64,000 bases of DNA from Bradyrhizobium quebecense (GTDB lineage Bacteria; Pseudomonadota; Alphaproteobacteria; Rhizobiales; Xanthobacteraceae), in the NCBI RefSeq assembly GCF_013373795.3, contig NZ_CP088022.1, forward strand, positions 6,572,001 through 6,636,000, given 5' to 3'. Below the pieces are notes generated by a model. That model did no database searches. It saw only the letters and a program-made list of their open reading frames with translations, and was not told the DNA's origin. Position 1 is the first letter of the stretch. Each line of letters begins with the position of its first letter. Shown piece after piece: positions 1 to 64,000 of this stretch. Position numbers and translations under genes: made by a program.

Positions 1-120
1 CGCTGCTTGCTTGCCGCCGTCGATCACGGAGGGCTGAAAGCTGCGGTTACGTCTCTGAGGCGTCGTCTCGCGCGCGACGTCGTCGGAGCAAAGGATCAGA
101 TGCAGGCGCGTGTTGGGCAT
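1..120 (-). CDS. Hypothetical protein, 5' part only
   Basis: Only the first 40 codons are present; the gene runs off the left edge of the window. The frame opens at an ATG ending at 120 with GGGAGA five bases upstream, and has no stop. The visible protein begins MPNTRLHLILCSDD and becomes polar and basic. I recognise no family. The good ribosome site and clean frame are the only support. Confidence 0.5.
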   Translation of the reverse strand, partial: MPNTRLHLILCSDDVARETTPQRRNRSFQPSVIDGGKQAA

Positions 121-476
121 TTCAATCTCCCGTCTCTGATTGGCGATTGTTGAACCCCGAAAGGCATCTACTGTCATCGAGTTACCCAATAAGCGTAGCC
201 ACCGGGAGGAAACGGGCCATTGAACGGAGGTTGATCCGGCCGTTACATTCGGATGGGGACGACATACCTTGGTTTAGCCGCAACCTGGGCCTGAGTTCGT
301 CCGGCGATTGCGCTTTCCGCGCGATCTCACGCCACGCGAGTGGATCGCTAAAATCGCCCCCACGATCCCGTTCGGACGTCGAGAAAGCTGCTAGTATGCA
401 GTTTGTTAGGAGGGCGACGTTGTCGCCGCTGATGGTAGCGGTCACCTAGCGACGCAGCGCGGCCCATGATGGCCAA
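121..476. other. Intergenic region, no convincing gene
   Basis: About 350 bases separate the partial leftmost gene from the sensor kinase. Short open frames exist on both strands, but none has a good ribosome site or protein-like composition. The 12-mer GGCCAAGTGCTG occurs twice (about 474 and 487), just around the kinase start. The stretch probably holds divergent promoters, but I cannot name one. Confidence 0.4.
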
Positions 477-2258
477 GTGCTGAACGGCCAAGTGCTGGTG
501 CTGCCAATGATGCGCATCCCGACCACGAAGTCCTGGTCGGCCGAGCAATGGCTGCTCGGCGGCATGGTGCTGGCTTTGGCCGCAACCTGCATCGGGCTGC
601 TGCTTGGTCCGCAGCCTGCAGCTTCCGCCCATCTGATTGCCCTGGCGCTGCTGATCGCGTCGCTTGCCGCCGCGTTGCTGATGATGGGCGTGGTGGCGCG
701 CACCCACAGGCAGATGGAAGCCATGTTGCGTGGCCGGGCCAGCGGCGAAGAGCGCGCGGTAGAGGCCCTGCGGAACAGCGAAGCGCAATGGAAGGAGGTG
801 TTCGAGCACAACCCGGTCATGTACTTCATGGTCGACGCCACGGGTCTCGTGCTGTCGGTCAACACGTTCGGCGCGGCACAACTCGGCTACACCGCCGACG
901 AATTGCTTGGACAATCCGTGCTGCGGGTCTTCGCCGCCGAAGACCATCAGACGGTCCAGCGCAACGTCGCGGCGTGCCTCGACAACATCGGCCAAACCCA
1001 CAATTGGGAAATCCGGAAGGTCCGCAAGGACGGCTCAAGACTTTGGGTTCGTGAAAATGCCAAGGCCGTGCGGCGGCAGGACGATCGATTGATCGTCCTG
1101 ATCGCATGCGAGGATATCACCGAGCGCAAACAAGCCGAAAACGCGCTGCAGCAGAGCGAGATGTACCTGAGCGAAGCCCAGCGGTTGAGCCACACCGGCA
1201 GCTTTGGCTGGCACGTCGCCAGCGGTGAGGTGATCTGGTCGGAAGAGACGTTCAGGATCTTCGGATTCGACAGGGCTCCTTCCATCAAGCATGCCACGGT
1301 CCTTCAGCGCATCCATCCGGATGATCGCACCCGCGTGCAACGGACCGTCGACCGTGCCTCGCTCGACGGCAAGGACTTCGAGCACGGCTACCGATTGCTG
1401 ATGCCGGACGGCGCGATCAAATATGTTCACGCCAGGGCGCATGCGGTGACCGCCCCTTCGGGCGACACCGAATTCATCGGAGCGGTGACCGACGTGACCG
1501 CCCGCAAGCGAGCCGAGGCGGAGTTGCATGAAGCACAGACCAACCTCGCGCACGTCACGCGCGTGACGGCACTCGGCGAGCTCGCCGCATCGATCGCCCA
1601 TGAAGTGAACCAGCCGCTTGCCGCCGTGGTCGCCAACGCCGCGGCATGCCTGCGCTGGCTCGACCGGGCGGCTCCCGATCTGAATGAAGCGCGCGGGGCG
1701 GTCAGGTCGATTATCAGCGACGGCAACCGGGCCGGCGAGGTCATCCAGCGCGTCCGCGCCCTGATGAACAAGACAACCGGTCAGATGGCGCCGCTCGACA
1801 TCAATGAAGCCATCAACGAGGTGATCGGCCTGGTGCAGCATGAACTGCAGAGCCACCTTGTATCCCTGCAGCTGGACCTCGCTGCCGCGCTCCCGCCCGT
1901 CGTCGCCGACCGCATCCAGCTGCAGCAAGTCATCCTCAACCTCGTCGTCAATGGCATCGAGGCAATGCAGCCGGTCACGGACAGGCCACGGGAGCTCGTG
2001 ATCCGGACCCGCCATGACGATGCCGGGCAGATCCTGGTCACGGTCACCGACTGCGGTGTCGGGGTTGCGACGGAGAATGCCGAGCGGCTGTTTGACGCCT
2101 TCTACACCACCAAAGCCAGCGGCATGGGAATGGGGTTGTCGATCTGCCGCTCGATCGTCGAAGCCCACCGAGGGCGCCTGTCCGTGTGCAGAAATATCGG
2201 CCCCGGCACGACGTTCCAGTTCACCCTGCCGCTGCGTCAGGAGGATCATGCATGGTGA
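477..2258 (+). CDS. Membrane PAS-PAS sensor histidine kinase (FixL-like)
   Basis: A 593-residue hybrid of sensing and kinase parts. Two hydrophobic segments (about residues 23-45 and 51-75) anchor it in the inner membrane. Two PAS/PAC modules follow (about 95-215 and 225-345). The kinase core has the phospho-acceptor His375 in SIAHEVNQPLAAV, the N box in LVVNGIEAM, and the glycine boxes DCGVGVA and GMGMGLSICRS. The PAS domains show no obvious haem-specific residues, so FixL-like refers to architecture only. The frame opens at GTG 477; in-frame ATGs at 507 and 510 are equally possible starts. The stop overlaps the start of the response regulator, so the two are co-translated and very likely partners. 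The signal is unknown. Confidence 0.9.
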   Translation: MLNGQVLVLPMMRIPTTKSWSAEQWLLGGMVLALAATCIGLLLGPQPAASAHLIALALLIASLAAALLMMGVVARTHRQMEAMLRGRASGEERAVEALRNSEAQWKEVFEHNPVMYFMVDATGLVLSVNTFGAAQLGYTADELLGQSVLRVFAAEDHQTVQRNVAACLDNIGQTHNWEIRKVRKDGSRLWVRENAKAVRRQDDRLIVLIACEDITERKQAENALQQSEMYLSEAQRLSHTGSFGWHVASGEVIWSEETFRIFGFDRAPSIKHATVLQRIHPDDRTRVQRTVDRASLDGKDFEHGYRLLMPDGAIKYVHARAHAVTAPSGDTEFIGAVTDVTARKRAEAELHEAQTNLAHVTRVTALGELAASIAHEVNQPLAAVVANAAACLRWLDRAAPDLNEARGAVRSIISDGNRAGEVIQRVRALMNKTTGQMAPLDINEAINEVIGLVQHELQSHLVSLQLDLAAALPPVVADRIQLQQVILNLVVNGIEAMQPVTDRPRELVIRTRHDDAGQILVTVTDCGVGVATENAERLFDAFYTTKASGMGMGLSICRSIVEAHRGRLSVCRNIGPGTTFQFTLPLRQEDHAW

Positions 2259-2926
2259 TTGGACGCGCGGCATCGCCCTCCGCCCTCGCGAACGTCGAGG
2301 ATCCGATCGTGTTCATCGTCGACGACGATTTGTCGGTGCGAGACTCGCTGAGCAATCTTTTCCGGTCGGTCGGCCTGCGGACCACAGCGTTCGGGTCGGC
2401 CCATGAATTTCTGCAGCAGACGCTCCCCGATGTTCCGAGCTGCCTGATCCTGGACATCAGGCTGCCTCGGCTGAGCGGCCTCGACTTCCAGGCGGAGCTG
2501 GCCCGGGCCGACATTCATATTCCGATCATCTTCATGACCGGCCATGGCGATATCCCGATGACGGTCAGAGCCATGAAGGCCGGAGCCGTCGACTTCCTGA
2601 CCAAGCCGTTCCGCGATCAGGACATGCTGGATGCCGTCACGACTGCGATCGAACGCGACAGAACGCGCCGCAATGAGGCCAGGGCGCTCGCGAACCTGCG
2701 TGCAGCCTTCGCGACCCTGACCCCTCGCGAGCGCCAGATCATGAGCCTCGTCACCGCGGGGCTCATGAACAAGCAGGTCGCCGCCGAGATCGGCGTAGCC
2801 GAGATCACAGTCAAGATACACCGCGGGCACATTATGCGGAAAATGGCGGCGAAGTCGTTGCCCGATCTGGTCAGGATGGCGCAGATCCTCGGGATCAAGC
2901 AGGCATCCGGCGGCGCGCAAACCTAA
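2252..2926 (+). CDS. FixJ/NarL-type response regulator
   Basis: A 224-residue DNA-binding response regulator. The receiver domain (about 18-130) has the acidic pocket at VDDD (24-26), phospho-acceptor Asp68 in LILDIRLPRLSG and the conserved Lys in LTKPF. A LuxR/FixJ-type helix-turn-helix (about 155-215) starts at LTPRERQIMSLV. The ATG at 2252 is preceded by AGGAGG and overlaps the kinase stop by seven bases, which fixes the start. It should receive phosphate from the upstream PAS kinase and act on transcription. The family includes FixJ and other LuxR-tailed regulators; target genes cannot be told from the sequence. Confidence 0.9.
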   Translation: MVIGRAASPSALANVEDPIVFIVDDDLSVRDSLSNLFRSVGLRTTAFGSAHEFLQQTLPDVPSCLILDIRLPRLSGLDFQAELARADIHIPIIFMTGHGDIPMTVRAMKAGAVDFLTKPFRDQDMLDAVTTAIERDRTRRNEARALANLRAAFATLTPRERQIMSLVTAGLMNKQVAAEIGVAEITVKIHRGHIMRKMAAKSLPDLVRMAQILGIKQASGGAQT

Positions 2927-3016
2927 GTATGATTCTCCGGCTGCGGCCGACGACGCACTGTGGCTCCGTGATCGCATACACCAGAGGCCCCTCTGGCCGT
3001 TCCAGGAAAGCCCTTC

Positions 3017-3403
3017 TTGTCCAACCCGGTGATATCAATCGTCGACGATGACATGTCGGTCCGCACCGCGACCGACAATCTGGTCAGGTCGCTTGGCTAC
3101 GCGGTCCAGACCTACGCGTCGGCCGAAGAATTCCTGCATTCGCCGCAACTGAACGACACCTCCTGCGTGATAGCCGATGTCAGGATGCCGGCCATGAGCG
3201 GGCTCGACCTGCAGGCGCGCCTGATTGCCGACGGCCGGCGCCTTCCGTTCATTTTCATCACGGCCTTCTCCGTGGAAGCCGATCGGGCTCGAGCCATGGA
3301 GGCGGGCGCGATCTGCTTTCTGATCAAGCCGTTCGACGGAGATGCGCTGGTCGAATGCCTCGATGCCGCTCTCGCACAGCATGGCACAGCGACGCGCGGG
3401 TGA
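3017..3403 (+). CDS. Single-domain receiver protein (FixJ-like)
   Basis: A 128-residue receiver with no output domain. It keeps the acidic pair at 10-12, phospho-acceptor Asp54 in VIADVRMPAMSG and the Lys in LIKPF. The start is a TTG at 3017 with AGGAAAG upstream. The sequence resembles the receiver of the FixJ-type regulator next to it, so it may have arisen by duplication followed by loss of the DNA-binding half. Such lone receivers usually act as phosphate sinks, relays or anti-regulators. It lies 90 bases after the full-length regulator and could share its transcript. Confidence 0.85.
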   Translation: MSNPVISIVDDDMSVRTATDNLVRSLGYAVQTYASAEEFLHSPQLNDTSCVIADVRMPAMSGLDLQARLIADGRRLPFIFITAFSVEADRARAMEAGAICFLIKPFDGDALVECLDAALAQHGTATRG

Positions 3404-3571
3404 GTTCAAATCGAGTATACGCAAGGATGATGCCGAGAAACATCTGGACAAGTTGCACATCGACGGTGGCAGCGCGAGATTTCGCGGCGCCGTCCCTCAA
3501 GAAGGCCGACGGTGACGACAGCATCAGACATTTTTGATTGGCAAATGGCAGTTCCTCGGAGGGAAGTCGCC

Positions 3572-3736
3572 ATGCGTACGGAACCGCGCTGCGCCCAGTG
3601 TGACAGCGAAGATGCCAAGATCATCTGCTTGCGAAATCCGGCGGGTGAACGCTACTGCGGACGGCTCTGTCTTCACAAGGGTCAGGAGAACTTCATTCGC
3701 TGGCTTTGGCGAGCGAATGCGGAGGCAGCATCGTGA
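3572..3736 (+). CDS. Small cysteine-rich protein, putative zinc ribbon (A)
   Basis: A 54-residue protein with cysteines at 7, 10, 19, 29 and 33. The pairs CxxC (7-10) and CxxxC (29-33) could bind one zinc ion. The ATG at 3572 follows GGAGGGAAG, so I prefer it to the longer upstream frame. Its stop overlaps the GTG start of the next small gene. I recognise no named family. A role as a small nucleic-acid or protein adaptor is only inference from the zinc-ribbon-like layout. Confidence 0.65.
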   Translation: MRTEPRCAQCDSEDAKIICLRNPAGERYCGRLCLHKGQENFIRWLWRANAEAAS

Positions 3737-3918
3737 CAGGCCGTTGCGGGAATCCAGGATGCCGGCGGCCCTTCGGACTGATCCGGCACAGCTGGTACTT
3801 CGAGCAGTTCTGCTCGACGAAGTGCCGCGAGATCTACAAGCGGCAGCTGGAGCGCAACAAGGTCTATTGGAAGTGGCTCTATCCCCTCCGACAACCGGCG
3901 GCCCATCGAAAAAGCTGA
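3733..3918 (+). CDS. Small cysteine-rich protein, putative zinc finger (B)
   Basis: A 61-residue basic protein with paired cysteines C5-x4-C10 and C27-x3-C31. The second pair sits in FCSTKCREIYKRQ, which resembles the 'FCS' knuckle of small zinc proteins such as YacG. I choose GTG 3733 because it overlaps the TGA of the preceding gene (GTGA) and has GGAGG eight bases upstream. The C-terminal half is rich in Lys, Arg, Trp and Tyr, suggesting contact with nucleic acid or protein. With the gene before it, this forms a translationally coupled pair of mini zinc proteins. Function unknown. Confidence 0.65.
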   Translation: MTGRCGNPGCRRPFGLIRHSWYFEQFCSTKCREIYKRQLERNKVYWKWLYPLRQPAAHRKS

Positions 3919-4017
3919 TCTGAGGGAGAAGGCCAGATTTTGTTTGACGCGTTTTCTTCACGCGAACCGGCGGCCACCTCGTTCGAAAATGCGCGAACAA
4001 CGCTCCAGGGAGCTCCG

Positions 4018-4134
4018 ATGACGACGGTCGATGCGATGCTGGTAGGAGCGATCCTCGCGTGGGTGCCTTCGTTCGTTGTATTCCTCTACATCGTGCGTGA
4101 TCTGCGCAACATGCCTCGCGAGGATCTCGATTGA
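4018..4134 (+). CDS. Mini membrane protein, 38 residues
   Basis: The predicted protein is MTTVDAMLVGAILAWVPSFV followed by VFLYIVRDLRNMPREDLD. A single transmembrane helix spans about residues 7-27 and a charged tail follows. A GGGAG ribosome site lies just before ATG 4018. A longer reading from 3940 is open, but its extra 26 residues look non-coding. It lies 100 bases after the zinc-finger pair on the same strand. No family recognised. Confidence 0.55.
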   Translation: MTTVDAMLVGAILAWVPSFVVFLYIVRDLRNMPREDLD

Positions 4135-4161
4135 TCGTCTCACTGCGGCCGAGGTCGGACG

Positions 4162-4686
4162 CTATATCTCGACACCCTCGTGGCGCAGCAGCCAGCGCTT
4201 GCGCTCCAGTCCGCCGCCATATTTGACCAGCGAGCCGTTGGCGCCGATCAGGCGGTGACAGGGCACGACGACGCTGATCGGGTTGGAGCCGTTGGCGTGG
4301 CCGACCGCGCGCATCGCATTCGGCACTTTCAGCCTCATAGCCAGCGCGCCGTAACTCATGGTGGTGCCCGGCGGAATTTTCGGCAACGCGTGCCAGACCT
4401 TCTGCTGGAACGGCGTGCCGGCGACGCGCCATTCGACATCGGTCAGGCGATCGAGATCACCGTTGAAGTAATCGCCGAGCGCCTTGCGCATCGCCGCCGG
4501 TGCGCGGCCGTCCCGCAGCGTCACGGCGCCATAGTGCAACCGCAGCAGGTCGAGCATTCGCCCCTCATAGTCGTCCCAGTCGAGCGCGCGCAGCACGCCA
4601 TCGTCATCGGCCACCAGCAGCGCGGTGCCGATCGGCGTCTTGAGGCGGTCGAGGTTGAACGTCTGTGCGGTCTTACGGTCGGCCAT
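4162..4686 (-). CDS. ogt: Methylated-DNA--protein-cysteine methyltransferase
   Basis: A 174-residue O6-alkylguanine-DNA alkyltransferase. It removes O6-methyl or alkyl groups from guanine in one suicidal transfer to its own cysteine. The active site VVPCHRLIGANG is present near the C-terminus, preceded by the helix that reads the DNA (MRAVGHANGSNP). There is no Ada-type N-terminal regulatory domain, so this is the constitutive Ogt form. The ATG at 4686 is chosen; a GTG three codons upstream is possible. It is transcribed toward the small-gene cluster and has its own promoter region. Confidence 0.92.
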   Translation of the reverse strand: MADRKTAQTFNLDRLKTPIGTALLVADDDGVLRALDWDDYEGRMLDLLRLHYGAVTLRDGRAPAAMRKALGDYFNGDLDRLTDVEWRVAGTPFQQKVWHALPKIPPGTTMSYGALAMRLKVPNAMRAVGHANGSNPISVVVPCHRLIGANGSLVKYGGGLERKRWLLRHEGVEI

Positions 4687-4777
4687 ATCAGTCACTCTGG
4701 AACGTCATTGCTCTCGAAACAGGTCGCTCGGCATACAATTCACCGTGCGCGTGCTAGCGTCCACCCGAATTCCGGTT

Positions 4778-4877
4778 AAAGCGTTTTCGAGCGAAGTGGA
4801 CACCGGTTCGCGTAAAGAAAACGCGTCAAAATAAGAATCTTGAGCTTCGGTTCTGATTCAATCAGAACCGAAGCTCT
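4778..4877. repeat. Dispersed intergenic repeat, family A, copy 1
   Basis: About 100 bases beginning GCGTTTTCGAGCGAAGTGG, with a second, roughly 90 percent matching copy at 36277-36375. The right end is a near-perfect hairpin, GAGCTTCGGTTCTGATT against AATCAGAACCGAAGCTC (4841-4875), ending only 15 bases before the DUF1304 start codon. It may affect that gene's expression. This type of element is common between genes in Bradyrhizobium, from general memory rather than a search. Confidence 0.8.
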
Positions 4878-4890
4878 GGGGGGCCGCAAT

Positions 4891-5253
4891 ATGCTTTTGC
4901 TTGCCAATGCTCTGGTCGCGGTGGTGGCCACGCTGCACATCTATTTCCTTGTGCTCGAGATGTTTCTCTGGACCAAGCCGCTCGGACTGAAGACCTTCCG
5001 CAACTCGATCGAGAAGGCCACCGATTCGGCGGTGCTCGCCGCCAATCAGGGGCTCTATAACGGCTTCCTCGCCGTCGGGCTGATCTGGGGCCTGGTGCAC
5101 GGCAATGCCGGCTTCGCATTCCAGATCAAGACATTCTTCCTGCTCTGCGTGATCGTCGCCGGCGCCTACGGCGCCGCCACCGTCAGCCGGCGCATCCTTT
5201 ATGTGCAGGCGGCACCCGCGGCGCTCGCACTGATCCTGCTCTGGCTCGCCTGA
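4891..5253 (+). CDS. DUF1304 family membrane protein
   Basis: A 120-residue inner-membrane protein with about four hydrophobic helices. It matches the DUF1304 family pattern, including the early HIYFLVLEMFLWTKP and the ANQGLYNGFLAVGL segment. The family's function is unknown. ATG 4891 follows a G-rich ribosome site; the longer open frame upstream is only the repeat hairpin read as protein. It stands alone between a repeat and the binding-protein genes. Confidence 0.85.
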   Translation: MLLLANALVAVVATLHIYFLVLEMFLWTKPLGLKTFRNSIEKATDSAVLAANQGLYNGFLAVGLIWGLVHGNAGFAFQIKTFFLLCVIVAGAYGAATVSRRILYVQAAPAALALILLWLA

Positions 5254-5380
5254 CGCGACATCGCGCGCAGGAGCATCGCCTTGCAATGCCCGCGCCCTTC
5301 CTCCATCATCCCTGATAACGGTGACATCCGCCGGCCAATGCTTGCGGACAAGATCACCGGCAACATGGGAGGTCACGGAC

Positions 5381-6601
5381 ATGAGGAGCGTGCAATTGCT
5401 CGCTGCGACAGCGCTTGCCATCGCGTTGTCGGTTACATCGGCCACCGCGCAGAAGAAATACGACATCGGTGCGACCGACACCGAGATCAAGATCGGCCAG
5501 ACCGTGCCGTTCTCGGGCCCCGCATCCGCCTATGCCGGCATCGGCAAGACCCAAGCGGCCTACATCAAGATGATCAACGATCGGGGCGGCATCAACGGCC
5601 GCAAGCTGAACCTGATCCAGTATGACGACGCCTATTCACCGCCGAAGGCGGTCGAGCAGGTGCGCAAGCTGGTCGAGGGCGACGAGGTGCTGTTCACCTT
5701 CCAGATCATCGGCACGCCCTCAAATGCCGCCGTGCAGAAATACCTGAATGCCAGGAAGGTGCCGCAGCTGCTCGCCTCCACCGGCGCCTCGCGCTTCTCC
5801 GATCCGCAGAACGCACCCTGGACGATCGCCTTCAACCCGAACTACCAGTCCGAGGGACGCATTTACGCCAAATACATCCTGGCCAATCACCCCAACGCCA
5901 AGATCGGCATCTTCTACCAGAACGACGATCTCGGCCGCGACTACATCACCGGCCTGAAGAGCGGGCTCGGCGACAAGGCAGCGAGCATGATCGTCGCCGA
6001 GGTGTCCTACGAGCTGACCGACCCGACCGTCGATTCCCAGATCGTCAAGCTGAAGGCCGCCGGCGTCGACCTGCTCTATAACGCGTCGACGCCGAAATTC
6101 GCTGCTCAAGCGATCCGCAAGGTCGCGGACCTTGACTGGCACCCGGTGCACATCCTCGACATCAATGCGAGCCCGGTGTCGGCAACGCTGAAGCCGGCCG
6201 GCCTCGACATCTCCAAGGGCATCATCTCGACCAATTACGGCAAGGACCCGGCCGATCCGCAGTGGAAGGACGATCCCGGCGTGAAGGCCTATTTCGCCTT
6301 CATGGACAAGTATTACCCGGAGGGCGACAAGCTCAACACCGTCAACACCTACGGCTATTCGACGGCCGAGCTCCTGATCCAGGTGCTCAAGCAGTGCGGC
6401 GACGACCTCACCCGCGAGAACCTGATGAAGCAGGTGACCAGCCTGAAGAAGTTCGTGCCGAGTCTGGCGCTGCCAGGCATGTCGATCACGACGGGACCGA
6501 ACGACTATCGCATCAACAAGCAGATGCAGATGATGAAGTTCAACGGCGAGCGCTGGGAGCTGTTCGGCCCGATCATCGAGGACACCGGGCCGGCGGGTTA
6601 G
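5381..6601 (+). CDS. LivK-type ABC transporter substrate-binding protein (copy 1)
   Basis: A 406-residue periplasmic binding protein of the branched-chain amino-acid/amide (type 1 fold) family. A signal peptide ends near ATAQ (about residue 23), before the mature start KKYDIGATDTEIKIGQTVPF. Ribosome site GGAGG precedes ATG 5381. It captures a small ligand and delivers it to a Liv-type permease, but no permease or ATPase gene lies nearby, so its partners are elsewhere. The next gene is a close paralogue of the same length and order of motifs. The true ligand cannot be told; many rhizobial paralogues bind aromatic acids or amides rather than amino acids. Confidence 0.9.
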   Translation: MRSVQLLAATALAIALSVTSATAQKKYDIGATDTEIKIGQTVPFSGPASAYAGIGKTQAAYIKMINDRGGINGRKLNLIQYDDAYSPPKAVEQVRKLVEGDEVLFTFQIIGTPSNAAVQKYLNARKVPQLLASTGASRFSDPQNAPWTIAFNPNYQSEGRIYAKYILANHPNAKIGIFYQNDDLGRDYITGLKSGLGDKAASMIVAEVSYELTDPTVDSQIVKLKAAGVDLLYNASTPKFAAQAIRKVADLDWHPVHILDINASPVSATLKPAGLDISKGIISTNYGKDPADPQWKDDPGVKAYFAFMDKYYPEGDKLNTVNTYGYSTAELLIQVLKQCGDDLTRENLMKQVTSLKKFVPSLALPGMSITTGPNDYRINKQMQMMKFNGERWELFGPIIEDTGPAG

Positions 6602-6622
6602 GTCGCGGACGCGAAGAAGCTG

Positions 6623-6747
6623 CTCCCCCTCTCCCGCTTGCGGGGACGGTTGGGGTGGGGGTCTATCCAAGAGTCATGTTGCGGAAGGAGCCCCCACCCG
6701 GATTGCATCTGCGATGCAATCCGACCTCCCCCGCAAGCGGGAGAGGT
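6623..6747. repeat. Palindromic intergenic repeat, family D, copy 1
   Basis: Inverted arms CTCTCCCGCTTGCGGGGA and its near-complement (about 6730-6745) flank a central hairpin GGATTGCAT-CTGC-ATGCAATCC. A related element with the same three-part build lies at 35399-35545. It fills the gap between the two binding-protein genes ahead of a terminator. Confidence 0.7.
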
Positions 6748-6769
6748 GAAGCAAGAGACAGCACTGGAG

Positions 6770-6806
6770 CCGGCGCAGCGCATCCCCGCTGCGCCGGTTC
6801 TTTTTG
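6770..6806 (+). terminator. Rho-independent terminator after binding protein 1
   Basis: A perfect 11-bp stem, CCGGCGCAGCG with CGCTGCGCCGG, has a 6-base loop and is followed by TTCTTTTT. It ends the first binding-protein transcript and separates it from the paralogue downstream. Confidence 0.88.
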
Positions 6807-6976
6807 CGCCGCCTCCTACTTTCGTTGACTGAAATTGCTCGCCTTTTCGGCATCCGTCGTCTTGCGTCGCAGCAACGGTTCCTCCAGTATCCCGGCCCAG
6901 CGATGGCGACCGCGGGACCTTGAACCCGCGGACAAGATCATCGGCCAACCATCAGTCACGTGAGGGAAACAGCATT

Positions 6977-8203
6977 ATGAGGAATGGGATTTTCCACCTG
7001 GTCACGGGAACGGCGCTCGCGATCGCGCTGTCTGCAACGTCGGCCTCTGCGCAAAAGAAGTACGATCCCGGCGCGAGCGATACCGAGATCAAGATCGGCC
7101 AGACCGTCCCCTTCTCCGGACCGGCTTCCGCCTATGCCTCGATCGGCAAGACCCAGGCGGCCTATTTCAAGATGATCAACGATCAGGGCGGCATCAACGG
7201 CCGCAAGATCAACCTGATCCAGTATGACGACGCCTATTCGCCGCCCAAGGCCGTCGAGCAGGTGCGCAAGCTCGTCGAGAGCGACGAAGTGCTCTTGACC
7301 TTTCAGATCGTCGGCACGCCGTCGAACGCCGCCGTGCAGAAGTATCTCAATGCCAAGAAGGTGCCGCAGCTGTTCGCCGCCACCGGCGCCTCGAAGTTCA
7401 CCGATCCGAAGAACTTCCCCTGGACGCTCGGCTTCAATCCGAACTACTTCGTCGAAGGCCGCATCTACGGCCAGTACATCCTGAAGGAGCATCCGAACGC
7501 CAAGATCGGCGTGCTCTATCAGAACGACGACCTCGGCAAGGATTATCTGAACGGCATCAAGGCCGGCCTCGGCGACAAGGCGGCCAAGATGATCGTGGCC
7601 GAAGCCTCCTATGAGGTCTCCGACCCGACGATCGATTCCCAGGTGATCAAGATCAAGGACGCCGGCGCCGACCTGTTCTTCTCGGCCTCGACGCCGAAGC
7701 AGGCAGCGCAGGCGATCAAGAAGATTGCCGAGCTCGGCTGGCATCCGGTCCACATCGTCGACATCAACGCCACCTCGGTCGGCGCCGTGCTGCAGCCGGC
7801 GGGCTTGGAGGCCTCCAAGGGCCTGATCTCGACCAACTACGGCAAGGATCCGGCCGATCCGCAGTGGAAGGACGATCCGGGCATGAAGCGCTATTTCGAC
7901 TTCATGGCCAAGTACTATCCCGACGGCGACAAGAACTCGAACTTCAACACCTACGGCTACTCGACCGCCCAGCTGATGGTGCATGTGCTGAAGCAGTGCG
8001 GCGACGAGCTGACGCGCGAGAACGTGCTGAAGCAGGCCACCAACCTGAAGAACGTCGACCTCGACATGGCGCTGCCCGGCATCAAGGGCAACACCACGCC
8101 GAACGACTATCGCGTCAACAAGCAGCTGCAGATGATGAAGTTCAACGGCGAGCGCTGGGAGCTGTTCGGCCCGATCCTCGAGGATGCCGGCCCGGCGGGC
8201 TAG
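6977..8203 (+). CDS. LivK-type ABC transporter substrate-binding protein (copy 2)
   Basis: A 408-residue periplasmic binding protein, clearly a tandem duplicate of the gene before it; long blocks such as GGINGRK, QYDDAYSPPKAVEQVRKLVE and KFNGERWELFGPI are shared. A signal peptide ends near SASAQ, before KKYDPGASDTEIKIGQ. ATG 6977 has GAGGGAAA upstream. Differences concentrate in the middle of the protein, where ligand contacts usually lie, so the two copies may differ in specificity. It has its own leader and terminator, so it is expressed independently of copy 1. Confidence 0.9.
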   Translation: MRNGIFHLVTGTALAIALSATSASAQKKYDPGASDTEIKIGQTVPFSGPASAYASIGKTQAAYFKMINDQGGINGRKINLIQYDDAYSPPKAVEQVRKLVESDEVLLTFQIVGTPSNAAVQKYLNAKKVPQLFAATGASKFTDPKNFPWTLGFNPNYFVEGRIYGQYILKEHPNAKIGVLYQNDDLGKDYLNGIKAGLGDKAAKMIVAEASYEVSDPTIDSQVIKIKDAGADLFFSASTPKQAAQAIKKIAELGWHPVHIVDINATSVGAVLQPAGLEASKGLISTNYGKDPADPQWKDDPGMKRYFDFMAKYYPDGDKNSNFNTYGYSTAQLMVHVLKQCGDELTRENVLKQATNLKNVDLDMALPGIKGNTTPNDYRVNKQLQMMKFNGERWELFGPILEDAGPAG

Positions 8204-8227
8204 TCGTTCGTGCAGGTTTGAAATGCA

Positions 8228-8259
8228 ATCGGCGGCCTCCGGGCCGCCGATTTGTTTTT
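8228..8259 (+). terminator. Rho-independent terminator after binding protein 2
   Basis: A perfect 10-bp stem, ATCGGCGGCC with GGCCGCCGAT, has loop TCCG and a TTTGTTTTT tail. It lies 24 bases after the stop codon of the second binding-protein gene. Confidence 0.9.
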
Positions 8260-8283
8260 GGGCTTCGCCCGACCACTCCATCA

Positions 8284-8389
8284 CCGTCACCCTGAGGAGG
8301 CCGCGCAGCGGCCGTCTCGAAGGGTCGACGGCCACCAGCCGGGCCGTGCATCCTTCGAGACGCCGCTTCGCGGCTCCTCAGGATGACGG
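8284..8389. repeat. Palindromic dispersed repeat, family R, intact copy
   Basis: The element begins CCGTCACCCTGAGG and ends with the inverted arm CCTCAGGATGACGG. Inside are further complementary blocks (GTCTCGAAGG against CCTTCGAGAC). The same family, split by an IS110 element, lies at 17861-19092. Each copy offers up to two potential IS110 target sites because its ends are inverted copies of each other. Confidence 0.85.
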
Positions 8390-8412
8390 GATAGAAATCT
8401 CGCTTCGTGCGC

Positions 8413-8838
8413 TCACTCCGGAATCTCGCCAAAATTCTTCCCGACCGGCAGCACGGCGTGTCGGATCAACCGCGAATCCTCCACGCCGGCCTGGCGATGC
8501 TTCACCGCCTCGCGATAGACGGGATCCCGGATCATTTCGACGAAAGCGGCAACGCTTGGATACTCGGCGATGAAACAGTGATCCCAGCGCTCCTCTTGCG
8601 GACCGATCAGCATCAGCTCGAAGCGGCCCTGCCAGACGATGCGGCCGCCGAGGCGTTCGAACACCGGCCCGCTCTCGCGGCCGTAGGCGGCATAGGCCTC
8701 CGCGCCGGTCGCCTTGCGGCCGTCGGGATAGGCGGCCCATTCGCGTAAGCGCACCAGATTGAGCATGTGGATCGGGCCCGTCCGGTTGTTGTCCCGGAAT
8801 TGCGCAAACACGTCCTTGGTCGGATCGATATGGCCCAT
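8413..8838 (-). CDS. DUF1330 family protein
   Basis: A 141-residue soluble protein with the ferredoxin-like DUF1330 fold. Typical features are GPIHMLNLVRLREWAAYPDG near the start, YGRESGPVFERLGGRIVWQG in the middle and the EYPSVAAFVEMIRDPVYREAVKHR helix. Members resemble the dimeric alpha-beta barrel group; the biochemical role is not known. ATG 8838 follows AGGAG. It stands alone between a repeat and the penicillin-binding protein, transcribed divergently from the latter. Confidence 0.85.
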   Translation of the reverse strand: MGHIDPTKDVFAQFRDNNRTGPIHMLNLVRLREWAAYPDGRKATGAEAYAAYGRESGPVFERLGGRIVWQGRFELMLIGPQEERWDHCFIAEYPSVAAFVEMIRDPVYREAVKHRQAGVEDSRLIRHAVLPVGKNFGEIPE

Positions 8839-8977
8839 GCGGTGCTCCTTTGTTTTGTTGTTCCATCTCTATTTAGCACGCACCGCCTCACCTCCTAATC
8901 CCCCGTTAAGCTTTGCGTAACCGCCCCTTAAACCGGGAACGCTAGCGTGCGCCCCTGTCAGGGTGTGAGCGTTGCGG

Positions 8978-11221
8978 ATGGCGTGGGGACGTAAAAAAGG
9001 CGGTGCGCGCAAGGAGCCGCTGTTCGGGCTTCCGGCTGCGCTTGCCGACCTCAGACTGTCGCCCTCCGATCGCGTTCCAGGCGGCGGCGACGATACGCCC
9101 GCCAAATCCAAACCCAAGAGCAGCGATTCCGGCAGCGAGAAACCGCGCCCGTCGCGCAGCGGCAGCAAGCGGCGCAGCAAGTCGCGCGGCTTTGGGATCG
9201 GCCGGCTGTTCTATTGGACCGCGGTGCTCGGCCTGTGGGCGGGCATCGCCGTGATCGGTGTCGTGGTGTGGGTCGGCGCGCATCTACCGCCGATCCAGTC
9301 CCTGGAAATTCCCAAACGTCCGCCGACGATCCAGATCGTCGGGATCGACGGCAGCGTACTGGCGCAGCGCGGCGAAATGGCCGGCGCCAACATCGCGTTG
9401 AAGGACCTGCCACCCTATCTGCCGAAGGCGTTCATCGCCATTGAAGACCGCCGCTTCTATTCGCATTTCGGCGTCGACCCGCTCGGCATTCTACGCGCAG
9501 CAGTGACCAATGTGCTGCATCGCGGCGTCTCGCAGGGCGGCTCGACCTTGACCCAGCAGCTCGCCAAGAACCTGTTCCTGACTCAGGAACGCACCATGCA
9601 ACGCAAGCTGCAGGAGGCCGAGCTCGCGTTGTGGCTGGAACGCAAGCATTCCAAGAACGAGATCCTCGAGCTCTATCTCAACCGCGTCTATTTCGGTTCC
9701 GGCGCCTACGGCGTCGAGGCCGCCGCCCAGCGCTATTTCGGCAAGTCGGCGAAGAACGTGACCTTGCCGGAAGCTGCGATGCTCGCGGGCCTCGTCAAGT
9801 CGCCGTCGCGGCTGGCGCCAAACCGCAACCCCGAGGGCGCCGAGCAGCGCGCGCAGGTCGTGCTCGCGGCGATGGCCGACGCCAAGTTCATCACCGAAGC
9901 GCAAGCAAAGGCCTCGATCGGCCAACCCTCGATTGCGGTGAAGCCGGCCGGCGCCGGCACCGTGAACTATGTCGCCGACTGGATCGGTGAAGTGCTCGAC
10001 GATCTGGTCGGTCAGATCGACCAGGACATCGTGGTGCAGACCACGATCGATCCGAAGCTGCAGAACGTCGCCGAAGCCGCCGTGATCGACGAGCTCGCCG
10101 CCAAGAGCGTGAAGTTCAATGTCAGCCAGGGCGCGCTGGTGGCGATGACGCCCGACGGCGCGGTGCGCGCCATGGTCGGCGGCCGGAACTATGCCGAGAG
10201 CCAGTACAATCGCGCGGTCACCGCGAAGCGGCAGCCGGGCTCGTCGTTCAAGCCGTTCGTCTATCTCACCGCGGTCGAATCCGGGCTGACGCCGGACACG
10301 ATCCGCACCGACGCGCCGCTCGACATCAAGGGCTGGAAGCCGGAGAACTACACCCACGAATATTTCGGCTCGGTGACCTTGACCCAGGCGCTGGCGATGT
10401 CGCTGAACACGGTTGCGGTGCGGCTCGGCGTCGAGGTCGGCGCCAAGAATGTGGTGCGCACCGCGCACCGGCTCGGCATCTCCTCCAAGCTCGAACCGAA
10501 CGTCTCGATCGCGCTCGGCACGTCGGAAGTATCCGTGATTGAGCTGGTCGGCGCCTATGCGCCGTTCGCCAATGGCGGCTACGCCGTGTCGCCGCATGTG
10601 GTGACCAGAATCAAGACCAGCTCCGGCAAGCTGCTCTATGACCGCCCGACGGAGCCGCCCAACCAGGTGATCGAGCCGCGCTATGATGCGATGATGAACA
10701 GCATGATGCGCGAGACGCTGATCTCGGGCACCGCGCGCAAGGCGGAGATCCCCGGCTGGACCGCCGCCGGCAAGACCGGCACCAGCCAGGATTATCGCGA
10801 CGCCTGGTTCATCGGCTACACCGCCAAGCTCGTCACCGGCGTCTGGCTCGGCAATGACGACAATTCGCCCACCAAGAAGGCGACGGGTGGCGGACTGCCG
10901 GTGGAAGTGTGGACCCGCTTCATGAAGGCCGCGCATCAGGGCGTGCCGGTCGCGGCGATCCCGAACTCGCAGGGCAGCTGGGCGCCGGCGAACCTGATGC
11001 AGATCTCGTCGCAGATATCAGCGCCTTCAGCACCGGCGGCGCCAATGCAGATTCAACCGCCGATGCAGGCGCCACCGCCCGCGCCGGTCCCGCCCGGCGG
11101 CGGCTATTATCGCCAGCCACCGCCGACGCCGGCCCGCGCCTCGGCGCCACCCAACCCGAACGCGCGGCCCGAAGCGGCGGCGGGGCTGGACGGCTGGCTT
11201 GCGGATAGGTTGTTTCGGTAG
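8978..11221 (+). CDS. Class A penicillin-binding protein (PBP1A-type)
   Basis: A bifunctional peptidoglycan synthase of about 747 residues. A basic, low-complexity cytoplasmic stretch (1-65) leads to one transmembrane helix (about 75-98). The glycosyltransferase domain contains the catalytic Glu in AIEDRRFYSHFGVDPLG and GGSTLTQQLAKNL. The transpeptidase domain has the active-site serine in GSSFKPF (SxxK), SLN and KTGTSQDY. The C-terminal 80 residues are rich in Pro, Ala and Gln and probably flexible. It builds and cross-links glycan strands outside the inner membrane. The ATG at 8978 is preferred; TTG 8972 in the same frame is possible. Ribosome site is weak. Confidence 0.92.
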   Translation: MAWGRKKGGARKEPLFGLPAALADLRLSPSDRVPGGGDDTPAKSKPKSSDSGSEKPRPSRSGSKRRSKSRGFGIGRLFYWTAVLGLWAGIAVIGVVVWVGAHLPPIQSLEIPKRPPTIQIVGIDGSVLAQRGEMAGANIALKDLPPYLPKAFIAIEDRRFYSHFGVDPLGILRAAVTNVLHRGVSQGGSTLTQQLAKNLFLTQERTMQRKLQEAELALWLERKHSKNEILELYLNRVYFGSGAYGVEAAAQRYFGKSAKNVTLPEAAMLAGLVKSPSRLAPNRNPEGAEQRAQVVLAAMADAKFITEAQAKASIGQPSIAVKPAGAGTVNYVADWIGEVLDDLVGQIDQDIVVQTTIDPKLQNVAEAAVIDELAAKSVKFNVSQGALVAMTPDGAVRAMVGGRNYAESQYNRAVTAKRQPGSSFKPFVYLTAVESGLTPDTIRTDAPLDIKGWKPENYTHEYFGSVTLTQALAMSLNTVAVRLGVEVGAKNVVRTAHRLGISSKLEPNVSIALGTSEVSVIELVGAYAPFANGGYAVSPHVVTRIKTSSGKLLYDRPTEPPNQVIEPRYDAMMNSMMRETLISGTARKAEIPGWTAAGKTGTSQDYRDAWFIGYTAKLVTGVWLGNDDNSPTKKATGGGLPVEVWTRFMKAAHQGVPVAAIPNSQGSWAPANLMQISSQISAPSAPAAPMQIQPPMQAPPPAPVPPGGGYYRQPPPTPARASAPPNPNARPEAAAGLDGWLADRLFR

Positions 11222-11255
11222 GCCGATATAGGCTTTAGCCGAGCCCAATTTCGGC

Positions 11256-11423
11256 TGTCGTCCCCGCGAACGCGGGGAGATGGAGTCACGTTTGAAGTGC
11301 AACGATTGATTTGAGTTTGGAGAATGCCTCGGCGGATCCAGTACGCCGCGGCTTTTCGGCTCAGTTACAATTGCCTCTGGAATACTGGATCGCCCGCTTT
11401 CGCGGGCGATGACAGCAATAACC
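11256..11423. repeat. Palindromic intergenic repeat, family E
   Basis: The left end contains CCCCGCGAACGCGGGG and the right end GCCCGCTTTCGCGGGCGATG. Between them CCAGTA (11339) is matched by TACTGG (11383), giving nested inverted arms. It fills the gap between two convergent genes and may serve as a two-way stop, though no T-tract follows. Confidence 0.65.
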
Positions 11424-11439
11424 GGGGCGAAGAGTTGGC

Positions 11440-12195
11440 TTACTCCTGAATCCCGTAGCGATGCAGGTCGTTGCCGTAGGTGTCGAGCCAGTTCTTGGCG
11501 CGCGTGACCGACGCGCAGACCTTGTCGACCACCCGCCAGAACCGCGCCGAGTGATTCATCTCGACGAGATGCGCGACCTCATGCGCGGCGAGGTAGTCGA
11601 GCACGAAGGGCGGCGCCAGGATCAACCGCCACGAGAACGACAGCGAACCGGCCGAGGTGCACGAGCCCCAGCGGCTCGACTGGTCGCGGATCGAGATCCG
11701 CCGGACCCGCACCCCGAGCTCCGCGGCGTGCAGCTGCGCCGCCTTCTGCAGATCCTTGCGCGCCTCGCGCTTGAGGAAGTCATGCACCCGGCGATCCATG
11801 TGCTCCACGCCGCCGGCGACGCAGAGGATCTTCTCGCCGCTGTCGCGCGTCTCGGTCCAGACCGTGCCGCGCTCTCCCGAGCGATGCACCAGACGATGCG
11901 GCACACCGCGCAACGGCACCACGGTGCCGGGCTGGAACGGCGCGGCCTTCGGCAAACGGCCAAGACGGGCGGCGATCCAGCCGCCATGGATATTGGCGAA
12001 CTCCTTCGCCTCCACGATCGTGCCGCGCGGCGGCATGGTCAGGATCGCTTCGCGATCGGTTGGATGAATCCTGAGCGTATAGCGGCGCGCGCGCCTATGC
12101 CGGCGCAGCCTGACGGTGAAGAACTGGGAGCCGTGTCTGACCAATACGGTCGCGGGTTCGGCAGGCCGCCGATAGAGGAGCGCGCGAGTAGCCAT
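11440..12195 (-). CDS. YgjP-like (DUF45) zinc metallopeptidase
   Basis: A protein of about 251 residues of the M48-related YgjP/WLM group. The zinc motif HEVAHL lies in LDYLAAHEVAHLVEMNHSARFW near the C-terminus, with the third ligand expected in the following helix. The typical RWGSCTS motif comes just before (SSRWGSCTSAGSLSF). The N-terminal half carries the usual basic strand-rich domain. I use ATG 12195; the frame remains open to 12279, but the extra 28 residues look unrelated to the family. Substrates are unknown; the family is often placed near restriction or DNA-repair genes, which is not the case here. Confidence 0.85.
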   Translation of the reverse strand: MATRALLYRRPAEPATVLVRHGSQFFTVRLRRHRRARRYTLRIHPTDREAILTMPPRGTIVEAKEFANIHGGWIAARLGRLPKAAPFQPGTVVPLRGVPHRLVHRSGERGTVWTETRDSGEKILCVAGGVEHMDRRVHDFLKREARKDLQKAAQLHAAELGVRVRRISIRDQSSRWGSCTSAGSLSFSWRLILAPPFVLDYLAAHEVAHLVEMNHSARFWRVVDKVCASVTRAKNWLDTYGNDLHRYGIQE

Positions 12196-12364
12196 TTCTG
12201 AGAGTCCGGGGAGCAGGAGTTCGCCCGAACTTTGCCATATCCGCCGCCAGGGAAAGCGCTCGGCGCAAAAACAAATCATTTGCCCAATATACAGGGGTTG
12301 GCCGTTAATTGACCTCTACCGGCAGGGGGCGGAACCCGATTTTTTCTGATGAATCGGAGTCACG

Positions 12365-12405
12365 AAAAAGGCCCAAGAGATGAAATTAAATTCATCACTT
12401 GAGCC
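12365..12405 (-). terminator. Rho-independent terminator of phaZ
   Basis: Read on the minus strand, GGCTCAAGTGATGAA pairs with TTCATCTCTTGGGCC across a short AT-rich loop, followed by TTTTT. It lies about 70 bases after the phaZ stop codon. Confidence 0.88.
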
Positions 12406-12477
12406 TTGGCTGATTTGAGATTCTTTTAGTTAAATCAGCGACTTGCGCGACCGCGATAAACGCGGCCGGGGCGATAC

Positions 12478-13806
12478 CTATTCGGCCGCGGCGACCAGGG
12501 AAAGCCACGTATTGGCCGCCGAAACCATGAAATCGGAGATCCGCGGCACGATTTCGGAGCGGAACCGCGAGCCGTTGAAGACGCCGTAGTGCCCGACGCC
12601 CTTCTGCACGTAGTGCACGCGGCGATGGTTCGGAATCGCGGTGCAGAGCGCGTGCGTTGCCTCGGTCTGGCCGAGGCCGGAGATGTCGTCCTTCTCGCCT
12701 TCCACCGTCATCAGCGCGACGCGGCGGATCTTCGACGGATCGACCGGCTTGCCGCGATGGGTCATCTCGCCCTTCGGCAGCGCGTGCTTGACGAAGACGA
12801 GGTCGACGGTCTGCAGATAATACTCGGCGGTGAGGTCCATCACCGCGAGATATTCGTCATAGAATTCACGGTGCTTGTCGACGAGATCGCCGTCACCCTT
12901 CACCAGATTGGCGAACAACGCCTTGTGCGCGTCCATGTGCCGATCCAGGTTCATGCTGATGAAGCCGTTGAGCTGCAGGAAACCCGGATAGACGTCGCGC
13001 ATCACGCCCGGATGCGGGAACGGCACCTTGGTGATGACATTGTTGCGGAACCATTCGATGCCGCGCTCTCCCGCGAGGTTGTTGACCGCGGTCGGGTTGC
13101 GCCGCGTGTCGATCGGGCCGCCCATCAGCGTCATCGACAGCGGCACGAACGGGTCGTGGTTGGCTTCCATGACGGAGACGGCCGCAACCACCGGAACCGA
13201 GGGCTGGCACACCGCGACGACGTGCATGTTGCCGCCGAGCGCGTGCAGCATCTCGATCACGTAGTCGACATAGTCGTCGAGATCGAACCGGCCCTCCGCG
13301 AGCGGCACCATGCGCGCATCGGCCCAGTCGGTGATGTAGACTTCATGCGTCGGCAAGAACGCCTCGACCGTGCCACGCAGCAGCGTCGCATAATGGCCCG
13401 ACATCGGCGCCACGATCAGCACGCGCGGCTGCGGCGAGCGCAGCGGACGCGTCAGCTTGCGATCGAAATGCAGCAGACGGCAGAACGGCTTTTCCCAGAC
13501 GGTGCGAACCTCGACCGCCGTGCGGATGCCATTGACCTCGGTCGTCGGCAGGTTCCAATCCGGCTTGCCGTAGCGGCGCGTGGTGCGCTCGAACAACTCG
13601 CAGCCGGCGGCGACCGATTTGCCGAACTCGGTGTGCGTCCACGGATTGAGCGGATTCTGAAACAGGATCTTGGTGGCGTCGGTCACGGCCCGTACCGGAT
13701 TGAGCGACGCATGCGCCATCTCGTACATCCAGTACAGCGGCGTCGTGAGTGCCGGGCTGCCTTCCGCCGCTAGTGGCGGGGCACCGCCAAATTCACCGAT
13801 GGGCAT
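12478..13806 (-). CDS. phaZ: Intracellular polyhydroxyalkanoate depolymerase
   Basis: A 442-residue enzyme that mobilises stored PHB granules to 3-hydroxybutyrate. The family signatures are strong: an N-terminal YWMYEMAHASLNPVRAVTDA, then LNPWTHTEFGKSVAAGCELFERTTRRYGKPDW, and a cysteine nucleophile region in VVAVCQPSVPV, as in intracellular PhaZ enzymes that replace Ser by Cys. C-terminal TVEGEKDDISGLGQTEA and KGVGHYGVFNGSRF provide the Asp and His. No signal peptide. It has its own terminator and is transcribed alone. A later Met at residue 27 is an alternative start. Confidence 0.92.
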   Translation of the reverse strand: MPIGEFGGAPPLAAEGSPALTTPLYWMYEMAHASLNPVRAVTDATKILFQNPLNPWTHTEFGKSVAAGCELFERTTRRYGKPDWNLPTTEVNGIRTAVEVRTVWEKPFCRLLHFDRKLTRPLRSPQPRVLIVAPMSGHYATLLRGTVEAFLPTHEVYITDWADARMVPLAEGRFDLDDYVDYVIEMLHALGGNMHVVAVCQPSVPVVAAVSVMEANHDPFVPLSMTLMGGPIDTRRNPTAVNNLAGERGIEWFRNNVITKVPFPHPGVMRDVYPGFLQLNGFISMNLDRHMDAHKALFANLVKGDGDLVDKHREFYDEYLAVMDLTAEYYLQTVDLVFVKHALPKGEMTHRGKPVDPSKIRRVALMTVEGEKDDISGLGQTEATHALCTAIPNHRRVHYVQKGVGHYGVFNGSRFRSEIVPRISDFMVSAANTWLSLVAAAE

Positions 13807-13934
13807 AGTATTTTCAGACCCCTGTTTTGCGCCGCAGCATACTGACCAATGCGTAACAATGCGTCAATGCGCCGCGAGCCGAATATGGGGTCGATATCGG
13901 GCTAAAACACCGAGAATCCACGGGAAAGTGACAT

Positions 13935-14759
13935 TTATTCACCACCCCCGAGCAGCGATCCGTTGCGCTTGGCGCTCTGCAAAAGGGCAAGGAAGACCGC
14001 AAAAGAGGCAACGAACAGGATGGCGTTGATGACCAGCGCCCAGGCCATCAGGTCGGCACGGAAGACGTGATCGATCAGGAGCGACCGCATGCCTTCGAAC
14101 ACATAGGTCGGCGGCAACGTCCAGGCGACATACTGTAGCCAGACCGGCAGCACGTCGACCGGATAGTAGATGCAGGCGAGCGGCATCACCGCGAACATCA
14201 GCGTCCAGACGATGCTCTCCGCGCCGAGCCCGTTGCGCAGCACGAGCCCCGAGGCGAACACGCCGACCGACCAGCTCGTGAAGATCAGATTGCAGAAGAA
14301 CGCGATCAGCGGCAGCCCGATGGCGTAGAAATTGAAGCCGAAAAAGAACAGCGCCAGCAGCGTCATCGGGATCACGCCGATGGCGAGCCGGATCAGGCTC
14401 ATGATCATCAGCGAGAGCAGGAATTCGATCGGCTTCAGCGGGCTCATCATCAGGTTGCCGAGATTGCGCGCCCACATCTCTTCCAGGAACGAGATGGAGA
14501 AGCCGAGCTGGCCGCGAAACAGAATGTCCCACAGGATCACGGCACCGATCAGCGTGCCGCCCGCCTTGGCGAAGAAGCCGGATGCCTGCGAGATGTAGTT
14601 CTGCAGGAAGCCCCAGGTGATGATCTGCAAGGCCGGCCAGTAGACCAGTTCCAGCAGCCGCGGCCATGACGACATCAAGAGATACCAATAGCGCAGCACC
14701 ATCGCGTTGATGCGTTGCAGTGAAATGCCGCGCCGCTGATGGCTGACGATCTCGCTCAT
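13935..14759 (-). CDS. ABC-2 type transporter permease
   Basis: A 274-residue inner-membrane subunit with six hydrophobic segments (about 25-45, 60-85, 110-135, 145-170, 180-200, 235-262), as in ABC-2 exporters of the NodJ/DrrB type. Its ATG overlaps the stop codon of the ATPase gene (ATGA), so the two subunits are translationally coupled. The likely job is export of a lipid, polysaccharide or drug-like molecule. The permease itself is intact although its ATPase gene carries an internal stop. Confidence 0.88.
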   Translation of the reverse strand: MSEIVSHQRRGISLQRINAMVLRYWYLLMSSWPRLLELVYWPALQIITWGFLQNYISQASGFFAKAGGTLIGAVILWDILFRGQLGFSISFLEEMWARNLGNLMMSPLKPIEFLLSLMIMSLIRLAIGVIPMTLLALFFFGFNFYAIGLPLIAFFCNLIFTSWSVGVFASGLVLRNGLGAESIVWTLMFAVMPLACIYYPVDVLPVWLQYVAWTLPPTYVFEGMRSLLIDHVFRADLMAWALVINAILFVASFAVFLALLQSAKRNGSLLGGGE

Positions 14760-15580
14760 GGTGTGCCCTCTGGCGCGCCCTCCCGGAGGCGGCCGCGCGC
14801 CACGTCGAGAAACACCTCTTCCAGCGTGTCACGGTTGTAGCGCGCCATGATCCCCTCGGGACTGTCGTCATCCTCGATCTTGCCGCGCTTCATGATGATG
14901 ACGCGGTCACAAAGGCGCTCCACCTCCAGCATGTTGTGCGAGGCCAGCAGGATGGTCGCGTTATGGGTCTTGCGTTAGGTCTCGAGATGCTGCCGCACCC
15001 AGTCGGCGGTATCCGGGTCGAGCGATGCGGTCGGCTCGTCGAGCAGCAGCAGGTCCGGCTCGTTGATTAGCGCCTTCGCCAGCGCGACGCGGGTCTTCTG
15101 CCCAGCGGAGAGCTTGCCGTTGGAACGGTCGAGGAATTCCTTCAGATCGAGATCGGCGGCGAGCTGCTCGATCCGCTCGCGCAGATGCTTCACGGCATAG
15201 AGGCGGCCGAAGATGGTCAGGTTCTGCCGCACCGTGAGCCGCATCGGCATGTCGACATAGGGGCTCTCGAAATTCATCCGGCCGAGCACGTCATAGCGCT
15301 GGTCGGGAATTTTCGCGCCGAGCACCGTGACGCTGCCCGAGGTCGGCAGCACCAGCCCCATGATCATCGCGATTGTCGTGGTCTTGCCGGCGCCGTTGCC
15401 GCCGAGCAGGCCGGTGATGCTGCCGCGCGCGATCCGGAAGGAGATATCGTCGACCGCGCGGGTGGCCTTGTAGACCTTGACCAGATGCGCAACGTCGATC
15501 GCGGCCGATCCGTCCTGATCGGCCGCGGGCGCCTGGTTGGCCGCAGGCGCTTGCGCCTGACCTGTCCCGCGCTGTTGCAT
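14756..15580 (-). pseudogene. ABC transporter ATP-binding protein with internal stop
   Basis: The frame encodes an ABC ATPase with Walker A GGNGAGKTT, Q-loop NFESPY, signature LSAGQKTRVALAKAL and Walker B LLLLDEPTASLDP. A TAA at 14975-14977 interrupts it right after WVRQHLET. Reading on in the same frame gives RKTHNATILLASHNMLEVER, the expected H-loop region, and runs to a normal stop overlapping the permease start. So the gene is complete except for one nonsense codon. The truncated product lacks the H-loop histidine and should not hydrolyse ATP normally. This may be a recent mutation, a read-through or a sequencing error. ATG 15580 is the likely start; TTG 15616 is possible. Confidence 0.85.
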
Positions 15581-15686
15581 ATGGCCGTCATTGAGCCATT
15601 GCGACAATAAGCGCAAGGCTTGCCCGGCGCGCTTGCGCTAAGTCGCGAATTTGTGCGCCGCCCACGGCACAGCTAAAGTCCCTGAT

Positions 15687-17006
15687 ATGACCGACTTCGC
15701 TTCGGATTTCCGCCAACCTCGCCGCTATGTCCGCCTGGATACGATCCTGCGGCTGCGCTGGCTCGCCGCGCTGGGCCAGCTCGTCGCGATCTTCATCGTG
15801 GCCCAGGGACTGGAATTCGACGTTCCGATCGTCCCCTGCGTCATCATTGTGACCTTCTCGGCGCTGCTCAACCTGGCGCTGCAGGTCGCGTTCAACCCGA
15901 TGCAGCGGCTGGAGCCGGTCTATGCCGCGGCCCTGCTCGCCTTCAACATCGTCGAGCTCGGCGGTCTGCTGTACTTCACCGGGGGCTTGCAGAACCCATT
16001 CTCGTTCCTGTTCCTGGCGCCGGTCCTGATCTCGGCCACCGTGTTGCCGATCCGCCTGACGATCGCGCTCGGCTGCCTTGCGGTCGCCTGCGCCTCGGCG
16101 CTGTTCTTCTACCATCTGCCGCTGCCTTGGGATGGTGACGACCCGCTGGTGCTGCCGCCGATCTATCTGATCGGCGTCTGGCTCTCGATCCTGCTCGCGA
16201 TCGGCGTCACCAGCCTTTACGCATTCCAGGTGACGGAGGAGGCCCGCCAGCTCTCCGACGCGCTTGCCGCGACCGAGCTGATCCTGACGCGCGAGCAGCA
16301 TCTGACCCAGCTCGACGGTCTCGCCGCCGCCGCCGCGCATGAACTCGGCACGCCACTGTCGACGATCTTCCTGATCTCGCGCGAGCTCGAGAAGACGGTG
16401 CACGACCCGGCGATCGCCGACGACCTCAAGACCCTGCGCGAGCAGGCGCAGCGCTGCCGCGACATCCTGAGCAAGATCGCGCAATTGTCATCAAGCGGCG
16501 CGCCGTTCGACACCATGAAGCTGTCGACCCTGATCGAGGAGGCGGTGGCGCCGCATCGCGATTTCGGCATCAACATCAAGGTGCGGCTTGCTGTCGCAGC
16601 AACGCGCGAACCGGTCGCCGCGCGCAATCCCGCGATCCTTTATGGCGTCGGAAACATTCTCGAAAATGCGGTCGATTTCGCGCACCAGACCGTCGAGGTG
16701 AACGCGTGGTGGAACGCCGAAACCATCGAGATCGTCGTTTCCGACGACGGCCCGGGCATCGCACCCGACATGCTGAAACGGATCGGCGAGCCGTATTTGT
16801 CGCGCCGCCGGGGCGCAGACGAGGCCCAAAACGCGCGTGGCGGCCTGGGCTTGGGCGTTTTCATCGCAAGAACGCTGCTGGAACGCACCGGAGCCAAGGT
16901 GTCGTTTACCAATCGCACCTTCCCCGATCACGGCGCCGTGGTGCAGATCGTCTGGCCCCGAGAGCGTTTCGAAGAAGCCACGCCGGCCGACGAAAACGAA
17001 GCCTAA
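15687..17006 (+). CDS. regS: Redox-sensing histidine kinase RegS (RegB/PrrB/ActS type)
   Basis: A 439-residue inner-membrane kinase. The first 215 residues hold about six transmembrane helices, with the quinone-sensing heptapeptide GGLQNPF between two of them. The phospho-acceptor His lies in AAAAAHELGTPLSTI. A cysteine 39 residues later (QAQRCRDILS) fits the redox-active Cys of RegB. The ATP-binding domain has GNILENAVDFA and DDGPGIAPDM boxes. In Bradyrhizobium RegSR controls the fixR-nifA operon and redox-dependent genes (established for the family). ATG 15687 is chosen over an upstream GTG. The regR partner follows 134 bases downstream. Confidence 0.92.
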   Translation: MTDFASDFRQPRRYVRLDTILRLRWLAALGQLVAIFIVAQGLEFDVPIVPCVIIVTFSALLNLALQVAFNPMQRLEPVYAAALLAFNIVELGGLLYFTGGLQNPFSFLFLAPVLISATVLPIRLTIALGCLAVACASALFFYHLPLPWDGDDPLVLPPIYLIGVWLSILLAIGVTSLYAFQVTEEARQLSDALAATELILTREQHLTQLDGLAAAAAHELGTPLSTIFLISRELEKTVHDPAIADDLKTLREQAQRCRDILSKIAQLSSSGAPFDTMKLSTLIEEAVAPHRDFGINIKVRLAVAATREPVAARNPAILYGVGNILENAVDFAHQTVEVNAWWNAETIEIVVSDDGPGIAPDMLKRIGEPYLSRRRGADEAQNARGGLGLGVFIARTLLERTGAKVSFTNRTFPDHGAVVQIVWPRERFEEATPADENEA

Positions 17007-17140
17007 GAACGATTCTTAGTCGCAACTCTGGCATACCGGATGCATCGCTCTTTCCAGAGCTGCACGCGACTTTCGGCTGCCTTGGCAGCGCCGCAGTAGG
17101 ACCCCATATAATAGGTGCCTGCCACAGGGAAAAATGGATC

Positions 17141-17695
17141 GTGAACGCCATCACTGAACTGAATGACCATGCCGACCGCTCGCTCCTCATCGTCGAGGAC
17201 GACAAGCCGTTCCTGGAACGCCTGTCGCGCGCGATGGAGACGCGGGGTTTCGCGGTGAAGTCATGCGACACGGTGTCCGATGGTCTCGCTGAGATCGGCC
17301 GCGCCGCGCCCGCTTTTGCGGTCGTTGACCTCCGCCTTGGCGACGGCAACGGCCTCGACGTCGTCTCCGCGTTGAAGCGCAAGCGCCCCGAGGCGCGCGC
17401 GATCGTGCTGACCGGCTACGGCAACATCGCGACCGCCGTGACCGCGGTGAAGATGGGCGCCGTCGACTATCTCTCGAAGCCCGCCGACGCCGATGACGTC
17501 GTCGCTGCGCTGCTCGCCACCGGCACCGAGAAGTCCGAACTGCCGGCCAATCCGATGTCGGCGGACCGCGTGCGCTGGGAGCACATCCAGCGCATCTACG
17601 AGATGTGCAACCGCAACGTCTCGGAGACCGCGCGCCGCCTCAACATGCACCGCCGGACCCTGCAGCGCATCCTCGCCAAGCGTGCGCCGCGCTAA
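17141..17695 (+). CDS. regR: Response regulator RegR (RegA/PrrA/ActR type)
   Basis: A 184-residue regulator, the exact usual length for RegA proteins. The receiver has DD (20-21), phospho-acceptor Asp63 in VVDLRLGDGNGLD and Lys in LSKPADAD. A short linker leads to the Fis-type helix-turn-helix VSETARRLNMHRRTLQRILAKR at the extreme C-terminus. GTG 17141 is the only reasonable start in frame (AGGGAAA upstream); the upstream open frame is the regS gene in another frame. It is phosphorylated by RegS and binds DNA to control nitrogen-fixation, respiration and CO2-fixation genes in relatives. Confidence 0.92.
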   Translation: MNAITELNDHADRSLLIVEDDKPFLERLSRAMETRGFAVKSCDTVSDGLAEIGRAAPAFAVVDLRLGDGNGLDVVSALKRKRPEARAIVLTGYGNIATAVTAVKMGAVDYLSKPADADDVVAALLATGTEKSELPANPMSADRVRWEHIQRIYEMCNRNVSETARRLNMHRRTLQRILAKRAPR

Positions 17696-17719
17696 GCGAT
17701 CGCTTCATATTGTTTTGCG

Positions 17720-17751
17720 ATGGCCGGGCTCGCCCCGGCCATTTGCTTTTG
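17720..17751 (+). terminator. Rho-independent terminator of regR
   Basis: A perfect 9-bp stem, ATGGCCGGG with CCCGGCCAT, has a 5-base loop and is followed by TTGCTTTTG. It lies 24 bases past the regR stop. Confidence 0.85.
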
Positions 17752-17764
17752 TCCTTTCGTAGGG

Positions 17765-17836
17765 TGGGTAGAGCGAAGCGAAACCCACGCCTTCGTGCCG
17801 TGGCGACAAGCGATGGGTTTCGCTTTGCTCTACCCA
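17765..17836. repeat. Palindromic repeat with 23-bp arms, family G
   Basis: Arms of 23 bases (17765-17787 and 17814-17836) are complementary with one mismatch; the inner part of the left arm reads GAGCGAAGCGAAACCCA. The 26-base spacer contains no gene. Elements like this recur in rhizobial intergenic DNA (from memory). It sits between the regR terminator and the IS110 element. Confidence 0.8.
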
Positions 17837-17871
17837 TCCGACAGATCGTCAAAGCTTATCACCGTCATCCT

Positions 17872-18048
17872 TGTAAGTCTCGAATCGCCGGATCGGCTAG
17901 AATGTCCGGCGCGGTGACGGACGGGAGACCGCTTCATCCCAGGGCATCGAAGCCCGAACCTCAGCGCGGCGCCCCGTCCGTTGTTCCATTGAACCCGAAC
18001 AGTCGCGAGGGCCGCCTGGCGAGCCCGATTGCGCAAGGAGGGGTGCAG
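17872..18048 (+). ncRNA. Putative IS110 bridge RNA (target- and donor-binding loops)
   Basis: The non-coding left end has the layout of a bridge RNA. Stem CGGACGGG (17918-17925) pairs with CCCGTCCG (17973-17980), and CCGC (17929-17932) with GCGG (17966-17969). The loop they close holds TTCATCC (17933-17939) and ACCTCAG (17958-17964) on either side of hairpin GGGC-ATCGAA-GCCC. TCATCC equals the left target top strand, and ACCTCAG is complementary to CTGAGGT across core and right target. A second loop carries ACAGTCGC (17999-18006), identical to the element's right end including the core C. CAAGG (18034-18038) can pair with CCTTG at the left junction. Transcription is inferred; TAGAAT (17898) is a possible -10. 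Confidence 0.75.
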
Positions 18049-18981
18049 ATGGAAGCGATCTATGTTGGCATTGATGTGTCGAAGGACCGGTTGGACGTGC
18101 ATGTCCGTCCGGGCGAGGAAGCCTTTGCCGTGGCGCGTGACGGCAAAGGCTTGGAAGAGCTCGTTGCGCGCTTGCAGGCGATCTCGCCGGTGCTGATTGC
18201 GGTAGAGGCAACTGGCGGCTTCGAGACGATCGTTGCTGCTGCGCTGGCCGGCGCCCAGCTGCCGCTGGTGGTGGTCAACCCGGCCCAAATCCGGCACTTC
18301 GCGCAGGCGGTTGGTCAGCGTGCCAAGACGGACCCGATCGATGCGGCGGTGATCGCGCGGTTTGTCGAGGCCGTGAAGCCGGAGCCACGTGCCATGCCGG
18401 ATCAGGAAGCTCGGCTGCTGGCTGAGCTGGTCAGCCGCCGACGGCAGATCATCGAGATGATCGTTGCCGAGCGTCAGCGCGAGAAGCGCGCCGAGAACGT
18501 CCGCGTCCGCAAGAGCCTTGCCCGCCATATCAAGGTCCTCGAGAAGGAGCTGCCGGAGATCGACAACGACATCGACACGCTGGTGCGCGGCTCGCCAGTC
18601 TGGCGCGCCAAGGAGGAGCTGCTGGTCAGCTTTCCTGGTGTGAGCAACACCCTCGCGCGGACCTTCCTTGCCGAGGTGCCGGAGCTCGGCACGCTCAATC
18701 GGCGCCAGATTGCGAGCCTCGCCGGTCTTGCCCCGTTCACCCGCCAGTCGGGCCGCTGGAAGGGCAAGAGCATGATCGGCGGCGGAAGAGCCAAGCTGCG
18801 TGCCGGGCTCTACATGGCCGCTCTGTCGGCCAGCCGATACCATCCGCAGCTCAAGGTCTTCTACCGGCGCCTGGTGACCGCTGGAAAGCCCAAGATGGTC
18901 GCCCTCATCGCCGTTGCGCGCAAAGTCCTTACAACCCTCAACGCCATGCTCAGGGACCAAAAACCATGGCAACCCGCTTGA
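18049..18981 (+). CDS. IS110-family transposase (DEDD recombinase)
   Basis: A 310-residue recombinase. The N-terminal RuvC-like DEDD domain has Asp in YVGIDVSKDRLDVH, Glu in IAVEATGGFE and the DxxD pair in KTDPIDAAVIARF. A coiled linker (about 130-195) follows. The C-terminal Transposase_20 domain contains SFPGVSNTLARTFLAEVPELG and the serine region YMAALSASRY. ATG 18049 has AGGAGG upstream, overlapping the 3' end of the predicted bridge RNA. The length is full for the family and the frame is unbroken, so the element may be active. Confidence 0.92.
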   Translation: MEAIYVGIDVSKDRLDVHVRPGEEAFAVARDGKGLEELVARLQAISPVLIAVEATGGFETIVAAALAGAQLPLVVVNPAQIRHFAQAVGQRAKTDPIDAAVIARFVEAVKPEPRAMPDQEARLLAELVSRRRQIIEMIVAERQREKRAENVRVRKSLARHIKVLEKELPEIDNDIDTLVRGSPVWRAKEELLVSFPGVSNTLARTFLAEVPELGTLNRRQIASLAGLAPFTRQSGRWKGKSMIGGGRAKLRAGLYMAALSASRYHPQLKVFYRRLVTAGKPKMVALIAVARKVLTTLNAMLRDQKPWQPA

Positions 18982-19111
18982 CCAAGAACACAGTCGCTGA
19001 GGTGCGAGCGCAGCGAGCCTCGAAGGATGAATGGCCCGGCTCGTGGCCGTGCATCCTTCGAGACGCGCGTTCCGCGCTCCTCAGGATGACGGATTACGAT
19101 AGCGCTTGATG

Positions 19112-19594
19112 TTAGAGTTCATACCCCTGCGGATCGACCAGGCGATTGATCCGCTGCGCTGCCGCCATCGCAAAGCGCACCGTGATCGCCTTGCGGGTTG
19201 CTGCCGACAGCCGATGCTCCGGCGCCTCGCAGTGCAGATGCGCACCGTAGGCGTCGGCGATGATCAGGCCGGTGCCGGCCGGGAAGATTTCGCACGGCAG
19301 ATCCTGCGTGAAGGCGAAGAACAACCGGTCGCAATGCATCCGGTAGTCCTGCCATTTCTGGTCGGCGCGCAGATCCTCGAGAGATGACTTGATCTCGACG
19401 ATCCAGATCTCGCCGCGTTCATTCAGCGCGACCAGATCGGCCCGGCGGCCGGACGGCAGCGGCAATTCACTGATGCAGGAAAATCCCAGCGACCTCAGAA
19501 GCCGCGCCGTCCCGCGCGCGATCGCCAGCGCGGTCTCCGACTGGCGTCGGTCGGGCGAGGGCACAAGCGCGATCTGGCGGGCGGGCGATTCCAT
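19112..19594 (-). CDS. mmcB: MmcB family DNA repair protein
   Basis: A 160-residue protein of the MmcB (PF06319) family in the PD-(D/E)xK nuclease superfamily. The core motif is visible: RADLVALNERGEIWIVEIKSS, with Asp then E-x-K in the expected spacing. In Caulobacter, MmcB is SOS-induced and linked to damage-induced mutagenesis. I looked for the alphaproteobacterial LexA pattern GTTC-N7-GTTC before the start and did not find it. The start at 19594 lacks a strong ribosome site. Transcribed divergently from the GH13 gene. Confidence 0.85.
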   Translation of the reverse strand: MESPARQIALVPSPDRRQSETALAIARGTARLLRSLGFSCISELPLPSGRRADLVALNERGEIWIVEIKSSLEDLRADQKWQDYRMHCDRLFFAFTQDLPCEIFPAGTGLIIADAYGAHLHCEAPEHRLSAATRKAITVRFAMAAAQRINRLVDPQGYEL

Positions 19595-19618
19595 CGCTCA
19601 AGAATAGCCGATTCCACG

Positions 19619-19641
19619 AGAGCATGATCCGGAAAAGTGGA
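19619..19641. repeat. Fragment of the GCATGATCCGGAAAAGTG repeat
   Basis: GAGCATGATCCGGAAAAGTGG repeats the left end of the longer element at 21417-21512. The remaining part of the element is absent here. Confidence 0.6.
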
Positions 19642-19724
19642 ACGGCGCTCCGGGCAGGAACCCACCGCCGCCTCGCCGCTTATCCCACGGCCGCCACCAT
19701 GGGCGGACCGATGAGGGCTGCCTG

Positions 19725-21416
19725 GTGATCGACGACCTCTGGTACAAGAACGGCGTGATCTACTGCCTCTCCGTCGGCACCTACATGGATGCCAATGGCG
19801 ACGGCATCGGCGATTTCAGGGGTCTGCTGCGCCGTCTGGATTATCTGCATGGGCTCGGCATCACTGCGATCTGGCTGATGCCGTTTCAGCCTTCGCCTTG
19901 CAAGGACGACGGCTACGACATTGCAGACTATTACGGCGTCGACCCGCGCTACGGCACGCTGGGCGATTTCGTCGAATTCACCCATGGCTGCCGGCAACGC
20001 GGCATCCGCGTGATCATTGATCTCGTCGTCAATCACACCTCGGACCAACACGCCTGGTTTCGATCAGCGCGCAGCCCAAAGGACTCGCCTTACCGCGACT
20101 GGTATGTCTGGTCGGACAAGAAGCCCGCTAATGCCAACACGGGCATGGTGTTTCCGGGGGTGCAGAAATCGACCTGGACGCGCGACAAGCAGGCAGGAGC
20201 CTGGTACTTCCATCGCTTCTACGATTTCCAGCCGGACCTCAACACGTCGAACCCGCACGTACAGGCCGAGATCCTCAAGATCATGGGGTTCTGGATCCAG
20301 CTCGGCGTCTCCGGCTTCCGCATGGACGCCGTGCCCTTCGTGATCGCAACCAAGGGCGCCTCCGTGCGCAAGCCGGTCGAGCAATACGACATGCTGCGAT
20401 CGTTCCGCGAATTCCTGCAATGGCGCCAGGGTAACGCGATCATCCTCGCCGAAGCCAATGTCTTGCCCGAAACGGACATGGAGTATTTCGGGCGCGACGG
20501 CGACCGCATGCAGATGATGTTCAATTTCCACGTCAATCAGCATCTGTTCTACGCGCTGGCGTCAGCGGATTCGAAGCCATTGGCGAAAGCCTTGACGGCG
20601 ACCAAGCCACGGCCCGCGACCGCACAATGGGGCCTGTTCCTGCGCAATCACGATGAACTCGATCTCGGCCGCCTCACCAAGGCCCAGCGCGAGACGGTGT
20701 TCAAGGCATTCGGTCCCGACAAGAGCATGCAGCTCTACGACCGCGGCATTCGTCGGCGCCTTGCGCCCATGCTGGGCGGCGATCGGCGGCGCCTGGAGCT
20801 CGCCTATAGCTTGATGTGCACGCTTCCCGGCACGCCCGTGATCCGCTACGGCGACGAACTCGGCATGGGCGATAATCTCGACCTGCCCGAGCGCACTTGC
20901 GCGCGCACACCGATGCAATGGTCGACCGAGCCGCATGGCGGCTTTACCGAGAGCGATCGGCCATGTGTGCCCGTGATCGACGAAGGCCCCTACGGCTATG
21001 AACACGTCAACGCCGCCAAGCAGCGACGTGACCCGAATTCGATGCTGAACTGGACCGAACGCATCATCCGCATGCGCAAGGAAGTCCCCGAGATCGGCTG
21101 GGGAGACTTCAAGGTTATCAGCAGCCGAAATCCTGCCGTCCTGGTCATTCGTTACGACTGGCGCAACAACTCGGTGCTGTTCGTGCACAATTTCGCGGAA
21201 AAGCCACTCGAGATATCGTTCGACGTTGGGCTGCCCGATGACGCCGGCAATCACCTCGTCAACCTTCTGACCGAGGATCACAGCCGCGCCGACGATAGCG
21301 GCCGTCACAAGCTTCTGATCGAAGCCTACGGCTATCGCTGGTACAGGGTCGGTGGGCTCGATTACCTGCTCAAGCGTAGCGATATCGACACCAAGGAGCC
21401 CCGTACGTCGCGTTAG
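19725..21416 (+). CDS. GH13 alpha-amylase family enzyme (trehalose-synthase-like)
   Basis: A 563-residue cytoplasmic GH13 enzyme. The (beta/alpha)8 barrel begins at LWYKNGVIYCLSVGTYMDANGDGIGDF. The catalytic triad is visible: nucleophile Asp in GVSGFRMDAVPF, acid Glu in IILAEANVLPE and the third Asp in LRNHDELDL. An all-beta C-terminal domain starts around residue 465. It resembles trehalose synthases most, but it lacks the fused maltokinase domain and the reaction cannot be fixed by eye; maltose/trehalose isomerase or glucosidase are the options. GTG 19725 has GAGGGC upstream. It faces a second GH13 gene. Confidence 0.85.
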   Translation: MIDDLWYKNGVIYCLSVGTYMDANGDGIGDFRGLLRRLDYLHGLGITAIWLMPFQPSPCKDDGYDIADYYGVDPRYGTLGDFVEFTHGCRQRGIRVIIDLVVNHTSDQHAWFRSARSPKDSPYRDWYVWSDKKPANANTGMVFPGVQKSTWTRDKQAGAWYFHRFYDFQPDLNTSNPHVQAEILKIMGFWIQLGVSGFRMDAVPFVIATKGASVRKPVEQYDMLRSFREFLQWRQGNAIILAEANVLPETDMEYFGRDGDRMQMMFNFHVNQHLFYALASADSKPLAKALTATKPRPATAQWGLFLRNHDELDLGRLTKAQRETVFKAFGPDKSMQLYDRGIRRRLAPMLGGDRRRLELAYSLMCTLPGTPVIRYGDELGMGDNLDLPERTCARTPMQWSTEPHGGFTESDRPCVPVIDEGPYGYEHVNAAKQRRDPNSMLNWTERIIRMRKEVPEIGWGDFKVISSRNPAVLVIRYDWRNNSVLFVHNFAEKPLEISFDVGLPDDAGNHLVNLLTEDHSRADDSGRHKLLIEAYGYRWYRVGGLDYLLKRSDIDTKEPRTSR

Positions 21417-21512
21417 GCATGATCCGGAAAAGTGTGAAGCGGTTTTCCGAAAGGATCATGCCCAAACACGAAGCTAAAGCGTGACGATGATTCAACCTGA
21501 TCTCATCGCGCT
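21417..21512. repeat. Intergenic repeat with GCATGATCC arms
   Basis: GCATGATCCGGAAAAGTG at the left is followed by the partial complement CCGAAAGGATCATGC (about 21446-21462), forming a hairpin. The rest (CGAAGCTAAAGCGTGACGATG) leads to CGCGCTTTAG. It lies between two convergent genes. A short fragment of it is at 19619 and a related GCATGATCC hairpin is at 55637. Confidence 0.65.
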
Positions 21513-23120
21513 TTAGTCGTCCTGATGCGGCCCGAGGATCACGCCCTCATTGCCGCGCAGATCGAGCACGCCTTCGACCTTCTCGCCCTGCCGGTCCATG
21601 AAGGTCGAGAGCAGAACCTCGTTGCTGAAGCCGATCGCGCTGGAGGAGACCGATGCGGGGGCCGCGCCGAAGTTCAGCGCGATCACGGCCACGCCCTCGG
21701 CGCTGCGCCGCCGGTAGAGTAGGACATCGCCGTGCGCCGTCACCGGCTCATAGCTGCCATGGACGAGCTGCGGCAGCTTTCGCCGCAACGAGATCAGCGC
21801 CTTGTAAAGGTTGAGGATCGACGCTCGCTCCGCCTCCAGGCTTGCGACATTGTCGCTTGCGAAATCCTGCGCAAGCGGCAGCCACGGCCTGGCGGTCGAG
21901 AAACCTGCATAGCGCTCGGCGCTCCATTGCATCGGGGTGCGGCAGCCGTCGCGGCCGACGCCGATATCAGGCACGTTCTTCTCGAAGGGATCACGCACCT
22001 CGTCCGGCGCAATCGCAACCTGGTGCATGCCGATCTCGTCGCCGTAATACAGCGTCGGCGTGCCGCGCAGCGTCAGCAGCAGCATCGCGGCGACCGGTGC
22101 CTGTGCAGGCCCCACCCGGCTCGCCACCCGCGGCCGGTCGTGATTGCCGAGCACCCAGTTCGGCCATGCGCCCGGCGGCAGCGCCTTTTCGTAATCGGCA
22201 ATGATCTGCTCGACCGAGCGCGCGCTCCACAAGGTCGACAGCAGCGCGAAATTGAACGGCATCTGCGCACCGCGCAGATCGTTGCCGTAATAGGCGACCA
22301 GCCGGTGCAGCGGCAGATAGACCTCGCCGATCAGCACGCGGTTGTCGAACTCCTCGGTGACGCGGCGCATCTCGGTGATGACCTCATGCACTTCGAGTTG
22401 ATCGGTCGAATATTGCGTCAGCACCTTCTCATGCGGCGGCCGGCCCTCGCGATAATGCGGATTCGGCGGATTGTTGCGGAATTCGGCATCCTTGATCAGG
22501 TGCCAGATCACGTCGACACGAAAACCGTCGACGCCCTTGCGCAGCCAGAAGCGCATCACATCGTAGATCGCATCTCTTACCTCGCGATTGCGCCAGTTCA
22601 GATCGGGCTGCTGGGTCAGGAACGCGTGATAGTAGTACTGGCCGGAGGCCTCGTCATACGTCCAGGCGCTGCCGCCGAACTCCGACAGCCAGTTGGTCGG
22701 TGGACCGCCATCCGGCGCCGGATCGCGCCAGATGTACCAGTCGCGTTTCGGGTTATCGCGCGAGCTCTTCGCTTCGATGAACCACGGATGCTGATCGGAT
22801 GTATGGTTCGGCACCAGGTCGAGGATCAGCTTGAGGCCGGAATCGTGCGCAGCCGCGACCAGCGCGTCGAAATCCTCCATCGTCCCGAACAGCGGGTCGA
22901 TGCCGGTGTAATCCGAGATGTCGTAACCGAAATCGGCCATTGGCGAGGGGAAGATCGGCGACAGCCAGACGGCGTCGACGCCAAGCCGCGTCAGATAGGG
23001 CAGTCGCGCGATGATCCCCCTGAGATCGCCGACGCCGTCGCCATCGCTATCCCCGAAAGAGCGCGGATAGACCTGATAGAAGATGCCACGCCGCCACCAG
23101 TCCCTGCCGTCCTGATCCAT
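21513..23120 (-). CDS. GH13 alpha-glucosidase
   Basis: A 535-residue enzyme of the oligo-1,6-glucosidase/alpha-glucosidase branch. It starts WWRRGIFYQVYPRSFGDSDGDGVGDLRG. The catalytic residues are the nucleophile Asp in GVDGFRVDVIWH, acid Glu in VLIGEVYLP and Asp in VLGNHDRPR. It hydrolyses terminal alpha-glucosidic bonds of short oligosaccharides in the cytoplasm; no signal peptide is present. It ends 96 bases from the convergent trehalose-synthase-like gene, with a repeat between. Together they suggest local handling of trehalose or maltose-type sugars, though no transporter is adjacent. Confidence 0.9.
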   Translation of the reverse strand: MDQDGRDWWRRGIFYQVYPRSFGDSDGDGVGDLRGIIARLPYLTRLGVDAVWLSPIFPSPMADFGYDISDYTGIDPLFGTMEDFDALVAAAHDSGLKLILDLVPNHTSDQHPWFIEAKSSRDNPKRDWYIWRDPAPDGGPPTNWLSEFGGSAWTYDEASGQYYYHAFLTQQPDLNWRNREVRDAIYDVMRFWLRKGVDGFRVDVIWHLIKDAEFRNNPPNPHYREGRPPHEKVLTQYSTDQLEVHEVITEMRRVTEEFDNRVLIGEVYLPLHRLVAYYGNDLRGAQMPFNFALLSTLWSARSVEQIIADYEKALPPGAWPNWVLGNHDRPRVASRVGPAQAPVAAMLLLTLRGTPTLYYGDEIGMHQVAIAPDEVRDPFEKNVPDIGVGRDGCRTPMQWSAERYAGFSTARPWLPLAQDFASDNVASLEAERASILNLYKALISLRRKLPQLVHGSYEPVTAHGDVLLYRRRSAEGVAVIALNFGAAPASVSSSAIGFSNEVLLSTFMDRQGEKVEGVLDLRGNEGVILGPHQDD

Positions 23121-23227
23121 CCCGTCCCCCCAAGCTCGCAGCCCGGTCCAGGCCGCCCCGCGCCCCGGGGCGGCCTGTCGGTTCAGGGATGACGCATAAT
23201 TCGGGACGGAAAAATGGCTGCAATGCG

Positions 23228-24040
23228 TCAGTGGCGGGCGATCGCTAGCTGATAGATCGTGATCAGCACCTCGAACAGGATCAGGAAGACGATGATCAGC
23301 TCCAGCCGCAGCGAGCGGCTGGTGTCGATGATATCGGTCAGCACCTGCGCGGTTTCAGCCACGACTGCGAGTTTGCGGTTCAGCGATTCCGCACGCTCCT
23401 TCAATTCGTACTCGTCCTCGAGCCGGGCATAGAGCCGCTCGAGATGCGGCTTGTCCCAGAGGATGTCGGGCTTCTCCGACACTTCGACCGGTCCGGCCAC
23501 GCGATGCCGCACCAACAGCGCGTTGCCGATGTGCTTGAGGATCGCGACGCGGCCGCCATGGACCTGGCCGCCCTTCGCAAGCTCGCGCGCCAAAGGCTCG
23601 GTCGTGTCGAAGACGGCCCGGACCTCACGCTCATGCCGCGCCAGCACCACGCTCTTGGCCAGCGCCTCGCCGACCAGGATCAGCCGCTCCGGCGACAGGC
23701 TTTGCAGATAGATCGGGCCGCCCGGCGGAATCTGGTCCTCCTTCTCGGCCGCGAGCTCGATGATCGCGATCTCCTCCTCGCGCCGCGTGAATAATCCGGT
23801 CATGCGCGACTGCAGGCTGCGCAGGAATTCATCCTCCTCCAGCGCGTTGAGACCGATCAGAACGACGACGCCATAGCGGAACAGGATCGCCACACCATTG
23901 TCATTGACACGAAACGCCAGCGGCGTCGTGGCCAGCACGTCGCCGCGCTCGAGGCCGGACGTGTTGATGCGGTCCGCGACGAAGAAGGCGCGGGCGGTGG
24001 TCCGGGGTCCGCCGAGCGGTGAATTGGGGGCTTGGGTCAT
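23228..24040 (-). CDS. RMD1/YagE family protein (DUF155)
   Basis: A 270-residue protein of the RMD1 (DUF155) family, whose eukaryotic members are mitochondrial. Recognisable parts are VLIGLNALEEDEFLRSL, the SLSPERLILVGEALAKSVVLARHE helix and the DKPHLERLYARLEDEYELKERAESLNRKL coiled stretch. A single C-terminal helix (LELIIVFLILFEVLITIYQL) anchors it in the membrane. The bacterial role is unknown. The start lies 176 bases from the divergent metallo-hydrolase gene. Confidence 0.88.
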   Translation of the reverse strand: MTQAPNSPLGGPRTTARAFFVADRINTSGLERGDVLATTPLAFRVNDNGVAILFRYGVVVLIGLNALEEDEFLRSLQSRMTGLFTRREEEIAIIELAAEKEDQIPPGGPIYLQSLSPERLILVGEALAKSVVLARHEREVRAVFDTTEPLARELAKGGQVHGGRVAILKHIGNALLVRHRVAGPVEVSEKPDILWDKPHLERLYARLEDEYELKERAESLNRKLAVVAETAQVLTDIIDTSRSLRLELIIVFLILFEVLITIYQLAIARH

Positions 24041-24215
24041 GAAGTTCCGGACTGCGAGGACTTAGATCGTGATCAAGAGCAACCGCGTACCGGCCTGCTC
24101 ACGAACATGTTCTGCTGGAGGCGACCTTATCACGGTCCGTTTTGGGATCACACGCCGGGGCCGACGCATTTCCCGAGCGTGTTGACGGCATTTTCCGGTA
24201 GCCTATGGTGCCCCC

Positions 24216-24884
24216 ATGAACGAGACAACCGATACCAAACCGAAGGCCGGAGCGATCATCGTGCCGGTGACGCTGTTCGAGCAGAACTGCACCATCATCT
24301 GGCACGAGCCGACCAAGAAGGCCGTGGTGATCGACCCTGGCGGCGACGTGCCGAAGATCCAGGCCGCGATCGAGCAGACCGGCGTGACGGTCGAGAAGAT
24401 CTGGCTGACCCACGGCCATATCGACCATGTCGGCGGCGCCGCCGAATTGCGCGACGCGCTGCAGGTCAAGATCGAAGGCCCGCATATTGCGGACAAATAT
24501 CTGCTCGACAACGTCGTCTCGAGCGGCGAGCGCTTCGGCATGACCGGGGTGCGCAATTTCGGGCCGGATCGCTGGCTCGACGAGGGCGATCAGGTCTCGA
24601 TCGGCGACCTCACCTTCGACATCCTGCACTGCCCCGGCCATTCGCCGGGCAGCGTGGTTTTCTTCAACAAGGAGCTGCGCTTCGCCCATGTCGGCGACGT
24701 GCTGTTTGCCGGCTCGGTCGGGCGCACCGACCTGCCGGGCGGCAGCCATCCGACGCTGATTCAATCGATCAAGCAGAAGCTGCTGCCGCTCGGCGACGAT
24801 GTCGGCTTCATCTGCGGCCACGGCGCGGGATCGAGCATCGGCCAGGAGCGGATGACGAACCCGTTCCTGACCGGCGAGATGTAA
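24216..24884 (+). CDS. MBL-fold metallo-hydrolase (glyoxalase-II-like)
   Basis: A 222-residue metallo-beta-lactamase-fold hydrolase. The metal motif is complete in THGHIDHVGGA, with further ligands in HCPGHSPGS, VLFAGSVGRTDL and the C-terminal ICGHGAGSSIGQE. The build is that of YcbL/glyoxalase II relatives, so a thioester such as S-lactoylglutathione is a plausible substrate. The start ATG 24216 lacks a clear ribosome site. Convergent with the PHB-esterase gene, 15 bases apart. Confidence 0.88.
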   Translation: MNETTDTKPKAGAIIVPVTLFEQNCTIIWHEPTKKAVVIDPGGDVPKIQAAIEQTGVTVEKIWLTHGHIDHVGGAAELRDALQVKIEGPHIADKYLLDNVVSSGERFGMTGVRNFGPDRWLDEGDQVSIGDLTFDILHCPGHSPGSVVFFNKELRFAHVGDVLFAGSVGRTDLPGGSHPTLIQSIKQKLLPLGDDVGFICGHGAGSSIGQERMTNPFLTGEM

Positions 24885-24899
24885 CTACTTCATCAACCG

Positions 24900-26075
24900 T
24901 TACTTCATCAGGCCTGCGGCGGTCAGCGCCCGCGTGATGACGGCGCCGACGTCGACACCCTTGCTCCGTCGCTTGCGCGGCCGGTCGCTCTTGCGGCCGG
25001 ATACTGCCTCGGGCTCGGCCGCAGGCACCGGGATCGTCATCGAGATCGTGTCAGCGCGCTCGCGCGGGATTCCGGTCGGAGCAATATGCGGCTGACGGAC
25101 CTTGTCGGTCAGGCCGAAGAAGCTCGCGATGTGATACGACGAGGAGATCCCGGCCTCGATCAGGAACGCGCCCTCCACGCCATAGCGCTCGTCATTGTCG
25201 GCCAACCCGAGCGGCGTGCCATGCGCCATGTCGGTGATGCTGAAGGATTCGACCAGCGTTTCGCCATCGACATTCCACCAGACCTCGCGCGGATGGCCGT
25301 CGACATCCGCCTTCGACATTGCCGCCAGCGGCAGGCCGTGAACGTCGAGCCACTGCCGGACGATCGCATCGGCATTGCCGGGATGTACGGTGCGGTCGGC
25401 GCTGCCATGCCACACCGAAAGCCTCGGCCATGCGCCGTCATGCGTGGACGCGTTGCGGACGAAACCGCCGAGTTCGGGCGCGGACAGTGCGCTCGCATGC
25501 ATCATCGCATGCAGCGCTTCGCGCAGATCGGTGGCGACGCCGAACGGCAGGCCGGCAATGATGGCGCCGGCCGCGAACACATCCGGATAGGTCGCGAGCA
25601 TGACCGAGGCCATCGCGCCGCCGGCGGACAGTCCCGTCACATAGATGCGGCGCGGATCGATCTGATGCGCGCCGGCCATGTGCGCGATCATCTGCCGGAT
25701 CGAACAGGCTTCACCCTGCCCGCGCGCGATGTCCTGCGGATTGAACCAGTTGAAGCAGGTGTTGCCGTTGTTGACGGCCTGCTGCTCAGGCATCAGCAAC
25801 GCAAAGCCGTAATGCTTCGCCAATGTCGACCAGCCGGCGCCGAGATCATAGGACGCAGCCGTCTGGCCGCAGCCATGCAGCACCACGACGAGCGCGGGCG
25901 ACCGCGCAAGCTGCGGGGGCACGAACGAGAACATCTTCAGATCGCCGGGGTTGACGCCGAATTCGGTCGTCTCGACGAGCGGCGTCGGCACGGCCGGCGC
26001 AAGCGCGCCGAGACCGCTAAACGCGTTCATCTTGGGCAGATGACGCAAAAATTCGACGTTGTTGACCAGGGACAA
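24900..26075 (-). CDS. PHB-depolymerase family esterase
   Basis: About 391 residues of the extracellular-type PHB depolymerase/feruloyl esterase group (PF10503). The oxyanion motif VVLHGCGQTAASYDLGAGW and the lipase box GLSAGGAMASVM are clear, and the histidine lies near DMAHGTPLG. There is no N-terminal signal peptide, although family members are often exported. The C-terminal end is basic (RKSDRPRKRRSKG). I take the TTG at 26075 because CAGGAG lies just upstream; the frame is open to a GTG at 26132, and an ATG at 26027 is another option. Substrate may be short-chain PHA or another polyester. Confidence 0.82.
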   Translation of the reverse strand: MSLVNNVEFLRHLPKMNAFSGLGALAPAVPTPLVETTEFGVNPGDLKMFSFVPPQLARSPALVVVLHGCGQTAASYDLGAGWSTLAKHYGFALLMPEQQAVNNGNTCFNWFNPQDIARGQGEACSIRQMIAHMAGAHQIDPRRIYVTGLSAGGAMASVMLATYPDVFAAGAIIAGLPFGVATDLREALHAMMHASALSAPELGGFVRNASTHDGAWPRLSVWHGSADRTVHPGNADAIVRQWLDVHGLPLAAMSKADVDGHPREVWWNVDGETLVESFSITDMAHGTPLGLADNDERYGVEGAFLIEAGISSSYHIASFFGLTDKVRQPHIAPTGIPRERADTISMTIPVPAAEPEAVSGRKSDRPRKRRSKGVDVGAVITRALTAAGLMK

Positions 26076-26284
26076 CAGCAACTCCTGAGGTGATTTATTC
26101 TTCTGTGTCACCCGATCAGATAATTGCTGCACTGCAAAATGAAAAGGCCGTGTGCTGTCTTTGCCTGCGGAAATGTGAGAATCGGCGTTAACGCGTGATC
26201 GCGCCGAGGACCGATCGAAATAGTTGCCGTAGCACCTTGTTCGAACGTGAACTTTTCGAAAATCGGCGCCAGATCCCTACGGAT

Positions 26285-27727
26285 TCATGCGCTCGCGCGG
26301 CGCATCCATGACAGAAATGCGGCTGAAATAATGATCGACAGCCCGAACAATGCGCATGCCGCAAACAGCGCCAGATGTGCTGATTTCGCGCTCTCCACGG
26401 CGAAGAACACCGCGCCGATCGCGGCGACGCCGGCCGCGTTACCGATCTGCGTGGTCGTGCCGTACATGCCGGAGCCGGCGCCTGCACTCGCAGGCTTCAC
26501 GCTCGACAGCACCGCATTCGACAGCGGCGCCATCACCAGGCCCTGACCATAGCCGAAGATGACAAGCACCAGCGCGAGCAACAGCGCCGATGGTGATGCG
26601 ATCGCCTGGACCGTCGCGACCAGCACACCGAGGCCAACGATCTGCAGCGCGCAGCCCTCGATCAGCACCAGCGTGCCGCGGTGCCTGGCGCGCATGCCGC
26701 TGTGGCGCGAGGCAATCACGAAGGTCAGCGCCAGCGGCACGAACACCAGCCCCGCCTGCAACGGCGGGATCTGCAAGCCCTGCTGCATGAACATGGTCAT
26801 GACCAGGTAGAAGGACAGGTTCGCAAAGAAGAAGAAAAACACCGCGACCAGGCCGCGCATGAAGGCGCGATCCGACAGCAGCGACAGGTCGATCAGGGGC
26901 ATGCCGCCACGGCGCGCGACGCTGTGTTCGAGACGCACGAAGGCCGCGATGATCGCAACACCAGCGGCCATCGCCAGCCACACCCACGCCGTCCAGTTGA
27001 GATCGTGACCGAACAGCAGCGGCCCGATCAGGCACAGCAAGCCCGCAAACAGCACGACCGCGCCCGGGATATCGAGCCGCGTGCCGGCGCGGCGCGGCAC
27101 CGTCGGCATGATCTTCAGCGCGGCTGCGATGATGATGACGCCGAACGGCACGTTGACGAAGAACACCGCGCGCCATCCGAGGCCGGCGAGATCGAGCGTC
27201 ACCAGCACGCCGCCGAGCAGGAAGCCGGCCGCGCCGGCCAGCCCCAGCACGATGCCGTAGATGCCGAACGCCCGTGCACGGGCGGCATCGGAGAACAGCA
27301 GATGCAGCGTCGCCAGCACCTGCGGCACCATCAGCGCCGCCGTCGCGCCCTGTGCCAGCCGTGCGACGATCAGCTCGGGTCCGGATTGCGCGAGACCGCA
27401 CCACAGCGAGGTCACCGAGAAGCCCGCGACGCCGGCGATGAACACGTTCCTGGTGCCATGGATATCGCCGAGCCGGCCGCCGGTGACCACCAGAGTGGCA
27501 TAGGCGATCAGGTAGATCGCGATCACGGCCTCGATCTGGGCGGGCGTCGCGTGCAGCTCCGCCGCGATCGTCGGGATCGCGACGTTGACGATGAAGGCAT
27601 CGACGCCGAACATGAACTGCGCGGCGACGACGATCGCAAGCACCCACCAGCGGCGGGAGGTCTCCGCGCGCGTCGATACGATCTGGTGCATGCCCTGTCC
27701 TGCCCGAAATGACGTTGCGGCCGACAT
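26285..27727 (-). CDS. MFS exporter, DHA2 (EmrB/QacA) type
   Basis: A 480-residue transporter with fourteen hydrophobic segments, the layout of the DHA2 drug:proton antiporters. Motif A appears as GGRLGDIHGTRN after helix 2, and motif C-like GLAGAAGFLLGGVL in helix 5. It should export toxic compounds in exchange for protons. The partner fusion protein gene (EmrA type) is absent. ATG 27727 is used; a Met at residue 13 is possible. It stands alone and diverges from the monooxygenase gene. Confidence 0.88.
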   Translation of the reverse strand: MSAATSFRAGQGMHQIVSTRAETSRRWWVLAIVVAAQFMFGVDAFIVNVAIPTIAAELHATPAQIEAVIAIYLIAYATLVVTGGRLGDIHGTRNVFIAGVAGFSVTSLWCGLAQSGPELIVARLAQGATAALMVPQVLATLHLLFSDAARARAFGIYGIVLGLAGAAGFLLGGVLVTLDLAGLGWRAVFFVNVPFGVIIIAAALKIMPTVPRRAGTRLDIPGAVVLFAGLLCLIGPLLFGHDLNWTAWVWLAMAAGVAIIAAFVRLEHSVARRGGMPLIDLSLLSDRAFMRGLVAVFFFFFANLSFYLVMTMFMQQGLQIPPLQAGLVFVPLALTFVIASRHSGMRARHRGTLVLIEGCALQIVGLGVLVATVQAIASPSALLLALVLVIFGYGQGLVMAPLSNAVLSSVKPASAGAGSGMYGTTTQIGNAAGVAAIGAVFFAVESAKSAHLALFAACALFGLSIIISAAFLSWMRRASA

Positions 27728-27960
27728 CAGCAGATTCCGGTCATCGCTTCGATTACCCGCGAGGTAGGTAGAGGATCACAGACGCTCGACCCGGCTCCAA
27801 TTTGCGTTGACGCGCTGGGAAACATTCCGGAGGGCGGCAATCGCCGCCGATTTGCGCAACAACCATGCGGGCGCCGCAGCCCCGGAGCATTGCCTTGCCT
27901 CGGGCCACCCCGTAGGTTGGCGGAAAGCCCCCGACAACAATAAGCCGGAGAGAACGACCC

Positions 27961-29202
27961 ATGGCGCGCCTCAAGTTCGGAGCCTTCCTCGCCCCGCATC
28001 ACCCGATCGGCGAGCATCCGATGCTGCAATTCCGCCGCGACCTCGATTTCGTCGAACAGCTCGACGCGCTCGGTTATGACGAATTCTGGTGCGGCGAGCA
28101 CCATTCCTCGGGCTGGGAGACGATCGCCTCGCCGGAAATGTTCCTGGCCGCCGCCGGCGAGCGCACCAAGCGCATCAAGCTCGGCACCGGCGTGATCTCG
28201 CTGCCCTATCACCATCCCTTCAACGTCGCGCAGCGCATGGTGCAGCTCGACCACATGACCGGCGGCCGTGCCATCTTCGGCTCCGGCCCGGGCGCGCTCG
28301 CCTCCGACGCGCATACGCTCGGCATCGACCCGATGACCCAACGCGACCGCCAGGACGAGGCGATCGCGGTGATCCGCCGCCTGTTCAACGGCGAGCGCGT
28401 CACCGCGAAGACCGACTGGTTCGAGATGCACGACGCCGCGCTGCAGATCCTGCCGCTGCAGGAGGACATGCCGTTCGTGGTGGCCTCGCAGATCTCGCCG
28501 TCCGGCATGACGCTCGCGGGCAAATACGGCATCGGCATCATTTCGCTGGGCTCGATGTCGACCCAGGGCCTGATGGCACTGCCGCAGCAGTGGCAATTCG
28601 CCGAGGACGCCGCCAAGAAGGCCGGCACCACGGTGAGCCGTTCCAACTGGCGCGTGCTGCTGTCCTGGCACATCGCCGAGACGCGCGAGCAGGCGCGGCG
28701 CGAGGCCGGCGCCGGGCTGCTGCGCTGGCACAACGAATATAACGTCGGCACCTTGATGCGGCCGGGCCTGACCGCGTTCGCCTCGCCGGACGAAGCCGTC
28801 GACAAGACCGCCTTCGTCGAAGGTGCTGCCTCCACCATCGGCACGCCGGATGATCTGATCAAAATGATCAAGAACCTGGTCGACGTCTCCGGCGGCGTCG
28901 GATCGATCATCGGCTTCGCCCATGACTGGGCCAATCCAGAAAACACCCGCCGCAGCTGGGACATGGTCGCGCGCTACGTCGTGCCCGAGATCAACGGCTA
29001 TATCGACGGCCTGCGCAAGTCGCGCCAGTTCGTGATCGACAACCGCGCCGTGTTCGAACGCGCCGGCCAGGCTGTCATGGCCAAGATCATGCAGAACGAC
29101 AAGGCCGCCGCCGCGCTTCAGCATACCGGCACCGGCCGCGTCGCGATCCCGGCCGTGAATGCGCCCGACCTCGCGAAGGAAGCGGCGAAGCAGAAGGTGT
29201 GA
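27961..29202 (+). CDS. LLM-class flavin-dependent monooxygenase (limonene-type)
   Basis: A 413-residue luciferase-like (PF00296) enzyme. It starts RLKFGAFLAPHHPIGEHPM and has the barrel motifs YDEFWCGEHHSSGWET, KLGTGVISLPYHHPFNVAQRM and LDHMTGGRAIFGSGPGAL. It uses FMNH2 or FADH2 from a separate reductase to oxygenate an organic substrate. The overall sequence recalls limonene 1,2-monooxygenase, but no terpene genes are near, so the substrate is open. GAGAG precedes ATG 27961. A run of repeats follows its stop. Confidence 0.85.
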   Translation: MARLKFGAFLAPHHPIGEHPMLQFRRDLDFVEQLDALGYDEFWCGEHHSSGWETIASPEMFLAAAGERTKRIKLGTGVISLPYHHPFNVAQRMVQLDHMTGGRAIFGSGPGALASDAHTLGIDPMTQRDRQDEAIAVIRRLFNGERVTAKTDWFEMHDAALQILPLQEDMPFVVASQISPSGMTLAGKYGIGIISLGSMSTQGLMALPQQWQFAEDAAKKAGTTVSRSNWRVLLSWHIAETREQARREAGAGLLRWHNEYNVGTLMRPGLTAFASPDEAVDKTAFVEGAASTIGTPDDLIKMIKNLVDVSGGVGSIIGFAHDWANPENTRRSWDMVARYVVPEINGYIDGLRKSRQFVIDNRAVFERAGQAVMAKIMQNDKAAAALQHTGTGRVAIPAVNAPDLAKEAAKQKV

Positions 29203-29260
29203 TTTGCTACCCTCGCCCCGAGGGGCGAAGGTAACGCACGTCGCGCTACACCCACACCCT

Positions 29261-29380
29261 CGTCCTGGCGAAAGCCAGGACCCATATCCACTGCACTCGG
29301 TGATGAACGGGATCGCGGCCCCAGCATCGCGCAACAATTGAGATTTGGGGTAATGGGTCCTGGCCTTCGCCAGGACGACG
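29261..29380. repeat. Palindromic intergenic repeat, family F
   Basis: CGTCCTGGCGAAAGCCAGGA at the left is matched by the inverted TCCTGGCCTTCGCCAGGACG at the right (29358-29377), so each arm also folds on itself. The spacer of about 65 bases is not coding. Confidence 0.75.
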
Positions 29381-29477
29381 TCGAATTTGTTGCGCGGCCG
29401 GTGAGTCATACTTCCGCGTTCTCGCGACATGATCTGTCCGAGCTTTGCATTTCGTTCCGCCCTCTCATGAATAGAGG

Positions 29478-29586
29478 GCGCAGGGAAAGCCGGGTGCCGA
29501 TCGCACCCATGGGCCCCGTGCAAAAGGTAGAAAGCACGGGGGTAGGACCACAGGTGTAACCGGAAACACTCCGGCTTTCCCTGCGC
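29478..29586. repeat. Branched palindromic element (possible structured RNA)
   Basis: A perfect 16-bp outer stem, GCGCAGGGAAAGCCGG (29478-29493) with its complement (29571-29586), encloses three hairpins: GGGTGC-CGATC-GCACCC, CCCCGTGC-12 nt-GCACGGGG (29514-29541) and GTGT-AACCGGAA-ACAC. This makes a four-way-junction fold of 109 nt. No matching second copy is in this window, but I recall very similar sequence scattered through Bradyrhizobium genomes, so I class it as a repeat. Transcription is not shown. Confidence 0.65.
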
Positions 29587-29951
29587 GATGGGTTACGGCT
29601 TACTTCGTGCTCTCCCCGGCGAGACTGGGCTTGTTTGTCACCGTCTTCACAACGCGCATCGCGCAATGCGAAAAGACACCTGCCACTAGGGCGTCAGGAC
29701 CACACGACTTCACCGTCCGCTTCAGTCACACTCGTCAGCCGTGACATCCGCGTCCACCGCATCCCACACCGCGTTCGTGACGATCGCGATCCGCCCCTCG
29801 ATCGGGTGAGACAGACATATTGAACATCTGAGTTGGGTGAAACGCGAAACGAAAATTTGCCCGTCGGGTTAATTTGTCGCAGCCTCGTGCTCCGACGACG
29901 ATGGCTTATGTCGCCTTGTGGGCCCGAAGCGGCCGCCAACAGGTCCGTGCT
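29587..29951. other. Intergenic remainder, no gene seen
   Basis: About 365 bases after the branched element. Short minus-strand frames are open but are broken by stops and have unlikely composition (many Arg and Ser). The text resembles the rest of a dispersed rhizobial element rather than a gene. I see no tRNA, terminator or promoter I could defend. Confidence 0.4.
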
Positions 29952-30155
29952 TTATACCATCAGATCGGGATGATCTTTATAGATACTCTCCAGAAGCATA
30001 GTGTCTACCCGAGCGATGATATCGCCGATCGATGTCCTCAATCTCAGAAGCTCATCTGTTGGAGAGCCTTCTTTGGCGAGCGTGAGCGCCAAGGACAACT
30101 CCTCAATGACGCGCTCTGCGTGCTGCTTAAATCTTGCGGCTGATTTCGCGTCCAT
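29952..30155 (-). CDS. Small hypothetical helical protein, 67 residues
   Basis: The protein begins MDAKSAARFKQHAERVIEEL and ends DHPDLMV. It is almost wholly helical with heptad-like spacing of Leu and Ile, and has natural composition. I recall a family of similar 65-70-residue rhizobial proteins ending in a Y-x-x-(H/Y)P-(D/E)L motif; none has a known role. The start is ATG 30155; the ribosome site is weak. It lies 193 bases from the cyclase gene on the same strand. Confidence 0.65.
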   Translation of the reverse strand: MDAKSAARFKQHAERVIEELSLALTLAKEGSPTDELLRLRTSIGDIIARVDTMLLESIYKDHPDLMV

Positions 30156-30348
30156 GAGGCGATCTCATTTTCTCGCGGGAACACTTTGCCGAAGCCAATC
30201 TGCTTCGGGAATTTGGCGCTTCTTCGACCTGCCTCCGTTTGCCCGAAGCAGACATGCACTCATATCGAAACTCGACGTGAACACACGCCCCATCACAAGC
30301 CGCATCGAGACAACGCCTCCCCCCTCCGCTTGCGAGATAGATGAACAG

Positions 30349-31368
30349 TTACGCCACCGCCCCGATCCCCACCACATCGATGCCATCCACACGGCCACGG
30401 ATCGGAAGCTGGCCGAGATCGCTGACCGGAAATGGCGGCGGCGCGGCGAAGCGCGCCATTGCCGCGCGCGAGGCGAGGAAGCCGCCGTCGACCTTGCGGC
30501 TCAGCTCCTCCAGCCGCGCCGCGGTGTTCATGACGTCGCCGTTGAACACGATGGCCGGCTTGATGTCGCCGATCTCGCCAACGATCACCGGCCCGAAATG
30601 CAGGCTGCCCCGGATCTGCGGCGCCGCGCCGAACTCGCGCTCGAATTGCGACGCCGCCTTCCGCAGCGCTGCGCGCATCGCCACGAAGCACCGCAGCGGC
30701 CGGCAGTCAATCGCCCCATGGTGTTCCGGCCAGGTCACAATGATTTCGTCGCCGACATAGTTCAGCACCTCGCCGCGATAATCCACGACAGATTCCGTGA
30801 GCAGACGAAAGGTACGATCGAGAAAGCGGTGAATGCCGATGCCGCCGAGCCGTTCGGCAAGCCCGGTCGACCCTGCGATATCGACGAACAGCACGAAGCG
30901 GTTCTCCTCGACCGGGGAGTGATAGCGGCCGGAGACGAAGTTCATGAAGACGCGCGGGCCGATCAGGTTGGCGATGCTGAAACCCAGGTTCAGCAGCACC
31001 GAGACCGCGGCGGAATAGGCGATGCTGACACCGAAATCCGCGATCGAGGTTTGCAGTGGAAACCCGGCAACCCGTTCGCCGACCTGGAGCAATTGTATGA
31101 CGATGATGATGACAGCGTAGATCGTGCTGCGCACAGCGAGAAGCCCGACGAAGGACAGGCGATTGAGCCGTTCCATCATCGGGCCCTGAAGGATGAAGAG
31201 TTCGACCCCTCCGATCGCCACACAGGTGACGAAGGCATAAGCGAATCCCGCAACCAGCGGCCCAAGCGTATGACGGCCTTGCACGAGATTGATTCCGATG
31301 CTCGCCACCACGCCCGCGACAATGACGGCGACCAGATAGCGCAGCCGGCGTTCAAGCTTCGCGTTCAT
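30349..31368 (-). CDS. Membrane class III nucleotide cyclase
   Basis: A 339-residue protein with five or six N-terminal transmembrane helices (to about 165) and a C-terminal cyclase homology domain. Metal-binding Asp residues are in FVDIAGST and YVGDEIIVTW, and the transition-state Asn and Arg are in MNTAARLEEL. The position that normally carries the adenine-selecting Lys reads Asn (GEVLNYVGDE), so substrate preference is uncertain although cAMP synthesis is the default guess. The stop is 21 bases before the SDR gene stop region, and the same-strand SDR lies upstream. Confidence 0.87.
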   Translation of the reverse strand: MNAKLERRLRYLVAVIVAGVVASIGINLVQGRHTLGPLVAGFAYAFVTCVAIGGVELFILQGPMMERLNRLSFVGLLAVRSTIYAVIIIVIQLLQVGERVAGFPLQTSIADFGVSIAYSAAVSVLLNLGFSIANLIGPRVFMNFVSGRYHSPVEENRFVLFVDIAGSTGLAERLGGIGIHRFLDRTFRLLTESVVDYRGEVLNYVGDEIIVTWPEHHGAIDCRPLRCFVAMRAALRKAASQFEREFGAAPQIRGSLHFGPVIVGEIGDIKPAIVFNGDVMNTAARLEELSRKVDGGFLASRAAMARFAAPPPFPVSDLGQLPIRGRVDGIDVVGIGAVA

Positions 31369-31389
31369 GCTCCCGCCCCGGTGACAGCG

Positions 31390-32232
31390 TCACCCCGCCC
31401 CCTGATCGAACGCCTTGCGCAGCGCGACGTAGCCCGCCTGCTGCTGGCTCCAGTTGCGGCCGCCGGTCATGGCGCCGTCGACGACGAGGTCGTGGCCGTT
31501 GATGAAGCTCGATTCGTCGCTCGCCAGAAACACCGCGGCATGCGCGATGTCGTCGGGCAGGCCCGCGCGCGGGATCGGCTGCGCCGCCTTGTAGACATCG
31601 CGCATCACGGCCGAAGTCTTCTCGGCGGCTTCGGTCGGCAACCCCAGCGCCTTGCCGAAAATGCCGGTGGCGATCGCGCCGGGCGAGATCGAGTTGACGC
31701 GGATGCCGGACTCGCCGAGCTCCATCGCCACGCATTTGGTGAAATGAATCACCGCGGCCTTCGCGGCGCCGTAGACCATCGACGACGAGAAGCCGGCGAG
31801 CCGGCCGGCGATGCTGCCATTGTTGATGATGCTGCCGGAACCCTGTTGGCGCATGATGGGCGCAACATGCTTCATGCCGAGCATGACGCTGCGTACCAGG
31901 GTTGCCATCGCAGCGTCGAACCGCTCGACGTCGAGGCCCTCGATGCCCCCGGTCTGCGCCGGGCCGCCGGCATTGTTGAACAGGCAGTCGATCCGGCCGA
32001 ACTTCTCCACCGCAAGCGCGATCAGCGCCTGCATCTGCTGCTCGACCGTGACGTCGGTCTGGCGAAAGATGCAGTTGCCGGCGAGCCGGCGGGCCAGTGC
32101 CTCGCCCTCCGCCGCGCGGCGTCCGGCGATCACGATCCTCGCGCCCTCCGCGACAAAGATCTCGGCCGTGCGTAACCCGATGCCGCTGGTCGCCCCAGTG
32201 ATCACCGCGACCTTGCCGTCCAGCCGTCCCAT
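31390..32232 (-). CDS. SDR family NAD(P)-dependent oxidoreductase
   Basis: A 280-residue short-chain dehydrogenase. The cofactor loop TGATSGIG, the NNAG motif, catalytic Ser in NNGSIAG and the YGAAK pair are all present, followed by the usual ISPGAIATG. The NADP-versus-NAD choice is not clear from the Arg-Arg after strand 2 (IAGRRAAEG), which leans to NADP. ATG 32232 has GGGGGA just upstream; the frame runs much further upstream but that part is the shadow of the divergent kinase region. The substrate is unknown. Confidence 0.88.
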   Translation of the reverse strand: MGRLDGKVAVITGATSGIGLRTAEIFVAEGARIVIAGRRAAEGEALARRLAGNCIFRQTDVTVEQQMQALIALAVEKFGRIDCLFNNAGGPAQTGGIEGLDVERFDAAMATLVRSVMLGMKHVAPIMRQQGSGSIINNGSIAGRLAGFSSSMVYGAAKAAVIHFTKCVAMELGESGIRVNSISPGAIATGIFGKALGLPTEAAEKTSAVMRDVYKAAQPIPRAGLPDDIAHAAVFLASDESSFINGHDLVVDGAMTGGRNWSQQQAGYVALRKAFDQGAG

Positions 32233-32410
32233 GCCGATCCCCCAACTTACGTATGATGTTGCGGATATTCCCCAGCCGCTCCTGACAACGCAAGCGCAGG
32301 TGCGGTTAACGGCCGGCGAGGTCCGCCTGTGGCCAGAAGGCCACAACTGCGGTTTTTCGGTCGCAGCGGCCTTATTTTGGATCGCCTGTTCACGTGAACT
32401 GGAACGACCG

Positions 32411-33373
32411 ATGGTGAAGTGGATCGACGATTTCAGGGCGAGTTGGCGGGGCGATGCGCCGCCATCGCTGCTGCTTGCGGTCAGCTTCGCCGTGCTCTGT
32501 CTCGTTTTGGCCACGGCCGCCCGGTTCGGGCTGGCCCAGATCAGACCGGACGTGTTCTTCACGCCCTATTTCCCGGCGGTGTTCTTCGCGACCGCCCTTG
32601 GCGGCTTCCGGATCGGGATCGCAACCGCGCTGGCCAGCGGCCTGCTCGGCGTCGTGCTCAATTTCAGCAGCGCGCACGCCGACCCGGCGCGCTTTGCACT
32701 GCTGATGATCTTCTGGGTGGTGTGCGGCATCGCGATCTGGGGGGTGGAGCACTACCGTTCCCTGGTCGCGCAGCAGCGCGAGGTTTCCAAGCGGCTGATC
32801 GAGGAGGAGCAGTACCGCAAGATCGTGGTCGATGAATTACAGCACCGGCTGAAGAACAAGTCCTCGACCATTCATGCGGTGCTGCATCAAGCGCTGCAGG
32901 ACCGGCCCGATGTCTGGCAGCGCATCGACCATCGTATCCGCGCGCTCGCGGCGACCGACGATCTGATCGCGCGGGTCGACGGCTATGGTTGCGATATCAA
33001 GGATTTGCTGCGCTCGGAGCTCGGGCCCTACGGCCACGTGCGGTTCAATCTCAATGGCGAGCAATTGTTCCTGCCCGCCAAGCTCGCCGTCTCGCTAGCG
33101 CTGATCTTCCATGAGCTCGCAACCAACGCCGGAAAATACGGCGCCTTCTCCTCGCCGCGCGGATTTCTGCAGGTGTCATGGACGGTGGACGATGGGCGTC
33201 TCAACGTGATCTGGGACGAAACCGAGGGACCGGTGGTCGAGGTCGTCGGCGAAGCCGGCTTCGGCACCAAACTCTTGAAGTCGGCGCTGCGGCCGTTCGA
33301 CGGCAAGACCGAGATCAGTTACCTGAAGACCGGTGTTCACTGCACCATGCAGTGCAATCTCCCCAGCTGTTGA
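32411..33373 (+). CDS. HWE/HisKA_2 sensor histidine kinase with membrane N-terminus
   Basis: A 320-residue kinase. Three to four hydrophobic helices (about 20-112) resemble the DUF4118 module. A coiled segment leads to the kinase: the phospho-acceptor His is in VDELQHRLKNKSSTIHAVLHQ, the HWE/HisKA_2 type. The ATP domain has HELATNAGKYGAFSSPRG and GEAGFGTKLL. Such kinases feed general-stress (PhyR) or receiver-only partners in alphaproteobacteria. No response regulator gene is adjacent; a GGDEF-EAL gene follows. ATG 32411 fits; the ribosome site is modest. Confidence 0.88.
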   Translation: MVKWIDDFRASWRGDAPPSLLLAVSFAVLCLVLATAARFGLAQIRPDVFFTPYFPAVFFATALGGFRIGIATALASGLLGVVLNFSSAHADPARFALLMIFWVVCGIAIWGVEHYRSLVAQQREVSKRLIEEEQYRKIVVDELQHRLKNKSSTIHAVLHQALQDRPDVWQRIDHRIRALAATDDLIARVDGYGCDIKDLLRSELGPYGHVRFNLNGEQLFLPAKLAVSLALIFHELATNAGKYGAFSSPRGFLQVSWTVDDGRLNVIWDETEGPVVEVVGEAGFGTKLLKSALRPFDGKTEISYLKTGVHCTMQCNLPSC

Positions 33374-33586
33374 TAAGTCTGCTTTTCGGCACACGCGCTT
33401 TGTTTGCGCGTGCCGATGCAACCGCGCGCGCCGCAATCGCTTTCACCGGCGGCCGATGCCGACATTGATACTCTGTTAATGACGATTGCCGCGACGGCTT
33501 GCGAAAGCAGCCCGGGTCTCTTTCTGTCACGGCCTTTCGTAAGTCCGCTTAACCAAAACTACAACGGACTTTGCCAAGGTCGGCAC

Positions 33587-35359
33587 ATGCATAGTTTCAC
33601 CAAAAACGATTTTCAGGCGGGCACGGCAGCGACCGGGCAGGACGACATTTCCAGCAATGAATTGCGCATCTTGCGCGATCTTCTCCAGCTGTTGCCGGCC
33701 GGCGTGACCGTCCAGGACGAGCAGGGCCAGTTCATCCTGGTGAACGAAGCGGCAGCGAGCCAGTTGCAGCTGGCCGCGGGCGCCAGCCAGCCATCGCCGG
33801 TCGACGAGCGCCACGCCGCCAATTTGGACCTGTTGCGCAGCGGCCGTCCGGTGGTGCTCGAGGAAGTCCTCGCCTGCGGCGCATCCAAATACGTGTTTCT
33901 CACCGCGCACCGGCCGGTCCAGATCGCCGGGCGCAATCTCCTGATTTCGACCTCGACCGACATCAGCGAGCAGAAGGCGTTCGAGGATCAGCTGTTCCGC
34001 TCGGCCTATTACGATGAACTGACCGGCCTGCCGACCCGGCGGGTGATCGAGCATCGCGTCAACGGCCTGATCCGCGACTCCGCGCAGAGCCATTTCGCGC
34101 TCGCCTTCCTCGACGTCGACAACTTCAAGCACATCAACGACTATTACGGCCACGCGATCGGCGATGCGCTGCTGGTCGAGCTGTCCAAGCGGCTCGGCCA
34201 CGCGCTGCGCGAGACCGATATCCTGTCGCGGATCTCCGGTGACGAGTTCCTGCTGCTGCTGAACCCGATCAGCGGCAACGACGAGGTCGCCGAATTCATC
34301 CACCTCATGCAGGAACGGCTGAAGGCGCCGTTCTTCATCGAGGACTCCGAGATCTTCGCCTCGACCTCGATCGGCGTCAGCCTCCACCCCATGCATGGCA
34401 GGAGCTACGAGGCGCTGCGCCAGAACGCCGACATCGCGATGTACCGCGTCAAGAACAACGGCAAGGGTGCGACCGCGTTCTTCGACAACAGCATGGAGCG
34501 CGAGGCGCTGGCGCGGATGAAGATCGAGCAGTCGCTGCGGCTGGCGATCCTGGAAAAGCGCTTCTGCTGCGCATTCCAGCCCAAGGTCGATATCCGCACC
34601 CAGGAGATCAAGGGCATCGAGGCGCTGGTGCGGCTGCGCGACGACGAGGGCGTGATCCAGGCGCCGGGCACCTTCATCAACCTCGCCGTGGAGCTCGGCC
34701 TGATCGACGAGCTGACGTTTCTGGTGCTGGCGGAGATCGTCAAGTCAATCGACCTGATCAACGACACGTTCGGCCCCACGGCGACGATCAGCATCAATAT
34801 CGCCGCCAAGCAGGCCTCCAACGTCGAGTTCATGCGCCGCTTCGCGCGCGCGATCGAGGAGACCGGCTTCCCGAAGCGATTCATGATCGAGGTGACAGAG
34901 GACGCGTTCGTGACCCGGTCGCATTTCCAGGATCAGATCCTGCCGATCCTCCGCGGCATCGGCGTCGGCATCTCGATCGACGATTTCGGGATCGGCTACT
35001 CGTCGCTGTCGGCGCTCGCCGACATCACCGCCGACGAGATCAAGATCGATCGCTCCTTCATCACCGACATCCATCAGCGGCCGCGCAGCCAGGGCATCCT
35101 GCGCGCGATCGAATCGCTGAGCGAGGCGCTCGGCATGACCGTGATCGCCGAGGGCATCGAATCCTACGAGGAGCTCACCTATCTGCAGGCGGCGACCAAG
35201 ATCCGCTACGCCCAGGGCTATTACTTCGCCAAGCCGATCTTCCTCGAGGACCTGAAGCCCGCGACGCCGGTGGCCAGCGAGACGCGCGCCAGCATGGCGG
35301 CGCGCCCGGCCCAGGAAGGCCGCCAGAGCTACTCGCGCGCCAGCGGCTTTCGGCGATAA
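33587..35359 (+). CDS. PAS-GGDEF-EAL cyclic-di-GMP protein
   Basis: A 590-residue cytoplasmic protein. A PAS domain (about 25-140) senses an unknown cue. The GGDEF domain reads SGDEF at its active site (RISGDEFLLLL), a common tolerated variant. The EAL domain begins with an intact EAL in KGIEALVRLRD and keeps IDDFGIGYSSLSAL and the ADEIKIDRSFI metal region. It may make, break or both make and break c-di-GMP. ATG 33587 is preferred, with AAGG upstream; the open extension to 33404 has unlikely composition. It may be cotranscribed with the HWE kinase 214 bases before. Confidence 0.88.
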   Translation: MHSFTKNDFQAGTAATGQDDISSNELRILRDLLQLLPAGVTVQDEQGQFILVNEAAASQLQLAAGASQPSPVDERHAANLDLLRSGRPVVLEEVLACGASKYVFLTAHRPVQIAGRNLLISTSTDISEQKAFEDQLFRSAYYDELTGLPTRRVIEHRVNGLIRDSAQSHFALAFLDVDNFKHINDYYGHAIGDALLVELSKRLGHALRETDILSRISGDEFLLLLNPISGNDEVAEFIHLMQERLKAPFFIEDSEIFASTSIGVSLHPMHGRSYEALRQNADIAMYRVKNNGKGATAFFDNSMEREALARMKIEQSLRLAILEKRFCCAFQPKVDIRTQEIKGIEALVRLRDDEGVIQAPGTFINLAVELGLIDELTFLVLAEIVKSIDLINDTFGPTATISINIAAKQASNVEFMRRFARAIEETGFPKRFMIEVTEDAFVTRSHFQDQILPILRGIGVGISIDDFGIGYSSLSALADITADEIKIDRSFITDIHQRPRSQGILRAIESLSEALGMTVIAEGIESYEELTYLQAATKIRYAQGYYFAKPIFLEDLKPATPVASETRASMAARPAQEGRQSYSRASGFRR

Positions 35360-35398
35360 AAGACCGCTTCGTTTCGAACAAGCAGACGCTGCTTGCCA

Positions 35399-35545
35399 CC
35401 TCGCCCCGCTCGCGGGGAGAGGTCGGATCGCATCGTCAGATGCGATCCGGGTGAGGGGGAGTCACCGCGAATCCATCTGCCACCGAATCTGTGGAGGGAA
35501 CCCCTCACCCCACCCCTCTCCCCGCAAGAGCGGGGCGAGGGAGCG
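35399..35545. repeat. Palindromic intergenic repeat, family D, copy 2
   Basis: Same three-part plan as 6623-6747, in another arrangement. Outer arms are CCCCGCTCGCGGGGAGAGG and CCTCTCCCCGCAAGAGCGGG, with an inner hairpin GGATCGCAT-CGTCAG-ATGCGATCC. It lies between the convergent c-di-GMP gene and the CMD-like gene. Confidence 0.7.
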
Positions 35546-35583
35546 CGGTCCCGGCGCGTCTAAGGTTCGACAAACTTACAGCC

Positions 35584-36221
35584 CTACTTCTCCAGCACCT
35601 GCAACGGCGGTACGCTGTCATTGGCGGAGCCGGCCTGCATCGTGATTAGCGTCATCGAGACCAGGTCGTAATAGCCCATGATGCCGATGATATCCATGAT
35701 GCCGCGCTCGCCGAACTTCTCCAGCGCGGCCTTGTAGATGGCGTCGCTGACCTTCCGATCGCGATAAAGCGCGATGCCGAGATCGTAGAGCGCGGCCTCG
35801 TCGTCCTTCATGCCGTCGGGCCGCGTGCCCTTGGCGATGCCGTCTGCGATCTTCGGATCGAGCCCGCCCTTCATCGCCAGCGGATAGTGCGCGTACCATT
35901 CGTATTGCGCGGTCCAGTGCCGCGCCGTGATCAGGATCGCCATTTCGCTCAGCCGCGCCGGCAGCGAGGTATTCCAGCGCAGATAATCCGACAGGTTCGA
36001 CAGCTTCGGCGCCAGATCGGGGTTGCGGATATAGGCGCGGTAGGGCGGCACGGTGAACTTGGCGTTGCGCGGCGACGCGCTGATCAGGTCGGCCCAGGCC
36101 TTTTGCGGCGGCGACAGTTCCTCGGCCTTGAGCGGCGCGAACCGCACAGCGTCCTCGCTGCGCGCGGCCGCGCGGCCAACGCCAGGACCGCCAGAACGCC
36201 CGCCCCAAGTAATTTTCTCAT
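35584..36221 (-). pseudogene. Secreted carboxymuconolactone-decarboxylase-like protein, frameshifted
   Basis: The long frame (to 36147) encodes a CMD/AhpD-like domain: ARLSEMAILITARHWTAQYEW is the typical core, but the family's CxxC is absent. The natural start is ATG 36221 with GGGAGAG before it; it gives signal peptide MRKLLGAGVLAVLALAA and then leaves the frame. The two parts join if one base is restored near 36168-36171 in a GC-rich run (GGCCGCGCGGCCGCGCGC). The signal peptide is thus cut off from the mature part. This may be a real one-base deletion or an assembly error. The enzyme activity of such CxxC-less members is unknown. Confidence 0.8.
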
Positions 36222-36276
36222 TGTTGCTCTCCCTTTTCGATGCAGGCTTCTTGTGTCCTGCACGACCGCGCGAGCT

Positions 36277-36375
36277 TAGAGCGTTTTCGAGCGAAGTGGA
36301 CCCGGTTCGCGTGAAGAAAACGCGTCAAAACAAGAATCTAGAGCTTCGGTTCAATCAGAACCGAAAATGCTCTAG
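36277..36375. repeat. Dispersed intergenic repeat, family A, copy 2
   Basis: Shares GCGTTTTCGAGCGAAGTGG, GAAGAAAACGCGTCAAAA and GAGCTTCGGTTC with the copy at 4778-4877. The terminal hairpin is shorter here because four bases of the loop side are missing. Confidence 0.8.
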
Positions 36376-36485
36376 TCGCGATCGAGGAAGATGCAACGAG
36401 GTCGGCGCGCGTTTGGCCGCACCTACCGCCACGTCCGACATCAACCTATATTGAGGGCGTCCGAAGCGGCGCGAAGGTGTCAACC

Positions 36486-36890
36486 ATGCAGCCTGTGTCT
36501 ATCCTCCTCAACATCCTCTGGATCCTGATCGGCGGCGCCTGGATGGCGTTCGGCTGGCTGATCGCCGCTGTCATCATGGCCGTAACCATCATCGGGCTGC
36601 CCTGGGCGCGCGCCGCCTTCAACATCGCGGTCTACACGCTCTTGCCGTTCGGCTCACGTGCGGTGCGCCGCGACGAAGTCACCGGCATGTCCGATATCGG
36701 AACCGGACCGCTCGGCGTGATCGGCAATCTGATCTGGTTCATCCTGGCCGGCTGGTGGCTTGCGATCGGCCATCTGATCACGGCGATCCTGCTGGCGGTG
36801 ACCATCATCGGCATCCCCTTCGCCTGGGCGCATCTCAAGCTCGCCGGCATCGCGCTGTGGCCGATCGGCAAGGTGATCGTGCCGGCGTAG
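36486..36890 (+). CDS. YccF domain inner-membrane protein
   Basis: A 134-residue protein with two tandem YccF repeats, each with WxxxGGxW-type starts (LWILIGGAWMAFGWLIAAVIMAVTIIGLPWARAAF and IWFILAGWWLAIGHLITAILLAVTIIGIPFAWAHLK, cited in part). The repeated TIIG(L/I)P motif and four helices are diagnostic. Function unknown. ATG 36486 has AAGG upstream; a GTG at 36477 is also in frame. Confidence 0.9.
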   Translation: MQPVSILLNILWILIGGAWMAFGWLIAAVIMAVTIIGLPWARAAFNIAVYTLLPFGSRAVRRDEVTGMSDIGTGPLGVIGNLIWFILAGWWLAIGHLITAILLAVTIIGIPFAWAHLKLAGIALWPIGKVIVPA

Positions 36891-36901
36891 CGTCTCCGGC
36901 G

Positions 36902-37576
36902 TCAGTTCGCCAGCGCGTCGACCTGCGCTTCGAGCGCCTCGATCACCATCGTCAACGAGGCCGCCTTGCCCATCGTCCGCGAGATGATCGGCGCGCCGGA
37001 CTGAAAGCCCGTCAGCCCCGCAATCATCATCACGGCGCGGACGCGCGCCTGCGCCGCCGTCAATCGCTCTTTGGAAGCTGCAATGATCAGTTGGGCGACG
37101 AGCTCGATGCCCGGCCGCCACAGCCCGGCATAGAGAACCTCGAACGCGCGCCCGGGATCCGCCAGCTCGCGTTGAACGAACAGACGGTTCTGCTCGCTCG
37201 CCGACGTCAGCAGGAAGCGTGCCAGCGCCGTCAGCAGAAGCTTCAACTGCGCGCGGGCGGCGTCCGGATCGGGCGGCCCCTCGAGCGAGGCCAGGGCGGC
37301 CTCGCCGACCGCTGCCATGCTCTCGCGATAGCGCGCCAGGATTTCATGCGCGCAGGCGAGATACAGGCCCTCCTTGTTGCCGAAATAATAGTTGAGGGCA
37401 GGCAGGTTGATGCCGGCGTCCTCGGCGATCCGGCGGGTCGTCACCCCTGCGAAGCCGCTGTCGCCGAACGCCGCGAGGGCGGCATTGAGGATGCGGTCGC
37501 GGGTCTCGTCACCCTTCTTGTAAGGCGTCGTGGCCGATCGCGTCGGCGGCGGCAGGGGGCTGTTTCGTGCGCTCAT
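36902..37576 (-). CDS. TetR family regulator
   Basis: A 224-residue repressor. The DNA-binding helix-turn-helix is VTTRRIAEDAGINLPALNYYFGNKEGLY (about 45-72). The C-terminal ligand domain is of the YbiH/CerR-like type that is larger than classic TetR. It is divergent from the MpaB-type oxygenase gene, with two TATC-N4-GATA palindromes in between, so it likely represses that gene and itself. ATG 37576 is preceded by an AT-rich leader without a clear ribosome site. The ligand is unknown. Confidence 0.88.
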   Translation of the reverse strand: MSARNSPLPPPTRSATTPYKKGDETRDRILNAALAAFGDSGFAGVTTRRIAEDAGINLPALNYYFGNKEGLYLACAHEILARYRESMAAVGEAALASLEGPPDPDAARAQLKLLLTALARFLLTSASEQNRLFVQRELADPGRAFEVLYAGLWRPGIELVAQLIIAASKERLTAAQARVRAVMMIAGLTGFQSGAPIISRTMGKAASLTMVIEALEAQVDALAN

Positions 37577-37585
37577 CAAAAAATC

Positions 37586-37599
37586 ATATCACACGATAT
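37586..37599. promoter_or_regulatory. Putative TetR operator 1
   Basis: ATATC-ACAC-GATAT is a perfect 5-bp inverted repeat 10 bases upstream of the TetR start codon. It shares TATC-N4-GATA with the second site 29 bases away. Confidence 0.6.
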
Positions 37600-37615
37600 T
37601 ATTTATTGCATTTCC

Positions 37616-37627
37616 TATCGCTTGATA
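37616..37627. promoter_or_regulatory. Putative TetR operator 2
   Basis: TATC-GCTT-GATA repeats the core of the site at 37586-37599. The centre-to-centre distance of 29 bases is close to three helical turns, as for cooperative dimers. Confidence 0.58.
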
Positions 37628-37664
37628 TAAATTGAAGTCCAACGAAGATCAGGGAGAGCCGCTC

Positions 37665-39008
37665 ATGCAGGCCGGAACGCTGGACAAGCTGCGCAGCAAT
37701 GTTGCCGCGCAAAGGGAGAGAAATCCCGGGATCTACGGCAAGGTCGATTTCGCCATCGTCCCGGAGCGATTTGCGGAAGATGCCGGCACGCCGAGCGTGC
37801 TTCCCGAAAAATTCGCAGCCGCCCGCGCGGCGCTGCTGGCCGATCCCGACCGCATGGCGTTCATCCGCAGCTATACGATGATGGGCGATCCGCCGGCCGA
37901 CGCCTATGCGGCGCTGATGCGCGAATACGGCTTCCGCAGGCTGGTCACCATGCTGGTTCAGGCCTGCGATGCGGGCGTCGAGGCGGTGGAGGATGCGCCG
38001 GGCGAACTGATCGCGCTGATCCGCGACATGGAGCGAACGCCCGCTTGGCTCGACATGAAACTGGTCGAGGAAGGCGCGCGGATCGATCGCAATGCGGCCG
38101 CCAATCTGAGCCCCTTCATCATCCGCGGCGCGTTCCTTGCGACCTTCATGAACAAGTACGCGGCGCTGCCGATGGCGATCACCAACGCATTGTCGAGCGG
38201 CACGTCGGCACGTCGCGTCAAGGAAACTGCAACGTTTTTTGCCACCTCAGTGCTTCCCGGTGCGCTCGGGCGGTTCGGGCCGGGCTTCAAGGCGGCGGCG
38301 ATGGTGCGGCTGATGCATTCGATGGTGCGCGCCAACGTGATGCGGCGCGCCGACAATTGGGACATTGCGGTCTACGGCATCCCGATTCCGCAAGTCGACC
38401 AGATGCCTGCCGGACTGATCCCGATCTTCCTGCTGGCGCAGAAAGTGCTGGCCGACGGCCGCACGGAGTTCACGCCGGAGGAACGGGCCCGCGTCGAGCT
38501 TGCGCGCTACCGCTGCTTCCTGCTCGGCCTGCCGGAGGACCTGCTCGCCGACACGCCGAAGGGAATTGTCGACCTCATGCTGTTGCGCTCCGCGACGCTG
38601 CGGGCCGGCTATGACGACAAGACCTGCGGCGAACTGGTCCGGGCCACGATGGCGGCAACCTTGCGCTCCGACGAATCCATTGGCGGCCGTCTGTTCGAAT
38701 TCTTCGAGCGCAGCTTCGCGAAGACGTTCTTCCTGAACAGCTTCCTCAACGGCGATCGGGCCAGAGCCGCATCGATCGGCGTGCCGATCACGGCCAGGGA
38801 TCGCACCGTGACGGCCGTGGTCGGGATTTTCCTGTTCACCCGGCTTGCGCTCTACCGGCTGGCATCCCGCATTCCCGGCCTGCGCGCGGCAGCGGACCGG
38901 CGGCTGGTCAAGCGAATCGAAAATCTCTTGAAGGACTACGGCCACGCCGAGTTCACGACGGACGCCACGGCCTATCGACCCGCCCACCCCTCGCCGGCGA
39001 AATCCTAG
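37665..39008 (+). CDS. MpaB/Lcp-type oxygenase (DUF2236)
   Basis: A 447-residue protein of the oxygenase MpaB family (DUF2236), which includes the fungal MpaB and bacterial latex-clearing Lcp enzymes, haem b proteins that cleave carbon chains. Seen here are ERFAEDAGTPSVLPEKF, ANLSPFIIRGAFLATFMNKYAALPM and VRLMHSMVRANVM, with His residues that could hold haem. ATG 37665 has GGGAGAG upstream. Regulated probably by the divergent TetR. The C-terminus carries an IFLFTRLALYRLASRIPGL hydrophobic patch. Substrate unknown. Confidence 0.85.
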   Translation: MQAGTLDKLRSNVAAQRERNPGIYGKVDFAIVPERFAEDAGTPSVLPEKFAAARAALLADPDRMAFIRSYTMMGDPPADAYAALMREYGFRRLVTMLVQACDAGVEAVEDAPGELIALIRDMERTPAWLDMKLVEEGARIDRNAAANLSPFIIRGAFLATFMNKYAALPMAITNALSSGTSARRVKETATFFATSVLPGALGRFGPGFKAAAMVRLMHSMVRANVMRRADNWDIAVYGIPIPQVDQMPAGLIPIFLLAQKVLADGRTEFTPEERARVELARYRCFLLGLPEDLLADTPKGIVDLMLLRSATLRAGYDDKTCGELVRATMAATLRSDESIGGRLFEFFERSFAKTFFLNSFLNGDRARAASIGVPITARDRTVTAVVGIFLFTRLALYRLASRIPGLRAAADRRLVKRIENLLKDYGHAEFTTDATAYRPAHPSPAKS

Positions 39009-39026
39009 TGCACTTCCGGCGCGGGC

Positions 39027-40067
39027 TCAGCGCGCCGCCTCGCAGCCGGGGATGTCGAACACCGCGGTCAGGCCGCAAGGCGAGTTGAGCATCTTGCCGC
39101 CCTCGTGGCCTACGCCGGCCACATCCCACACGCTGTGGTTCGTCGCGCCGTGGTCGCGCGCCTGCATCGCGGCGACATAGGAATGCCCGCGCGCGTAGCG
39201 ATACGGCCCTTCGGCTTCCGCCATGCATGATTTGTCGAGCGCGGGATGATTGGGATTGGTGTCGAGCGTTCCGAGCAGATAGATCACGCGGCGCGCGACA
39301 TAGGCCTGCTCCAGCGCGGCCGGCGTCGGCTCGGCGAGATAGGGCGGACGGTCGTCCATGCCGAACTTCCAGCTGTTGTAGCCTTCGCACTTCGCGGCGA
39401 TCGCGGGCTGCGGCCGCTCCTTGGTGAAATAGGCGTAGGAGGACGGATTGGCGACGACGTAGCGTACGCCGATGCCCTCGCGCAGCAGCACCTGGTCGCC
39501 TTTCACCGCGATCGCATAGCGCTGCACCACCTGGCCGCCGCCGGAATGGCCGAACACGACGACCTGCTTCAGGTTCGGAAACAGCTTGCGGTCGCCGAGC
39601 TTCGCCAGGATCGCATCGAGCGCCTCGAACGAGCTCACCGGACCCGGCGCGAGCGCGGGCTCGCCGCCCTGCCAGCCATAGAGGCTCCAGCGCAGCGTTT
39701 CCGCCGGCAGCTTGAACGCCTCGACGTCGGGCTCGATCAAAAATTGCGGCGCGATCATCAGCGTGCTCTTGCCGGTATCGCCGGCCGCAGCCTGCGCGCT
39801 TAGCGCCGCGCGGAAATAGTCGTCGGCATTGCGCAGCACCCCGTGCAGCACCAGCACCGCGCGGGTGACGTCCGGCAACGGATTGGACCAGTCGGCCGAG
39901 AGATAGACCGGAAAGGTCGCGCTGCCGACGGCAACGCGACCGCTGGCGACCTCCTTGACCGGCTTCCGGTCACGCTCGATCCGCGTCTGCGTTGCCGACG
40001 CGATCGGCGCGTGAGCCGCCGTCATGGCGAGCAGCGCCAGTGCCGCAAGCCAGGCTTGACGATGCAT
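39027..40067 (-). CDS. Secreted alpha/beta hydrolase-like protein
   Basis: A 346-residue protein with signal peptide MHRQAWLAALALLAMTAAHA. The fold is alpha/beta hydrolase: VLVLHGVLRNADDYF near strand 3, nucleophile elbow VVVFGHSGGGQVVQRY and the C-terminal His in DVAGVGHEGGKML. The SGGG elbow and FKLPAETLRWSLYGWQGG insertion are seen in uncharacterised rhizobial secreted hydrolases. Substrate unknown. It lies convergent with the MpaB-type gene, 18 bases apart. Confidence 0.8.
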   Translation of the reverse strand: MHRQAWLAALALLAMTAAHAPIASATQTRIERDRKPVKEVASGRVAVGSATFPVYLSADWSNPLPDVTRAVLVLHGVLRNADDYFRAALSAQAAAGDTGKSTLMIAPQFLIEPDVEAFKLPAETLRWSLYGWQGGEPALAPGPVSSFEALDAILAKLGDRKLFPNLKQVVVFGHSGGGQVVQRYAIAVKGDQVLLREGIGVRYVVANPSSYAYFTKERPQPAIAAKCEGYNSWKFGMDDRPPYLAEPTPAALEQAYVARRVIYLLGTLDTNPNHPALDKSCMAEAEGPYRYARGHSYVAAMQARDHGATNHSVWDVAGVGHEGGKMLNSPCGLTAVFDIPGCEAAR

Positions 40068-40173
40068 GGTTCAAACTCCGTTAGCGCAGCCAGGCGCGAT
40101 GCGATGAAGCTGGGTCATGTCGCGTCAGGCGCCGATTCACCCATGAATTTTGGGAAAGCTTCCGGACCGCATC

Positions 40174-41253
40174 TCAGGCGGCGAACCGCCCGCGATTGTT
40201 CGCGGCAAGGATCGGGCGGATCAGGCGGCCGAACCGCTCGGCCTCCTCGTCATGCAGATAGCCGGACAGGCAGAACGAGTGGCAGCCGGCGTCGATGAAC
40301 TGCTGCAAGGTCGCGGCGCATTGTGCGGGATTACCGACCACAGCGATGCCGGCGCCGGGCCGCACCTTGGTGATCCCGGTCCACAGATGCGGCATCACGA
40401 GGTCGCCATAGTCGCGCGCGAGCTGCTGCACGCGCTGGTTGGCCTCGGACCTGACATAGAGCGTCCTTATCTCCTGCTTCTGCCGCTCGGTGGCGTGGCG
40501 CACCAGCTGGTCGGCCGCCTCCCAGGCATCCGCCTCGTTCTCGCGGCAGATAATCTGCAGCCGCATGCCGAAGCCGATCGCGTCCTCGCGGTCATGCGCC
40601 CGCGCCATCCGCCGGATCTCGGCGATATTCTCCGCGATGCGCTCCGGCAGATCGCCCCAGAACAGATGAACGTCGGAATGCTTCGCCGAGACCTCCCAGG
40701 CCTGCCGCGAGCCGCCGCCGAGATAGAATCTTGGAAATGGCTGCTGCAGCGGACGCGGCCGGATATGCGCGCCCGAGATGGTGTGAAACTTGCCCTGGAA
40801 GTTGACCGGGCCGCGCGTCGTCCACAGCGCTTTCAGGATCGAGACCTCCTCCTCCATCAACGCGTAGCGTTCCTCCTTGGCGTAGCGTACGCCTTCGGCC
40901 TCGACCTCGCTCTCGTTCTGCCCGGCGATCAGGTTGATGCAGATCCGCCCGCCCGACATCTGGTCGAAAGTCGAGATCATCTTGGCCATCAGCACCGGGT
41001 TGATGTAGCCCGGCCTTGCTGCAATCAGCGGCTTGATCCGCGCCGAGCGTGCCGCCATGAACGCGCCGGATATCCAGGCCTCCCAGCACACCGAGCCGAC
41101 CGGAATCAGGAGATATTCGAACCCGGCATCCTCGGCCGCCTTGACCACGCGGTCGCAGAGTTCCGGCGAGCCGGCGACCTGCGCCTCTATCAGCCCATAG
41201 GCCGTGGTGTCGCCATGCGTGGGCAGATACCAGCCGAATTCCAGCGGACGCAT
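40174..41253 (-). CDS. LLM-class flavin-dependent oxidoreductase (SsuD-like)
   Basis: A 359-residue luciferase-like monooxygenase. It starts RPLEFGWYLPTHGDTTAYG, with KPLIAARPGYINPVLMAKMISTFDQMSGGRICINLIAGQNESE (cited in part) as in alkanesulfonate/dimethylsulfone monooxygenases. It needs a reduced flavin from a partner reductase, not found nearby. Candidate substrates are alkanesulfonates or sulfones. ATG 41253 follows GAGGGAG. It belongs to a different branch from the enzyme at 27961. Confidence 0.86.
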   Translation of the reverse strand: MRPLEFGWYLPTHGDTTAYGLIEAQVAGSPELCDRVVKAAEDAGFEYLLIPVGSVCWEAWISGAFMAARSARIKPLIAARPGYINPVLMAKMISTFDQMSGGRICINLIAGQNESEVEAEGVRYAKEERYALMEEEVSILKALWTTRGPVNFQGKFHTISGAHIRPRPLQQPFPRFYLGGGSRQAWEVSAKHSDVHLFWGDLPERIAENIAEIRRMARAHDREDAIGFGMRLQIICRENEADAWEAADQLVRHATERQKQEIRTLYVRSEANQRVQQLARDYGDLVMPHLWTGITKVRPGAGIAVVGNPAQCAATLQQFIDAGCHSFCLSGYLHDEEAERFGRLIRPILAANNRGRFAA

Positions 41254-41384
41254 GGGCAAACTCCCTCGAAAGACAGCCTTTTTCCGCAAGGCCTGTCATA
41301 TTGGCGCAGGCAGTTTACAGCCCTTAACCGGCCGGACAACGCCGTTGCCGACCCGGAGCCAATCAGCTAAATGGTGGCCTGCAC

Positions 41385-41461
41385 GCACCCGTAGCTCAGC
41401 TGGATAGAGCGTTGCCCTCCGAAGGCAAAGGTCACACGTTCGAATCGTGTCGGGTGCGCCA
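41385..41461 (+). tRNA. tRNA-Arg (CCG)
   Basis: The 7-bp acceptor stem GCACCCG pairs with CGGGTGC. The D arm is GCTC...GAGC. The anticodon stem TTGCC/GGCAA encloses CTCCGAA, anticodon CCG. The T arm is ACACG-TTCGAAT-CGTGT and a genomic CCA ends the gene. It reads CGG arginine codons. The gene is 77 nt and ends at 41461. Confidence 0.95.
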
Positions 41462-41537
41462 CTTCGATTTTTTGTCCGCTTCGATGTCCGGCCATAGTGC
41501 CGGCCGATCTGCCGGTTTCCGGCAGACCGGCCTCGCC

Positions 41538-41957
41538 TCAATGATGAGCCGACACGCCCTTCATGTATTGGGACATCAGATCGGCACCGGCAAAGTGGCC
41601 TATATCCCCCAGGCTGACCATGCCGACCATCCGTTTGCTCTTGTTGATGACAGGCAGCCTGCGGATCTTCAGCGTCTCCATGTGATGCACCGCTTTCGCC
41701 AGATCGTCGTCTTCCCGGCAGCAGTGGATGCCTTCGGTCATCACATCGCGCGCTGTCGTGCGCGTAGAGTTGAAGTCCTTGCTCGCAAGACCTTTGCAGA
41801 CGAGGTCGCGATCCGTCACCATCCCGATCAGACGATCGTCTTGCCCGACCGGAATGCACCCGACGTCGTGCCCTTGCATCAATTTCGCGATTTCAGTGAT
41901 CGGGGTATCGGGGCTGACCCAATCGACGCCCTTGTGCATCACATCCTTGACCTTCAT
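41538..41957 (-). CDS. Two-CBS-domain protein
   Basis: A 139-residue protein made of two CBS domains: KVKDVMHKGVDWVSPDTPITEIAKLMQ (first) and TARDVMTEGIHCCREDDDLAKAVHHM (second), each with the GMV(T/S)-type end. The pair forms one Bateman module that binds adenine nucleotides or S-adenosylmethionine. It is similar to hypoxia-linked Hrp1-type proteins. ATG 41957 with GGGAGG upstream is clear; the extension to 42050 is not needed. No FNR/FixK-type box was recognised upstream. Confidence 0.88.
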   Translation of the reverse strand: MKVKDVMHKGVDWVSPDTPITEIAKLMQGHDVGCIPVGQDDRLIGMVTDRDLVCKGLASKDFNSTRTTARDVMTEGIHCCREDDDLAKAVHHMETLKIRRLPVINKSKRMVGMVSLGDIGHFAGADLMSQYMKGVSAHH

Positions 41958-42083
41958 GGAGGACCTCCCTTGCAAGGCAGCAGCCCCCTCGCTTGCAACT
42001 ATACAGCAGATCGGGCGTGATCGCATGCGTGCGTGCTGCGCCTTGGTCAAGGCGCAGCGACAGGTGGTCCGGCTATCATGCCC

Positions 42084-42554
42084 TCAGTCGTGCGTACTGA
42101 AGCGGCCGTGCAGGGAACCGGCGGTCAAGCGCGCGAATTGCGCACGACCGAGATGAAGCAACGTCTCATGATCGCCGGCTTCGATATAGATCTCGGGCTG
42201 CATCTGGATGCTGTCATCAACAATGACGTCGAGCCCGTAGCAGATGCCGGCGGCGGGAACCGCCCCATGCGCACAGTCCGCGAACAGCCGATCGATTTCG
42301 CTTTCAGCGGCCATGGCGATATCGTCGCCGAAGCTCGCCCTCAGATCCGCCAGCCTGAGGTGATGCGATGCCGGCAGCACGGCGAGCAGGTAGCCGCCAT
42401 TGCGGCGCAACACAATGGCCTTGGCCAGGCGATCACCCGGGACGTGACATGCTTGGGCGGTCAGGGCCGACGACAGCGTCAGCACATGCGGGATCTCGTC
42501 GTACGCGATGTTTTCGGCGGCGAGATACTTGTGCAGTGTGGGAGAAATGGTCAT
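42084..42554 (-). CDS. YbaK/ProX-type aminoacyl-tRNA deacylase-like protein
   Basis: A 156-residue YbaK domain. Typical are the start TLHKYLAAENIAYDEIPH and the central GDRLAKAIVLRRNGGYLLAVLPASHHL, with the conserved Lys in LAKAI that contacts tRNA or the aminoacyl group. The family hydrolyses mischarged tRNA such as Cys- or Ala-tRNA-Pro. ATG 42554 has CCGGAGGTG upstream. It is next to the CBS gene, same strand, 126 bases apart; an operon is possible but not certain. Confidence 0.87.
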   Translation of the reverse strand: MTISPTLHKYLAAENIAYDEIPHVLTLSSALTAQACHVPGDRLAKAIVLRRNGGYLLAVLPASHHLRLADLRASFGDDIAMAAESEIDRLFADCAHGAVPAAGICYGLDVIVDDSIQMQPEIYIEAGDHETLLHLGRAQFARLTAGSLHGRFSTHD

Positions 42555-42675
42555 GGCGTCACCTCCGGTGCGACATGCAACCATCCACCGTGGTCCCTGC
42601 CTGCCGCACGATGAGCGGCTGCGTGGTTCTCAACGCAAAATATAAGCCCTGCTGCAGGACACTGCAATTCGATCG

Positions 42676-43416
42676 CTAGTTTGGGCGCCGCGCCAGGTCC
42701 AAGTTCCGGGCCTTGTCCAGATTGCGGGCCTCGGCCAGCGCGGTCGCACCCGGCAAGAGGGCCGACGCAAGGTCGGTCTCGGTGAAATCGGCGCCGGCGA
42801 GATTGGCTCCAGATAGATCGGCTCCCGCCAGGTCAGCCTTGTTGAGGTTGCAGTTCGCCAAATTGGCATTCTGCAACTGCGCGAATTCGAGATCGGCGCG
42901 CGCAAGATTGGCGCCGCTCAGATCCGCATTCCGGAGATCGGCGGATTTGAGCACGCCACGCATCAGGCCCATCGATTGGTTGCGCATATCAGCGCTCAAA
43001 TCCGCGCCGCCAAGCTTGGCGCGCTGCATCTGCGTGCCGAGCAGCGATGCCTTGACGAGGGACGCCTCCGTCAGATCTGCGTCGATGAGCCAAGCCTGGT
43101 TCAGTATGGCCCGATCGAAGCGCGCGGCTTTCAGATTGGTTCGGTTGAGCTTAACGAGATGAAGGTTGCCGCCGGAGAAGTCGAGGCCCGAGAGATCGAG
43201 GTGCGACAGCCGCTTTCCCTCCAAATCTAAAGTGCGTCGGTCCCCTTGAGGCGCGGCCTTGAGGAGCGCGTCGACCTCGGCGCGCGTCATCTCCGACGTC
43301 GTCATCTCGGGACTGTCGAGGTCGACGCTGCGCAACATGTCCTGCGACATGGCGGCAATCGGATCAACGAGCAGCGCCGCCATCGATACAAGGGCAAATG
43401 CGAGATGAGACCGCAT
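42676..43416 (-). CDS. Secreted pentapeptide-repeat protein
   Basis: A 246-residue protein with signal peptide MRSHLAFALVSMAALLVDPI. From about residue 70, A(D/N)LxX pentapeptides repeat (SHLDLSGLDFSGG, TNLKAARFDRA, ANLANCNLNKADLAGADLSG) and build a right-handed beta-helix. The repeat block pauses once around MRNQSMGLMRGV. The N-terminal part (SPEMTTSEMTRAEVDALLKA) may fold as a small helical cap. Periplasmic or outer-face role; function unknown. ATG 43416 has GGAAAG upstream. Confidence 0.9.
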   Translation of the reverse strand: MRSHLAFALVSMAALLVDPIAAMSQDMLRSVDLDSPEMTTSEMTRAEVDALLKAAPQGDRRTLDLEGKRLSHLDLSGLDFSGGNLHLVKLNRTNLKAARFDRAILNQAWLIDADLTEASLVKASLLGTQMQRAKLGGADLSADMRNQSMGLMRGVLKSADLRNADLSGANLARADLEFAQLQNANLANCNLNKADLAGADLSGANLAGADFTETDLASALLPGATALAEARNLDKARNLDLARRPN

Positions 43417-43670
43417 CGCCGTCTTTCCGCTTTTGAGATATCGCCTCTCGCATCTTTGCACCGGCCGCGCCGTGGAGATGCGCTTCCAGCTTCAGAGTAT
43501 GAGACCGGATCACGATCCTGGCAATGCTCGTGACCGTTTCGTGCGAAGGAACGGGGCCTCGGGAGGTCGTGCTTTCACGACATCGGAGATTCGCGTCAGG
43601 GGTCCGCTCCGCCGCGAAACCGACAGTTTTGGCAGCGAGACAACGGGTCGACGCGAACCGGCCGCGCTTC

Positions 43671-44093
43671 TCAGCCTCGGCTCAGCAGTTGCCAGGTCGA
43701 CGTGGCATGCGCGATCGTCTCGCCGGACGCGGCGGATGCCTGGGATTGCAGGAAGAAGGTCTTCCGGCCGCGCTTCAGGAAGGTCGCGTGACAGGTCACG
43801 CGCCCTTCGCGCACCGCGGCGAGATACTGCACCTTCATCTCGAGCGTGGTGCCGGCACCCGCGACGTGGTTGACCAGATGCCCCATCGAGATGTCGAGCG
43901 CGGTCGCGAGAACCCCGCCGTGCAGCGTGCCTTGCGGGTTGTACAGCGGCGTCACGACATCGAAGGAGACGATGCACGCCTCGCCCTGGTAGGCGATCTC
44001 CAGGCCGAGGAAACGCGACAGGAAGAACGACCCGAATTCCTGCCGCTCGTCTGCGACGGCGCGACGCATCATTTGTTCGGCGATATCTCTCAT
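43671..44093 (-). CDS. PaaI-type hotdog thioesterase
   Basis: A 140-residue hotdog-fold protein. The catalytic region NPQGTLHGGVLATALDISMGHLVNH has the HGG loop and the acidic helix residue of PaaI/YdiI thioesterases. It should hydrolyse a CoA thioester. ATG 44093 is chosen after the stop of the CoA transferase (gap 25 bases), which suggests co-transcription with it. It probably discharges the CoA ester formed in this pathway or trims by-products. Confidence 0.85.
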   Translation of the reverse strand: MRDIAEQMMRRAVADERQEFGSFFLSRFLGLEIAYQGEACIVSFDVVTPLYNPQGTLHGGVLATALDISMGHLVNHVAGAGTTLEMKVQYLAAVREGRVTCHATFLKRGRKTFFLQSQASAASGETIAHATSTWQLLSRG

Positions 44094-44118
44094 GACGACA
44101 CTCACTTGATTGCGATCC

Positions 44119-45357
44119 TCACCTGGGCGATCGCACGAAGCTCCGTCCAAAGTCTCCGAACGCGCCTTCGAGGGCGAATCTCTCGAGCCGATCGTCGGTC
44201 CAGCCGCGCCATTCCGCAAGCACCTCGCTTGTGTTTTCGCCGAGCATCGGCGGCGGCGTGGAAGGTGCCGGCGGTTCGTCGCCGAACCGCGTCGGCCTCG
44301 CGATGAACCTCACATCTCCTGCGGCTGGATGGTGGACGGTCTGGACCATTCCGCGCTGCGTGAGTTGCGGCGTCTCGCAGACCTCGCCGACCGACTTGAT
44401 CGCGCCGCAGGGGATGCCGGCCACGCCCAGCGCCTGTAGCCAATCGGCGCGACTCCTGCCGGCGAAGATGGGGGCGAGGATCGCAACGAGCTCGTTCCGG
44501 CTCGCCGCGCGCTTCGGGGCGGTCACGAAGCGGCTATCTTCGCGCAGGTCCGGCTGGCTGATGACGTCGCAAAAGGCCGCCCAGAACTTGTCGTTTGCGA
44601 CCCCGACATTGATCCAGCCGTCGCTCGCCTCGAACGGCTCGTACGGGCTGATGGTCGGATGGACGTTGCCACGGCGCCTCGGGCTTTCTCCCGTGGCGAA
44701 GTACATGCCGGCGTTGAACGTCAGCAGCGATGCCATGGCGTCGAGCATGGCGACGTCGACCCGGCCGCCCTCGCCCGTCCGGCTCTTCCGCATCAGGGCG
44801 GCGAGCACCGAATGCGACGCATACAGGCCGGTGACAAGATCGGCGATCGAGGTGCCGACCTTGGTCGGCGGCCCAATCGGATCGCCGGTGATGTCCATCA
44901 CGCCGGATTCGCCCTGCAGGATCAGGTCGTAGCCGGGGCGCCCGGCGTCCGCGCCGGTGCGGCCAAACCCCGAGATGCTGCACAGGATGATGTCGGGCCT
45001 GCGGGCGCGCAGCGCGTCGAAGCCGAGGCCCCATTTGTCGAGGGTACCCGGGCGAAAATTCTCGATCACGACGTCGGCGGCGGATGCAAGATCGAGCACC
45101 GCGTCGCGCCCCGCCGGCGACTTCAAATCGATGGCGCAACTACGCTTGTTGCGGTTCACCGACAGGAAGTATGCGCTCTCGCCGCCGACGAAGGGCGGTC
45201 CGTAGCGCCGGCTTTCATCGCCCTGCCGCGGATCCTCGATCTTGACGATGTCGGCGCCGAGATCGCCGAGCTGCATCGTGGCAAAGGGGCCGGAGACTAC
45301 CCGGCAGAGGTCGAGAACCCTGATGCCCGACAGCGGTTCGCGATCAGACGATCGCAT
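44119..45357 (-). CDS. CaiB/BaiF (class III) CoA transferase
   Basis: A 412-residue enzyme that moves CoA between carboxylic acids. It shows SGIRVLDLCRVVSGPFATMQLGDLGADIVKIEDP at the start (cited in part), ENFRPGTLDKWGLGFD, and the catalytic Asp in VGTSIADLVTGLYA. Its start overlaps the dehalogenase stop by 14 bases, so they are translationally coupled. With a dehalogenase, a thioesterase and a transporter nearby it probably activates or relays an organic acid for breakdown. Confidence 0.9.
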   Translation of the reverse strand: MRSSDREPLSGIRVLDLCRVVSGPFATMQLGDLGADIVKIEDPRQGDESRRYGPPFVGGESAYFLSVNRNKRSCAIDLKSPAGRDAVLDLASAADVVIENFRPGTLDKWGLGFDALRARRPDIILCSISGFGRTGADAGRPGYDLILQGESGVMDITGDPIGPPTKVGTSIADLVTGLYASHSVLAALMRKSRTGEGGRVDVAMLDAMASLLTFNAGMYFATGESPRRRGNVHPTISPYEPFEASDGWINVGVANDKFWAAFCDVISQPDLREDSRFVTAPKRAASRNELVAILAPIFAGRSRADWLQALGVAGIPCGAIKSVGEVCETPQLTQRGMVQTVHHPAAGDVRFIARPTRFGDEPPAPSTPPPMLGENTSEVLAEWRGWTDDRLERFALEGAFGDFGRSFVRSPR

Positions 45358-46045
45358 CAGCGAGGTCCTTCATCGACGGCACCAGGATATCGGGCTGGTG
45401 CGGCGTGATGCCGAACGGGCGGCTGCGCCGGTCGATGAAGGCCGTCCGCATGCCGGCGGATTTGGCGCCGATGCAGTCGAAGGCATGATTGGCGACGAAC
45501 AGCACCTCGGTGGGCTTCACGCCCATGATCTCGGCCGCTTTCGTATAGGTCGCGACATGCGGCTTGAACGAATTGGCCTCGGCCACCGAGATCACGCGAT
45601 CGAACGGGACCTTGTGATACTGCTTCGCGGTCTCGAGCATGTCGGGATCGCCGTTCGAGAGCACCACCAGCTTGTACTTGGCTTGCAACCGTGTGAGCGC
45701 TTCCGGCACTTCCGGAAACGGCACCAGTTTCTCGATCTCGCCGACGAGATAACGCACGTCATCCATCGTGTAGTCGATCTTGGCGCGGTCCATCACGTGC
45801 GACACCGCGCGATGCCCGATCTCGCGATAGGGCGTGTGCTCGCGATGCAGCAGCGCATCGATCATCGAGTTCTCGAAATGCGTGCGGCGCCACCATGTGA
45901 CGAAGGAATTCGGATCGCCCTTCCAGCCCTTCCTTGCGAGGAACGGCGCCGCGATCCTGGTCAGGCCGCCCTGCATGTCGACGACGGTGCCGTACTGATC
46001 GAACATGCAGATCTTCACTTCGCGTTTGATGGTCTCAAAGCTCAT
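45344..46045 (-). CDS. HAD-type 2-haloacid dehalogenase
   Basis: A 233-residue haloacid dehalogenase, type II. Nucleophile Asp16 lies in CMFDQYGTVVD, motif II in VVLSNGDPD, Lys in NSFKPHVAT and the third acidic motif in LFVANHAFDCIGAKSAG. The Gln inside FDQYGT is a variant of the usual FDAYGT. It would hydrolyse 2-haloacids to hydroxyacids; related HAD enzymes may instead act on phosphates. First gene of the unit, divergent from LysR. Confidence 0.85.
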   Translation of the reverse strand: MSFETIKREVKICMFDQYGTVVDMQGGLTRIAAPFLARKGWKGDPNSFVTWWRRTHFENSMIDALLHREHTPYREIGHRAVSHVMDRAKIDYTMDDVRYLVGEIEKLVPFPEVPEALTRLQAKYKLVVLSNGDPDMLETAKQYHKVPFDRVISVAEANSFKPHVATYTKAAEIMGVKPTEVLFVANHAFDCIGAKSAGMRTAFIDRRSRPFGITPHQPDILVPSMKDLADAIV

Positions 46046-46120
46046 TGATGCCTCCTTGGTTCAGATCGATTGGATACGCGCCGCACTGCCATAGATGAAA
46101 TGGATTTGTGCTCTCTCACT

Positions 46121-46135
46121 ATTCACGATATGAAT
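46121..46135. promoter_or_regulatory. Putative LysR box
   Basis: ATTCA-CGATA-TGAAT is a perfect palindrome containing T-N11-A. It sits between the divergent dehalogenase unit and the LysR gene, over a possible early start codon (46130), which favours the later start at 46142. Confidence 0.6.
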
Positions 46136-46141
46136 GACGGC

Positions 46142-47044
46142 ATGAACCTCCGATCCATCGACCTCAATTTGCTCGTCGCGTTGGACGCACTGTTGACCGA
46201 GCGTCATGTCACCAAGGCGGCCGACCGCGTCGGCCTCAGTCAACCGGCCATGAGCAACGCGCTCAACCGGCTGCGCGCGATGTTCGAGGACGAACTCCTG
46301 GTGCGGACGACGAGCGGGATGAAGCCCACGCCCCGCGCCACCGAACTGGCGGAGCCGCTGCGTCAGGTGCTGCGCCAGGTAGAACGCGTGATGGCGAGCG
46401 ACACCGGCTTCGATCCAGGCCGGACCGAACGCACCTTCACGATCCGAATGTCGGACATTCTCGCGTGCCTGCTGTTGCCGAGACTCGCCGCAGCGCGGCC
46501 GCCTGAGTCGCGGATCTCCTACAACACGATCCATCTGCCGCCCGCCTTGACGATCGATGCGCTGGAGCGGGACGAGATCGACGTCGCGGTCAGCATGGGC
46601 CTCGAGCATTCCGCGTCGATCCGTTCGGAGACGCTGCTGCGCGACCGCATGGTCTGCCTGATGCGGAGCGGTCACCAGGTCAAGCGCGGACGGCTGACCT
46701 TCGACGGCTTCATCGCGCAGGAGCACATGAAGGTCTCGATGAGCCCGACCGACCTTCGCTTCGTCGACGACGTGCTCGCCGAACGCGGCCATCGAAGACG
46801 CATCGCGCTGAACGTGCCGCATTGGCTGGTCGTGCCTCATGTTCTCAAGCAGACCGACCTGCTCGCGGTGATGCCGCGGCACCTCGCCGCGGTGCTGATG
46901 GACGACGGCCTGCGGATGGAGGAACTGCCGTTCGAGTCCGCGCCGTTCGACTGGATGTTGTACTGGCATCGCAGATACGATCAGAGCAATGCCAACGGCT
47001 GGCTCCGCGATCGGCTCAGGGCTGCGTGCTCCGATCTGAGCTAG
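46142..47044 (+). CDS. LysR family regulator (NodD-like branch)
   Basis: A 300-residue regulator beginning MNLRSIDLNLLVALDALLTE. The winged helix-turn-helix is RHVTKAADRVGLSQPAMSNALNRLR. The effector domain follows. Its opening residues match the NodD/SyrM-type subgroup that senses aromatic or small organic acids. Divergent from the dehalogenase/CoA-transferase unit; its stop overlaps the MFS gene by four bases, tail to tail. ATG 46142 is used because a LysR-type palindrome covers 46130. Confidence 0.88.
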   Translation: MNLRSIDLNLLVALDALLTERHVTKAADRVGLSQPAMSNALNRLRAMFEDELLVRTTSGMKPTPRATELAEPLRQVLRQVERVMASDTGFDPGRTERTFTIRMSDILACLLLPRLAAARPPESRISYNTIHLPPALTIDALERDEIDVAVSMGLEHSASIRSETLLRDRMVCLMRSGHQVKRGRLTFDGFIAQEHMKVSMSPTDLRFVDDVLAERGHRRRIALNVPHWLVVPHVLKQTDLLAVMPRHLAAVLMDDGLRMEELPFESAPFDWMLYWHRRYDQSNANGWLRDRLRAACSDLS

Positions 47045-48450
47045 GCGCCGATGTCCGCCGGCCTCCGCGCGATGGACGGCTCGCTTCCTGCCTCGGCTTC
47101 CGTGACGGCCGACGCGTCCTCCAGCGAGCGTCCCTTGGTCTCGAATCCGAACACGAGAAACACCACAGCCTGGAACACGAGGATGCCGGCCAGGGTCGTC
47201 AGCACGCCGGTCAACCCTTGCCAGGCGAAGATCGCGACCACGACGTACTGCACCAGCGCGGTCGCGATCCGCCCGGACGTGGCGCAGATTGCCGTGCCGC
47301 GAAGCCGGTAGCGCGTCGGGAACAGTTCGGGGACGTGCATCGCGAACCCGGTCGCCAGCATGACGTAGATCGCGGTGACCAGCAGGAAGCCGACGCCCGC
47401 GAGCGCGACACCATCCGCCATGTACGGATAGGCGATGCCGAGCACTGCCGCCGCAATCGACGAGCAGACGATCGAGAGCCTGCGTCCGAGCCGGTCCGCC
47501 AGCACGAGCCCGATCAGCGATCCGACCGGCCCGCCCAACGCCATCACGGTGGTGTAGCCCAGCGAAGAGACCACGCTGTGGCCGCCCTTGACCATGAAGG
47601 TCGGCAGCCAGCCGATGAACCCGTAGAGACTGAAGCCGACGACGATGTGCAGCAGGCTGCCGAGCAGCGTGCGCGCGAGATATGGCGGCTGGAACAGGCG
47701 CCAGACCGCGCCGGGCGATTCCTGCGCCGGCGCGCTCGCAGCGATGGGAGCCAGTGCTCCCTTGCGCGCGGCCTCCGCTTCGATCGCGGATAGAATTTTC
47801 TCGGCTTCATCGGCGCGGCCGTTGGTGGCCAGCCAGCGCGGCGATTCCGGCATCGACTTGCGCAAGAACCAGACGATCATCGCCAGGAGGCCTACGAGGG
47901 CGAACATGTAGCGCCAACCAAGCGTCGGGATCACCCACAGGCCGATCATGGATGACGCGAACAGCGAGAAGTTGGTGATCACGGCCAGAAGCCCGATCCA
48001 GCGTCCTCGCGAAGCAGCCGGCACGAACTCCGTCAAGGTCGCGTAGCCGACCACGATCTCCGCGCCGAGGCCAATGCCGATGATGAAACGGAGACCGATC
48101 AGAACCGTCATGCTGGGCGCGAAAGCAGCCGCGATCGACGCGAGGCCGAAGATCGCGAGGTTCATCTGGTAGGAGAAGCGGCGACCGAAGCGGTCGCCGA
48201 GGATGCCGGAGAACCACGCCCCGATCGTCATGCCGACAAAGGTCGCGGAGACGAATGCCGCGTTGAGCTCGAGCGTCGACCAGCCTTCCTTGAGCACCGC
48301 GCCCAGCACGCCGCCGGCGAGATAGATGTCGAATGCATCGAGGAACATGCCGGCGCCGATCAGGGCCAGGATGCGCCAGTGGAATCCGCAGATCGGCAGC
48401 CTGTCCAGACGCGCGCCCGCGTTGATGTCGATGTCGGCGGATCGCGCCAT
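47041..48450 (-). CDS. MFS transporter (sugar/aromatic acid type)
   Basis: A 469-residue twelve-helix importer. Motif A occurs after helix 2 (SGILGDRFGRRFSYQ) and after helix 8 (VLADRLGRRLSIV); PESPRWL is the sugar-porter-type segment. A central cytoplasmic loop carries Ala-rich text. ATG 48450 has GGGAGG upstream. It is convergent with LysR and probably brings in the substrate of the neighbouring catabolic module. The substrate is probably an organic acid. Confidence 0.88.
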   Translation of the reverse strand: MARSADIDINAGARLDRLPICGFHWRILALIGAGMFLDAFDIYLAGGVLGAVLKEGWSTLELNAAFVSATFVGMTIGAWFSGILGDRFGRRFSYQMNLAIFGLASIAAAFAPSMTVLIGLRFIIGIGLGAEIVVGYATLTEFVPAASRGRWIGLLAVITNFSLFASSMIGLWVIPTLGWRYMFALVGLLAMIVWFLRKSMPESPRWLATNGRADEAEKILSAIEAEAARKGALAPIAASAPAQESPGAVWRLFQPPYLARTLLGSLLHIVVGFSLYGFIGWLPTFMVKGGHSVVSSLGYTTVMALGGPVGSLIGLVLADRLGRRLSIVCSSIAAAVLGIAYPYMADGVALAGVGFLLVTAIYVMLATGFAMHVPELFPTRYRLRGTAICATSGRIATALVQYVVVAIFAWQGLTGVLTTLAGILVFQAVVFLVFGFETKGRSLEDASAVTEAEAGSEPSIARRPADIGA

Positions 48451-48750
48451 TCCAAACCTCCCTGCCCGGCCTTGTGCGAGCCGGATGCTCCGATCACCGA
48501 TTGATGACGCGCAGGGGGGCGTCGTCCAATTCAAAACAAAAATTCGACTATTTGGCGCAGTGATGAAGCCGCCGAAACCGCACGGATCGCGTTCCATCCT
48601 GACACCGAGCTGACGCGCACTCGCTGTCGTTAACGCTTCCATCGAAGCGCGATCGCGAAATCACGATGTCAGCACAAACATTCACAGCGGGTTCATGTCG
48701 GCGCCACTATTCAACTCCAACGCTGGGGGAAGAAGATTGGAGTATGCGCC
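48451..48750. other. Intergenic region between divergent genes
   Basis: 300 bases between the MFS gene and the YXWGXW gene. No gene or strong hairpin is visible. The AT-richer stretch CAAAACAAAAATTCGACTATTTGG near 48532-48555 (cited in part) could hold promoter elements, but no consensus pair can be claimed. Confidence 0.4.
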
Positions 48751-50046
48751 ATGCGCCGCATCGCCGGACTGCCTTTCGCCTTAGCTCTCAGCCTCTGCTG
48801 TCTCTCACCACCGCACGCTGCGCGCGCCCAGCTCGCCATCGGCATCAGCATCGATGCAGCACCGCCGCCACTGCCCGTCTACGAACAGCCGCCGATCCCA
48901 GGCGACGGCTACATCTGGACGCCCGGCTATTGGGCGTGGAGCGACGATATCGGTTACTACTGGGTTCCCGGCACTTGGGTGCTTCCGCCCGCGCCTGCAT
49001 TGCTCTGGACGCCCGGCTATTGGGGCTGGAACGATGGCGTCTACGCGTTCCACGCCGGTTATTGGGGAGCGACCGTCGGTTTCTACGGCGGCATCTCTTA
49101 TGGCTTCGGCTACACCGGCATCGGCTATGAGGGCGGCTATTGGCGCGGCGGCAACTTCTTCTACAACAGCTCCGTCAACAACATCTCGAATGTCTCGGTC
49201 ACCAACGTCTACAACAAGACCGTCATCAACAACACGACCAACGTCAGCTACAACGGTGGCACCGGCGGCACCACGGTGAGACCGACGCCGCAGCAGCTCG
49301 CCGTCGCGAACGAGCGCCATGTGGCTGCGACCGCCGAGCAAACGCGGCACGCGGAAGCAGCGATGAAGGATCCGGCGCTGACGCTCGCCAACAACCACGG
49401 TCATCCGGCGATCGCCGCGACCGCGCACGCGGCACGGTTCAGCGGCGCCGGCGTGATCGCCGCGCACCCGGGCAAGCCAATCGCTGCGCCGCCGCCTCAT
49501 CATGCGCAGGCCACCGCAGGCCACGCTCTGCCGACAGGAAATGCTCTGCCGCCGGGACACGCTCTGCCGAGCGGAAACGCTCTGCCGGCTGCACACGCAT
49601 CGCCGACGGGGCATGCCCTGCCGGCCGGAAACGCGCTGCCGCCGGCACAGGCAACGACGACAGGACACGCCTTGCCCACCGGAAACGCGCTACCGCCGGC
49701 ACATGCGTCGACAACGGGACACGCCTTGCCTGCGGCAAGCGCTTCGCCGGCTGCACACGCGCTGCCGACGGGACACGCTCCGCCTGTCGCCGTCAACCAT
49801 CCCGCTCCGGCACCGCACGTCGCAGCGCCAGCCGTGCACGCGCCGAGACCGCAGATCGCACAGCACGCACCAGCGGCGCCACGCCCGGCCGCGCATCCGC
49901 CGGCGCCGCGCGTCGCGCAAGCGGCTGTGCACCGGCCGCCGCCCCGGCCCGCAGCACCGCATGTGTCGCGGCCGGCTCCGCGGCCTCATCCCGCGCCACG
50001 GCCGCAGCATCCCGCTGCGAGGCCGGCGCCACACAGGCACGCGTGA
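48751..50046 (+). CDS. YXWGXW-repeat secreted protein with Ala/Pro/His tail
   Basis: A 431-residue exported protein with signal peptide MRRIAGLPFALALSLCCLSP. The first half has YXWGXW motifs: YIWTPGYWAWSDDIGYYWVPG, LLWTPGYWGWNDGVY and YEGGYWRGGNFFYN (cited in part), followed by an Asn-rich beta-like segment. Residues about 240-350 are a low-complexity repeat of G(H/N)ALPxGNALPPAHA units. The last 80 residues are Pro, His, Ala and Arg rich. It may form an envelope or surface matrix protein; the family function is unknown. GGAG precedes the ATG. Confidence 0.88.
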   Translation: MRRIAGLPFALALSLCCLSPPHAARAQLAIGISIDAAPPPLPVYEQPPIPGDGYIWTPGYWAWSDDIGYYWVPGTWVLPPAPALLWTPGYWGWNDGVYAFHAGYWGATVGFYGGISYGFGYTGIGYEGGYWRGGNFFYNSSVNNISNVSVTNVYNKTVINNTTNVSYNGGTGGTTVRPTPQQLAVANERHVAATAEQTRHAEAAMKDPALTLANNHGHPAIAATAHAARFSGAGVIAAHPGKPIAAPPPHHAQATAGHALPTGNALPPGHALPSGNALPAAHASPTGHALPAGNALPPAQATTTGHALPTGNALPPAHASTTGHALPAASASPAAHALPTGHAPPVAVNHPAPAPHVAAPAVHAPRPQIAQHAPAAPRPAAHPPAPRVAQAAVHRPPPRPAAPHVSRPAPRPHPAPRPQHPAARPAPHRHA

Positions 50047-50054
50047 TCCAGCCC

Positions 50055-50085
50055 ATCGGCGTGCCCGCAACGGCACGCCGATTTC
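50055..50085 (+). terminator. Terminator-like hairpin after the YXWGXW gene
   Basis: ATCGGCGTGCC pairs perfectly with GGCACGCCGAT over a 6-base loop (CGCAAC), followed by TTTC. The T-run is short. It separates this gene from the convergent bio operon end. Confidence 0.6.
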
Positions 50086-50163
50086 ACATGGGAACCCATC
50101 GCGCGCAGAACGGCACGCGATGCAAATCGTCAGTCACGGGATTTCAGGCGCGCAAGCGTACCG

Positions 50164-51426
50164 TCAGGCCAGCTCGTCAGCTGCATCCGCGATCGCGGCA
50201 TAAATCTCAACGAGATCAGCCTCCGTCACGCAGTAGGGCGGCATGACGTAGACCGTGTTGCCGAGTGGGCGCAGCAGCAGGTTTCGACGCGTGAAGAAGG
50301 CCTGAAGTTTTGGGCCGATGCCTGCGAGATAGCCGGCATCGCTTGCCTTCAGGTCAAGCGCCGTGATGGTCCCGGTGCGGCGGACGTTTTCAAATCGTGT
50401 GTCGGTGCGGAATGGTGCGATCAGTCGCTCCTGCATCGCGGCGAGCGAGGCTGTGCGCTCGCCCGCGCCGCGTTGCCAGAGTTCGAGGTTTGCCCTTGCG
50501 GCGGCGCAGGCGACCGGGTTCGCCGTGTAGGAACTCGAATGGAAGAAGGTTCGCGAACGATCGCTGGAATAATGCGCGTCGTAGATGTCGGCGCGGCAGA
50601 GCGTCACTGCGAGCGGCAGCGATCCGCCGGTGAGGCCCTTCGAATAGCAGGCAATGTCCGGCGTAACGTCGGCCTGCTCGCACGCGAACAATGTGCCGGT
50701 GCGGCCCCAGCCGGTCATCACCTCATCAGCAATGAACAACACACCGGAGGCCTCGCAGATGCGCTTCATTTCCTTCAGCACCGAGGGCGGATACATCAGC
50801 ATCCCGCCCGCGCCCAGGATCAGCGGCTCGACGATGAATGCGGCCGCAGTTTCCGTCTTGCACGCGGCTTCGAGCGCATCGAGTGTCGCCTGCTCGTGGC
50901 CGGCGGCCGGAAACGGGATCGACACGACGTCGAACAGCAGCGACTCATAAGCTTTGTTGAAGACGCCGCGCGCGCCGACCGACATCGTCCCCACGGTGTC
51001 GCCGTGGTAGGAGTGCTGCATCACGATGATCCGCGTGCGCGGCACGCCGATATTGTGCCAGTAGCCGAGCGCCATCTTCAGCGCCACTTCAACGCTGGTC
51101 GATCCAGAGTCGGAGAAGAACACATACTCCAAGCCACGCGGCGCCAGCTTCAGGAGCTGCGCGGCAACGTCTTCGGCCGGATCGTGGGTATGGCCGGCAA
51201 AGATGATCTGGTTGAGCTGTTCCGCCTGGTTCTGGATCGCGCGTACGATATGCGGATGGCAATGGCCGTGGGTCACCACCCACCAAGATGCGATCGCATC
51301 GATGATCCGGCGTCCCTCCGCGGTGTAGAGATAGGCACCCTCCCCGCGCACGATCCTGGTCATCTGATCGTGCAGCGCGTGCTGGGTGAACGGGTGCCAG
51401 ATCGGCGATCTCTGCGCTGATATCAT
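50164..51426 (-). CDS. bioA: Adenosylmethionine-8-amino-7-oxononanoate aminotransferase
   Basis: A 420-residue PLP enzyme, the third step of the biotin ring pathway: KAPA to DAPA using S-adenosylmethionine. The N-terminus has [30 protein letters not shown] (cited in part), [14 protein letters not shown] and [14 protein letters not shown]. The PLP lysine is in [20 protein letters not shown] 51426 overlaps the bioD stop (ATGA), so the two are coupled. The open frame further upstream is the bioD gene read in another frame. Confidence 0.95.
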
Positions 51427-52055
51427 GAGTTGAAATCGTCGCGCCGGAACGAGGCGTGGAAAGCCGTTTGCAGCGTGTCTGCCGCGAGCGGAGACAGCCA
51501 GGGCAACCGGCCCAGCCGGCGCACTTGCCCGATCTCGCAGATGGCGCGCTCGCTCTCGGGATTGCTCTCGCCGATAAAGGCGATCCCGAGAACATCGATG
51601 TTGCGCTTGCGCAGCGCCTCGACCGATAACAGCGAGTGATTGATGGTGCCGAGCGCGGTGCGGGCGCAGAGCACGACCGGAAGCCGCCACCGCTCGAACA
51701 TGTCGATAAAGAGCGTGTCGTCATTCAGCGGCACCATTAGTCCGCCGGCGCCCTCGATCACCAGCGGCCGGTCCCCCGTGTCGGGCAGATCGAGCGCGGC
51801 GGGATCGATGCGCACGCCGTCGATCGCCGCGGACTGATGCGGCGACGCCGGCGTGTGAAGCCGGTAACGCTCCGGCACGATGCGATCGGCCGCAAGACCT
51901 GCAAGCCGCGTCACCAGTTGCGCGTCGGTCTCTTCCTCAAGGCCGGACTGAACCGGCTTCCAGTAGCTCGCGCCGAGAAAGCCGACGAGGCCCGCGGAGA
52001 AGATCGTCTTCCCGATTCCGGTGTCGGTGCCGGTCACCACGATCCAGCTGATCAT
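51423..52055 (-). CDS. bioD: Dethiobiotin synthetase
   Basis: A 210-residue ATP-dependent carboxylase making the ureido ring of dethiobiotin. The P-loop GTDTGIGKT at the start and [26 protein letters not shown] are typical. It shares four bases with bioF (stop over start) and with bioA on the other side, so translation is coupled through the unit. Confidence 0.95.
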
Positions 52056-53206
52056 CGCGACCAGCCTTTCGTCTCCTCGACAAGCGCATCGAGCAGCGCG
52101 CGCACGTCGTCCTCGTCGACATTGAGTGTCAACGCAATCCGCAGCCGCGCGGTGCCCGCCGGCACGGTCGGCGGGCGGATGCCTCTAATGTCGAAGCCGC
52201 GCGCCTGCAACGCCGAGGCAAGCTGCATCGCGCGCGCATTGTCGCCGACGATATAAGGCACGATCTGCGAGCGCGACGGACTGCGCCGGCCGCGCCGATC
52301 GAGCTCGCGATGCGTGAACGCGACCAGTTCTGCGAGGCGCTGCTGGCGCTCGGGCTCCTCTCGCAGGATCAGCAGTGCTTCACGCACGGCGACGGCCACA
52401 AGCGGTGACGGCGCGGTGGCGAAGATGAACGGGCGGCAGCGATTGACCATGAAGTCGCGCAGCACGGTCGAGGCCGTGACCAATGCGCCGGCGGCGCCCA
52501 GCGCCTTGCCGCAGGTATGCACGATCACGAGATTCTCGCGCCCTTCATAGGGCGCCGTCAGCCCTCGCCCCTGCTCGCCGTAGACGCCGGTGCCGTGCGC
52601 CTCGTCCACCATCAGGAACGCGTCGTGCCGCTCGGCGATGGCGACGAGGTCGTCGAGCGGCGCGACATCGCCGTCCATGCTGTAGACGCTTTCGACCACG
52701 ATCCAGACCCGGCCCGTTCCGCCATCGGCGCGCCAGTCGCGAATGGTGTCCTCGACCGACCCGGGGTCGTTGTGCGCGCTGAACCGGAACGCGGCCCGGC
52801 CTGCCCGCGCGCCTTCGTGGATGCTGGCGTGCACCAGCGAATCGAGAACGAGCAGATCGCCGCGCTGCGGCAGCGTCGTCAGCACGGCAAAGTTGGCGAC
52901 ATAACCACCGCCGAAGAACAGCGCGGTCTCGGCGCGGAAGAACGCGGCGGCCTCGGCCTCCAGCCTTTCGTGCTCCTCGCAATTGCCGCGCAACAGCCGC
53001 GACCCGCCGGCGCCGATCGGCGTGCCTGCCTCGAGCGCGGCCGACACGGCCTGCTTGATGCGTGGCGCGCTCGCGAGTGCCAGATAGTCGTTCGACACGA
53101 AATCGATGCCCGCACGCGGCTTCAGACCGCGCAGCCGATCGTCCTTGCTCAGGGCGCGCAAGGCCGCGGCGTAATCAGCGGCCTTGGCCGCATGGATTGC
53201 GCTCAT
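52052..53206 (-). CDS. bioF: 8-Amino-7-oxononanoate synthase
   Basis: A 384-residue PLP enzyme that condenses pimeloyl-ACP/CoA with alanine to KAPA. Shown are [36 protein letters not shown], the PLP Asp/His region [17 protein letters not shown] and Lys in [14 protein letters not shown] (here HTCGKALG). The start has GAGAG upstream, 66 bases after bioB. The stop overlaps bioD. Confidence 0.94.
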
Positions 53207-53272
53207 GCTTTACTCTCAGGATGGTGGTTGGTCGCGCGGCGAATGACGCCGCGCGCGTGCCGGAGGGTACAG

Positions 53273-54268
53273 TCAGGCGAGACGGGATGTGATGCCGAGC
53301 CGGTCGAGCAGATCGGCGTCGCGATCGCGCTGCGGGTTCTTGGTGGTCAGCAGTACATCGCCGATGAAGATCGAGTTCGCGCCGGCGAGGAAGCACATCG
53401 CCTGCAGTTCATCGGTCATGTATTGCCGTCCGGCCGACAACCGCACCACGCTCTTCGGCATCATGATCCGCGCGGTCGCAACCAGCCGCACCAGCGCGAT
53501 CGGATCGGGCCGCTCGGCGGTGTCGTTGACCGGCACGCCCTTGACCTCGTTCCACAGATTGATCGGCACGCTTTCGGGATGGCTGGGGAGATTGGCGAGC
53601 AGCATCAGCATGCCGAGCCGGTCCTCGACCTGCTCGCCCATGCCGATAATGCCGCCGCAGCAGACCTTGATGCCGGCGTCGCGCACATGCGCGAGCGTAT
53701 CGATGCGATCCTGCAAGGTGCGGGTGGTGATGATCTTGTCGTAGAACTCGGGCGAGGTATCGACGTTGTGGTTGTAGAAATCGAGTCCGGCGTCGGAGAG
53801 GCGTTCGGCCTGGTCCGGCGTCAGCATGCCGAGCGTGACGCAGGTTTCCATGCCGAGCCCCTTCACCGCGCTGACCATGTCGCAGACCTGATCGAGATCG
53901 CGGTCCTTGGGACTGCGCCAGGCCGCGGCCATGCAGAAACGGGTTGCGCCGGCGTCCTTGGCGCGCTGCGCGACCGCGACCACCTCGTCCCGCGGCATCA
54001 GGCGGGTGGCCTTCAGGCCGGTGTCGTAATGCGCGCTTTGCGAGCAGTAGCCGCAGTCTTCCGGACAGCCGCCGGTCTTGATGCTGAGCAGGCTCGCGGT
54101 TTCGACGTGGTTCGGATTGAAATTGGCGCGGTGGATGCCCTGCGCCTGGAACATCAGGTCCGCGAACGGCAGGTTGTAGAGCGCCTCGGCTTCGGCACGC
54201 TCCCAGTGCTTGTGGAGCGGTGCGTTGCTGCTTCTGTCGGTCCGTTCGATCTCAACGACATCAACCAT
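53273..54268 (-). CDS. bioB: Biotin synthase
   Basis: A 331-residue radical-SAM enzyme that inserts sulfur into dethiobiotin. The cluster cysteines are in [14 protein letters not shown], and [16 protein letters not shown] and [13 protein letters not shown] are typical. ATG 54268 has AGAAGG upstream; ten further codons are open but start inside the operator side. First gene of the bioBFDA unit, opposite bioR, with a BioR palindrome 27 bases before its start. Confidence 0.95.
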
Positions 54269-54294
54269 AGGCTTGCCTTCTCGATTGTTGCAGA

Positions 54295-54323
54295 TCATAG
54301 ATAATACGGTGTATTATCTATGA
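54295..54323. promoter_or_regulatory. BioR operator (bioB side), paired boxes
   Basis: A 29-base palindrome: TCATAGATAATAC (54295-54307) and its exact inverse GTATTATCTATGA (54311-54323) around GGT. Each half holds the BioR core TTATCTAT(A/G)A known from other alphaproteobacteria. It sits 27 bases before the bioB start. Confidence 0.85.
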
Positions 54324-54377
54324 TTATGGACTTGGAATGATGCTAACCGAGCCCGCGCGGAAGCGCACCCGTTTTTG

Positions 54378-54389
54378 TGATAGATAATC
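54378..54389. promoter_or_regulatory. BioR operator (bioR side)
   Basis: TGATAGATAATC is a BioR-like box that touches the bioR start codon (ATG 54391). ATAGAT-A-ATCTAT is palindromic. Binding here would block bioR itself. Confidence 0.75.
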
Positions 54390-54390
54390 T

Positions 54391-55029
54391 ATGACTGACG
54401 TTGGCGAGAACACGACGACGGCGGGACGCATCGCCGAGGCGATCGGCGAGCGCATCATCAGCGGCGCGTTGCCGCCGGACGCCCCGCTCCGCCAGGATCA
54501 TGTCGCGCGGGAATTCCATTCCAGCCACGTCCCGGTGCGCGAGGCGTTCAGACAATTGGAGGCGCAGCATCTCGTCGTTGCTGTGCCACGGCGCGGGGTG
54601 CGGGTTGCGCCGCTCGACACCAAGTCGGTGAAGGAGATCGCCGAGATGCGCGCCGCGCTCGAGGTGGTCGCGCTGCGCAATGCGGCGCCGAAATTCACGC
54701 CGGCCCATCTGGCGCGGATCGAGGTCGCGTTGATCGAAGGCGACAATGCCGAGACGGTGCAGGATTTCGAGTTGGCCAATCGCGCCTTCCATCACGCGCT
54801 GGTGGCGCCCTGCGCGATGCCGCGTCTGCTCGCCAGCCTCGACGGCCTGCAACTTGCCAACTCACGACTGGTGTTCGCGATGGCGCGCAATGCCGGCTGG
54901 CGGCCGCGGCCCAGCCAGGATCATCGCGTGATCCTGCAGGCGCTGCGCGCCCGCAACGTCGAGCAAGCCTGCAGCCTGCTCGCGCGGCATATTCAGACGA
55001 TCGAGCGGCTTGCCCTGCCGGCGGCGTGA
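54391..55029 (+). CDS. bioR: GntR-type biotin regulator BioR
   Basis: A 212-residue GntR (FadR/FCD group) repressor. The winged helix is VAREFHSSHVPVREAFRQLEAQHLV, with an FCD domain after it (RIEVALIEGDNAETVQDFELANRAFHHALVAPC, cited in part). It faces the bio operon and has BioR-type boxes on both sides, which names it. The start codon follows directly on a box with no ribosome site, so a leaderless message is likely. No shorter in-frame start is near. Confidence 0.9.
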   Translation: MTDVGENTTTAGRIAEAIGERIISGALPPDAPLRQDHVAREFHSSHVPVREAFRQLEAQHLVVAVPRRGVRVAPLDTKSVKEIAEMRAALEVVALRNAAPKFTPAHLARIEVALIEGDNAETVQDFELANRAFHHALVAPCAMPRLLASLDGLQLANSRLVFAMARNAGWRPRPSQDHRVILQALRARNVEQACSLLARHIQTIERLALPAA

Positions 55030-55046
55030 TCGGGATCTGCGATCCG

Positions 55047-55529
55047 CTAGGCGATCGCCACGATCTCCAGCTCCTGGGCGCCCGACCCAACGACGTCGCC
55101 CACGGCTTTGCCCATCAGCGACCTCGCCACCGGCGAGACGAAAGAGATCGAGCCGGCCTTTGGATCGGCTTCGTCCTCGCCGACAATGCGATAAGTCTGC
55201 ACGCGGCCATCGGCGCGGCTGAAGGTCACGGTGCTGCCGAAGGCAACGGTTTCGGCCGAGGCAGGGTCGGGCACGACCTGCGCGGTGCGGAGCCGTTCCG
55301 TGAGATAGCGTGTGTCGCGCAACGGAACCGCCGACTGCCGTCGCCGTTCGTTGACGTCGTCCAGCTGCTGCGCCGCCTCATAGGCCTCGCGTGCCTCCTG
55401 GAGCTGGCGCTCCAGCGCTCTGCGTCCTGCTTCGGTCACCAGATTGGGATGCGGCGAAATGGGGCGGTCCGGCAACAGCGTTTCGGACGCGGTCTCGGCA
55501 CTTTCTTCCTTGGTGAAGGCGACGCTCAA
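55047..55529 (-). CDS. GreA/GreB-family transcription factor paralogue
   Basis: A 160-residue protein with the GreA/GreB build: N-terminal coiled coil (GRRALERQLQEAREAYEAAQQLDDVNERRRQSAVPLRDTRYLTERLRTAQVV, cited in part) and C-terminal FKBP-like domain (VAFGSTVTFSRADGRVQTYRIVGEDEADP, cited in part; SPVARSLMGKAVGDVV). The tip acidic pair of the coil, needed for RNA cleavage, is Asp-Asp in QQLDDVNE. It may be a stress-type Gre homologue rather than the main GreA. Convergent with bioR, 17 bases apart. Confidence 0.85.
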   Translation of the reverse strand: MSVAFTKEESAETASETLLPDRPISPHPNLVTEAGRRALERQLQEAREAYEAAQQLDDVNERRRQSAVPLRDTRYLTERLRTAQVVPDPASAETVAFGSTVTFSRADGRVQTYRIVGEDEADPKAGSISFVSPVARSLMGKAVGDVVGSGAQELEIVAIA

Positions 55530-55636
55530 TCCGGAACTCCATCGATGGGGCAGGTAGTATAGCCCCGCCGCACCCGCGCCGCTAATGCGCGATGGGATTA
55601 GGCTGGATCGTCATCGCAGATTAGCTCGTTGTTTAC

Positions 55637-55658
55637 GCATGATCCTTCCGGATCATGC
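55637..55658. repeat. GCATGATCC hairpin
   Basis: GCATGATCC-TTCC-GGATCATGC begins immediately beyond the RND gene stop codon. It matches the arm of the repeat at 21417. No T-tract follows, so it is not a classic terminator, but may protect the message end. Confidence 0.55.
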
Positions 55659-55659
55659 G

Positions 55660-58600
55660 CTAATGCGACGCCGGCTGTTCCGCCTTGCCCCGACGACCAA
55701 ACCGGTTCTTTACACCCTCGCGCCACCCCTGGAATGTGACGAACAGCATCGGCACCAGGAAGATGCCGATCGAGCTCGCGGCCAGCATGCCGCCGAACAC
55801 CGCGGTGCCGACCGCACGGCGGCTGATTTCCGCGGCGCCGGTCGCGACCACCAGCGGCACCAGGCCGAGGATGAAGGCGATCGATGTCATCATCACGGCG
55901 CGGAAGCGCATTTGCGCGCCCATCGTCGCGGCCTCCGCGATCGGCCGGCCGGCCTCGCGCTGCTCCTTGGCGAATTCGACGATCAGTATTCCGTTCTTGG
56001 CGGCGAGCGCGATCAACACCACGAGGCCGATCTGGCCGTAGAGATCGAGATTGAGGCCTGCGAGCTTGATGCCGAGATAGGAGCCCAGCACGCCGACCGT
56101 GACCGATAGCAGCACCGGAATCGGGATCGTCCAGCTCTCATACAGCGCCACCAGAAACAGATAGGCAAACAGCACCGCGAGCGCGAGGATAATACCGGTC
56201 TGGCCGGACGCCGCCTGCTCCTGATAGGCCGTGCCGGTCCATTCATAGGAATAGCCTGAAGGCAGAGTCGTCTTGGACAGGTCGGCCATCGTCGCAATCG
56301 CGGTGCCCGAGGACACGCCCGCCGCCGGGCTGCCGTTCACGGTGACCGAGCGATAATTGTTGTAGCGCGTGATCACCTGCGGGCCGGTGACGATCCGCAA
56401 GCTTGCGATCGAGCGGATCGGCACCATCTCGCCGCCGGTGTTGCGCACATAGATCTGCCAGATGTCGGGGATGTCACCGCGGTCGGCCGCGTCGCCCTGC
56501 ACGTTGACCTGCCAGGTACGGCCAAACAGGTTGAAATTGTTGACATAGATGCCGCCGAGCGTGGCCTGCAGCGCAGTGAACACGTCGGCCATGTTGAGAC
56601 CGAGCGCCTGCGCCTTGGCGCGGTCGATATCGAGATAGACCGATGGGTTGGTCGCGGTGAAGGTCGAGAACACGCGGGTCAGATTTGGATTGCGGTTTGC
56701 AGTACCGATCAACCCGCCCATCACGCTGCTGAGGGCAGCCGGATCCTGCCCTTCCAGCGCCTCGAGCTGATATTCGAAGCCACCGGAGGTCGAGAGCCCG
56801 ATGATCGGCGGCAGGTTGAACGGCAGCACCGAGGCCGAACGGATCTGCGATCCCGCGATGAAGGTCTGCCGGATCGCGGCCTGCACCGAGTCGGTGACAG
56901 CCTTGCGATCGGCGAACGGCTTCATGCGTGCCACCATGAATGTCGAGTTGGGCTCGCTGGCGCCGTCGAGCAGCGAGAAGCCGATGATCGACAGCACGTG
57001 GTCGACCGCCGGGTTCTTCTTCAGGATCGCTTCGACCTGCTTGGTGACCTCGCTGGTGCGCGCCACCGACGCGCCGTCAGGCAGTTGCACCGCGATGAAG
57101 AAGGCGCCCTGGTCCTCCTCGGGCAGGAAGCCGGTCGGCGTGATCTTCGACACGCCGAACACCGCGCCGGCAAACACCAGCACTGCGACCAATGACAGCA
57201 CCGCCACGCGGAGCAGCCGCTGCACGATGCCAGCATAGCGGTCGCGGATCCAGTCGATGCCGCCCAGCACCCGTCCCATGATGCCGCGGCGCGGCCCGCC
57301 GTGACGCAGGAACACGGCGCACAACGCCGGCGACAATGTCAGCGCGTTCAGCGCCGAGATCACCATCGCGGCGCTGATCGTCACCGCGAACTGGCGGAAC
57401 AGCGTACCTGAGATGCCGGGAATGAACGCAATCGGCACGAACACCGAGAGCAGCACCAGCGAGATCGCGATGATCGGCGCCGTGATCTGCTCCATCGCCT
57501 TCTTGGTGGCATCGGCCGGTGACAGCTCCGGCTCCTCCTCCATGACGCGTTCGACGTTCTCGACCACGACGATGGCGTCGTCGACGACGATGCCGATCGC
57601 CAGCAGCGAGACCGTGTTGGCGGAATAGCCGAGCGCCAGCAGCACCGCGAAGGCGCCGATCAGGCTGACCGGAACCGCGACCGCGGGGATCACGGTGGCG
57701 CGCAGATTGCCGAGGAACAGGAACACCACGATCACGACGAGCACGAAGGCTTCGCCGAGCGTCTTCATGACTTCCTTGATCGTATCTGAGACGAAGGTCG
57801 TGGAGTCGTACTGCACGAGGTAGGTCAGCCCCGGCGGGAACCGCTCCGACAACTTCGCAAGCGTCGCCTGCACGGCCTTGGCCGTGGTCACGGCGTTGGC
57901 GCCGGGTGCGAGATAGATGCCCATCGGCACACCGGGATTGCCGTCGATCCGCGATTCCGAATCCATGTTCTGCGCGCCGATTTCGACGCGGGCGACATCC
58001 CTGATCCGCAGCACCGATCCGTCCGGATTGGCCCGTAGCACGATGTCGCCGAACTGCTTGGATGTCGTCAGGCGGCCCTGGGTCTGCACGTTGAACTGGA
58101 ATTGCTGGTCGTTGCTGATCGGACGCGCGCCGATGCGGCCGACCGGCGCCTGCACGCTCTGGGCACGGATCGCGGCGATCACGTCCGACGGCGCCAGATT
58201 GAGGCTGGTCAGGCGCTGGGTATCGAACCAGATCCGCATCGAATAGTTCAGCTTGGCGAACAGCGAGGCCTGTCCGACGCCGGGCGTGCGCGAGATTGCG
58301 TCCAGCACGTTGATGATGGCGTAATTAGTGATGAACAGCGGGTCCTGCTCGCCGCTCTTGCTGTACAGCACGATGAACTGCAGCACCGCCGAGGATTTCT
58401 TCTGCACGGTCAGGCCCTGCGCCTGCACCTCGGTCGGCAATTGCGCGAGCGCGCTCTGCACCCGGTTATTGACGTTGACGGTGTTGATATCGGGGTTGGT
58501 GCCGAGCGCGAACGAGACCGTCAGCGTGTAGCTGCCGTCATTGCCGCTGGTCGACTTCATGTAGAGCATCTTGTCGACGCCGACGACCTGCGCTTCCAGC

Positions 58601-58794
58601 GGCTGGGCGACGCTCGATTCTACCACTTCGGCCGAAGCACCAGGGAATACGGCCGAGACCGTGACCTGCGGCGGCACGATGTCCGGGAACTGGGCGACCG
58701 GGATTTGCATCAGCGCCAGCGCGCCCGCGATCGTGATCACGAACGCGATGACGATCGCAAGCCGCGGACGATCGACGAAGACAGCGGAGATCAT
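55660..58794 (-). CDS. RND efflux pump inner-membrane protein (HAE1 type)
   Basis: A 1,044-residue proton-driven multidrug exporter of the AcrB/MexB family, full length. It starts [20 protein letters not shown]. Proton-relay Asp pair is in [18 protein letters not shown]. The porter and docking domains fill the two large periplasmic loops. It works as a trimer with the adaptor encoded just upstream (overlap four bases) and an outer-membrane TolC-like channel not present here. No regulator gene is adjacent. Confidence 0.94.
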
Positions 58795-60026
58795 GGGTTA
58801 TTGCCCGTCGATTTCGGCGTGCTGGTGGCGCCGCCGTCCGCAGAAACCTTCATGCTCGACTGGATCAGCGCGCTGGCGGGCCCCGGCGCGACCGCCTCGC
58901 CCGGCCTGACCTTCTGCAACCCCTCGACGATCACCTTGTCGCCGAGCGCGATGCCGTTCGTCACCGCGGCAATCGTCGATGTCGATTGCCCAAGCTGGAT
59001 CCGCTTTTGCTCGGCCTTGTTGTCCGCGCCGACGACGTAGACATATTCACCCTGCTGGTCCGACAGCACCGCCGAGCGCGGGATCGCCAGCACCTCGACC
59101 GGCTGCACGCCTTCCAGCAGCACGGTCACGAACTCATTGTCGGTCAGCTCGCGGACCGCACCGCCGGCTGCGACGGATGTGTACGTCGACGGGTTAGGGA
59201 TGGTGCCGCGCAAGGAGATAGTGTCGGTGTTCTGCGCGATGGTGTTGTTGACGAAGTTCAGCTCGCCGACCTTGTCGTAGAGCCGGCCGTCGGGCAGGCG
59301 CAGCCGGATGACCACGGCCTTGAAGCCGCCGCGCGTCGCATAGCGTTCGCGCAGATCGAGCGCCTCGCGCACCGGCACCGGGAACGTGACATACATCGGG
59401 TCCTGACTGACGATGGTCGTCAGGGTTCCCGAGCTCGGCGTCACGACGTTGCCCTCGGTGACTGCGGTGCGTCCGATCCTGCCGTCAATCGGTGAATGGA
59501 TCTCGGTGTAGTCGAGATTGATCTGGGACAGGTCGACCTGCGCCTGCGCGGCCTGCACCTGTGCCTCGAGGCTCTGCTGGTTGGCGACTGCGGCGTCGAC
59601 GCTCGATTGCTGGCCGGCCGGTCCGCCGAGCAGCGATTTGGCGCGGTCGGTGGTCAGCTTGGCGTTGACCAGCGTCGCCTGCAACTGCGCGACCTGGGCC
59701 TTCTTCGATGCCAGGTCGGCCTCGAACGGACCGCGCTCGAGTTGATACAGCAGGTCACCGGCCTTGACTTCGGAGCCCTCGACGAAGTTCCGCTTCTCAA
59801 GAAACGCCGTGACGCGCGCCACCACGTTGACGCGGTTGGGAGCCTCGATGCGTCCGAGGAATTCATTGGATTGGGTAATCGGCCGCTTCACCGCCTCGAA
59901 CACGCCCACGGCAGGAGGCCCGGGCGGACCCGCCTGGGCATGGGCCGCCGAAATCCCGAGTGCCGCCAATCCCGCCGATACCAGAAGCCCTGCCAATCCA
60001 CCGAGCATTCGTTCCGTACCACTCAT
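58791..60026 (-). CDS. RND pump periplasmic adaptor (MFP)
   Basis: A 411-residue membrane-fusion protein. A signal peptide ([24 protein letters not shown]) precedes the mature chain. The lipoyl half-motifs flank an alpha-hairpin ([32 protein letters not shown], cited in part), then beta-barrel ([24 protein letters not shown]). It links the RND protein with the outer-membrane channel. ATG 60026 chosen; the ORF extends nine codons more. Stop overlaps the permease start. Confidence 0.92.
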
Positions 60027-60277
60027 GCTGTCCAACCCTTCGGCTACCAACAAGCTCTACGAGACGGATATGACGTCGAGTTCCCTCAGACCGAAGAAGG
60101 TCAGGATGGGCTAGGTGCATGACAGGAGATCATAACGCGGCCAATCCGACAATCCTGTAGCCCGATCGCCCTGTTTCGCTGATCCCGGCAACAGGCGCTT
60201 CGAGCTATGTATGGTCGAAGTCAGACGTGGCGCCTGTATGCCGGCGTCTTGAAAGCAGACACAACGGCGCGTGCCGC

Positions 60278-61411
60278 TCACAACGCGATGGCGTTCTTCA
60301 AGCGCGACGTCTCTTGGTAGGCGGGCGACGCCAGATGGCCGTATAGCCATGGCCTTGCGCGCCTGCCGTTGGCCTCGTGCGCGCCGTCGAAGACATCCAT
60401 GTCGATCAAATGCGGATGGGTCGACGACGTATAGACGGATCGCATCTCCGCGAACTTCTCATCCCGCCCGAGATCGATCGCGTTTGCAGTATCGCGGCTG
60501 CCAATCTCGACGAACAGCGGACACGGACAGAGCAGATACGCGAGCTCCGCGCCGGTGTATTTGGCGCGGCTGTTGGCGAAATGAATGTAGGCCGCAAGTT
60601 CGATGCCGAGGTTCTTGCTGATGGCGGACGACGTCAGAAACTTCTTCTCGTCACGCATATAACCGGAGGCGACGGTCGGCCGCATCCGCCCGGTGGCGGC
60701 TTCCAGATGCAGCGCGAGAAAGGCGCCCGAGGACACCCCGTAGACGCCGACATTCAGACCGGACGCTCCGGTCAGCTTCCGGCAGACGGTTTCGCCGGCG
60801 TCGATCGATGCACACGACACGTTGTGCGCGGAGATGCCATGGGATGCCAGCATCGCGGCGATGTTGTTCTGGCTCTCCTGATTTCCGATCTGGACGATGT
60901 AGGGGCACCACACGACATAGCCGTCCTGGCAAAGCTGCTTGCCGAGCGCGTTCATGTAATCCTTGTCGGCATCATCGAAGCACCGCTCCGGCGTGCTCGC
61001 CATGCCATGGCCGAGCAGGATCAATCCCTTGAACGCGCCGTCGGGAATCCCGAGACATCCGCGCACCGGCACGCCGCATTCCAGATCGAACTCGACCCTC
61101 ACGACCGAGAATCCATCCGCGGTGCCGCGCCAGAGAATCCGGATCTCGTCGCGCGACGGCCGATACAGCCGCCGCCCCCGAAACAGCGACCGCATCTCCC
61201 TTCGGATGTCGGGGCCGGTGGCGACTGCGCGCAGCTTTCCTCGCGTCGCGATATCGAAGAACGACCGGCAGAACGTATCGTAGCCCAGCGCCGGCAGATC
61301 GACATTCGCGCATGATCCCTGGCAATGACTCAGCGTCAGCGTGTTGCCGGTGACCGACGAGGGACCGACCAGTGTCATCAACAATCCGGAAAGCGCCCTG
61401 CGGCTGATCAT
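60278..61411 (-). CDS. Secreted-type alpha/beta hydrolase
   Basis: A 377-residue hydrolase. N-terminal MISRRALSGLLMTLVGPSSV is a probable signal. The fold motifs are ILLGHGMASTPERCF, elbow VYGVSSGAFLALHLEAATG and DVFDGAHEANG with the His. Cysteines are unusually many. Similar proteins are called dienelactone-hydrolase or acetyl-xylan-esterase-like, without proof. ATG 61411 has GGGGGAGGG upstream; 25 more codons upstream are open but unlikely. Confidence 0.8.
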   Translation of the reverse strand: MISRRALSGLLMTLVGPSSVTGNTLTLSHCQGSCANVDLPALGYDTFCRSFFDIATRGKLRAVATGPDIRREMRSLFRGRRLYRPSRDEIRILWRGTADGFSVVRVEFDLECGVPVRGCLGIPDGAFKGLILLGHGMASTPERCFDDADKDYMNALGKQLCQDGYVVWCPYIVQIGNQESQNNIAAMLASHGISAHNVSCASIDAGETVCRKLTGASGLNVGVYGVSSGAFLALHLEAATGRMRPTVASGYMRDEKKFLTSSAISKNLGIELAAYIHFANSRAKYTGAELAYLLCPCPLFVEIGSRDTANAIDLGRDEKFAEMRSVYTSSTHPHLIDMDVFDGAHEANGRRARPWLYGHLASPAYQETSRLKNAIAL

Positions 61412-61690
61412 CGGCCCTCCCCCGAGCCGGCGATGGCTCGACTGCATGTCGCCGCTTAGCAGGCGCGACAAGTCGTGCGGATACAAATTAAAGGATGTTC
61501 ATGGTTGAAGGATCGCGCGCAGCGTTGCAAACGTGTGACGCTGACGGGCCTCGCGCCGCAGCGATTCATGCTGAATACGTTTCGAGACGCTTCGAAAGTA
61601 TTTCTGACTGTCACGCGGGATCAATTTCGCCACACGCGGCGGCGATCGTCAGGTCCCGATCATCAGGCCTTGACCATCAACTCTTGATCT

Positions 61691-61890
61691 TCACGTCTTG
61701 GGCTTGACCTCGGTGACCTTTGCGTCGGCGGCCTTCGGCGCGTCGCCGAAATCGAGCTTCTTCTGGAAGCCGATCTGCACGTTCAGCGCCCAGGGCTGAA
61801 CCTCGTCGGGCCGCCGGACCTGCCGGATGGAGGCGCCGGCCGTGCCGATATATCCGTCGCCGAAATCATACGCGAAAATCCCGAACGAGC
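61691..61890 (-). pseudogene. C-terminal fragment of an outer-membrane beta-barrel-like protein
   Basis: The last ~65 codons of an open frame (YDFGDGYIGTAGASIRQVRR onward, to a TGA at 61691) have natural composition and the aromatic alternating pattern of a final barrel strand (WALNVQIGFQKKLDFG). Upstream the frame runs into DNA without a start and then into the LuxR-type gene on the other strand. It seems the remnant of a degraded gene; not a complete protein. Confidence 0.5.
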
Positions 61891-62035
61891 CCCGGCGAAC
61901 GCCGCAATTCCCCTTGATGCGCGCTGACGCGCACCGGGAAAGCCCGGACTCGTGGCTTGGGCTGAATTGCTCTACGCAATACTTACGCGGTCGAGGGGTT
62001 AATCTGTTGGGCAGCAATATTTCCTGGAATGACCG

Positions 62036-63148
62036 ATGGCGAACGACCTGCACGAGCATCTGATTGACCTGGCCTACGAGGCCGCGGTCATCCCCGAGTT
62101 GTGGCCGAACCTGCTGCATCAGGTCGGCGCGATCGCGCGGGCGCGCGGTATCGTGCTGCTGACGGCAGCCCCGCACGATGTCCGCTGGGTCGCATCCCCC
62201 GACATGCACGACGACACGGTTGCCTATGTCGAAGGCTGCTGGCACGAGCGCAACGGGCGGTTGCCACGCCTGCTCGCGGCCAATCATGCCGGCTTCCTGC
62301 GCGACATCGACGTGTTCGATACGCCCGAGGAAGTGCAGCAGGATTTCCAGATCCGCGAGTTCTTCCGCCCACGCGGGCTCGGATGGGGCGCCGGTACCGC
62401 GATCCCGGTGCCGAGCGGCGACGTGCTGATCTATAGCGTCGAGCGCGAATACCAGCACGGACCGATCGAGCGGGAAGCGATCGAGCAGCTCGACGCGCTG
62501 CGCCCGCATCTGGCGCGGGCGGCGCTGCTGTCGGCCCGGCTTGGAATGGAGCGCGCCAGGGCGGCAACCGAGTCGCTGGCGATGCTTGGACTGCCCGCGG
62601 CGGTGCTGCGGCGCGGCGGCCGTCTGATGACGGCCAACACGCTGTTCGACCGCCTGGTGCCCGACGTGATGCAGGATCGCACCGATCGCCTGACGCTGGC
62701 GGCAGCTACCGCCGACGCGCTGTTCGCGCAGGCAGTGGCGGCGCTCGATCAGGGGCTCATCGGCGTCGAGGTCCGCTCGGTGCCGATCGCCGCACAGGAC
62801 GATCGGCCGCCGCTGATCGTGCACCTGGTCCCGATCCAGGGCGCCGCGCGCGATCTGTTCGACCGCGCGCTGGCGATCGTGATCGTGACGCCGGTGGTGC
62901 CATCGGAGGTGCCGACCGCGGAAGTGCTGCAAGGCCTGTTCGACCTGACGCCGGCCGAGGCGCGCGTCGCGCGCGGCATCGGCGAAGGACGAACCGTCGA
63001 GGCCATCGCCGTCGCATTCGGGATCTCTCGCGAAACGGTGCGCAACCAGCTCAAGGCCGTGCTGGCGAAGACCGGGCTCGGCCGACAGGTGGAATTGGCC
63101 GGACTGCTCGCCGGCGCCAAGGTGCCGCCGGGTTCGTCTGCCGACTGA
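62036..63148 (+). CDS. LuxR-type regulator, 370 residues
   Basis: A regulator with a C-terminal LuxR helix-turn-helix, LTPAEARVARGIGEGRTVEAIAVAFGISRETVRNQLKAVLAKTGLGRQVELAGLL (cited in part). The first 300 residues have no clear receiver or autoinducer domain; weak PAS-like text (LAMLGLPAAVLRRGGRLMTANTLFDRLV) is seen around 180. Family members with this build are common and uncharacterised in rhizobia. The start ATG 62036 has only a weak ribosome site. The stop is three bases from the convergent hydrolase gene. Confidence 0.83.
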   Translation: MANDLHEHLIDLAYEAAVIPELWPNLLHQVGAIARARGIVLLTAAPHDVRWVASPDMHDDTVAYVEGCWHERNGRLPRLLAANHAGFLRDIDVFDTPEEVQQDFQIREFFRPRGLGWGAGTAIPVPSGDVLIYSVEREYQHGPIEREAIEQLDALRPHLARAALLSARLGMERARAATESLAMLGLPAAVLRRGGRLMTANTLFDRLVPDVMQDRTDRLTLAAATADALFAQAVAALDQGLIGVEVRSVPIAAQDDRPPLIVHLVPIQGAARDLFDRALAIVIVTPVVPSEVPTAEVLQGLFDLTPAEARVARGIGEGRTVEAIAVAFGISRETVRNQLKAVLAKTGLGRQVELAGLLAGAKVPPGSSAD

Positions 63149-63151
63149 GAC

Positions 63152-63916
63152 TCAAGCTGCGTTCAGACGGGCCTGGAAGAAATCGCCAACACGGTTAACT
63201 GCATCGGCAGTCATTGGATCATTGTCGGCGAAGTCGAAGCCGTGCGCCTTGCCCGGATATCGGACGATCTCCGCCGCGGCGCCGACCGACTCGCCCAGCC
63301 TGACCAGCGCCTCACCGCTGGCAAGCGGCACGTTGCGGTCGGCCTCGCCGTGCAACTCGGTCATCGGCGGTAGATGTTTCACCTGCGGCGCGATCTTGTC
63401 GGGCATGCCGCCGTACAGCACGGCGAGCGCAGACACCCGCTCGTCACGGGCCGCCGCGGCCGCAGCAACGTAGCCGCCAAGCGAAAACCCGAGCAGTCCG
63501 ATCCGGCCGGAACTGTACGCGCCCGACAGCACCGCCGATAGTACCGCCGAGACCCGCGCGGCCCAGGCCTCGAAACGCCCGGTCTCGTAGGCCTCGCGGG
63601 TTTCGCGCGTGTTCAGCGTCCCGAATGCCTTCTCGTCGGCCGGGGTGTAGTAACGAACGAAATAAGCGTCGATGCCGTCTGCCGTCAGCGCTTTGACATA
63701 GCGCTGATAGGCCTGCGGCCTGAGATCGAAGCCGCGCGAGCCGTGCAGGACAAGCACGGCCGGCCGCTTGCCGCTGCGCTCCGAGGCAAACCGGCTGACC
63801 GTGACGCGGCCTTCGCCGGCATCGACGGTCAGCTGCTCGGCCGCCGCTGCAAGCGAAGACGCCGTCGCCAGCAGGGCAATGCCGCCAAGCAGGCTCCTTC
63901 GGCTGATCGCTTGCAT
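63152..63916 (-). CDS. Dienelactone-hydrolase family protein, secreted
   Basis: A 254-residue hydrolase with a twin-Arg-like signal (MQAISRRSLLGGIALLATASSLAAA). The DLH motifs: AVLVLHGSRGFDLRPQAY, nucleophile GLLGFSLGGYVAAAAAARDE (Ser; classic DLH has Cys), MTELHGEADRNVPLASGEAL with Asp and GKAHGFDFADNDPM with His. The Ser suggests carboxyesterase rather than dienelactone ring opening. Convergent with the LuxR-type gene. Confidence 0.86.
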   Translation of the reverse strand: MQAISRRSLLGGIALLATASSLAAAAEQLTVDAGEGRVTVSRFASERSGKRPAVLVLHGSRGFDLRPQAYQRYVKALTADGIDAYFVRYYTPADEKAFGTLNTRETREAYETGRFEAWAARVSAVLSAVLSGAYSSGRIGLLGFSLGGYVAAAAAARDERVSALAVLYGGMPDKIAPQVKHLPPMTELHGEADRNVPLASGEALVRLGESVGAAAEIVRYPGKAHGFDFADNDPMTADAVNRVGDFFQARLNAA

Positions 63917-64000
63917 CGAAACCTCGCCTGGACTGCGCGGCCGCCGGCCGGGCCGCGCCGCTATATCATGCCGAACCGCACGCCCGATAGAGCGTGCAAC

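Follow-up and report, generated by a model that had tools for sequence, protein, structure and literature searches.

Positions 17870-18998 of the window, the 64,000-nucleotide stretch of Bradyrhizobium quebecense DNA analysed in this work, correspond to one IS110-family insertion sequence, an IS110-group element of 1127 bp with a long non-coding left end, a recombinase gene and a right end of 15 nt from gene to core (Table 1). Both Pfam domains of the recombinase, DEDD_Tnp_IS110 and Transposase_20, exceed the cut-off, and two solved-structure sequences match at E <= 0.001, namely the IS621 transposase (8wt6 and others) and the ISCro4 transposase (9t56). The alignment with the IS621 recombinase spans residues 3-307 of 310, and the DEDD and serine positions, which in IS621 are D11, E60, D102, D105 and S241 (PMC11208158), are conserved. 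Proteins 85-92% identical are found in named Bradyrhizobium genomes, the nearest being 91-92% identical. Within the start of the transposase gene (window 18119-18152) lies an inverted repeat (AAGCCTTTGCCGT / ACGGCAAAGGCTT) with perfect 13-bp arms separated by 8 nt.

Table 1. Features of the element and its insertion site (window positions), and two remnants in genome G496.
Feature	Position	Strand	Basis
Left target: repeat arm CACCGTCATC	17860..17869	+	Sequence, L152 comparison, repeat count
Left core (CT dinucleotide), where left target and left end meet	17870..17871	+	Sequence, four-copy comparison, uninterrupted site L152
Left end (177 nt, non-coding), putative gene of the bridge RNA	17872..18048	+	Sequence, comparative structure, covariance model
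TAAGTC, predicted place of -10 once ends join	17874..17879	+	17 nt from TTGACC; sequence, inference
Target-loop stem, 5' side (helix 1, alignment columns 55-67)	17913..17925	+	8/13 pairs compensatory; 96.3% of cells paired
Left target guide region CTTCATCCC	17932..17940	+	TCATCC matches target top strand; covariation, resampling
GGGC...GCCC hairpin in target loop	17942..17955	+	Helix 3, pairing in 98.9% of cells
Right target guide ACCTCAG, complementary to CTGAGGT	17958..17964	+	Covariation, resampling
CG beside right target guide, handshake-guide position	17965..17966	+	Inverted match 17952-17966 / 18995-19009 (I7); IS621 analogy
Target-loop stem, 3' side (alignment columns 120-134)	17973..17987	+	Helix 1
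Left donor guide ACAGTCGC, equal to right end plus core C	17999..18006	+	Right-end scoring, resampling
GGGC...GCCC hairpin in donor loop	18009..18026	+	Helix 5, 100% of cells paired, almost invariant
Right donor guide CAAG and proposed handshake base G	18034..18038	+	Overlaps likely ribosome-binding site AAGGAGG (18035-18041)
IS110 DEDD recombinase/transposase, 310 aa	18049..18981	+	Pfam PF01548 2.6e-23, PF02371 1.2e-17; IS621 8wt6 5.2e-34, ISCro4 9t56 1.3e-33
TTGACC, predicted place of -35 of a junction promoter	18978..18983	+	Overlaps stop codon; sequence, inference
Right end CACAGTCG (left donor sequence)	18989..18996	+	Sequence, right-end scoring
Right core CT	18997..18998	+	Sequence, four-copy comparison, uninterrupted site L152
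Remainder of interrupted composite palindromic repeat (GAGGTGCGAGC ... CCTCAGGATGACGG)	18999..19092	+	Inverted repeat I2, L152, repeat count
L215 / L225 remnant	G496:C1 about 177285-177415	+	Donor-guide ACAGTCG-CT joined directly to right target
L216 / L229 remnant	G496:C1 about 1392922-1393039	-	Donor-guide ACAGTCG-CT joined directly to right target; left terminus decayed

This genome (9.17 Mb) holds four copies of the element, each inserted into one and the same arm of a palindromic repeat that is dispersed in the genome, with the joins ...CATC-CT-TGTAAG... and ...ACAGTCG-CT-GAGGTGC... in all four and flanks that are unrelated outside the repeat. Compared with the window copy, one of the other three has no differences and another has two changed bases over the element, which suggests recent spread. 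Copy L004 / L219 (G000:C1:3557467-3558590) has lost one nucleotide close to the 3' end of its transposase gene, at the place equivalent to window 18930, and has four substitutions, its left end and junctions being unchanged; copy L003 is inserted at ACATCC, not TCATCC. The junctions were set by an orthologous-site comparison of the 30 best same-genus loci around the neighbouring gene, 17 of which, this genome included, have both neighbours. In one of these (L152), with flanking genes 97% and 94% identical, CACCGTCATCCTGAGGTGCGAGCGCAGCGAGCC stands uninterrupted at the orthologous place; thus, the insertion consists of the element and a second CT exactly, with no target duplication beyond this short core. 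The right junction motif of the element was absent from the orthologous place in the other 15 relatives. Together with the same junctions in the three other copies, the L152 site confirms that the element interrupts a repeat arm with CT on either side, as the initial annotation had stated, and its coordinates for the left end and both cores were correct. Among inverted repeats of at least 12 nt, none connects both element ends except the guide-junction match I7, and a DNA search of 146 genomes of the genus (best three candidates each) returned only partial matches outside this genome, some of them at contig ends.

The interrupted repeat is both dispersed and palindromic, as indicated by 102 TCATCCTGAGG sites against 1 for the reversed control and 46 TCATCCTGAGGTG sites against 0 in this genome; the former count also bears out the description of the guide as repeat-specific. 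The repeat is similar to the CGTC repeats of Di Nocera et al. 2013 (PMC3733652) in containing CGTC and in occurring as head-to-head pairs; that paper describes associations of CGTC repeats with transposase genes as few and fortuitous. An unoccupied arm of the target repeat (TCATCCTGAGGAGC) is found at window 8373-8386 on the minus strand. Directly left of the interrupted repeat lies a 40-nt inverted repeat, 80% complementary and with GGGTAGAGCGAAGCGAAACCCA (window 17748-17853), and similar sequences occur at the orthologous place in several same-genus loci.

Guide segments and structure of the left end

Four segments of the left end had been proposed as guides, TTCATCC at 17933-17939 and ACCTCAG, ACAGTCGC and CAAGG at the places listed in Table 1, and all these positions proved right. 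TCATCC, ACCTCAG, ACAGTCGC and CAAGG occur once each in the left end, and in 200,000 first-order Markov resamplings of it they arose by chance in 5.0%, 0.42%, 0.29% and 17.9% of cases, respectively, the first two jointly in 0.02%. Therefore, the target pair and ACAGTCGC are unlikely by chance, and CAAGG alone is weak. The sequence agrees with the claims that TCATCC equals the left target top strand, that ACCTCAG is complementary to CTGAGGT, and that ACAGTCGC is identical to the right end including the core C; the match of CAAGG to CCTTG stands as to its positions and has a published IS621 counterpart, but carries little weight by itself at that chance level. Mismatches occur at the second core base, where the left target guide has C17940 and the left donor guide G18007 against T, and the left target guide also fails to match one left-target base. 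By analogy to IS621, whose handshake guide pairs with the target base adjoining the core following strand exchange (PMC11208158), CAAG would be the right donor guide and its fifth base G the handshake guide, and the pairing partner of the CG at 17965-17966, once strands are exchanged, would be the donor CG left of the core. The segment CAAGG overlaps AAGGAGG, the likely ribosome-binding site of the transposase (window 18034-18041), so that guide use and translation could exclude each other.

The comparative structure obtained with RNAalifold from 29 representatives comprises 30 pairs, 11 of them showing double changes. Five pairs, formed by the left terminus with the right donor guide, were left out of the structure test because they were counted as a DNA-RNA match. 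For the remaining 25, 97.9% of cells were paired and 44 cells were double-changed against 11.9 in shuffles, none of 500 shuffles reached any structure measure, and a slid alignment was 35-55% paired, the structure having been derived from the same 29 sequences used to score it. Most of the support lies in the stem of the target loop, which holds 8 of the 11 pairs with double changes, and the donor loop is weakly supported because its helices are nearly invariant. Of the initially described two-loop left end with GGGC/GCCC hairpins, the target-loop stem is thus backed by compensatory changes and the hairpins by 98.9-100% pairing, whereas the donor loop varies too little to add to this. Folding of the single sequence, which the initial annotation had suggested as a check, came out negative: the fold of 17872-18049 was no stabler than shuffles (z 0.04; 96 of 200 shuffles folded as well), and so the structure rests on comparative evidence. 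Rfam gave no match at gathering score over the left end, the sole match being sX15 on the opposite strand (E 0.63); Rfam 15 may hold no bridge-RNA family. Among the 150 of 4844 first-look candidates that were scored in this genome, the covariance model R1 found exactly the four complete copies and no orphan bridge RNA.

Eight right-end variants were scored for the donor side (ACAGTCGC, ACAGTTGC, ACAGCCGC, ATAGTTGC, ACGGTTGC, ACGGATAC, CAGATGGC and ACAGTTGA). In every scored element with a left end, the best 8-nt window within the last 110 nt before the gene had 0 or 1 mismatch, a level expected by chance in about 4% by rough arithmetic; L106 and L113, with 3 and 2 mismatches, fail because they are without a left end. 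On these sequences, the putative left donor guide is co-varying with the right end. The right donor guide CAAG is uninformative, being nearly invariant, and the handshake base varies too little over 72 rows: 62 C-G, 1 T-A (L024), 3 T-G, 3 without CAAG and 3 mismatched, the latter being L191 as well as L189 and L194, for which the script picked the wrong CAAG. Regarding the putative junction promoter, TTGAC lies 20 nt from the core C in 69 of the 78 elements with a right-end motif (81 in total), 17 nt from it in two, and is missing from seven; since TTGACC sits at the end of the gene, its conservation may have another cause.

Guides and targets among related elements

We compared 81 loci with a related recombinase, of which 68 have a recognisable left end and were used for the left guides, and 63 of these, with a full right flank, for the right guides. 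Guides were assigned by alignment column and not by target search, and core positions, being fixed by the end motifs, were unscored. The search pattern found no left end in 13 loci (L017, L021, L022, L025, L026, L027, L084, L106, L108-L111 and L113), which were missed because of contig ends, remnants or differing end sequence; 16 short fragments (L028-L043), the partial matches L044-L072 and relatives listed but not fetched were unused, and the plasmid relatives are 14 fetched among 800 plasmid records. L074 and L020 are one locus from two collections, with identical guides and flanks, and L186 and L188 are near-identical; duplicates carry limited weight, since counting goes by guide class.

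Over positions +1 to +4, the right target guides (15 types, 63 elements) matched their own target at 3.76 of 4 bases against 1.74 for swapped targets, the best shuffle gave 2.91, and none of 20,000 reached the observed value; over +1 to +5 the figures were 4.48 of 5 against 2.24. Per position, from +1 to +5, the match to the own target was 1.00, 0.97, 0.92, 0.87 and 0.73, and that to the targets of other classes 0.64, 0.29, 0.34, 0.34 and 0.48. Sliding the register by 1-3 bases lowered the matched fraction (+1 to +5) from 0.90 to 0.25-0.47; this control alone keeps the relatedness of the elements, which the target-swap shuffles ignore. For the left guides (32 types, 68 elements), positions -6 to -1 gave 3.90 of 6 against 2.51, with 0 of 20,000 shuffles reaching this and the signal mostly at -5 to -2; with three registers allowed, the values were 4.32 and 3.23. 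In 12 of 15 right classes and 11 of 32 left classes, no other target scored higher than the class's own. Left-guide matching is therefore weaker than right; the left guides resemble one another in many cases, and inspection by eye suggests a register that shifts by one base between lineages. Instead of unchanged guides at unrelated targets, the outcome that the initial annotation took as refuting, the opposite was found, as 15 right and 32 left guide types change with their targets.

Individual cases illustrate this diversity. Elements whose right guides read CTGAGG, CTCTCCC, CTCCCC, CTCACCC and CTTCTCC adjoin targets that have those letters exactly or nearly, and the same holds for CTCAGGGG, CTCAGCC, CTCGACC and CTCTGTC. 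Genome G223 contains two element types: five copies have a protein 77% identical to that of the window and guides for TCATC-CT-GAGG, and the five of the other type, 65% identical, carry guides that fit CT-CACCC targets (four of these five were checked for target). The right guide of L018 matches 10 of 10 target letters, core included, while L076 is an exception with a TCATCC guide at a TCACCC target.

The supply of repeat variants was considered in nine genomes having both TCATCCTGAGG and TCACCCTGAGG, from 11 queried; the elements of G238 and G735 have other targets, and L009 was excluded, its genome being outside those queried. The guide-matching base was present at 24 of 25 insertions against 18.1 expected (P about 0.002, with insertions treated as independent), L076 being the exception and L003 (ACATCC) scored as a match at the tested base. 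The C-guided elements L018 and L020 are both at C sites, and the genome of L018 is richer in T sites (77 against 35); a guide that merely tracks the commonest repeat variant is ruled out for L018, where guide and target are the rarer one. At these 25 insertions, target choice follows the guide rather than the supply.

Interpretation and relation to known systems

The covariation of guides and targets, together with the alignment to IS621 in which the DEDD and serine positions are conserved, supports the initial reading of a bridge-RNA-guided transposon, and we hold it as highly probable that this is an IS110-group insertion sequence whose bridge RNA names its target repeat. In a mechanism taken over from IS621 (PMC11208160, PMC11208158), the element would leave as a circle, whose joined ends would place TTGACC 17 nt from TAAGTC and so create a promoter that drives the left-end RNA; pairing would be guided by this RNA, with ACAGTCGC and CAAG of its donor loop reading the circle junction, and the recombinase would exchange strands at the CT core, the circle entering one of the many repeat copies. 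By this analogy we infer that the left-end RNA is transcribed and that the element is active.

The recombinase protein could instead recognise the repeat alone, the guide-like matches being leftovers or coincidence, as might be argued from the common target of most close relatives and from a suggestion, older than the discovery of bridge RNAs, that palindromic REPs are recognised by some transposases much as regulators recognise their own (PMC1525189). However, guide and target change jointly over 15 right-guide classes, a slide of one base loses the match, and in G223 two related element types with different guides occupy two kinds of target, each fitting its own, so we regard recognition by protein alone as very improbable. 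Somewhat less remote, yet still quite unlikely, is that the copies are immobile today and stem from a past burst or a segmental duplication, with activity since lost. The deletion in the L004 gene and the finding of only partial matches outside this genome (146 genus genomes, best three candidates each) would fit such a history; conversely, the flanks of the four copies are unrelated beyond the repeat, two further copies are identical or nearly so to that of the window, and named Bradyrhizobium genomes contain relatives whose protein is 85-92% identical. The IS110 and IS1111 groups share a transposase family, and an IS1111 member also targets REPs (PMC11187229); nevertheless, we give practically no credence to an IS1111-group element, which would have a downstream guide RNA and subterminal inverted repeats. 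Neither was seen in this element, whose long non-coding end (177 nt) is upstream with only 15 nt downstream to the core, and whose left guide precedes the right one, as in IS621.

The bridge RNA of IS621, an IS110-group element of E. coli, was shown experimentally (PMC11208160), and its structures are described in PMC11208158. The window element, read as bridge-RNA-guided, resembles IS621 in its homologous recombinase with aligned DEDD and Ser, its CT core, its long left end with a two-loop RNA, its target in a REP element, its guide order, and the promoter across the joined ends, which was shown in IS621 and is predicted here. It differs in that protein similarity is distant (phmmer 5e-34), its guides read another repeat (TCATC-CT-GAGG), and its right guide matches mainly over 4-5 non-core bases. 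IS110 is reported as the family most represented among REP-associated elements, including ISRm19 of S. meliloti with 4 of 4 copies in REPs (PMC1525189). ISRm19 and ISPpu9/ISPpu10/ISPa11 are likewise IS110-family elements in the wider sense with all copies in REPs (PMC1525189); they differ in host and repeat, and are set beside the window element by their description in that paper, which predates guide RNAs. In IS1111-type seekRNA elements, a transposase-bound non-coding RNA picks the target and natural re-programming among relatives has been reported, but this RNA lies downstream with its guide regions in reverse order (PMC11187229); ISEc21, the IS110-type member in that work, is compared by its description there. 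Within our covariation set, ISMex17 and ISMno7 (annotated names; Methylorubrum/Methylobacterium plasmids) have recombinases 53-56% identical and the same left-end layout; their guides are different, the right ones reading CTCACTT and CTCTGTC.

Earlier work also describes REP targets and, across IS110, covariation of guide with target (PMC11208160). The system itself is known, because the literature already covers bridge RNAs, natural re-programming and the targeting of REPs by IS110 (PMC11208160, PMC11187229, PMC1525189); what is added here is this member, its uninterrupted site and the surrounding covariation set. In the literature searched, which included the accessible text of PMC3733652 and PMC5082802 and outside which most subscription papers and preprints lie, no description was found of this element or of the guide-ended remnants presented below. 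As a probable bridge-RNA system with well-defined boundaries, the locus combines several target copies with an uninterrupted control site and relatives whose natural guides differ, and the set supplies guide/target pairs, long right target guides included, for targeting rules and tool building. It also offers an explanation for insertion in a dispersed palindromic repeat, namely that the guide names the repeat, and several relatives appear to name others.

Guide-ended remnants and other IS110 loci

Genome G496 contains two bridge-RNA loci without a transposase match (Table 1), in both of which the left end is followed by the target loop and the donor guide, whose DNA replaces the right end. 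By eye, the non-core bases of the right target agree with the own right target guide at 4 of 4 positions in L215 (CTGAGG) and 3 of 4 in L216 (CTCTCC). The pattern CGAMCYCGRACAGTCGCTV had 10 matches in 391 family and 397 order genomes, which overlap, and none for its reversed control; eight of the 10 were discarded as unrelated sequence without a left end. The exact guide-ended form is therefore rare, as only the two matches in G496 are real. The left donor guide repeats the right end in DNA, which gives the bridge RNA gene a second, spare right end, and the mini elements hold a left end, a target loop and all the letters of a donor junction. These remnants are most simply explained by a deletion between 9-bp direct repeats; recombinase action is possible. 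That guide-ended mini elements of ~130 nt are made by the recombinase and movable in trans strikes us as rather unlikely; if true, IS110 elements would gain a route to MITE-like offspring.

A 71% identical relative (L021, Microvirga MAG contig JAQSWQ010000044.1), at a GGTCCC-CT-CCCCC site, lacks the whole target loop though its transposase is open over 310 codons; it may be a dead copy, an assembly fault or a trans-dependent element. Genome G004, of the same genus, harbours four copies of a second IS110 lineage, 41-42% identical (L199, L203, L208 and L212), whose site resembles another dispersed repeat (GGGTCC / CCGG...), with the loop letters GGGTCC and GCCGG matching by eye and a core that looks like CC. 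A more distant IS110, 35% identical, is present in G496 (L217, G496:C1:228200-229900), and is one of seven places in that genome with an equal, weak bridge-RNA model score (29 bits).
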